Below, piece after piece: positions 1-37,377 of a stretch of 37,377 nucleotides of DNA. The DNA lies in contig JANYDT010000235.1 of assembly GCA_025359845.1 (NCBI GenBank), positions 1-37,377 of the forward strand, read 5' to 3'. This stretch comes from Acidimicrobiia bacterium. GTDB taxonomy: Bacteria; Actinomycetota; Acidimicrobiia; Acidimicrobiales; JANYDT01. The notes beneath the pieces were generated by a model. The model ran no database searches and was not told the DNA's origin. It saw only the letters and a program-made list of their open reading frames with translations. Numbering within the stretch: position 1 is the first letter of the stretch; each line of letters opens with the position of its first letter. The translations under genes and the position numbers were made by a program.

Positions 1-105
1 TTGGTGCTCACGGGTCTATCGTCGCCCGGTTTGTCGGCTCGGTACAAACGGGCGCAGTCTGGGCCCGATATCACCGCAGTGGCGTAGCTGCGCGAGCATG
101 GCCGC

Positions 106-924
106 ATGGAGCTCGCAGGCAAGGTTGTAGTGGTCACCGGAGGCGGATCGGGAATCGGGGAGGCGTGCTCGCGCCGATTCGCGGCGGCGGGAGCAAAAGT
201 GGTGGTAGTCGATCAGCACGCCGATCGGGTTTCCGCGGTGGTGGCGGCGATCACCGCCACCGGAGGGTCAGCGTCGGGCACCGCTGCCGATATTCGCCTC
301 GAGTCGGGAACGGTGGGCGCGATCGCCCACGCCCGCTCCGCTTTCGGGCCCGTCGACCTGTTCTTCGCCAACGCGGGCATCGGCGTGAACGGGGGCGAGG
401 AGGTGCCAGACGAAGACTGGTTGCGCATCTGGGAGATCAATTTGATGGCCCACGTGCATGCGGCGCGGGCGTTGATTCCGGAGTGGCTGGAACGGGGGAG
501 CGGCTATTTGGTGACGACGGCCAGCGCGGCTGCGCTACTCACGACGTTGGGCTCCGCTCCCTACGCCGTCACGAAGTCGGCGGCGTTGAGCTTCGCGGAA
601 TGGATCTCGATCACGTACGGCGACCGCGGCATTGGCGTCTCCTGCCTGTGCCCCCAAGGCGTAGTCACCCGCATGACGATGGGCGAAGACCTGTTGGGGG
701 CGCACAGTGGGGAGGCCGGGATCGCTCAGCTCCTCGCCGGCGGTGCGATGTTGCAACCCGCCGACGTGGCCGAGGTCGTCTACCAGACGATCGTGGCCGA
801 GAGGTTCTTGATTCTTCCGCACCCTGAAGTGGCCACGTACTTCCAACGCAAGGCGGCCGACTACGACCGGTGGCTGGCCGGCATGCGTCGACTGCGGGCC
901 CAGACCACCGCTGAAGGGATCTGA
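106..924 (+). CDS. SDR family NAD(P)-dependent oxidoreductase
   Basis: N-terminal VVVTGGGSGIGEA Rossmann motif, NAG motif (FFANAGIG), catalytic YAVTKSA (YxxxK). Confidence 0.93.
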   Translation: MELAGKVVVVTGGGSGIGEACSRRFAAAGAKVVVVDQHADRVSAVVAAITATGGSASGTAADIRLESGTVGAIAHARSAFGPVDLFFANAGIGVNGGEEVPDEDWLRIWEINLMAHVHAARALIPEWLERGSGYLVTTASAAALLTTLGSAPYAVTKSAALSFAEWISITYGDRGIGVSCLCPQGVVTRMTMGEDLLGAHSGEAGIAQLLAGGAMLQPADVAEVVYQTIVAERFLILPHPEVATYFQRKAADYDRWLAGMRRLRAQTTAEGI

Positions 925-928
925 GTCG

Positions 929-1717
929 ATGGCAACACTGGTCTGTTTCCACGCCCATCCGGACGACGAAGCCATATCGACGGGCGGGTCGATGGCCAAG
1001 GCTTCGGCCGCGGGCCATCGGGTGGTGCTTGTCATCGCGACTGGGGGTGAGCACGGCGAGAAGCCGTCCGACCTTGCGCCCGAAGAGACGTTGGGCGATC
1101 GGCGCCGCGCCGAGACCGACCGATCCGCGCTTGCCCTCGGCATCCACCGAGTGGTGTGGCTGGGCTATGTCGACTCTGGAATGCAGGGGTGGGACCAGAA
1201 CGCCGATCTGAACAGCTTCCATCAAGCGCACCTTGAAGACGGCGCTTCGCGCTTGGCTGCGATCTTGCGGGAAGAGCGCGCCGACGTGCTCACGACGTAT
1301 GACTGGCATGGCACATACGGGCATCCCGATCACGTGAAAGTACATCAGGTCGGCCATCGGGCGGCTGCCTTGGCGGACACTCCGGTGGTGTACGAGGCCA
1401 CGATGAACCGGGATGCGATCGCCCGGTTCATGGAGGCCGCCCGCGAGGCAGGAGAGATGCCCGACGGCCCGCCCGAGACCGATGATGGCAACCCCTTCGG
1501 TACCGCCGAAGACGAGTTGACCACCGCGGTCGACGTGAGCGGGTTTCTGGACGCCAAGAGAGAAGCGCTGCGGTCCCATGCCAGCCAGATCAGCGACACA
1601 AGCTTCTTTCTCACCATGCCCGCCGAAGTGTTTTCGTCGGCGTTCGGCACCGAATGGTTCATTCGCCATGGTGCGCCCGCTGGCATTCACGAAAGCGAGT
1701 TGGCCGGACTGGGGTAG
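929..1717 (+). CDS. PIG-L family deacetylase (LmbE/Mca/MshB-like)
   Basis: CFHAHPDDEAISTGGSM (AHPDDE motif) and YGHPDHVKVHQ; starts 4 nt after the SDR stop. Confidence 0.9.
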   Translation: MATLVCFHAHPDDEAISTGGSMAKASAAGHRVVLVIATGGEHGEKPSDLAPEETLGDRRRAETDRSALALGIHRVVWLGYVDSGMQGWDQNADLNSFHQAHLEDGASRLAAILREERADVLTTYDWHGTYGHPDHVKVHQVGHRAAALADTPVVYEATMNRDAIARFMEAAREAGEMPDGPPETDDGNPFGTAEDELTTAVDVSGFLDAKREALRSHASQISDTSFFLTMPAEVFSSAFGTEWFIRHGAPAGIHESELAGLG

Positions 1718-1901
1718 TTCGCCGCGCCACGTCGATGGCTGCCGAAACGGATGGCGCCCCGGTGATGCACTGGGCTTCGACTGCGGCAACCCGATCCAGC
1801 GTAATTGTTGCCTTCTCCTTGGCCGTATTCTCGAAACCATTCGTACCAGCTGCGGCAACCTCGCCGAGCGGTGCCGTAGCCTTGCCGCCGAGGAGCACGG
1901 G

Positions 1902-2144
1902 ATGAGTTACGACGTAGCTGTTGACTTCATGGACATGACAAATGATCGACGCCTCTTTGCCCGGCTGAAGGACGCGCGCCCGGCCGCCGTGGTGCCGGTG
2001 GGCGGTTACCTGGTGGTCGGATGCGAAGATGCTGACCCCGCCGTAGCTCGAGTTCTGTCGATTGATCCCGACCGGGTCATAAAGCTTGAGGTGCTACGCG
2101 GCCCGGTCGAGTCGCACTCGGCGCTCGTGAGTTCTTCTGTCTGA
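1902..2144 (+). CDS. small hypothetical protein (about 80 aa)
   Basis: ATG at 1902 inside the 1578..2144 ORF: MSYDVAVDFMDMTNDRRLFARLKDARPAAVVPVGGYLVVGCEDADPAVARVLSIDPDRVIKLEVLRG; plausible folded composition, family not recognised. Confidence 0.5.
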   Translation: MSYDVAVDFMDMTNDRRLFARLKDARPAAVVPVGGYLVVGCEDADPAVARVLSIDPDRVIKLEVLRGPVESHSALVSSSV

Positions 2145-2335
2145 AGGTGCCTTCACCTCCGCTATTCAAGCGGCCAAATTCCGCTTCCGCGATTCTCGAT
2201 CGAGTTGCCGTGCCCTGCGACGGCGATTCGGACAACGTCGCCTGGAGAGTTGCACTCGACGAATCGACAGACAGGACTTATCTTCACCGTGTCCGCGCTG
2301 CATGCTTCGACGTCGACGCGCTCAAAGTCCAAAAG

Positions 2336-2353
2336 GCGCTTCAGCTGAAGCGC
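2336..2353. repeat. perfect 18-bp palindrome GCGCTTCAG|CTGAAGCGC in a non-coding stretch
   Basis: Read directly; extends with a G-T and two A-T pairs on each side. Confidence 0.7.
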
Positions 2354-2521
2354 TTTCCTGTGAATCATTCGAAGCATGAATGCAACGGGATGTTTGCCGG
2401 CTCGGCCGGGCGGTCTGAACGCGTTGAACGAGCTGGGGACCGATATCGCGGGAGTATAAAAAGGAAGAACCAGTTCCGGGTGGTCTTCCAAGGTCCTTAG
2501 CCATGCATCCATTGCGCAGAC

Positions 2522-4495
2522 CTACGAACCGCCCACAACCTCCAATGCCACTAACACTTGGTGGGCGTCGACTTGATCGCCGACGGCGCAGCGGACGGCG
2601 GTAACCGTGGCGGGGCCGCCGGCGCGGATCTTGTGCTCCATCTTCATGGCTTCCATGACTACGAGTACCTGTCCGGCTTCGACGACATCGTCGACGGCCA
2701 CGTTGACGGCGACGACGCGTCCGGGGACAGGCGCGGTGGGACCGGCCGATGCCGCGGCGAGCGAGGTGTCGGGAAACCGGGATAGCTCGACGAGGTCGGT
2801 CTGACCAGAAGACGAGTTGACCCAGGTGCGCGCGCCATCGATCGACACGCGGCAACGGCGGGCCACGCCTTCGACCTCGATCACGATGTCAGCTGTAGTT
2901 GACGTGGGCTCGACGATCGAGAGCACCCGACCGGACGTCTCGGTGTCGTCGACGCGGGCCACGAACGACTGGTCGGGGCGCACCGAGTAGGCGACGGTGG
3001 CCGAGTGGTAGACCATCCGCTGGCGGTCGGTGGGTACGTTGCGCCATCCCGAAGGAGCGAAGTTCCACAGACGATCGCAGCGCCGGCGCTGGACCGATCC
3101 GACCAACGCGCCGGCGATCGCATGGACCGGATCGACAGGCGCGGCAGAGAGCAGCCCCGGGTGCGTGTCGACGAACGCGGTGGTCGTCGCACCGGCGAGG
3201 AAGTCGGCGCTGGTTAAAACGCCGACGAGGTAGTCGCGATTGGTTGTGACGCCGTGAATCGACGCGGACCGAAGCGCAGAAGCCAGGCGCAACGCCGCCT
3301 CGGTGCGGGTCGGCGCGTGGGCGATGACCTTCGACAGCATCGGGTCGTAGAACGTCGAGACCGTCGACCCCGACGTGACGCCGTCGTCGAAGCGGAGGCC
3401 GCCATCGGGCCCCAGGTGCGAGTAGCACGAAAGGGTGCCGTAGGTGGGGAGGAAGTCGTTGGCCGGGTCCTCGGCATACAGCCGCACTTCGATGGCGTGA
3501 CCTCGCAACTCGATCTGGTCCTGTGTGAGTGGAAGCGGCGCTCCGTCGGCGACGAGAAGCTGCCAACGCACGAGATCGGTGCCGGTGATGCACTCGGTGA
3601 CCGGGTGCTCCACTTGCAGCCGGGTGTTCATTTCCAGGAAGGTGAACGAGCCCGTCGTGTCGTCGAGCAGGTATTCGACAGTGCCCGCCCCCACGTAACC
3701 GATGCTGCGGATCAGCGCCACGGACGCCGCGCCCATCCGGGCCCGCAACTCGGGCGACACCGCCGAAGAGGGCGCCTCTTCGACAATCTTCTGATGGCGC
3801 CGCTGGATCGAGCACTCGCGTTCGTGCAAGTAGACCGCATGGCCATGCGTATCGGCGAACACTTGGATCTCGATGTGGCGCGGTGCGGCCAAGTAGCGCT
3901 CTATAAAGACGGTGCCGTCACCGAACGAACTAGCGGCCTCGCGGCGAGCGCTCACGATGGCCTCTTCGAGTTCGGGAGCAAATGCGACGATCCGCATGCC
4001 CTTGCCCCCGCCGCCGGCGCTCGCCTTCACGAGCACCGGGTAACCGATCGACGAGGCCGCCGACTGCCACGACTCGACATCGGAACCAATGATCGATCCG
4101 CTCGCCAAGGTCGCCACGCCCGCCGCAACCGCCAGCCGCTTCGCTTCGATCTTGGTGCCCATCGCGGCGATGTTGGCCGGGGTGGGCCCGACCCAAGTGC
4201 GTCCGGCGTCGACGACGGCCTGCGCGAACAGCGCGTTCTCGGACAGGAAGCCATACCCGGGATGCACCGCGTCGGCGCCGCTCGCCGCACAGGCCCTGAG
4301 GATGGCCTCGATCGACAGATAAGATTCGGAGGCGCTTGAGCCGCCGAGGGGGATGGCTGCGTCGGCGCAACCGACGTGCACCGCGTCTCGGTCGGGTTCG
4401 GAGTACACCGCGACTGTGCGGATACCCATCCGAGCCGCGGTACGGAAGATGCGACAAGCGATTTCGCCGCGGTTGGCGACCAACAGGGTTTTCAC
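2522..4495 (-). CDS. acyl-CoA carboxylase alpha subunit (biotin carboxylase plus biotin carboxyl carrier)
   Basis: LLVANRGEIACRIFRTA start, KASAGGGGKGMRIV ATP-grasp loop, EMNTRLQVEHPVTE, C-terminal VMEAMKMEH biotinylation motif. Confidence 0.96.
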   Translation of the reverse strand: MKTLLVANRGEIACRIFRTAARMGIRTVAVYSEPDRDAVHVGCADAAIPLGGSSASESYLSIEAILRACAASGADAVHPGYGFLSENALFAQAVVDAGRTWVGPTPANIAAMGTKIEAKRLAVAAGVATLASGSIIGSDVESWQSAASSIGYPVLVKASAGGGGKGMRIVAFAPELEEAIVSARREAASSFGDGTVFIERYLAAPRHIEIQVFADTHGHAVYLHERECSIQRRHQKIVEEAPSSAVSPELRARMGAASVALIRSIGYVGAGTVEYLLDDTTGSFTFLEMNTRLQVEHPVTECITGTDLVRWQLLVADGAPLPLTQDQIELRGHAIEVRLYAEDPANDFLPTYGTLSCYSHLGPDGGLRFDDGVTSGSTVSTFYDPMLSKVIAHAPTRTEAALRLASALRSASIHGVTTNRDYLVGVLTSADFLAGATTTAFVDTHPGLLSAAPVDPVHAIAGALVGSVQRRRCDRLWNFAPSGWRNVPTDRQRMVYHSATVAYSVRPDQSFVARVDDTETSGRVLSIVEPTSTTADIVIEVEGVARRCRVSIDGARTWVNSSSGQTDLVELSRFPDTSLAAASAGPTAPVPGRVVAVNVAVDDVVEAGQVLVVMEAMKMEHKIRAGGPATVTAVRCAVGDQVDAHQVLVALEVVGGS

Positions 4496-4507
4496 GAGCG
4501 AGCCTCC

Positions 4508-6067
4508 CTACATTCGAAAGACGCCAAAACCTTCGGCGCCCTTCACCACGTTGTTGTGCGCGCAACTCAGCGCGATTCCGAGCACCGTGCGGGTGTCACG
4601 CGGATCGATGATGCCGTCGTCCCATCCCCGTCCGGTCGAGAACAGCGCCGTCGACTCCTCCTCCACTTGTTGTTCGAGCGCCAGCACCCCTTCAGGGTCT
4701 CGGCCTTTGGTCACTATGTTCATCACTCCGGCCAACTGCTTCGGTCCCATCACGGCGATGCGATGATTGGGCCAGGTAAAGAGGAAACGGGGGTCATACG
4801 CCCGTCCCGCCATGCCGTAGTTGCCCGCCCCGTACGAAGCACCGACCATCAGCGTGAGGTGGGGCACCCCGGAGTTCGACACCGCGTTGATGAGCTTGGC
4901 GCCGTCTTTGATGATGCCGCCCTGCTCGTATCGGGTGCCAACCATGAAGCCCGTAATGTTCTGGATGAACACGATGGGTACGTCGGCGCGGTTGCAGAGC
5001 TGGATGAACTGGGCGCCCTTCTGCGCCTCCTCCGAGAACAGGATGCCGTTGTTGCCCAGAATACCGATGGGAAAGCCGGCCAGCGACGCCCATCCGGTCA
5101 CCAGCTGCGTGCCGTACGTGGGCTTGAACTCCTCGAAGCGCGAGCCATCGACGACGCGCATGATGATCTCTCTAACGTCAAAGGGAACCCTCACATCGAC
5201 GCTGGCCGAGCCGAGCAGTTCTTCCGGGTCGAACAGTGGCGCGTCAGCCGGCATTGACGGTCCGGGACCGAGTTTGCGCCAATTGAGGTGGCGCACGATG
5301 TCACGTCCGATGCGGATGGCGTCCAACTCATCGGCGGCGAGGTAATCGGACAGCCCGCTCACTCGCGAATGCATCTCGGCGCCGCCCAGTTCTTCCTCGT
5401 CGGCGTCTTCGTCGATGGCCATCTTGACCAGCGGCGGCCCGGCCAAAAACACCTTGGCGCCGCCCTTCACCATCACGACGTAGTCGCTCATGCCCGGCGT
5501 GTAAGCACCGCCGGCGGTGGACGGACCGAAGACCAGCGAGATGGTTGGGATGCCCGCCGCCGAGAGCTGCGTGAGGTGCTTGAACCCAGCGCCCCCGGGC
5601 ACGAAGATATCGGCTTGACGAGGCAAGTCGGCGCCCGCCGACTCGGTGAGCGAGATATACGGGAGGCGGTTGCGTTTGGCGATTTCCATGCCCCGAAAGG
5701 TTTTCGTCAGAGTGGAAGGGTTGGACGCACCGCCCTTGACGGTCATATCGGTGCCCGAAAGTACGCACTCGACACCGTTGACCAGTCCGATTGCGGTTAC
5801 CACGCCCGCGCCGAGCGTGTCGCCGGAGCCCCATGCGGCGAGGGGTGAAAGCTCGAGCAGCGGGGTGTCTCGGTCAACGAGCAGTTCGATGCGTTCGCGG
5901 ACGAGCAGTTTGCCTCGCTCCCGGTGACGGTCGATGTAGTGTTTACCGCCCGCTACGACGGCCTCCTGTTTCAGGCGTTGTACCTCCGCGGTGAGGTCGA
6001 GCATGGCCGCCGCATTGGCCACGAACTCTGGCGAGCGGGTGTCGAGGTTGGTGCGCAACGCGGTCAT
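4508..6067 (-). CDS. acyl-CoA carboxylase beta subunit (carboxyltransferase, methylcrotonyl-CoA carboxylase-like)
   Basis: Carboxyltransferase signatures (SLTESAGADLPRQ, FGPSTAGGAYTPGMSDYVVMV, FIQNITGFMVG, GASYGAGNYGMAGRAYDPRFLFTWPN); ATG at 6067; 12 nt upstream of the alpha subunit. Confidence 0.95.
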   Translation of the reverse strand: MTALRTNLDTRSPEFVANAAAMLDLTAEVQRLKQEAVVAGGKHYIDRHRERGKLLVRERIELLVDRDTPLLELSPLAAWGSGDTLGAGVVTAIGLVNGVECVLSGTDMTVKGGASNPSTLTKTFRGMEIAKRNRLPYISLTESAGADLPRQADIFVPGGAGFKHLTQLSAAGIPTISLVFGPSTAGGAYTPGMSDYVVMVKGGAKVFLAGPPLVKMAIDEDADEEELGGAEMHSRVSGLSDYLAADELDAIRIGRDIVRHLNWRKLGPGPSMPADAPLFDPEELLGSASVDVRVPFDVREIIMRVVDGSRFEEFKPTYGTQLVTGWASLAGFPIGILGNNGILFSEEAQKGAQFIQLCNRADVPIVFIQNITGFMVGTRYEQGGIIKDGAKLINAVSNSGVPHLTLMVGASYGAGNYGMAGRAYDPRFLFTWPNHRIAVMGPKQLAGVMNIVTKGRDPEGVLALEQQVEEESTALFSTGRGWDDGIIDPRDTRTVLGIALSCAHNNVVKGAEGFGVFRM

Positions 6068-6170
6068 TTGAACGCAGCACCCTAGAGAATCGGGCCGCAA
6101 GCGAGCAAGGTGGCCGCACGGCCCAGGTCGTTCTGCTGAGCACGATTCGGAAGCGCCGGAAGAGAAGAAC

Positions 6171-6722
6171 TCAAAGTCCAACGCCAAGGTCCCGCATGTG
6201 TTGGGCGCGCAAGTCGTCGCCGATCAACAGTACGAGCGTGGCGCTCACCCACGCGGTGTCGAGCGCCCCGTAGGAGACCATCGACTCAATGTCTACCCAG
6301 TCCTTCGGACGGTCGAACAGGGCCTTGAACACTGCGAGATCGTTCGCCGACAAGAAAGGAAGGTCTCGCCCTGCGAAGCGATGTCGGACGGTTCTTGCGC
6401 CAACGCCAAGATGGAATTGCGACGCTCGAAAGAATAAGTCGATCGGCGTCCTCCCCCACCACAAGCGCACTTGGTCATCGCGCGCCGCTCGCTGCACATC
6501 GTTGTTGGTCCAGTCGACTTCAGGCGGGAGCGCGATAAACGCCGTAAGTGCGTCCGACCCGTCGAGGTGCACGTTCGCATCAATGTCCGCGGTGGCTCTG
6601 GGCTCGGCGGTGTAGTAAGCAAGGGCGAGCGCGCCACCGAAGGCGTGACCTATCGCCGCCTGATCGAACGCGTCGTACAGCGCGACGATCTTCGCGACGA
6701 GCGAAGTTTCACCTTCGAGCAC
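6171..6722 (-). CDS. nucleotidyltransferase-fold protein (AbiEii/MNT-like, putative toxin)
   Basis: HAFGGALALAYYTAEPRATADIDANV: GG...DID pattern of minimal nucleotidyltransferases; GTG start at 6722 overlaps an upstream small ORF. Confidence 0.65.
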   Translation of the reverse strand: MLEGETSLVAKIVALYDAFDQAAIGHAFGGALALAYYTAEPRATADIDANVHLDGSDALTAFIALPPEVDWTNNDVQRAARDDQVRLWWGRTPIDLFFRASQFHLGVGARTVRHRFAGRDLPFLSANDLAVFKALFDRPKDWVDIESMVSYGALDTAWVSATLVLLIGDDLRAQHMRDLGVGL

Positions 6723-6876
6723 AGAGCTCCTTGAACGTGGGAATACGCAGATCAAGGCGTTCGACAGGCGGAAGCGCGTCGGTCAACCCAAGCAGATCAA
6801 TGAGTGTTCGCTCCCGATCCGCGATCGAGAGTTGCCTCCGCTCCTCGGTCGGTGGCTGCATCCAACGATCGCTCAC
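6709..6876 (-). CDS. 55-aa small ORF overlapping the nucleotidyltransferase gene (putative partner)
   Basis: Manual translation: VSDRWMQPPTEERRQLSIADRERTLIDLLGLTDALPPVERLDLRIPTFKELCARR*; below the ORF-track length cutoff; 14-nt overlap with the next start. Confidence 0.5.
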   Translation of the reverse strand: MSDRWMQPPTEERRQLSIADRERTLIDLLGLTDALPPVERLDLRIPTFKELCARR

Positions 6877-7056
6877 GAGGCGCCATAGTAGTGAACGACA
6901 ACCGCAATACGCCTCATGTCCTTTTCACCTCGGTTGTGGTGCTCTACACCGGCACCCAGATCCTGTCGTTAGGTGATCGGCTTGTCGTCGCATCGATCGA
7001 CAGGTTGTGGAAAAGCCGATTCGCGGACGGATCTGTGCCCAAGAGAAGCGGGGTTG

Positions 7057-7072
7057 TGTGATCGCCATCACG
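7057..7072. promoter_or_regulatory. CRP/GlxR-like operator TGTGATCGCCATCACG
   Basis: 15/16 agreement with TGTGA-N6-TCACA (last base G), about 80 nt upstream of the GAF gene whose cluster ends in a class III cyclase. Confidence 0.4.
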
Positions 7073-7152
7073 GTGAGGGCGGTCCTGACATGATTGGCTG
7101 GGCCCGTGGTGTTGGGGATGGCCCCCGACCGAGCTGAAAATCGAGGAGCCGA

Positions 7153-9868
7153 GTGCCGACAGCCGACGACGATCAGCCCGCCGGGAGCGGTTCAGCCGAC
7201 GCGCCCGACATTGCCGCTCAACTTTCGGCAGCGCGCCAGGAATTGGCCGACGCCCTCGCGTTGCAGACGGCGACGAGTGAGGTGCTGCGTCTCATAAACG
7301 AACATCCAGGCGACGTGAGGGTTGTGCTCGACACGGTGTTGTGGCGCGTCGCCGAGCTGTGCGACGCCCAGGTCGGTGCCATCCTCGTGGAGAACGGCGA
7401 TCAGACGGAGGTCGTGGCGGCCCTCAACCTCGACATCCCCATCGGGCACCGGGCTGCGGGCGGCGGCCGCACCCACCAGGCTTCTCTCAGCACGGGTGAA
7501 TCGATCCGTCGGGGCTCGCCGGAGCTGCTCGACGACTACCTCGCGGTGGAGCACTTCGATCCCGTGAGAACGGACGCCACCCGTCGAGCGAACCTTCGCA
7601 GCTCGATGGCGATCCCGATGTTCCACGAAGGCGAACTCGTGGGCGTGTTCACCGTCGGGCGCACCGAGGTGCGGCCGTTCGGGCCCGCCGATGTACACCT
7701 CGGCGAGGCGTTCGCGCAGCAGGCCGCAATCGCCATCAGCAACGCCAAGCTGTTCCACGACCTCGACGCCGCGCTCGAGCGCCAGACCGCAAGCGCGGAG
7801 GTCATGCGGGTCATCAGCTCATCGCCGGGCGACCTAGAGCGGACGCTGCCCGAGATCGCCCGCACGGCGAAACGGTTGTCGAACGCCTGGGACATTGCGA
7901 TCACCTTCGGCAACCGTGACGGGGTCACGGTCTGGGATGAGCGACGCGGGTTCACACTCATGGACGGCAGCAGCACAACACCCGGGCTCAACAAGATTCT
8001 CGACGACGTGGTCGCTTCCGGGCGACCCGCGCAACTGGTCGGATCGGTGGACTCGTGGCTCGCCGAGAATCCGACACCGGCCTCGATCCTCAAAGGCGAC
8101 GGCACACGGATGGAGCGGTCCTGTTCGTTCCCCTCCTCGGCAGTACGGGCAACGTCGGTTTCATCATGCCGAGCCGAGACGTGCCGGTTGCGTTCTCGGC
8201 CGACGAGATCCGTCTCCTCGAAGGCTTTGCCGATCAGGCCGTCATCGCCCTCGACAATGCGGGGCTCTTCACCAGACTGGAGGAGCGCAACAACGATCTC
8301 GCCCGTCGCTGGAGTTACAGACGGCAACGTCGGAAGTCCTGGCGCTGATCAGTGCCCATCCGGGTGATCTGAAAACGGTGCTCGATGGCATCGTCGCCTG
8401 CGCCAGCGGACTCGTCGGGGCGGAGTTCGGAACGGTTCTCCTTCGGCGCGGCGATGTCAGGCGTTTCGAAGCCTCTTTGGCCGGCGAGCGTTTCGTCGGC
8501 ATAGAGTTAGCCCTCGACACCATTATGGTTCGGTTTGCTGGCGAACTGTTCACCGTGAACAACGACTACGACCCCACGACATCGGTGGTGCCGGAGTGGG
8601 GGCTTCTCGCGCAGGCGTCGGGCGTCACGCGTTGCGTCAACGCTACGCTGGTGCAGGAGGTGAGCTGATCGGCACCATCTCGCTTTTCAAGTCCGGCGAG
8701 CCCTTCGACGAACGAGACGGCCAAATCCTCAAGACCTTCGCCGACCAGGCAGCGATCGCCATCAGCAATGCCAAGCTGTTCAACGACCTCGACGAGGCAC
8801 TCGACCAGCAGCGAGCCATGAACGATGTGCTCGACGCGGTGAGCACGGCGCGCCTCGATCTCGAGCCCGTGTTCGCCACGGTTGCTCGTCACGCGAACCG
8901 CTTGTGCGGAGGGACGGGTGCCGTCGTGGGCGTTCGCGAGGGCGACGAACTGCGCGTGATCGCCACAGAATGGGGAGGTGATGAAGTAGATCGGGATGAA
9001 GATCGCAGAGCGCGCGCCGTTGGCCGGCGCATCCGGCTGGGCGCTTCTACGCCCACCGCCCAGGCGGCGCGAACCGGGCGAGTCGTTCACATTCCGGACT
9101 GGGGAGACATCGATCCGGAGCGGTACCCCGACATCCTTGCCACCCGGATTGCCGGCAGAAGAGCGCTGACGATCCCCATGGTGCGCCACGGCGAATCCGT
9201 CGGAGTCGTCTCATTCGCGCGTGCGGGGCGTTACACCGAGGCCGAGATCGCGCTCCTGCAAACGTTCGCCAATCAAGCCGCCATCGCCGTCGACAACGCA
9301 CGGCTGCTGCGCGAGATCGAGCAGCGCAACAACGACTTGGCTGAGTCACTCGAACTGCAGACGGCAACGAGCGACATCCTGGCGCTCATCAGCGCGAACC
9401 CAGGTGACCTGAGGACGGTTCTCGACGGGATCTTGGCCCGAGCCCGCGATCTGGTCGGGGCGGAATTTGGGACGGTTTTCTTGCGGCGCGGAGACATCGT
9501 GCGCTGTGAAGCATCGTTGGCCCGAGGAAACCTGGTCGGAGACGAGCGACCCTTCAACAACTTTTTCGATCCCTTCGCGGACGCGATGTGCATCATCGAA
9601 AATGACTACGACCCATCGACCTCGTTGAATGCGGAATGGATGGCTGAGGCCGTCGAACGTGGCGTTACTCGTCACATCAGGGCCGCCTTGCGGCAAGACG
9701 GTGGTTGATCGGGGTCATCCCCTCTACAAGGCCGGCGAACCGTTCGATGATCGCGACGGCCAGATTCTGAAGACGTTCGCCGACCAAGCGGCTATCGCCA
9801 CCAGCAACGCCAAACTGTTCAACGATCTCGACGCCGCTCTCGCCCGTCAGACCGCGATACCGGGCTGA
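7153..9868 (+). pseudogene. multi-GAF sensor protein (remnant of a hybrid histidine kinase), frameshifted
   Basis: GAF modules separated by coiled linkers (LQTATSEVLxLI...PGDLxTVLDGI, [22 protein letters not shown]) continue across frames 1, 3, 2, 1, 2. Confidence 0.8.
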
Positions 9869-10471
9869 CGTGGCCGCCAACGGCATCGAAGCCGTTGAGG
9901 CGGTGGCGACGATTCCGTATGATCTCGTGCTCATGGACGTCCAGATGCCCGAGATGGACGGACTCGAGGCCACCCGGCGCATCCGCGCCCAGCCACCGGC
10001 CGGCCGACGTGTCCATGTCGTGGCCATGACCGCCAACGCCATGCAAGGCGACCGGGAGGCGTGCCTCGCCGCCAGTATGGACGACTACCTGTCCAAACCC
10101 ATCCGCCCAGAAGAATTGGCCGCCGCGTTGACACGGCCGTTGTGCTCGACCCGGCTGCACTCGACCGGTTGCGGTCGATCGCAACGACCCCCGAAGCGAT
10201 GGCGCGCTTGGTGTCGTCGTTCCTCGACAACGGCGTTTCGATCGTGACCCAGCTCACCGCGGCGGCCGCGTCCGACGACGTCGATGGGCTGCGGCGCCAG
10301 TCACACACGCTCAAGTCCAACGCCGCCAGTTTCGGCGCCACCGACCTGGCCGAGTTTTGCGCGCAGCTCGAAGCGCAGTCCCGTGCCGGCGTGCTCGTGG
10401 GAGCGGCCGAGTTAGTGGCGCGCATAGCGACCGCCTTCGCCGACGTACGCGCCACCCTCGCCCTCGCCTGA
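9846..10471 (+). pseudogene. truncated response-regulator receiver plus Hpt domain, frameshifted
   Basis: [44 protein letters not shown]...[17 protein letters not shown], then a frame change near 10131 to [11 protein letters not shown]...LRRQSHTLKSNAASFGATDLAEFCAQLE (Hpt). The N-terminal part of REC is absent. Confidence 0.75.
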
Positions 10472-10554
10472 GCCACGACTCCTTGTGCTGGCAGTCGCTC
10501 CAGGAGCGACCTCGCGCACAAGGAGGCAGATCAAACACGCGAGACTCGGCGGCG

Positions 10555-11650
10555 ATGACGGACAACTCTGCTGCAACCGTGCTGGTCGTCGACGACGACC
10601 CGCTGAACCGAACCATGCTCTCGATGTCGCTTACCGGCCTCGGGCATCGTGTGATCGGGCAGGGAGTGGGCTGGAGGCGATCGAGCAACTGCGCGACGCG
10701 TCCGTCGACGTGGTGCTGACCGACATCGAGATGCCCGAGATGGACGGCTACGGGCTGCTGCGTCACCGCGCCGCCGATGTTCGTCTGAAGGCCATCCCGT
10801 TCATCGTGATCTCCGGGGTCGACGCCATGGAGTCGATCGTCGAGTGCATCAAGCTCGGGCCGAGGACTACCTGCCGAAGCCGTTCGATCCGGTCCTGCTC
10901 CACGCCCGTCTGGGTGCGTGCCAAGACAAGAAACGGATGACCGACGAGCTGCGTGACCTCAACGAGCACCTTGGCGAACGGGTCGACGAGAAGGTCCGAG
11001 AAGTGGAACGGCTCACGATGTTGCGGCGTTTCGTGAGTCCACAGTTGGCCGAAGCGATTGCCAGTGGCGGCGAGTCGATCCTGGCGAGCCACCGCCGCGA
11101 GATCACCGTGCTGTTCTGCGACCTGCGCGGGTTCACGTCGTTCTCCGAGACGGCCGAGCCCGAGGAGGTGATGGACGTGCTGCGCGAGTTTCACAACGCC
11201 GTGGGTCCGATGATCTTCGAGCATGAGGGCACCATCGCCCAGTTCACGGGCGACGGCATGCTGGTGTTCTTCAACGACCCCGTCCAGCTCGCCGATCCGT
11301 CCTGGAACGCCGTGCAACTCGCGATCGCCATGCGTCAACGGACGGGCGAACTTTCGACCGCGTGGCGGCGCCGAGGTCACGATCTGACGCTCGGCATCGG
11401 CATCGCGGGCGGGTTCGCGACCTGCGGCGAGATCGGGTTCGAGGGACGGACCGAGTACACCGCGATCGGCACGGTGGTGAACCTGGCGGCGCGGGTTTGC
11501 GCGATCGCTCCTGGCGGCCAGATCCTGGTGACCAACCGGGTGCACGTAGCGGTGGAGGAGCGGGTAGAGGCCCGTGCGCTCGATGATGTCGAGTTCAAGG
11601 GCCTCAGCCGGCCCATCCCCATCTGCGAGGTCGTCTCGCTGGTGAGGTGA
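10555..11650 (+). pseudogene. response regulator fused to class III adenylate/guanylate cyclase, with two apparent frameshifts in the REC domain
   Basis: TVLVVDDDPLNRTMLS / VVLTDIEMPEMDGYGLL / AEDYLPKPFDPVLL in three frames, then ITVLFCDLRGFTSFSE...FTGDGMLVFFNDP...EYTAIGTVVNLAARV. The cyclase domain is open in one frame (10844..11650). Confidence 0.75.
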
Positions 11651-11769
11651 AGTGCTCGACTTCCGTCCCGATGAAGCCATCTTGTGGCGACTACTGGACC
11701 CGTACAGTAGACGATCACCCCCGCCGCATGCGGCTCAGAAACGCCTGTGTACGGGCCAGCCGAAGGGAG

Positions 11770-12660
11770 TTACCCGCCGATTGTGGCACCCAGGTACTTC
11801 GTGAGGATGGCCTTGAACCTTCCGTCGGTCTTCATCTTGGCCAATGCGCCGTTAAGCGCCTTGGTCAGATCGGGGTTGCCTTTCGCCACCACCAAACCAT
11901 AGCTTTCGCCCGCGTTTTCGAATACCTTGCTGATGACCAACGCACCCCCCGACTTGGTCGCGGCGTAGGCGTTTGCAGGAAAGTCTTGCACGGCGCCGTC
12001 GACTTGCTTAGTAGTCAGTGCGGCTACAAGTTTGTCGGATCCTGAAAACTCCTTGATCGTGTAAGCGTCCGCCTCAGCCTCGGCTTTGGCAAACGTGGCT
12101 CCGGCAGGCACCCCCACGATCTTGTTTTCGAACGCGGAAAGGTCGTTGAGGGCGGCGTCGGCGGAACGCACGAGAATCGACTGATGCACGGTGAAGTACG
12201 CGTCGGTGAAGTCCATGCGTTGCTTGCGGACATCGTTGATCGTGACGGAGCTGGCGATGACGTCGCAATCGCCGTTCGCAAGGGCAATGAAGATTCCCTT
12301 GAATGGCGTCGTGCGAAACTCGGCCCTGAGCCCAAGGGTGGTGGCCGCGGCCCTGACGATATCGGCGTCGATGCCCACGACCGTCCCGTCCGAGCCGTTT
12401 TCGAAGTACTCGAACGGAGCGTAGGGAATGTCGGAACAGACTGTCAGCTGGCCCGATTGCTTCGTTTTCACACGGACCGGATCGGCGGTCGCACTATCGG
12501 TAGGGGCACTTTCGCTCGGCCCTACCGAGGGGAGGGGGGCCAACGAGTCGGCCGGCGCGTCCACGCTCGTGGCGACTGCCTTCTTCTTCGAACCACACGA
12601 AGCACCCACAAGGGCCAGGGTCACCAGCAGGCCGATGCCTAATGAACGAGGGAGTTTCAC
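11770..12660 (-). CDS. amino-acid ABC transporter substrate-binding lipoprotein
   Basis: Signal/lipobox LLVTLALVGASCGSKKK; SBP_bac_3-type LTVCSDIPYAPFEYFENGSDGTVVGIDADIVRAAATTLG; GTG start at 12660. Confidence 0.85.
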   Translation of the reverse strand: MKLPRSLGIGLLVTLALVGASCGSKKKAVATSVDAPADSLAPLPSVGPSESAPTDSATADPVRVKTKQSGQLTVCSDIPYAPFEYFENGSDGTVVGIDADIVRAAATTLGLRAEFRTTPFKGIFIALANGDCDVIASSVTINDVRKQRMDFTDAYFTVHQSILVRSADAALNDLSAFENKIVGVPAGATFAKAEAEADAYTIKEFSGSDKLVAALTTKQVDGAVQDFPANAYAATKSGGALVISKVFENAGESYGLVVAKGNPDLTKALNGALAKMKTDGRFKAILTKYLGATIGG

Positions 12661-12701
12661 GATGGATACCTCTTGGCTGGATGACTGGCGGACTAGGCGG
12701 A

Positions 12702-13397
12702 CTAGACGAACAGGTTCTGTTGCATGGGCGCGGTACGGGCGATGCCCCACGGGAGGCTGTCCATGAAGACCCAACTCCTTCGGTGTATGGAACTCGGACC
12801 CCACGAATGCAACGCCATCTTATGACGCGGGCACGGGTAGCCCTTGTTCTCGGCAAAGTTGTAGGCCGGAAAGTGTTCGTCCTCGGCTCGCATCAACCGG
12901 TCTCGCGTGACCTTGGCCAGCACCGACGCGGTGGAGATCGACAGGCAGAGCGCGTCTCCCTTGATCAATTTGGTCACGTTGCCGGTCTCCACGAAATCCC
13001 AGTTGCCGTCGATGAGCACGTGATCAGGGGTCATGCCCAGTCCTGCGATGGCCCGGCGGGCCGCCAGCTTTTGCGCCGCCGACATGCCCATAGCATCGCA
13101 TTCGTCGTGGCTGACCATGCCCACCGACCACGCCACGCACCAGTCGGCCAGCCGATCGAAAAGGCGTTCGCGTTCTCGTTCCGTCAACATCTTCGAGTCC
13201 CGCACACCGTTGACCCTTCGATCTTGGGGCAACACGCAGGCGCCGACGGCCAACGGCCCAGCCCACGCTCCTCTCCCGACCTCGTCGATGCCCACAACGA
13301 CGTTCGCCCCGTTGGCCCACAAGGCCTTTTCATAGGCCAGAGAAGGCGGTGTCGTCTTCAACAAACGGGCGGCCACGCCATGCACAGTACCGGTCAC
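12702..13397 (-). CDS. rnhB: ribonuclease HII
   Basis: VVGIDEVGRGAWAGPLAVGACVLP, DSKMLTERERERL, C-terminal NKGYPCPRHKMAL.HSWGPSSIHRRSW. Confidence 0.95.
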   Translation of the reverse strand: MTGTVHGVAARLLKTTPPSLAYEKALWANGANVVVGIDEVGRGAWAGPLAVGACVLPQDRRVNGVRDSKMLTERERERLFDRLADWCVAWSVGMVSHDECDAMGMSAAQKLAARRAIAGLGMTPDHVLIDGNWDFVETGNVTKLIKGDALCLSISTASVLAKVTRDRLMRAEDEHFPAYNFAENKGYPCPRHKMALHSWGPSSIHRRSWVFMDSLPWGIARTAPMQQNLFV

Positions 13398-13445
13398 CCC
13401 AACAGAGCGGCTCGATCCCCAGTAGTGGCGCTACCGTCGCCACCG

Positions 13446-16175
13446 ATGAGCAATGAAAGGAGACCGCGACGGGTCGACATCGTGGCGCACACCCATTGGG
13501 ATCGGGAGTGGTATGCCCCCTTTCCGGTTTTTCGGCACCGCTTGGTGGGCTTGCTCGACGAACTGCTCGACTTGCTCGAGAGCGAAAAGGGTTACGAGCA
13601 CTTCCTCCTCGACGGTCAGATGGCGGTGGTGGATGACTACCTCGAGATCCGCCCCGAGCAGAAGCCGCGGCTGACAGCTTTGGCTCGCGCCGGACGGTTG
13701 GCAATGGGGCCGTGGTACGTCCTCATGGACGAATTCCTCTGCTCGCCCGAGACCATCATTCGGAATTTGCAGCTCGGGCTGGCGAGGGCTCACGAGTTCG
13801 GTGGTGAGAGCGGAGTCGGGTACCTACCCGACATGTTCGGCCACATCGCGCAAATGCCGCAGATCTTGCGCCAAGCCGGGTTCGAGCACGCTGTGGTGTG
13901 GCGGGGTGTGCCGCGCGCCGTTAACCGGACGGGTTTCTGGTGGGATGCGCTCGACGGATCGCGTGTGCGAGCCCAGTTCCTGCCCGTCGGGTACGCCAAC
14001 GGGGCCATGACTCCAAATGATCCGGCCGCGTTCGCTCGCCGGTTGGCCGACCACGAGGCCGAACTGGGCAAGATGCTCGACCTCGCCCCCGACGAGGCCA
14101 TCTTGTGGATGAACGGGACTGACCATCAGTTGCCGCAACCATGGGTTGGATCAGTGGCCGATGCGGTGAATGTCGGCAGCGATCGGTGGTCGCTGCGGGT
14201 AACCAGCCTGAGTGACCACGTACGCGGTGCCCCGACCGACGGGCTCCCGACAATTTGCGGCGAACTCCGAAGCGGGGCCGGGGCCAACCTTCTCATGGGC
14301 ATCGTGTCAAACCGAGTTGACATCCGGGTGGCGGCGGCCAGGGCCGAAGTCGCCCTCGAGCGAAGGGCTGAACCATTCGCGGCATTGTTCCTAGCGCCCG
14401 CGCAATGGCCCGCTCGAGAGCTGGCCTGGGCGTGGCGGGAGGTGATCCGCAATTCGGCCCACGATTCGATCGGCGCGTGCTCCCACGACGATGTGGGACG
14501 GGCGGTGATGCACCGATACGGCGAGACGACGGCCACCGCCGACGAAATCGCCCGAAACGCGCTCACCGCCCTGGCCCGTTCGTTTGCCTCGGTGGGCGCC
14601 CATGTCGTGAACCCCTCGCATCGGACTCGAAGCGGCATCGTGGAAATTCTGGCGCCGGGCGAAATCCATCCTGAGGATCGCGCTCTGCCGCAGTTACAGG
14701 TGCTTCAAGTACGTCCCACCGTGTTGCTCGATACGACGTTGGCGGCCCATCAGTTGGCCACCGTGCTCGGGCAAATTCGGAGTCAGGCGTACGGGGGGTC
14801 GTTCATCAATGCCATCCACGTCCGCGAAACGGTCGACGGTTTTGACATCGACATGCACGCCGATGCTTATCGCGGCGAGAACCTTCTGGTTGAAGAGATC
14901 AAGCGGGTCTTGTATTCCAAGGCCAAGGTTCGACCCGATGGCGTTGTGCGGGTGCGCATCACCCAGCCGCCGACCGTGCTGGCCCTGGCCCGGGTGACCG
15001 AACTTGACGGCTTCGGCTGGCGGCGATGGACGCTGGAAGAACTCGGCGCCGCTCCGGTGACGACCACCCGCGGAAATGACGGTTCGGTCGGCCTCGATAA
15101 CCAACTCTTGGGCGTCGCTATCGACGCCACGAGCGGTACGCTCACCCTCCAATCGGGCGAGGTCAGCGTCGCCGCGCTCGGCACCGTTGTCGACGACGGC
15201 GACTACGGCGACACGTACAACTACTCCCCTCCTGACCACGACAAAATTATCGACGCACCCTGCTCGGTTTCGATTGAAGTCGAAGCGACGGGGCCGCTCG
15301 TGGCCCGAGCCGTGATCACCAGACGGTACGAGTGGCCCTTCGAAGTCTGCGAGCAGGCTCGAACCGGTCAGGTGACGGCCCTAGTGCGCACATCGGTCGA
15401 GCTGCGGGCGGGAGAGTCATTCGTGCGAATGACCGTCCGATTCGTGAACCCATCGCGCGACCATCGGGTCCGCCTGCATTTCCCCCTCCCCCAGCCATCG
15501 TTCACGAGCGAAGCCGAATGCGCGTTCGCGATCGTCGAGCGCGGGCTCGAGGCCGAGGGAGGGCCGACCGAGCGGGCCCTTCCCACCTATCCGTCGCGCC
15601 GCTTTGTGCGGGCCGGTGGACTCACGGTGGTGCATGAGGGCGTAGGGGAGTACGAGTTGATCGGTATAGATGAGCACGGAGCCCACGAACTTGCGTTCAC
15701 CCTTCTGCGGGCGACAGGCATGCTCTCGCGCGTCGACAACACCAACCGGCCGCTGCCAGCCGGGCCCGCGGACCCGCTGGAAGCACCTCAAATGTGGGGC
15801 CAGGTGGTCGAGCGCCGACTCGCGTTTGGGGTTGGGCCAATCGACCCCTTCGCCGTGGCTGACGATCTGCTCCTGCCGCTGGAGGTGGTCACGGCGATGG
15901 GAGGAGGAACGCGCCAGCCCGAGGGACGAGCGCTCGAAATCCGGGGCGCCGAAGTGTCGGGACTTCGACGGACCGATCTCGATCGCAGCCTAGAGGTTCG
16001 CGTCTGGAACCCGACGGGTGAGGCCACGGCTGTAACGATTCCCGGGCGCCGGGGTAAGTTGGTCGACCTGCGAGGGGCTGAACACGCGACGTGGAACGAC
16101 CAGTTCGAACTGGGGCCGTGGGCCTTCGCGACGGTGCTCATGGAACGGCGCGCGGCCGACACCGTGGGAGAGTGA
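13446..16175 (+). CDS. glycoside hydrolase family 38 alpha-mannosidase
   Basis: VDIVAHTHWDREWYAPF, FLLDGQMAVVDDYLEI, WYVLMDEFLCSPETIIRNL, GYLPDMFGHIAQMPQILRQAGF; ATG at 13446 is within the longer 12642..16175 open frame. Confidence 0.95.
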   Translation: MSNERRPRRVDIVAHTHWDREWYAPFPVFRHRLVGLLDELLDLLESEKGYEHFLLDGQMAVVDDYLEIRPEQKPRLTALARAGRLAMGPWYVLMDEFLCSPETIIRNLQLGLARAHEFGGESGVGYLPDMFGHIAQMPQILRQAGFEHAVVWRGVPRAVNRTGFWWDALDGSRVRAQFLPVGYANGAMTPNDPAAFARRLADHEAELGKMLDLAPDEAILWMNGTDHQLPQPWVGSVADAVNVGSDRWSLRVTSLSDHVRGAPTDGLPTICGELRSGAGANLLMGIVSNRVDIRVAAARAEVALERRAEPFAALFLAPAQWPARELAWAWREVIRNSAHDSIGACSHDDVGRAVMHRYGETTATADEIARNALTALARSFASVGAHVVNPSHRTRSGIVEILAPGEIHPEDRALPQLQVLQVRPTVLLDTTLAAHQLATVLGQIRSQAYGGSFINAIHVRETVDGFDIDMHADAYRGENLLVEEIKRVLYSKAKVRPDGVVRVRITQPPTVLALARVTELDGFGWRRWTLEELGAAPVTTTRGNDGSVGLDNQLLGVAIDATSGTLTLQSGEVSVAALGTVVDDGDYGDTYNYSPPDHDKIIDAPCSVSIEVEATGPLVARAVITRRYEWPFEVCEQARTGQVTALVRTSVELRAGESFVRMTVRFVNPSRDHRVRLHFPLPQPSFTSEAECAFAIVERGLEAEGGPTERALPTYPSRRFVRAGGLTVVHEGVGEYELIGIDEHGAHELAFTLLRATGMLSRVDNTNRPLPAGPADPLEAPQMWGQVVERRLAFGVGPIDPFAVADDLLLPLEVVTAMGGGTRQPEGRALEIRGAEVSGLRRTDLDRSLEVRVWNPTGEATAVTIPGRRGKLVDLRGAEHATWNDQFELGPWAFATVLMERRAADTVGE

Positions 16176-16600
16176 CCGACTGCCCGTTCTGCGCCATCGT
16201 GGCCGGCGAAGCGGCTGCGGTCACCGTGTTTCGGTCGACGGAGGCGGTGGCCTTTCTTGACCGGTCGCCGGTGTTCTTCGGTCACGTTCTCGTTGTGCCC
16301 TGCGAGCACTATGCAACGCTCGCCGATATGCCGACCGATCTGCTCGGCGGATATTTCGGGGTCGTGCAGCGTATCGCCGCGGTTTTGCCTGCCGCCCTCG
16401 GGTGCGAAGGCACGTGGGTTTCGATCAACAACGGGGTGAGCCAGAGCGTTCCTCATCTTCACGTCCATATCGTCCCCAGGCGCCGTAAGGACGGCCTTCG
16501 GGGCTTCTACTGGCCTCGTGTTCGGTATGGGTCGCAGGAGGAGATTAACGAGGTGGCCGAACGCATCATCGGAATGCTCGATCACCCTGCGCGAAGCTAA
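16172..16600 (+). CDS. HIT family protein
   Basis: CPFCAIVAGEAAAVTVF...HVLVVPCEHYATL...SVPHLHVHIVPR (HxHxH); GTG start overlaps the mannosidase stop. Confidence 0.93.
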   Translation: MTDCPFCAIVAGEAAAVTVFRSTEAVAFLDRSPVFFGHVLVVPCEHYATLADMPTDLLGGYFGVVQRIAAVLPAALGCEGTWVSINNGVSQSVPHLHVHIVPRRRKDGLRGFYWPRVRYGSQEEINEVAERIIGMLDHPARS

Positions 16601-18069
16601 GGGTTGAGGAGCACCTCGCCGCGAGGTTCGGTGGTGGACCATTCCGAGTCGAGTCGGCGACACGTGAGACCGACGACATGGCCAGTGCACTCCCACAACA
16701 GTGCGGGCCGCGGGCCATGCCAGCGCACGGCCGCCGACAGCAGTCCTCCGCCCACCGGAAGCCCGTGGATCTCAACCGGTCCGCCTCGCCAATCCGGCTC
16801 GAAGCCCGACAACAGATCGGCGGAACCGTCGGCCGCCAAAACGACAAGTCGACCGAGGATCGACTCGACGTCGGCCGCCAGTCCGGCTGCCTCCGCGGGC
16901 ACGAAAAGGGCCCCGAACGACGTGGCCGGAACGGCTGGCCGGGGCCATGGGGGCATGGGCCACGGGCCGCCCAACGCGCTCCAGGCTTTGGCTGCAGCCC
17001 GGGCCGCGCCGGTCTCACCGTGACGCGGAAACCATGTGGCGGCGAGAGCCAAAACATAACCCCATCCAGAATTGGAAGGTGCATTCTTGGCCACATACTC
17101 CAGCGCTGCCGCGATCACGGGCATCAGGTGGACTTGATCGGCGGTGATGAGCGCATCCGCGCACAGCGCGGTCGTCGCGAGATCGTTGGCAAAGGCTCCC
17201 TTTCGACCCTGGCGATCTTCGAGTCCGTCGAGCATCGCCGCCGCCCGATCCGTCCACCCCACCTGCGCCGCGGTACGGGCCAGGAGCGCTTGGTCCACCG
17301 TGTTCTCGGGTTTGGCGTCGAATTGGAGAAGGGCCGCGCAGAGTAGCCGGCGGTACTTCGAAGCGAGTGCAGGGTCAGGAAGGTCGAAATGAGCGGCGCC
17401 GCGGCGCTGGCCGTCCCACCCCCGGACGACTTGCTCAGGGCTCGGCAACGCGCCGAAGACCGGAGGGGCGGCAGCGACAGGAGCGGGGCCGAGCGCGACT
17501 ACCACTCGCATGGTCGTTGCGTGCGAGACCGGCATCAGCAGCGCGACCTCGGAAAATGCCGCCGGAAGCTCAGCCGAAGGATGGGCGCGCCGGCCGCGAA
17601 GGCCGGCCAAAAGCACTTCGTTGGAGGCGTCGACCCCGGCGCCCGGCGAAACGCCCACGTTGGAGAGGGCGAGTTGAGGGGCCCCCGACAAGTACACGAT
17701 GGCTTCACCGTGGCATCGTAGGACGGCCCCGTCGAGGGCGAGCGAGGCCTCCTCCGCGTGCACGACGATCGCGATCGCGAAGGGGACCGCAGACTCATTG
17801 GCCACGTCGGTAACGAGCAGATCGTGGCGGCCCTGGCGTATCGTGTAAGTCACCAAAGTGGCGTCGCCGCCCGGTACCCGGACCGACGTTCGAATGACGG
17901 GAGCGTCGCCCACCAGACTTTGGCGAGCAGTGATGGCCGTGGCCGGAATGTGCCAGCGGTCGTCGGCCCCGACCCAGAACTCGATTTGGACGGCTGGATA
18001 CGACAATCGAATGATGCCTCCGTTGCCGACATCCGCCCGGTTCTCCGAGCCTAGGTTTCCCAGTCGCAT
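16597..18069 (-). CDS. hypothetical protein (about 490 aa), possibly carbohydrate-related
   Basis: Long intact ORF with plausible composition; N-terminal beta-rich region (GGIIRLSYPAVQIEFWVGADDRWHIPA) and helical C-terminal half; no family recognised with certainty. Confidence 0.7.
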   Translation of the reverse strand: MRLGNLGSENRADVGNGGIIRLSYPAVQIEFWVGADDRWHIPATAITARQSLVGDAPVIRTSVRVPGGDATLVTYTIRQGRHDLLVTDVANESAVPFAIAIVVHAEEASLALDGAVLRCHGEAIVYLSGAPQLALSNVGVSPGAGVDASNEVLLAGLRGRRAHPSAELPAAFSEVALLMPVSHATTMRVVVALGPAPVAAAPPVFGALPSPEQVVRGWDGQRRGAAHFDLPDPALASKYRRLLCAALLQFDAKPENTVDQALLARTAAQVGWTDRAAAMLDGLEDRQGRKGAFANDLATTALCADALITADQVHLMPVIAAALEYVAKNAPSNSGWGYVLALAATWFPRHGETGAARAAAKAWSALGGPWPMPPWPRPAVPATSFGALFVPAEAAGLAADVESILGRLVVLAADGSADLLSGFEPDWRGGPVEIHGLPVGGGLLSAAVRWHGPRPALLWECTGHVVGLTCRRLDSEWSTTEPRGEVLLNP

Positions 18070-18163
18070 GGGCGGGGCATCATAGGGCGGAGCTCACCCG
18101 TCTAGGTGAGGGACAATCTCGGTCCATACCATCCAGCGATCGTCTCAGACTCGGAGAGCAATC

Positions 18164-18763
18164 ATGATCCACGACTACGCGCAGACGAGTGACGCCTCGC
18201 TCGTTGTCGCGGTCGGCGGGTGTCAGGCCGCAGCTCTGGCCGAGATCTATCGTCGCCACGGAGGCCCGGTGTTGCGGCTGGCACAACGATTGCTGCGCGA
18301 CGAACGCGCCGCGGAAGACGTCGTCCAGGACGTGTTTCTGGGGCTCTGGAACCATCCCGAGCGCTTCGACGCCGAACGGGGTGCGCTGCGGTCGTTTCTC
18401 CTCATGAAGGCGCACGGCCGGGCCGTTGACCAACTTCGCGCCGAGAGGGCTCGCCGTGATCGGGAGGAACGCGATTTTCGGGCCACCCCTGTCGACGAGT
18501 ATGACCTCGAACGCGAAGTGTGGGACCTCGCCATAGCGGAGCGCGTGCACACGGCCATGGCGACGCTGACCGAGAGCGAGCGTACCGCCATCGGCATGGC
18601 GTACTTCAGCGGACACAGCTACCGCGAAGTTGCTGAGCTACTCGGACAACCAGAAGGGACGGTGAAGAGTCGCATTCGCAACGGTTTGAAGACGTTGCGG
18701 TCGAAGTTGTCCGACGTCGAAATGCGTTTTTCGACCGAAGGTCTTGAACATGGCCAGGGCTAG
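18164..18763 (+). CDS. ECF RNA polymerase sigma factor (SigK-like)
   Basis: Region 2 (DERAAEDVVQDVFLGLW) and region 4 (LTESERTAIGMAYFSGHSYREVAELLGQPEGTVKSRIRNGLKTLR). Confidence 0.95.
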   Translation: MIHDYAQTSDASLVVAVGGCQAAALAEIYRRHGGPVLRLAQRLLRDERAAEDVVQDVFLGLWNHPERFDAERGALRSFLLMKAHGRAVDQLRAERARRDREERDFRATPVDEYDLEREVWDLAIAERVHTAMATLTESERTAIGMAYFSGHSYREVAELLGQPEGTVKSRIRNGLKTLRSKLSDVEMRFSTEGLEHGQG

Positions 18764-19589
18764 TGATTCCGGGCCCTCCCGGCCTGACGCCGAACTCGAC
18801 GAAATGCTCGGCGCGTACGCACTCGATGCCATTGACGCGGACGAGCGTAAAGAAATCGAGTCTTATCTCGAGCGATCGCCCCGAGCCCGAGCCGAAGTCA
18901 ACGCTCATCACGAGGTTGCGTCCTTCCTCGGCAAAATTGGGGGTGAGGCTCCGAGGGCGCTTTGGGAGCGCATCGAGCCGCTGCTGCTCCGTGGCGTCGC
19001 GGGGGCCGACGCCGCGGTTGCGCCACCGTTACGGATGAGCTTTGGGGCTGAACCTGCCTTTAACCCGGCCGATCGAGAGCCGAGCATGAATCGGCCCCCC
19101 TCCGGTGGGGATTCGATCAGTCGCCCGCGGTCGGTGCGCGTGAAGTGGTGGGCGGGCGCTCTCGCCACCGCCGCCGCCATAGTGGCTGTTCTCGGCGTCA
19201 CAGTGGCCCGTCAGAATCGCCGGCTGAATCGAGTTTCGCAACAGTCCTTTCAAGCGACGCGGGTCAATGAGATTCTCGCGTCCAAGGGCGCGCGCGAGGC
19301 CGCCCTCGATTCGATCGACGGTCGGATTCACGTAAAGGTCGTTATCGCCCGCAACGGTGAGGCCTACGTCCTCGGGTCGCAGCTCCCTACCCTCCTCGCC
19401 GGCCATACGTACCAGTTATGGGGCGTCCAGGGTGACAAGGTGCTGTCGCTCGCGATTCTCGGTCGGGGATTCTCCGTACTCCCGTTCACCGCTGACGAAG
19501 CATGGGCACGGCTGGCCATCACGCAAGAGGACGCGCCGGGCGTGATCAGCTCGACCCATCAGCCGGTGGTCGCCGGACAGCTCGTTTGA
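18750..19589 (+). CDS. RskA-type anti-sigma factor
   Basis: Overlaps the sigma gene; N-terminal LGAYALDAIDADERKEIESYL, TM helix WWAGALATAAAIVAVLGVTVA, RskA-type C-terminal YQLWGVQGDKVLSLAIL. Confidence 0.88.
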   Translation: MARASDSGPSRPDAELDEMLGAYALDAIDADERKEIESYLERSPRARAEVNAHHEVASFLGKIGGEAPRALWERIEPLLLRGVAGADAAVAPPLRMSFGAEPAFNPADREPSMNRPPSGGDSISRPRSVRVKWWAGALATAAAIVAVLGVTVARQNRRLNRVSQQSFQATRVNEILASKGAREAALDSIDGRIHVKVVIARNGEAYVLGSQLPTLLAGHTYQLWGVQGDKVLSLAILGRGFSVLPFTADEAWARLAITQEDAPGVISSTHQPVVAGQLV

Positions 19590-19644
19590 CTTATCTAGAA
19601 CTTTTGATCCGGCGCGCGCCGAAGGGTGAGCTACCTTCGCCGCG

Positions 19645-20205
19645 GTGTCGCGCATCGCCGTAGTCATCCCTGTCAAGGCCTTTTCGAAAGCTAAGGGCCG
19701 ACTGTCGACGGTACTGGACAGGCGTGAGCGCGATGCGCTGGCTCGAACGCTGGCCAGCAATGTCATCGCAGCGGCCGCGCCGCTGTCGGTCATTGTGGTC
19801 ACGAACGACGAAGACGTTCGGATGTGGGCCGCCAAGGTCGGCGCGAAGACGGTGCACGACATCGGAGAGGGATTGAGCGCGGCGGCGCACCAGGGGACCG
19901 TACAGGCCGCTCTGGAAGGGTTTGAGCGAGTGATCGTCGCCCATGCCGACCTTCCGCACGCCAAAGCCCTCGCCTGGATCGGGGAGTTCGACGGGATCAC
20001 ACTGGTGCCTGACCGTCACGGAACTGGGACGAACGTCATCGGGCTCCCCGCCTCGAGTCCTTTTCGATTCACCTATGGAGAGGGTTCGTTCGGCCGTCAT
20101 TGTCGAGAAGCCCGGCGAATCGGCTCGCCTTTTCGAATCGTGCGCGACGCCACGCTGGCGTGGGATGTGGATGTCCCCTCAGATCTCGATACCCTCAAGC
20201 CGTGA
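19645..20205 (+). CDS. cofC: 2-phospho-L-lactate/phosphoenolpyruvate guanylyltransferase (coenzyme F420 biosynthesis)
   Basis: IAVVIPVKAFSKAKGRLSTVL, VIVAHADLP, LVPDRHGTGTNVIGLP, FRFTYGEGSFGRHCREA. GTG start. Confidence 0.92.
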   Translation: MSRIAVVIPVKAFSKAKGRLSTVLDRRERDALARTLASNVIAAAAPLSVIVVTNDEDVRMWAAKVGAKTVHDIGEGLSAAAHQGTVQAALEGFERVIVAHADLPHAKALAWIGEFDGITLVPDRHGTGTNVIGLPASSPFRFTYGEGSFGRHCREARRIGSPFRIVRDATLAWDVDVPSDLDTLKP

Positions 20206-20214
20206 GCCAAAACC

Positions 20215-20991
20215 ATGAGTGTTCCTGAGTCGTACGCTCCATCGGTTCGCCGTCGCGTGAGCATCAACCTCGACGTGCCCGGCCGAGCATTGGCGATCGG
20301 TGCCCATCCCGATGACATCGAGTTCGGATGCGGGGCCACCTTGGCCAAGTGGGCGCGAGCCGGCTGCGAGGTCAGCCATCTCGTGTGCACGGATGGATCG
20401 AAAGGCACCTGGGACCCCGACCGCGATACGGCCGACTTGATCGCGACGCGCCAGCGCGAACAGAGGGCCGCGGCCGTCGTCGTGGGTGGTGCGAATGAGC
20501 GGGTCGTTTTTCTGGGTTGGCCCGACGGCGAGCTGGAGTCGGGCCTTCGTCAACGTTGGGAAGTGGCCTATTGGATACGCCAGTTTCGCCCCGACGTCGT
20601 GCTGGGCCACGATCCATGGCGGCGCTATCGAATCCATCCCGATCATCGCAACGCCGGGTTCTTGACCACCGACGCGATAGTGGCCGCCCGTGACCCGAAG
20701 TTCTTTCCGGAACAGCGAATCGCGCCCCATCGCCCCAACGTGTTGTTGCTGTGGGAGGCGGAGGAACCCGACCACGTCGAGGAGGTCACCGACACAATGC
20801 CAGCCAAATTCGCGGCACTCCTCGAACATCGCAGCCAGTTCCGCTCGACGATGAGGATCGAGCCGGACGCAGCGATGGCCGACGCCGAATTCGATCGCTT
20901 TCGCCAGCGCCTCGACGACCAAGCGTCGGTGGCCGGCGAACTCGCGGGCTTGACTCGAGGCGAGGCATTCAAGATCGTGCTCGACTTGTAG
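20215..20991 (+). CDS. PIG-L family deacetylase
   Basis: ALAIGAHPDDIEFGCGATLAKWA, RIHPDHRNAGFLTTDA. Confidence 0.92.
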   Translation: MSVPESYAPSVRRRVSINLDVPGRALAIGAHPDDIEFGCGATLAKWARAGCEVSHLVCTDGSKGTWDPDRDTADLIATRQREQRAAAVVVGGANERVVFLGWPDGELESGLRQRWEVAYWIRQFRPDVVLGHDPWRRYRIHPDHRNAGFLTTDAIVAARDPKFFPEQRIAPHRPNVLLLWEAEEPDHVEEVTDTMPAKFAALLEHRSQFRSTMRIEPDAAMADAEFDRFRQRLDDQASVAGELAGLTRGEAFKIVLDL

Positions 20992-21003
20992 AACCTGAAA
21001 GCG

Positions 21004-21044
21004 AGCAAGGGCCGGACCGCGCCTGGCGCGGTCCGGCCCTTGCT
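21004..21044. terminator. strong hairpin between convergent genes
   Basis: AGCAAGGGCCGGACCGC-GCCTGGC-GCGGTCCGGCCCTTGCT: 17-bp perfect stem between the PIG-L stop (20991) and the minus-strand stop at 21053. Confidence 0.85.
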
Positions 21045-21052
21045 GTCAGAAA

Positions 21053-21451
21053 CTACTTCGCCTTCTTGGCGGCTTTTCTGGGGGCTGCCGCTTTTTTGGC
21101 TACCGTCTTTTTGGGTGCGGCCGCTGTCTTAGGGGCCGCAGCTCGCTTGGCGACGGCTCGCTTCGGGGCTGTGGCTTTTTTGGCGACGGCCTTTCTCGGG
21201 GCCGCCGCTTTTTTGGCGGTGACGGCTTTCTTGGCTACCGCCTTTTTGGCTACGGCCTTTTTGGCCGAGAGGGCTTTTTTGGGCGCCGCGGCACTGTTAG
21301 TGGCTGTGGCCTTCTTCGATGCCGCGGCCTTCCTCGGCACGGCAACCTTTTTCGATGCCGCGGCCTTCCGCGGGGCCGCGACCTTCTTTGCGGCGACGGC
21401 CTTTTTCAGCCCTCCGGCCTTCCTCGGGGCGTCGGCCTTCTTCGTGGCCAT
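21053..21451 (-). CDS. Lys/Ala-rich histone H1-like protein
   Basis: Repeats of KKAVAKKAVAKKA / AAPRKAAASKK over 132 aa; begins 2 nt after the HU stop. Confidence 0.8.
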   Translation of the reverse strand: MATKKADAPRKAGGLKKAVAAKKVAAPRKAAASKKVAVPRKAAASKKATATNSAAAPKKALSAKKAVAKKAVAKKAVTAKKAAAPRKAVAKKATAPKRAVAKRAAAPKTAAAPKKTVAKKAAAPRKAAKKAK

Positions 21452-21453
21452 CG

Positions 21454-21831
21454 CTACTTAACCTTCTTGGCAGGGGCCTTGCCCGGCTTGGCCGCAACCG
21501 ACTTGGCGACCGGCTTGGCTGTGGCCTTTGCGGGAGCGGCCTTCGCGGCCTTGCCCTTGGAATTCACCGTCGCCTTGAAGGAGGAACCGGCAGTGAACTT
21601 CGGGGCCTTGCTGGCCGCGATTTTTATGGATTCGCCCGTTTGCGGGTTGCGGCCGATGCGGGCCTTTCGCTCGGTAAGGCTGAAAGTGCCGAATCCGGGG
21701 ATGGTCACTTTCTCGCCCTTTCGGACGATTGCTTCGATCTCACTGATGACCGAGTTGATTACTCTTTCGGTATCAGCCTTCGACGTTCCTGCGGCACTTG
21801 CAGTTGCTTCGATCAGCTCTGTCTTGTTCAC
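21454..21831 (-). CDS. hup: HU family DNA-binding protein with basic Ala/Lys/Pro C-terminal tail
   Basis: [74 protein letters not shown] start at 21831 preceded by AGGAGGT. Confidence 0.95.
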
Positions 21832-22106
21832 CCGCGACCTCCTGGCGCTTGACGATTGGGTCGCCACATGAAAGAGCATGTAGAAGCGAAAATCAAGCAT
21901 TACCCTGTGTTTTCGGGGTTGTGAGGGTTGCTCCAAAGTTGGTGAAACCTCACGATGGCGTATGTGAGCCATCGTGGGGCTTCGCGTCGTTTCAGAAATT
22001 TCGAGAATATTTACGCGCTGCGGCTGTTCACGGTGCAACAGAGCCGATTGTGCAGGGTTTGCCGTACGCGGCCAATGCGGCGATCGTTTCCGATACGGTC
22101 TCGGGT

Positions 22107-22679
22107 ATGCATGATGATCCCGACATCAGTTGGTACCCGATCCCCGATGATGAAGACCTTCCTGACGATCTCGGGAAGCTCTTCGGAAAGGCCCGTCAGA
22201 ACCTCGGTTTTGTTCCCAATGTGTTCCGCGCGTTCGCCTACCGACCGGATCGGATGCGCGCGTGGTTCTCTCATTTCAAACAACTCCACGTTCCTACCGC
22301 CAATCTTTCGGCCGCCGACCGAGAAATGATCGCGGTTGTCGTCTCGATGGCGAACGGGTGTCTCTACTGTTTGGTGGCCCACGGTCAAGCGTTGCGGGAA
22401 GCGCTCGCTGATCCTGTTCTCGCTGATCGCATCACTCTCGATTGGCGCCGCGCCGGGCTCGATGAGCGCCGAACGGCGATCTGCGAGTACGTCGAGACCA
22501 TAACGAAGTCACCGGTTTCGACATCGCGGGATGACATCGATCGTTTGATGGCCTTGGGCCTCACGCAGGAAGAGGTGTGGGATGTCGCAGAGATCGCCGC
22601 GATGTACAACTTCACCAACCGACTGGCCATGGCCACGGGGCAAATCCCCAACCGGGAGTACCACGCCCTCAACCGATAA
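22107..22679 (+). CDS. peroxidase-related enzyme (AhpD/carboxymuconolactone decarboxylase fold)
   Basis: [29 protein letters not shown]...[29 protein letters not shown] (CxxC near AhpD-type H). Confidence 0.87.
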
Positions 22680-24276
22680 AGCCGGCCACTGACGCTATGG
22701 CTTGGTCGATCAACACCCGTCCGTTCGGCACGTTGTTGAGCAAGATTGCGAACGTAAAGGTGCGTCCGGAGGCGGTCATTCCGTAGCCCGCGATCGTATG
22801 AACGTAGTCGAGAGTTCCAGTCTTGGCCCAGACCCGTTTGTCGGCCGGCGTCGCGCACAAACGGCTTCGCAGCGTTCCATCGCCGCACGCCACCGAAAGG
22901 CTCGCACGCATGGCACCGCTGACCGGTGATCGGTCGATGAGACGCAACCAGGCCACGAGTTGGCGGGCCGTCGCGCGATCGTTGGCCGACAGCCCGGACC
23001 CGTCGGCCTGGATTGGCGCTCGGAGGTCCGCCTCGCCGAAAGTTGCGCCGATCCTTTGCACCCCACGCGTCGTCGATCCGCCCCCTACAGCCCGCAGAAT
23101 CTGCTCGGCGTAGGTGTTCTCAGAGTCCTTGAGCATCTTGGCCACGAGGTCACCTAGACCACGTGAGGAGTGGGAGGCAATTGTCACAGCCGAGTCGGTG
23201 GCGACGCCACGGCGAGTGCCGCCCGTGATCTCGACACCGGCTTTCGTGAGCGCATTGCGAATGAGCGCGAGGTTGGCCAGATCGGGGTCGGCGAGGGTGG
23301 CAGAGTCGGCTCGATGATTGCCGGCGATCATGAACGACGAAAGCAACCCGACCTCGAAAGGCGTGAACTTGTCTTTCCAGCCGGGATTCTTCGTTGCCGC
23401 GTCGAACCCACGGTCATCGAGGACGAGGTCACCTGAGACCGACTTCACCGAGGCTGCCACGTCGACCGCCAACGCCCCCACATCCGCTTGGGTGAGGCTC
23501 GGATCGCCGGCGCCCCGAACGATGAGGTCGCCGCGGACCGTTCCGACGACCGGCGCGGTGGACGCCCATACCGAGGTGACAAATCGGTGGTCCGGTCCGA
23601 GGCGCAGCAACGCCGCCCCTCCGGTGGTGATCTTGATGACCGACGCGGGCGGCAGGGCGGTGTCGGCGTTGCGCTCGTATACGGGGCCCAAGCCTTCCAT
23701 GTTGACCAGTGCGGACCGGGTACCCGCACCCGTGCCCAGGGCGGCATCGAGAGCCACTCGCAGCTGCGTGAGGGTCGCCGCCGCAGGGGCGGCCGTGGGG
23801 GTTGCGGCGGTCGGGGTGGCGCGGCGCGTCGTCGACGGCAGTCGTGAGGAAGCCGTCGTCGACGCCAGTCGTGACGAAGTCGTAATAGATGGCGCGGTCG
23901 CCGTGGTTGGCGCAGTCGCGGGGACGGTGGCTGGGAGCAGGACCGTGCTGTCGGTGATCGTGGTCGAGGCCGGGGTGACGATGGGAGGGGCTGAAACGGC
24001 CGTTGGGGTCGTCACGGACGTGCTCGTCTCCACTGGGGTCTTCTCAGGAACCGCGCCGTTGGTCGTAGGGACCGCCACCGTGGATGGGTTGACGGGGCTG
24101 GAGAGTGTCGTCGCGGATGTCGTTGCGACTGTCGGAATGGCGATCGTCGCAACTGTCACTTGAGCCTCTACAGCGCTGGAGCAGGTCACCGTAAGGATGG
24201 CCGCGGTCACGTACGCCGTTGCCACCCGTATTCGCCGAGATGCAGTGCGACGGCCGAGCTCGAGAAGGCGTCGCAC
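22669..24276 (-). CDS. dacB: D-alanyl-D-alanine carboxypeptidase/endopeptidase (S13, PBP4-like) with long Thr/Ala-rich linker
   Basis: [19 protein letters not shown] (SxxK), [34 protein letters not shown] (SxN), VWAKTGTL (KTG). Confidence 0.92.
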
Positions 24277-24315
24277 CCTCAGAGTCTGTTCCCTGTTTCC
24301 AGGGAGCCGGCTGGT

Positions 24316-24528
24316 TCAGGCATGGCGGTCAGGAGTCGCGTTGCGCAACTGCTCGAGCCTGGCCGTCACTAGGGTGAGTCGTTCCAGGGCCGTGGCGTGA
24401 AGCGAGCCGGCCCGTTCGTACAACTCCGCGGCGCGCTCGATGCCGAGGTCGGCGCTTTCCATGGCCCGAGCGGTGTCTTCGAGTTCGGTCACCAGCTCCT
24501 CGAATGCCATCTCGTTGAGCGGCTTCAT
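24316..24528 (-). CDS. xseB: exodeoxyribonuclease VII small subunit
   Basis: MAFEELVTELEDTARAMESADLGIERAAELYERAGSLHATALERL; 4-nt overlap with xseA. Confidence 0.93.
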   Translation of the reverse strand: MKPLNEMAFEELVTELEDTARAMESADLGIERAAELYERAGSLHATALERLTLVTARLEQLRNATPDRHA

Positions 24529-25772
24529 GAACTTACTTCGGCCGCAAACGTTCCTTCGGCCACCGTCACGGCAACAACCGTACCCGCGATGAGGTCGCTG
24601 GCGCGTCGTATGACGATCCCGTCGCGGGTGCGGGCGATGGCGTAACCTCGCTGGAGGACACGCATCGGCGAAAGCGATTCGACAGACCGCTGTAAACCAC
24701 TCAGCCGGACCTCGGCCACGGCGATGCGTTGCGGAAGTGCGTTACGCCATGGAACGCGATCGAGCCGAGAGCGCGCATTGGCGACACCGTGGTCGACAGA
24801 ACGCTGCCAATCGATTCGGTCGAGCCGCGCCGCCCAACGTTCGAGGCCCCGGTCGAGAGCCGTGCGCCACGCGATCGCGCTGAGGCGGGCGGCGCTGCGG
24901 TCGCCGCGCCGAGCGAGCCCTTCGGCCGCCCTGTTGGCCGCCGCGTCCAATCGCGCCACGAGCGCGACGCGGTCGGGGACGACCATCGCGGCGGCGATGG
25001 ATGGCGTGCCGGCGCGATGGTCGGCCACCTCGTCGCAGAGGGGCCGGTCCTCTTCGTGACCAATGGCCACCACGACCGGTTTGGAGCACGCGGCCACGAC
25101 CCGACACAACGTTTCGTCACTGAAGGGCAGAAGCTGAGTGGCGTCGCCGCCACCGCGCGCCAGAAGGATGATGTCGATCTCCGGCTTACGCTCAAGCCAG
25201 CGCACGGCCTCGGCGATTGCTTCGGAGGCTCCTGGTCCCGAGACGGTGACCTCCGCGAACAGAACGGGAAGGCCGCGGAAACGGGAGGCCACCACCGACT
25301 CGATGTCTTTGCGGACCGCGGCTTCGTGGCCGCAAACGACACCGATGGAAGTCGGAAGCAACGGTAGAGGTCGGCGGGGCCGGTCGAGCAGACCGTCGGC
25401 GCGCATTCGTTCGCGGGCGGCGGCGATGGCGGCGGCGATCGCTCCCGCGCCGACGGGAACGACCTCGATGGCCTCGAAGCTCACGGCGCCACGGTCCATC
25501 TGCCATTGCACGGTTCCTGTTACCGCCACCCGCTCGCCTTCGACTATGCGGGCCATCTTGGCTCGATTGGCGGCCACACTCACATTGATTTGGGCGGCTC
25601 GGTCCTTCAAGACGAAATAGATCCGCCCGGTCTTGCCGCTCGTCGGGCGATGGATCTCGCCCTCGACCATGACCCGCCCCACCTCACCCATACGTCGGGC
25701 GAGTTCGGTGGCCAAGCGAATGAGCGAAAGTTGTCGGACGGTGGGCGTACTGAAGGGCAGTTCTTGATTCAC
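24525..25772 (-). CDS. xseA: exodeoxyribonuclease VII large subunit
   Basis: VMVEGEIHRPTSGKTGRIYFVLKDRAAQINV (OB fold), RGGGDATQLLPFSDE, AIGHEEDRPLCDEVADHRAGTPS. Confidence 0.96.
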   Translation of the reverse strand: MNQELPFSTPTVRQLSLIRLATELARRMGEVGRVMVEGEIHRPTSGKTGRIYFVLKDRAAQINVSVAANRAKMARIVEGERVAVTGTVQWQMDRGAVSFEAIEVVPVGAGAIAAAIAAARERMRADGLLDRPRRPLPLLPTSIGVVCGHEAAVRKDIESVVASRFRGLPVLFAEVTVSGPGASEAIAEAVRWLERKPEIDIILLARGGGDATQLLPFSDETLCRVVAACSKPVVVAIGHEEDRPLCDEVADHRAGTPSIAAAMVVPDRVALVARLDAAANRAAEGLARRGDRSAARLSAIAWRTALDRGLERWAARLDRIDWQRSVDHGVANARSRLDRVPWRNALPQRIAVAEVRLSGLQRSVESLSPMRVLQRGYAIARTRDGIVIRRASDLIAGTVVAVTVAEGTFAAEVSS

Positions 25773-25785
25773 TCCGCGATCCTGC

Positions 25786-27153
25786 TCACTGGTGCGCCGG
25801 GCCGTCCTGCTCAGTCAGTCCGGATCGACCGGCAGATGCATCGCGAATCTGTGAAGCCATTGGTTCGGCGCAACAAAACCATGTCTCGGTCATCCGCGGA
25901 CGGACCCGTGGCACCGAGACGGGAGCGGCAATGGCCAACCCTGCGACGTCGTGAACGGCAGCCCGCATGTTGTCGAAAGTCACGTGGTTCGGCTCGGTTT
26001 CGATCGCCGCCTTCTCGGCCATTATGGCCAACTCCACGGCCAGTTCATCGAGGATCGCAATGTGCGCAGTCCACGGAAATGCGAGAGCGGAAGGGTCATA
26101 GGTTTCGAGGCGCCCTTGCTCGTGCAATCGATCGGCGACCAACGAACCCTTCGGCACCAACAACCGAATTCCGTATTGAACGGGATCGATGCTCGCCACC
26201 AAATCGTGGTCGGCGACGAATGCGAAAAGGTCGACGATGTGATCGATGGTCGTCCACGGCGTAAAGGGCAGCCATGACGGCCGAACATCGATGCCGGCGC
26301 GACGCAGTATTTCGACGGCCGTCGATTCGTCGGCCGCGCTATGGCCTTTGTCGAGTTCGAGAAGAGTTGCGTCATCAACCGACTCGAACGCACTGATGAC
26401 GAAGGTGCACCCCGAGGCCGCGAATTCGGCGAAACGGTCTCGGTGGCGCAAGACGTGCTCGACCTTGATCGTGGCGTCCCACGTGAGACTCGGATGTCGT
26501 TGGTGCATGGCCGCCACAATGCGTTGCGCGTGACCGGCGGCATTCAAGAAGTCGGGATCTGCGAAGCTCATGTGGCGGGCGCCGAGGCTTACTTGTTCAT
26601 CAATGGACGCCGCCACTGCATCTGCAGAGTTGAGGTGGATGCGTCCGTCATAGGCCACGGGAACCGGGCAGTGACGGCAACGGTGGAGGCAACCGCGGGT
26701 GGCTGCAATGGCTCCGGCGAGGTACTCGCGCCCGTCGGCTGACCGGTACCGGGCGGCCCCGATGAGATCAATCGGAGTGATGTGCAAACCTGAGCCCGGC
26801 GCCGTCGGAGCCTCGCCCCTACTAAGGTTGCCTCGAACCCAAGCCCGCAGCGCGGCCGACTCCTCAGGTCCGAATTGGGCGTCGACCGGAAGTTCGACCA
26901 ACCGGGCGTACAGGCCCGTCGTCGCAATTTCGGCGTGAGGCGCGAGAATTCGTAATTGCGGCAACAATCGCTCGGCCATGCGGGCCGCCGTGTGCATACC
27001 CACGATCACGACGATCGCCTTGACATCGGTGATCCAATCCGGAATGGCTTCGGTGCTCAAATCGACGAGGCGGGCGTCGAGCTGCGCCGCCAAAGAGCGG
27101 GCCTCGATGGGCACGCGACCGAGGTCGTAGAGAGAGAGCACGACGGCGGTCAT
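25786..27153 (-). CDS. CCAEP-tail radical SAM protein (Cys form of the CUAEP/CCAEP-tail family)
   Basis: ATRGCLHRCRHCPVPV (CxxxCxxC) and C-terminal TETWFCCAEPMAS; ATG at 27153. Confidence 0.85.
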   Translation of the reverse strand: MTAVVLSLYDLGRVPIEARSLAAQLDARLVDLSTEAIPDWITDVKAIVVIVGMHTAARMAERLLPQLRILAPHAEIATTGLYARLVELPVDAQFGPEESAALRAWVRGNLSRGEAPTAPGSGLHITPIDLIGAARYRSADGREYLAGAIAATRGCLHRCRHCPVPVAYDGRIHLNSADAVAASIDEQVSLGARHMSFADPDFLNAAGHAQRIVAAMHQRHPSLTWDATIKVEHVLRHRDRFAEFAASGCTFVISAFESVDDATLLELDKGHSAADESTAVEILRRAGIDVRPSWLPFTPWTTIDHIVDLFAFVADHDLVASIDPVQYGIRLLVPKGSLVADRLHEQGRLETYDPSALAFPWTAHIAILDELAVELAIMAEKAAIETEPNHVTFDNMRAAVHDVAGLAIAAPVSVPRVRPRMTETWFCCAEPMASQIRDASAGRSGLTEQDGPAHQ

Positions 27154-27196
27154 CCCCGAAGGGTAGCGCCGCGCTTTCGGTCCGCGCGCGGCGCGA

Positions 27197-28399
27197 TCAA
27201 TCGATCTCAATCCGTAGGAGAGCCCATGCAGAGCGAAGCGCGCCCTCGACGATCTCGGGGGTCGCAGCACGCGCGAAGACGAAGCCGAGGTAACGATCCC
27301 CTTCGGGAAGGGGGGTAAGGCGTGTGCCGTTCGTGACGGTGAGCTCGATTCCTTTGATTCCGGCGACCGCACGGGCCTCCTCGACGCCGTGGACCGCTCT
27401 CAGAATACCGGCTTTCGGAACCGCAAGCATGAGTACGCCGGCGGCAGTTCGCTCGCGCCGCAACGGAGGCAGCCGAAGGCCAAGAGCGTGGCGCAAGATG
27501 AGTTCCTCGAGCCGCACGTCGAGTCCGAAACGAAGAGTGCGTGAACACAATCCTCCGATCGAGCGACCGGCCACCTCGATGACCCACTGCCGTCCGGTGG
27601 CCTGGTCGATGCGAACCTCGGCGTGCACCGGGCCTTCAACCAGGTCCAGGGCCCGGGCCGCCTGTGCGACCAGCGCGTGCGCGTGTTCAAGGACGTCGGT
27701 GGGTAAGCGCGAGGGCGTCACGTAGAGGGTCTCTTCGAATGTGGGCCCGTTGAGCGGATCGGGCTTGTCGAACGTCGCCAGAACTTCGAGGCGACCCCCT
27801 CGTAGCAGTCCTTCCACCGCGATCTCAACGCCCGGTACGAACGATTCGATCAGAATCGGCTCATCATGGCAAGCGACTCGTTGAACCCGAGTCACCGCTC
27901 CTGCCAGGTCACCGAAATTGTCGATCCGCAGCACCCCCTGACTACCTGACAAACGCCGTGGCTTCACGACGAACGGCGGATCGAACCCGAGCCCCGCCGG
28001 GGTCGCGGCCGAATCGGAGGTCGCGAACAGGGGTTGCGCGACACCCGCAGTGGCGAGGCGCTCGCGCAAGGCGAGCTTGTCTCTCGTGAAGCTTGCCGCC
28101 GCGATTGAGTTGTGGCGCAAGCCCAGACGGGCGCTGGCCACGGCAGCCACGAGCACCCCTTGTTCGTCGGCCGCGACGACTGCGTCGATCTTGCGACGGG
28201 CGTGGAGCGACGCGATGGCCTCGGCCGCCTGTTGCGGGTCATCGAAGTCGAGATGCAACGCGCGGTCACCCATCTGCTCGGCCATCGCTTGGCGAAAGTC
28301 GGCCCCCACGATCACCTCGATGCCCAGGGCCTCGGCGGCGTCGAGGAAATCGTTGCGGTAGGTGAAGCGGGGCAAGAGCAGGACCACTCGTGCTGACAT
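27197..28399 (-). CDS. ATP-grasp domain protein
   Basis: FVVKPRRLSGSQGVLRIDN, ILIESFVPGVEIAVEGLL, GPVHAEVRIDQATGRQWVIEVAGRSIGG; ATG at 28399. Confidence 0.88.
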   Translation of the reverse strand: MSARVVLLLPRFTYRNDFLDAAEALGIEVIVGADFRQAMAEQMGDRALHLDFDDPQQAAEAIASLHARRKIDAVVAADEQGVLVAAVASARLGLRHNSIAAASFTRDKLALRERLATAGVAQPLFATSDSAATPAGLGFDPPFVVKPRRLSGSQGVLRIDNFGDLAGAVTRVQRVACHDEPILIESFVPGVEIAVEGLLRGGRLEVLATFDKPDPLNGPTFEETLYVTPSRLPTDVLEHAHALVAQAARALDLVEGPVHAEVRIDQATGRQWVIEVAGRSIGGLCSRTLRFGLDVRLEELILRHALGLRLPPLRRERTAAGVLMLAVPKAGILRAVHGVEEARAVAGIKGIELTVTNGTRLTPLPEGDRYLGFVFARAATPEIVEGALRSAWALLRIEID

Positions 28400-28408
28400 G
28401 CATCTATC

Positions 28409-29041
28409 ATGGTCGCCATGAACTCCGATCAGGTTCTGACCGTCACTGACCCGGCCCGCGGCGTGATACTCGAGGCCCGCGCCGATGAGGTGGGCGCCGA
28501 CGCCCTGGCGTTGTGGCTCGAGGTTTCGGGTGAAGGGGTTGGCAAATTCAACTACGACATGTATTTCCAAGCTTTGGCCGACGCCAAACCGGGCGATTGG
28601 GTCGAGGATTTCGGACAGTTCAGCGTCATCATCCCGGCCGCTTCGGTGAGCAAACTGCGTGGCGCCACTCTCGACTCTGCCACCGACGGGTCGGGCATGG
28701 TCATAGTGAATCCCAACGAGCCGAAGTCACCGGTCATGGCGAATTTCGATTCGGCCAATCTCGAAGGCCCGGTGGCGGCACGCATCCTCCAAGTCCTTGA
28801 ACAGAGTATCAACCCGCAGATCGCCAGCCACGGTGGTTTCGCCGAACTGGTCGCGGTCGAAGACGACACCGCCTACTTGCGTATGGGCGGAGGATGCCAG
28901 GGTTGCGGAATGGCCAAGACGACGATGAGCCAAGGGATCGAGGTGGCGATCAAAGAAGCCGTGCCGGAGATCTTGCGGGTGGTCGACGTGACCGACCACG
29001 CCGGCGGCTCGAATCCTTACTATCAAGCCGCGAAAAAATAG
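28409..29041 (+). CDS. NifU C-terminal/NfuA-type iron-sulfur cluster scaffold (start 28409 or 28418)
   Basis: INPQIASHGGFAELVAVEDDTAYLRMGGGCQGCGMAKTTMSQGIEVAIKEAVPEI (CxxC), preceded by an A-type-like domain. Confidence 0.88.
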   Translation: MVAMNSDQVLTVTDPARGVILEARADEVGADALALWLEVSGEGVGKFNYDMYFQALADAKPGDWVEDFGQFSVIIPAASVSKLRGATLDSATDGSGMVIVNPNEPKSPVMANFDSANLEGPVAARILQVLEQSINPQIASHGGFAELVAVEDDTAYLRMGGGCQGCGMAKTTMSQGIEVAIKEAVPEILRVVDVTDHAGGSNPYYQAAKK

Positions 29042-29063
29042 AGGCTGGTCGAGCCACCGCTCT

Positions 29064-31202
29064 TCAGCGCTGGAAGACGTCGTTGCTTTGCCAAACCCGG
29101 GCGAGTGGGCCGCTGCTACCAACGATCATCAGGTGCTTACCGCGCAGTAGCATTGACGACGGAACTTGCGATCCGGCGCCTCTGAAAGTCTCGTTGTCCG
29201 CCACCCGTGCTGGTTTACCTCCTTTTGGTATGACCCATACTCCGAGGTCGTAGTGGTCGGTTCCGTCGTTGACGGCCCCCGTCACCACCGTGCCGGATCG
29301 ACTAGCGGCTACGCCCGCAAGCTGCACGGAGTTCGCCGCGCCTACGGGCAGTGGGGTCGAAGCCCATGTCTTTGCGTCTTTCGTGTGCCAAACGAGCGAA
29401 TCGGCCGAATATGGACCCACCGCAACCAACCCTTCATCAGTCTTAGCGCAGCTGGTCAGTTGACCGGACTTGTTTCCGGCCGGGAGGCTGGCGATCCATT
29501 TCGTAGCCTCCGGATGCCAGGCCGCCGGAACGTCGACGCCCTCGGCATTGGCGATCGAGCCGACAATGATGGGCTCGCCCGAGCTGCCCGGACAAACCGC
29601 AAACGCGCGCTGGTCACCCGCCCCTGTCATCTCGTCGGAGGTGGTCGTTTGCCAGGTTACGCCGTCGTCGGACTGCCAAACGGCGGCATCGGTTCCGCCT
29701 TGATCGTCGGAGGTGGTACCCACGGCGACCCACTGGCCGTTGCTGTACATCGCTCCGAATAAGCGTTGGTCGCCCGTCCCGCTGAGCCCTTTCGGCTTCA
29801 TGTCAGTGACTATTCCGTCATCACCATAGCGCCAAACAGCGCCATCTGAAGTGCCCTGTTTGTCGGGTTGAAACCCAAAGAGATAGGTACCGTCGGCGCC
29901 TCGAACGGCGGCTTGCAAATACGTTCCGGTGGGAAGCTTCAATGTCGCCGGTTTGGTCAACGCGCCGCCGTCGTCGCGCCACGAAATCATGCGATAGGTC
30001 TCTGAGCCCGGTGCCTTACCTCGCAATGGCCCCTCGACTCCGACGATCTCGGTCCCTTTTCCACCTTGGACGATGATCGTCGCCGACCGGCCAGGAGTTC
30101 GCGCCGGGAACGCGTTGGCCGTGCTCCGTTCGGGGTCGGGATTGGCCACCCACGAATTCGCGTTGAAATCGAACACCGAAACGTTCGGTCGGCCGGCGCC
30201 GTACGAAGTGGCCACCAGATAGGGCGCCTTCAAGGCCACGGGTCCGGCAGCAACATCGAACGCGTTCGGAGCGATGTCGACTTTAAGGGCGTGGACATTG
30301 AGGCTATTGTCAAGAAAAGCGAAGAGGGTCTTACGGGCATGCTGGTCGTACAGCGCCAAATACGCACCGCTCATCGAAACCGGGGTGAGGTTCGTGGGAC
30401 TCTTGGAATCGCCGGTGTCTTCGTCGATAACGGCTGGCGCGGCCCGGCGCCAGCGCAGTACGCGCTGGTTATCGACTATGGCGTCATCGGAGCGCCACAG
30501 CATCAGGGCCGGCCCGGTAGGGGTGACCTCCGATCCGACGCCCACGTAAACCCGCCCAAGGTTGGAGACCCCGATGATCTCAGTCGACGAGTGGGTTGGA
30601 AACGGTTCGCTTCGTTTCCAAGTCGCCCCCTCGTCGGCGCTGATGTAGGCAATGGGTTGCGTAGTGCCGATCTTGCCGACCACACCGACGATGATCACTT
30701 CTTTTTCGCCGTTGCTGGAGACCGAACGAAACCCACGGAAGTCTTTGCTGCCCGGGACCGTCAGACGCCGCAATCCGCCCCGAGTGCCCCGTAGGACGAG
30801 CGGGCGATCTCCGTCGCTGCCTACGGCGACGAAGCCGTGTTGCGTGGCCGTCACGGCGGTGAGATTCTGGAGACCGGGGACCCGTTTGTCAGACGGGTGG
30901 AAGAGATGCCACGACTTGCGGTCGGGCGACGTCCAAATGGCGGCGTCGACATCGTTGCCCCGCCGAGAGTTGCCGACGGCGACCGCAGTGCCCCCGCGGG
31001 TCTGTTGGAGAGCGAGAATCGATGCTGAGTCGGCGGTCTTGGGAACGGGTAGGAAGCGGCGATTCCAATCCCACCGTTTGGTGCGTTCATCGATGGTCGA
31101 CGAAAAGATCACCGGTTTGGGTCGAGCGGTCGCCGTCTGTTGCCACGATCCGGCCAAGACCCATGGCGTCTTGCTGTCACCGGGAAGCGAGTCGGTCAGC
31201 AC
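29064..31202 (-). CDS. secreted beta-propeller-like (BNR/WD-type) protein; annotated start probably too short
   Basis: Repeated W-S-DG blades (DAAVWQSDDGVTWQ, DAAIWTSPDRKSWH, AYISADEGATWKRS); an in-frame signal-peptide-like sequence continues upstream to about 31350. Confidence 0.7.
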   Translation of the reverse strand: MLTDSLPGDSKTPWVLAGSWQQTATARPKPVIFSSTIDERTKRWDWNRRFLPVPKTADSASILALQQTRGGTAVAVGNSRRGNDVDAAIWTSPDRKSWHLFHPSDKRVPGLQNLTAVTATQHGFVAVGSDGDRPLVLRGTRGGLRRLTVPGSKDFRGFRSVSSNGEKEVIIVGVVGKIGTTQPIAYISADEGATWKRSEPFPTHSSTEIIGVSNLGRVYVGVGSEVTPTGPALMLWRSDDAIVDNQRVLRWRRAAPAVIDEDTGDSKSPTNLTPVSMSGAYLALYDQHARKTLFAFLDNSLNVHALKVDIAPNAFDVAAGPVALKAPYLVATSYGAGRPNVSVFDFNANSWVANPDPERSTANAFPARTPGRSATIIVQGGKGTEIVGVEGPLRGKAPGSETYRMISWRDDGGALTKPATLKLPTGTYLQAAVRGADGTYLFGFQPDKQGTSDGAVWRYGDDGIVTDMKPKGLSGTGDQRLFGAMYSNGQWVAVGTTSDDQGGTDAAVWQSDDGVTWQTTTSDEMTGAGDQRAFAVCPGSSGEPIIVGSIANAEGVDVPAAWHPEATKWIASLPAGNKSGQLTSCAKTDEGLVAVGPYSADSLVWHTKDAKTWASTPLPVGAANSVQLAGVAASRSGTVVTGAVNDGTDHYDLGVWVIPKGGKPARVADNETFRGAGSQVPSSMLLRGKHLMIVGSSGPLARVWQSNDVFQR

Positions 31203-31384
31203 GGCCTGCGTGCCGGCGGATCCGACCCCCGCATCGGTTCGCGTTCGCCATTTGGGACCGGCGGGCGACGAGAGCGAGGGTGCGGCCGTCGCCGCGAGGG
31301 TGGCGGCGGCCAGGCCACCGGCAAGGATGAGGGAGCGGATCGCTTTTATCCCCCCATTCTCGCCTGTCCGGCAACCGCTGCGTG

Positions 31385-31903
31385 TCAGCTGTTCTCAGTT
31401 AATTTGGCGAGAAGCTCGTCGACCGCCTTGTCGGCCAGAATTTGCATCTCTTCGTCGGTGCGGTCCTGGATGGGGTGGGCCACGAAAACGGCGTCAGGCG
31501 CATAACCCAACGATGCCGATTGGGCGGCCGCAGCTTCGATGAATTCGGACGAGGCGACGAACACCCCAGGCAGGCCACGGGATTCGAGGTCGGCGATGTC
31601 ATGCACACTGCACGACGTGCAGCTGCCTCAATCGGCCAGGGCTTCGATCACGGCTCCGCACTCGAGGCTGATCTGGTGGCGCAGGTCGATGGGAGCCGGC
31701 TTTGTGAACGTGGGCTTGGCGTACCGTTTCGTGGTGAGCCCACGTTCGTGCAGCCGCTCCTCCAAACGGTCGAGAAACACATTGCCACGAGGCTTTGAGA
31801 TGTCGAGCAACGCGACGGTGATGCCCTGCAATGATGACGGGCGGGTCACCCGCAGTCGGGGCGCCGCTCGCAGTTCGCTGGTGGGGTCGAGAAGTAAGGT
31901 CAT
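31385..31903 (-). CDS. UGSC family selenoprotein (in-frame TGA at 31628-31630 read as selenocysteine)
   Basis: ORFs 31628..32161 and 31385..31606 are in the same frame, separated by TGA: MTLLLDPTSEL...GAVIEALAD-U-GSCTSCSVHDIADLESRGLPGVFVASSEFIEAAAAQSASLGYAPDAVFVAHPIQDRTDEEMQILADKAVDELLAKLTENS*. Confidence 0.88.
31598..31616 (-). promoter_or_regulatory. candidate bacterial SECIS hairpin
   Basis: mRNA-sense GTCGTGCA-GTG-TGCATGAC: 8 bp including one G-U pair, GUG loop starting 20 nt (19 intervening nt) after the UGA. Confidence 0.7.
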
Positions 31904-33363
31904 GTACCGATCTCCTTTGTGATCATTTCGCTTCCGGTTGAGCCGTTGACCCAGCCTCCGATGATGCTCGAGAACATTCCGGCGCCCCCGCCACACTGAA
32001 CGAACCACAGTCCGTTGGGTCGGAACTTCGGCAACGTGGTGCCAGGTCGGGCCACGGTGGCCACGATACCCTCGGCGATCCCGCCGGCGCCGCGTACCAG
32101 TTCTTCCGATGGAATTTGCAGCTGGCCGAAGACGGCTTCGCGTAGGCGGGCCTTCGACCACCCAGCATCGCGGAAAACGCGCGCGTGCTCAGGTCCGACG
32201 ACCACGATGGCGTCCATCCCAAGGACCAATTTGGGGTGCCCGACACCGCGAAGGCAAGTCGCAAACGTACGAGCCAACGATTCGGGATCGCGGCTTTGTT
32301 GATCGACGACCCCGCGAGGCCCTTCGCCGGCGAACAGGGTTACCGCGCTCCGGCCCGGGGCGACGCCGCGCTCGGTGGCGAGCGACTCCCACGGCGAGTG
32401 ATCGTCATCTTCGGCGAAACAAAAGGTGTACTTGCCCGGATTGCCGAGTGCGGCTCTGTCGACTCCGCCCGGAACTCCGCCGCCGACGTTGCGGATGACG
32501 AGTTGCAATGCCCTTCCGATGGTCGCGTTGGCCCGATTGCCCTGACCGAGCACGTTGACGCCCGAGTTCATGCCGATGGCCTTGGCCAAGGGACCGTTGA
32601 CGATCACGACCGGCCCGCTGAAGTAAGTGGTGGCGAGCAGCCCGTGACCATTGAATTCGGTAGTGCACGCGGCTTCGACCGCAGCCAGCACCACCGGAAG
32701 ATATTCCGGCTTGCAACCAGCCATGACGGCGTTGATGGCGACCTTTTCGACGGTGCAGTCCACCAGATCGGGCGGTGCGACGGCGACTATTTCGTCGGGT
32801 GCGCGAGTCGTACCGGCCAGCATTCGCATGACCCGTTCCGGCGTCGGGGCCACCACCGGCAGCCCGTCAGTCCATCCTCGCGCGAACATGACCTCGGCCT
32901 CGTCTTCGGCGACGGCGAGTTCGATTCGCCGACTGCGCAACACCGACCCGCCGAATGTAACAGCCAGCCTCTCGGGCACACCCGGGTCGTAGGTTTTTGA
33001 GCCGCACCCGGGACGATAGGTCGGGAGATTCGACAATGCCGGGAGCGCGGCCATGCGGGCCGCGAGGTCGAAGCCGAGGAACTTCGTCCAGTGCGGCAGA
33101 GACCAGCCGACGGTGCGATCTACCTCGGAGCCATTCAAAATCCGTACCAACGTCGGAACGGTATCGATGTCAAGGTGGTAACTGAGCTCCAATGACGTGT
33201 CGTCGCGCACGGCCATGCCGTCAGGAAAGTTCGGGTCGTCTTGGCTGGCGACGCTGGTCACAAACCCGTCCCGGGCGAGCATCTCGAGAACGGGGGCGAC
33301 TAGCACGCACGTAGGGCAGTCGCGCTTGACAACCGCGTGAACGCCATCGACGAGCATGCTCAT
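31900..33363 (-). CDS. thioredoxin-like domain (CPTC) fused to a large uncharacterised domain; UGSC partner
   Basis: VVKRDCPTCVLVAPVLEMLARDG...IDTVPTLVRI (Trx-like with cis-Pro VP), then GWTDGLPVVAPTPERVMRML...AINAVMAGCKPEYLPVVLAAVEAA; ATGA overlap with the UGSC gene. Confidence 0.8.
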   Translation of the reverse strand: MSMLVDGVHAVVKRDCPTCVLVAPVLEMLARDGFVTSVASQDDPNFPDGMAVRDDTSLELSYHLDIDTVPTLVRILNGSEVDRTVGWSLPHWTKFLGFDLAARMAALPALSNLPTYRPGCGSKTYDPGVPERLAVTFGGSVLRSRRIELAVAEDEAEVMFARGWTDGLPVVAPTPERVMRMLAGTTRAPDEIVAVAPPDLVDCTVEKVAINAVMAGCKPEYLPVVLAAVEAACTTEFNGHGLLATTYFSGPVVIVNGPLAKAIGMNSGVNVLGQGNRANATIGRALQLVIRNVGGGVPGGVDRAALGNPGKYTFCFAEDDDHSPWESLATERGVAPGRSAVTLFAGEGPRGVVDQQSRDPESLARTFATCLRGVGHPKLVLGMDAIVVVGPEHARVFRDAGWSKARLREAVFGQLQIPSEELVRGAGGIAEGIVATVARPGTTLPKFRPNGLWFVQCGGGAGMFSSIIGGWVNGSTGSEMITKEIGT

Positions 33364-33542
33364 ATTGAGCACCGTAGCAAGGTAGCTGACGGACAATCGC
33401 TTTTCGCGCGGTCGCGGGTTCAACCAGGGGTATCGGAGGGGGGTTATTAAGTTGTCACTGAGAACTTCGTCACACCCTCTTCCTTTTGCGGCGGGCGCCC
33501 GGTAGGTTGAGTGTGTTCATAGTCACCAGGGGGAGACGCTCG

Positions 33543-34433
33543 TTGCAGGTCACGTTTTTTGGCGTACGCGGTTCGACGCCCTGCCCGGTAGGGCCGACCG
33601 CTCGATACGGAGGCAACACTTCCTGTGTCGTGATCGATATTGAAGGTCGCCGCCCAATCGTGCTTGATCTCGGGACGGGGCTGCGTACATGGGGTGAGAC
33701 TCAACCCCTCAACGGTTCATTTGCGGCCACCGCCCTGGTTTCGCACTTTCACTTCGATCACGTGCAGGGCTTGCCCTTTCTTAGCGCGGCCGACCGCGTC
33801 GGCGCTCGACTAGACATCTACGGACCAGGTCAGAGCGGCCACGACGTTGCTGATCTGTGTGAAGGTTTCATCAAGCCGCCATATTTTCCGGTCGCACTCA
33901 ACCAGCTCCGGGGCAAGTATCAAACCATCGACGTCTGGAACGACTCATTTCAACTGGGCGCGGCGAAGGTTATGGTTCGACCTGTTCCGCATGTGGGGCT
34001 TACGGTCGGGTACCGCGTGGAGGCCGACGGGCGATCGGTGGCCTACGTACCCGATCACCAAGCCCCCCAAGGCCTCGATTCCATTGCCGACAGCGTGTTG
34101 GAATTGTGCGACGGCGTCGATCTGGTGATTCACGATGCGCAGTACACGCCAGTTGACTGGGAGACCAAGAGCCATTGGGGTCACTGCACCACCGGCTACG
34201 CGTTGGAGGTGGCCGCGCAATCGGGGGCCAAAGCGCTCGCCCTGTTCCATCACGATCCGTCTCGCACAGACGCCGATCTCGACCGTCTAGCGGCCGAGAC
34301 CAGGCTGCTCGGACGGGGCCGCGGCGTCGAGGTGTTCGCCGCGGCCGAAGGAATTCGCGTCGTGCCGGGCCGCAGCGTGCTCGGCCAAATCGGCAAATGC
34401 GTATCGATCGGCCCTATGTTCAAAGGTCGGTAG
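33543..34433 (+). CDS. MBL-fold metallohydrolase
   Basis: VTFFGVRGSTPCPVGPTARYGGNTSCV, LVSHFHFDHVQGLPF (HxHxDH), YVPDHQAP; TTG start preceded by a purine-rich sequence. Confidence 0.9.
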   Translation: MQVTFFGVRGSTPCPVGPTARYGGNTSCVVIDIEGRRPIVLDLGTGLRTWGETQPLNGSFAATALVSHFHFDHVQGLPFLSAADRVGARLDIYGPGQSGHDVADLCEGFIKPPYFPVALNQLRGKYQTIDVWNDSFQLGAAKVMVRPVPHVGLTVGYRVEADGRSVAYVPDHQAPQGLDSIADSVLELCDGVDLVIHDAQYTPVDWETKSHWGHCTTGYALEVAAQSGAKALALFHHDPSRTDADLDRLAAETRLLGRGRGVEVFAAAEGIRVVPGRSVLGQIGKCVSIGPMFKGR

Positions 34434-34500
34434 TGACTGGTCGTAGGTAGTGACTGGTGGTGGTGTCAGCCACTGGCAGCGCGCAGTAGGGTCGTGCCCC

Positions 34501-34983
34501 GTGACCGATCACGACCATCCTCACGTCGATGCCGCCCACTACCGCCAAGTGCTCGGCCACTTTGCCACGGGAGTCACCGTCATTACCGCGGTTCACGACG
34601 GTGAGCCCGTCGGCCTTGCGGCCAACTCCTTCACCTCCGTTTCGCTTGATCCGCCTCTCGTTCTGTTTTGTGCCGGCCATAGTTCCAGTACCTGGCCAAA
34701 GATCAAGGCCGCCGGCCACTTTTGTGTGAATGTGCTCTCCTCGGAGCAGGAGACGCTATCTCGGCAGTTTGCCGGCAAGGGCGACAAGTACGAAGGTGTC
34801 GGTTGGAAGCCCGGCATATCCGGCGCCCCGATGCTGAATGACGTGTTGGCCTGGATCGATTGCACCATGGAGAGCCTCCATGACGCCGGGGATCATGTTC
34901 TGGTCATTGGCCGGGTGCTGGCCCTCGACGCGAAGGACCTGCGTCCGCTCACATACTTTCGCGGAGGTTACGGAACCCTCTGA
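34501..34983 (+). CDS. flavin reductase family protein (HpaC-like)
   Basis: VLGHFATGVTVITAVHDGEPVGLAANSFTSVSLDPPLVLFC; GTG start. Confidence 0.92.
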   Translation: MTDHDHPHVDAAHYRQVLGHFATGVTVITAVHDGEPVGLAANSFTSVSLDPPLVLFCAGHSSSTWPKIKAAGHFCVNVLSSEQETLSRQFAGKGDKYEGVGWKPGISGAPMLNDVLAWIDCTMESLHDAGDHVLVIGRVLALDAKDLRPLTYFRGGYGTL

Positions 34984-34986
34984 GCT

Positions 34987-35547
34987 TCAGGCTTTATATT
35001 TCGGCAACCGGGCCGGATCGATAGCGGACAAGGCGGGGGCCTCGGTGTCTTTGTCCGAAAGCTGCCAAGGCGTGTCGATCTCCGGCCATAGTATGGCGAT
35101 TTCGGGGTCGAACGGAGCGATCGTGGATTCAGAGCCAGGGTGGTAGTAGTCGGTGCACAGGTAGTGAAAGTCGGCGACCTCTGACAACACCGCGAACGCG
35201 TGACCGAAATTCGGAGGGATGTACATCTGGCGGTGGGCGCGATCATCAAGAACCAGGCCGAACCATGCGCCGAAGGTCGGTGAACCGACGCGAATATCAA
35301 CGGCCACATCAAAGACCTCGCCGCGCGCCACCCTCACGAGCTTGCCCTGAGGTTGCACGAGCTGAAAATGCACTCCTCGTAGGACGCCCTTGGCCGAGCG
35401 CGACTGATTGTGCTGCACCATTTCGGGAATGCCGTACTGGGCGTAGGTGCTGGCCCTAAAGGTCTCGATGAAGAAGCCCCGATCGTCGCCTCGAACTACG
35501 GGTTCGAACACGAACACTCCAGGCAACGGTGTCGACTCGACTTTCAT
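34987..35547 (-). CDS. rfbC: dTDP-4-dehydrorhamnose 3,5-epimerase
   Basis: LPGVFVFEPVVRGDDRGFFIETF, VQHNQSRSAKGVLRGVHFQ, MYIPPNFGHAFAVLSE. Confidence 0.95.
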   Translation of the reverse strand: MKVESTPLPGVFVFEPVVRGDDRGFFIETFRASTYAQYGIPEMVQHNQSRSAKGVLRGVHFQLVQPQGKLVRVARGEVFDVAVDIRVGSPTFGAWFGLVLDDRAHRQMYIPPNFGHAFAVLSEVADFHYLCTDYYHPGSESTIAPFDPEIAILWPEIDTPWQLSDKDTEAPALSAIDPARLPKYKA

Positions 35548-35654
35548 CGCCGCCCTCGACGCGGCCATCGGTCATGAACGATGCGTTTGAGGAAGGCGAT
35601 GAAGAACAACACCACGATTACCGCGATGGCCTTCGGACTGACGGGCACCGACGA

Positions 35655-36188
35655 CTACGCCAGCTGCCAGCGATTTTTGCCCTGGGCGTCGGCCTTGCAC
35701 ACCAATTTCACGCCGTTCTTGTCGTTACCGGTGACGCCGTCGTCGGCTTTCTTGCAGAAGCGACCCTTGACGATAACCACGGTCGCCGTGGAGCCTGAGG
35801 ATCCGCTTGCTTTCGTCGTGGCCGTGCTCGATTTGGCGGTGCTCGATTTGGGGATGGTCGATTTGGGGATGGTCGATTTAGTAGTGGCGCTGCCAGGTTT
35901 GGTCGTCGCCGGCTGCGTGGTCGTGGTCTTGGCCTTCTTTGATTTGGCCTTCGTGGTGACCGTCTTAACGGTCGTGGCCGAGCCGGCGATGCCCCAGCGG
36001 TTCTTGCCCTTCGCGTCGGTCGCGCACGTGAGCGAGGCACCAGAAGCGTCCTTGCTTGAAGTGCCCACCGCCGCCGCGGCGCACAGCTGACCTTTGCGGG
36101 GAGTGGCGGCCAGCGTTGGGCTGGTGCCCGCAAAGAAAATCATCGCAACTGCGGGGGCCCCTACGAGACGGAAAAAGCGCATGACCAC
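35655..36188 (-). CDS. secreted protein with a duplicated small Cys domain joined by a Thr/Ser/Lys linker
   Basis: Signal-like N-terminus; GQLC...GASLTCATDAKGKNRWGIA and GRFC...GVKLVCKADAQGKNRWQLA. Confidence 0.7.
   Translation of the reverse strand: MVMRFFRLVGAPAVAMIFFAGTSPTLAATPRKGQLCAAAAVGTSSKDASGASLTCATDAKGKNRWGIAGSATTVKTVTTKAKSKKAKTTTTQPATTKPGSATTKSTIPKSTIPKSSTAKSSTATTKASGSSGSTATVVIVKGRFCKKADDGVTGNDKNGVKLVCKADAQGKNRWQLA
35824..35883. repeat. four tandem 15-bp units (KSTIP/KSSTA-coding)
   Basis: gtgctcgatttggcg, gtgctcgatttgggg, atggtcgatttgggg, atggtcgatttagta. Confidence 0.85.
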
Positions 36189-36231
36189 GATCGTAGGCCC
36201 TCAGCATCGTGAATGTGGCGATTCGGGACCG

Positions 36232-37377
36232 TCAAGCAGATCCACCGGCCGCGGCAATGATGAATGCCAATACGAACGACTCGTCCCGCCACACCGCATA
36301 GCGACCCGATGGGCCGCCATGGCCTGCTCCTAGTTCGGTCCTGAGCAACACCTTTTTGACGCCGCGATCGCGAAGCCTCGCGGCCCATTTCGCCGGTTCC
36401 CAGTAGCCAACCCGGGGGTCGTTGAGGCCGGCGGTGATCAGAAAGTCGGGATAGCCGCTTGCGTTGTCGGCGATGTTTTCATAGGGGGAATATCCATGCA
36501 TCGCCGCGAAGAACGCGGGCTCCGCCGGATTGCCCCACTCCTCCCATTCGATGGCGGTGAGCGGCAGAGATTCGTCGAGCATGGTGGTGACCACATCAAC
36601 GAACGGCACCTCGGCCACGATGGCTCGCCACAAGTGCGGGGCCCGGTTGGCCACCGCACCCATGAGGAGGCCGCCCGCTGATCCGCCCCGAGCTATGAGG
36701 CGATCGGATGCGCCCCACCCTGACTCCACCAGATGGCGACCGCAGGCAATGAAGTCGTCAAAGGTGTGCGTTTTGTGGAGGTACTTGCCATCGAGGTACC
36801 ACCGCCGACCCAGTTCTCCGCCGCCGCGAACATGGGCGATGGCCACGGCGAAACCCCGGTCCAGCAGCGACAACCGAATGCTCGAAAACGTCGGATCGAT
36901 GCTGATCTCGTAGCTCCCGTATCCGTACAACATCACGGGCCCCGTCCCGTCGGTCGGCCGGTCGCGTCGGGCCACAACCGATATTGGCACCATCACGCCA
37001 TCGGTCGCGGTGGCCCATAGGCGTTCGCAGCAGTACTGATCGGGATCGAAATCGCCGAGCACGGCTTGGCGTTTGCGCAGTACCCGTTGGGCCGTCCGAA
37101 GGTCGAGGTCATAGACGCTGGGAGGAGTTACCGGCGATGTGTAGCCGAACCGCAGAATCTGCGTGTCGTACTCGGCGTTGCCGGAAGGAAACACCGAATG
37201 GACGGGCTCGGGCATCTCTAAAGCTCGGAGGGTGCCGATGGTGCCATCAATGGCAATCGGGGCGATCCGAAGGCGCTCCAGCCCATCGACGCGCTCGTGC
37301 AGCACGAGGTGCTCTCGGAACACTTCGATTCCATCCAGCTTTGTCGGATACCCGGTCTCCGGCCCCGGTTCGCCACC
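36232..37377 (-). CDS. S9 family peptidase (oligopeptidase B/prolyl oligopeptidase), partial at window end
   Basis: GYGSYEISIDPTFSSIRLSLLDRGFAVAIAHVRGGGELGRRWYLDGK, GGSAGGLLMGAVANRAPHLW, GYPDFLITAGLNDPRVGYWEPAKW; frame stays open to the window edge. Confidence 0.95.
   Translation of the reverse strand, partial: GGEPGPETGYPTKLDGIEVFREHLVLHERVDGLERLRIAPIAIDGTIGTLRALEMPEPVHSVFPSGNAEYDTQILRFGYTSPVTPPSVYDLDLRTAQRVLRKRQAVLGDFDPDQYCCERLWATATDGVMVPISVVARRDRPTDGTGPVMLYGYGSYEISIDPTFSSIRLSLLDRGFAVAIAHVRGGGELGRRWYLDGKYLHKTHTFDDFIACGRHLVESGWGASDRLIARGGSAGGLLMGAVANRAPHLWRAIVAEVPFVDVVTTMLDESLPLTAIEWEEWGNPAEPAFFAAMHGYSPYENIADNASGYPDFLITAGLNDPRVGYWEPAKWAARLRDRGVKKVLLRTELGAGHGGPSGRYAVWRDESFVLAFIIAAAGGSA

Follow-up and report, generated by a model that had tools for sequence, protein, structure and literature searches.

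An in-frame TGA that divides a minus-strand gene of the window, the whole 37,377-nucleotide stretch analysed here, is almost certainly decoded as selenocysteine (Sec), judging from comparison with its homologs. On balance we favour the reading that its product, a genuine UGSC selenoprotein decoded through a SECIS hairpin, is half of a Sec reductase of two subunits that receives electrons from thioredoxin and is a distant relative of GrdB and PrdB, since a near-constant thioredoxin-fused partner, itself bearing Sec in one family, points to an unrecognised two-part reductase. This nearly obligate partner gene, directly upstream of UGSC, was overlooked in the first-pass annotation of the window. 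The features concerned are:

31385..31903, minus strand: gene for the 172-aa UGSC selenoprotein, from ATG 31903 to the stop TGA at 31385-31387 (family models and homologs)
31628..31630, minus strand: UGA codon 92, almost certainly selenocysteine, the U of the UGSC motif, U-GS-C-TS-C or UxxCxxC (all 105 distinct homologs with 55% identity or more have TGA here)
31598..31616, minus strand: putative bacterial SECIS hairpin, GTCGTGCA-GTG-TGCATGAC, nt 12-30 past the UGA, 8 bp with one G-U and a 3-nt GUG loop (constraint, -9.1 kcal/mol, covariation)
31900..33423, minus strand: partner gene, thioredoxin-like domain, PG-C-GS linker and unannotated C-domain (the longest frame begins at TTG 33423; ATG 33363 or 33357 is the likely start)
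33307..33318, minus strand: C-P-T-C motif of the partner thioredoxin-like domain (partner alignment; PDB thioredoxins at E 3e-5)
32998..33012, minus strand: PG-C-GS motif, whose Cys140 (TGC, 33004-33006) is the TGA/Sec position in one related family (93 distinct homologs have TGC/TGT there and 10 have TGA)
31903..32958, minus strand: partner C-domain (DGLPVV.PT ... AGC.PEY ... RAN.TIGRA ... FCFAED), found elsewhere alone or fused to UGSC-like domains (alignment with plasmid records of bacteria and haloarchaea)

The UGSC gene occupies one minus-strand frame of 172 codons (31903-31388) whose sole interruption is the TGA at codon 92, and reading this TGA as Sec gives M...EALAD-U-GSCTSCSVHD...ENS*, with the Sec as U92. 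Translation bore out the original observation of two same-frame ORFs parted only by TGA. The coherence of the protein on both sides, also noted at that stage, is not due to chance, given that the joined protein matches both NCBIfam NF041046 (UGSC_fam; 143.7 bits, cut-off 125) and Pfam PF24696 (UGSC; 131.6 bits, cut-off 25) across the TGA. The motif U92-G-S-C95 is invariant across the alignment of UGSC homologs. TGA stands at codon 92 in 81 of 81 loci, comprising the window copy and the best 80 related loci of other genomes (62-71% identity), as well as in all the distinct homologs of at least 55% identity, so that no close homolog carries a sense codon there. More distant relatives in Arthrobacter, Variovorax, Roseovarius and haloarchaea have TGC or TGT at the Sec position. 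The statement that Sec is often replaced by Cys in this family was nevertheless an overstatement, as only a handful of the matches listed in the order lack the TGA, and a marine (GOS) selenoproteome survey counted 255 Sec against 21 Cys forms (PMC2398784). Standard gene callers do split or truncate such genes, as had been anticipated, and the UGSC records of Paracoccus ferrooxidans pFER4 and Acidovorax sp. T1 both end at the TGA.

The genome holding the window (4.69 Mb, 254 contigs, 93% complete) contains all the decoding genes whose presence the first-pass annotation had proposed to check: a tRNA-Sec with anticodon UCA (68.3 bits, above the Rfam cut-off), selA and selB, which adjoin each other, and selD (G000:C50:4617-5555), which has one in-frame TGA and is therefore probably a selenoprotein gene itself. 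Among 248 genomes of the order, selA was found in 114 of the 124 with UGSC versus 34 of the 124 without it (Fisher p = 5e-27). The ten UGSC genomes lacking selA include three assemblies that are 78-84% complete, three (G053, G154 and G245) whose listed UGSC matches lack the stop, and one with a weak UGSC match. The window's genome also has a second TGA-bearing UGSC gene on contig 196 (G000:C196:90654-91160; L020, L151), about 30% identical to the first, with a deviant SECIS stem and directly followed by a C-domain gene without thioredoxin domain or PG-C-GS. On a plasmid of Paracoccus ferrooxidans, selB (L189:10350-12125) lies near a TGA-type UGSC gene and partner, a hint that plasmids can carry Sec decoding along with its client.

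Because no SECIS model of Rfam matched at gathering or permissive thresholds, the hairpin was judged by synonymous constraint and covariation. Among the 105 distinct homologs the synonymous sites of codons 96-103 are nearly frozen (Thr96 ACG, Cys98 TGC, Val100 GTG, Asp102 GAC) and Ser99 is AGT in every one, whereas Ser36 and Ser94 draw on all six serine codons. Pairing of the 8-bp stem is 92.6% over 17 diverse Sec-type sequences, and in 11 cells both sides have changed; the covariation score of the stem was reached by none of 500 shuffles, and all slid registers scored worse. The minimum-energy fold of the 45-nt stretch is the conserved hairpin in most relatives and an overlapping one, CTGCAC/GTGCAG, in the window. 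Bacterial Cys-type relatives (Roseovarius, Variovorax, Arthrobacter) do not have the hairpin. With its position just past the UGA and a G in its GUG loop, the arrangement of a bSECIS, this conserved structure is, on comparative grounds, identified as the bacterial SECIS of the gene. The proposal of a real selenoprotein is thus supported by the family models, the decoding genes, the TGA-only close homologs, and the constraint and covariation of the hairpin.

The partner gene ends in a TGA that overlaps the UGSC ATG by 4 nt (ATGA). In 79 loci the distance from UGSC to an upstream partner is no more than 200 nt, and within the order 120 of 124 UGSC genomes have a strong partner match, versus 2 of 124 others (p = 6e-63). 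Apart from UGSC and partner, clustering of the wider neighbourhood, in which ORF clusters were contaminated by spurious high-GC frames, gave nothing shared by the window and most of the loci. A 712-aa ORF just downstream of UGSC (window 29064-31202) matches Pfam only weakly, through an Asp-box (BNR) repeat, and the 80 related loci contain no homolog of it. Pfam TraF/Thioredoxin matches to the N-domain of the partner are weak and limited to some members; no Pfam or NCBIfam family was found for the window's partner protein, nor for its C-domain of about 330 residues, either alone or over 17 diverse members. Since the main domain has no such model and gene callers end the frame of the Sec clade at UGA, the partner is hidden from current annotation. 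UGSC and partner do not appear to be paralogs, given an HHalign probability of 0.2% between them. A class I fumarase identity of the C-domain, raised by Foldseek, was also rejected (TM-scores about 0.22; HHalign probability 0.6% against the genome's own fumarase).

In the window's own partner, position 140 is Cys (TGC). The same position of PG-C-GS is TGA in ten distinct homologs, which comprise all eight genomes sampled from a single family of the order (L142-L149) and assemblies L061 and L072. Each of these UGA codons is followed by its own hairpin, GTCGACCC-CGGGC-GGGTCGAC or a variant, and the codons CCC GGG CGG are invariant in the ten-member set; among the Cys forms, of which 93 distinct ones have TGC or TGT, codon and residue vary there and the hairpin is not shared. 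The ten Sec-type partners form a single clade (support 99) nested among Cys forms, so that one Cys-to-Sec conversion would be the simplest reading, and the partner then exemplifies this change, accompanied by a newly arisen SECIS, in a clade that can be traced. We found no literature description of a PG-U-GS partner selenoprotein, an absence that is no proof, and the Sec-type partner is apparently an undescribed selenoprotein. An in-frame TGA at query position 94 of the partner in L110 was discarded, the alignment being of low identity and the codon outside any motif.

Other taxa show the same association in different arrangements. A plasmid record of Arthrobacter sp. ERGS1:01 has the order trxB-trxA-partner-UGSC, and the thioredoxin that is fused to the partner in Acidimicrobiia is a separate gene there. 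The order is partner-UGSC-trxB on a Roseovarius plasmid record, trxB lies upstream of the pair on one of Variovorax, and partner and UGSC form adjacent pairs in haloarchaea. Sporomusa termitida and Vibrio europaeus have single-chain proteins joining a UGSC-like domain to the C-domain, in which MGTS replaces UGSC; such fusions favour a shared complex of the two. In these fusions (L160:6329-8053 and L188:5323-7008) the Sec/Cys is lost (GDMGTS, ADMGTS) and genes for aconitase X and DUF126 lie beside them; they are possibly a non-redox branch, and redox chemistry may not be essential in every version. Many neighbours are catabolic genes, encoding CoA transferases, CoA ester lyase, TRAP/TTT transporters and aconitase X.

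AlphaFold gives UGSC (pLDDT 92.4) a beta-alpha structure of five strands and places the Sec where the helix past strand 3 begins. Foldseek matches of the model are flavodoxin-like proteins, lumazine synthase and similar Rossmann-like folds, with modest TM-scores, and the predicted fold is Rossmann/flavodoxin-like; there was no thioredoxin fold among the 50 matches listed. Searching PDB sequences with the UGSC profile gave no convincing chain. In a single HHalign comparison, a 126-sequence UGSC profile matched GrdB/PrdB-like sequences of the same order with a probability of 91% (E 1e-6, score 47.7), placing Sec on Sec; 30 column-shuffled alignments scored no higher than 18.5, and the reversed one 14.7. 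The likeness covers about 62 columns around and past the Sec, and falls to 32-45% against either subgroup alone. UxxC falls on UxxC, with a difference of one residue in the full-length GrdB set (UxxxxxC), and both have LExxGIPT. As 91% is below the usual 95% mark, distant homology of UGSC to GrdB/PrdB is likely from these profiles, short of proof. Short PrdB-like genes with P[VI]-TGA-PxC occur several per Acidimicrobiia genome (L171-L187), some extending into more C-terminal sequence; the Pfam GRDB match ends just before their Sec, so that models and gene callers both truncate them.

In the mechanism that we propose, ribosomes read the in-frame UGA as Sec by means of SelA, SelB and tRNA-Sec together with the hairpin just downstream, and UGSC and its upstream partner would be the two subunits of a single redox enzyme. 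Electrons would pass from the CPTC of the fused thioredoxin to the linker Cys of PG-C-GS (Sec in one family), and from PG-C/U-GS to the Sec-Cys pair of UGSC, a selenenylsulfide, after which the UGSC selenolate would attack or reduce a small substrate that UGSC and the C-domain hold between them. By analogy, this logic would be that of GrdB and PrdB, the Sec subunits of glycine and D-proline reductase. The signature of Sec decoding, the gene pairing, the fusions, the trxA/trxB linkage, the second Sec site and the profile similarity are observed in the sequences, and from them we infer the direction of electron flow, the formation of a complex and the reductase chemistry. A near-constant partner that contains thioredoxin, linkage to trxA/trxB and a profile like that of GrdB/PrdB together predict a defined two-protein complex that is open to expression and assay. 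A wider proposal, which we advance tentatively and consider about evenly balanced at best, is that UGSC and its thioredoxin-fused partner are an unrecognised type of Sec-dependent reductase, a distant sister of glycine/D-proline reductase, present in Acidimicrobiia, Proteobacteria and haloarchaea (as Cys forms), and that one lineage of Acidimicrobiia, by changing the electron-delivering Cys of the partner to Sec with a new SECIS, would have made a two-selenoprotein operon and an undescribed selenoprotein family.

Three other explanations have to be weighed against a two-subunit reductase. The most probable of them, although we consider it unlikely, is that UGSC and partner catalyse a non-reductive reaction, as a lyase, hydratase or racemase-like enzyme would, with Sec/Cys as nucleophile or metal ligand and thioredoxin only keeping it reduced. 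The weak Foldseek matches between the partner model and class I fumarase-like structures, the Sec/Cys-less fused forms beside aconitase X genes and the catabolic neighbours (CoA transferases, CoA ester lyase, TRAP/TTT transporters) are all consistent with such an enzyme; fumarase homology has no sequence support, however, and the change of partner Cys140 to Sec, together with the trxA/trxB linkage, suggests catalytic redox turnover. It is less probable still that UGSC works by itself, as a thiol oxidoreductase or peroxidase of general function and thioredoxin-like fold, beside an incidental neighbour. The UxxC motif agrees with this, and the 2008 marine survey guessed that the family is thioredoxin-like (PMC2398784), but the model (pLDDT 92) has a five-strand beta-alpha Rossmann/flavodoxin-like fold, and the neighbour overlaps UGSC in the window, accompanies it in 120/124 genomes versus 2/124 others of the order, and in other taxa shares a single chain with a UGSC-like domain.

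That the TGA of codon 92 is a true stop, owing to a pseudogene, a sequencing error or a short peptide, is scarcely credible: standard gene callers do end there, but TGA is kept in all close homologs with the protein conserved intact on both sides, the hairpin codons are frozen, the Sec machinery is present, and distant relatives have Cys at that position. Comparative sequence data already contradict it.

The reductase reading is closest to what is known of glycine and D-proline reductase. Like GrdB and PrdB, UGSC has a UxxC at a strand end in a beta-alpha domain, with some 80-90 residues C-terminal to the Sec (80 in UGSC, as compared with 86 in GrdB and 90 in PrdB; PMC3091704). Those proteins belong to multi-subunit enzymes, as is proposed for UGSC and its partner, and electron flow is thioredoxin-fed in the Grd case, running from TrxR to thioredoxin to GrdA/GrdB, while PrdB has a selenide-sulfide (PMC3091704). 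In contrast, UGSC has 172 aa, and the Pfam scan returned PF24696 only, with no match to PF07355 (GRDB) in UGSC or anywhere in the window's genome; neither GrdE/PrdA nor GrdA was found with UGSC, the partner C-domain having no significant Pfam match, to the pyruvoyl proprotein GrdE/PrdA or any other. The carriers also differ, being Acidimicrobiia, Proteobacteria and haloarchaea instead of amino-acid-fermenting anaerobes. We therefore keep the suggestion that UGSC may work like GrdB/PrdB apart from its classification as a UGSC-family member that has neither a PF07355 match nor a pyruvoyl partner.

A UGSC/Unknown_1 fusion of the GOS selenoproteome (PMC2398784) likewise joins UGSC to a conserved uncharacterised domain, and from the account in that paper's main text, which makes no mention of thioredoxin linkage or of Sec in the partner, Unknown_1 is likely the partner C-domain. 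We found no description in the literature that ties UGSC to a defined partner gene and a non-thioredoxin fold. The UGSC family itself is already known, and the window protein shows no family-level difference from NF041046 and PF24696, having equal length, the same motif and Sec codon, and passing both cut-offs; what is added here is the defined partner gene with its Sec-bearing clade, a predicted non-thioredoxin fold and the link to GrdB/PrdB.
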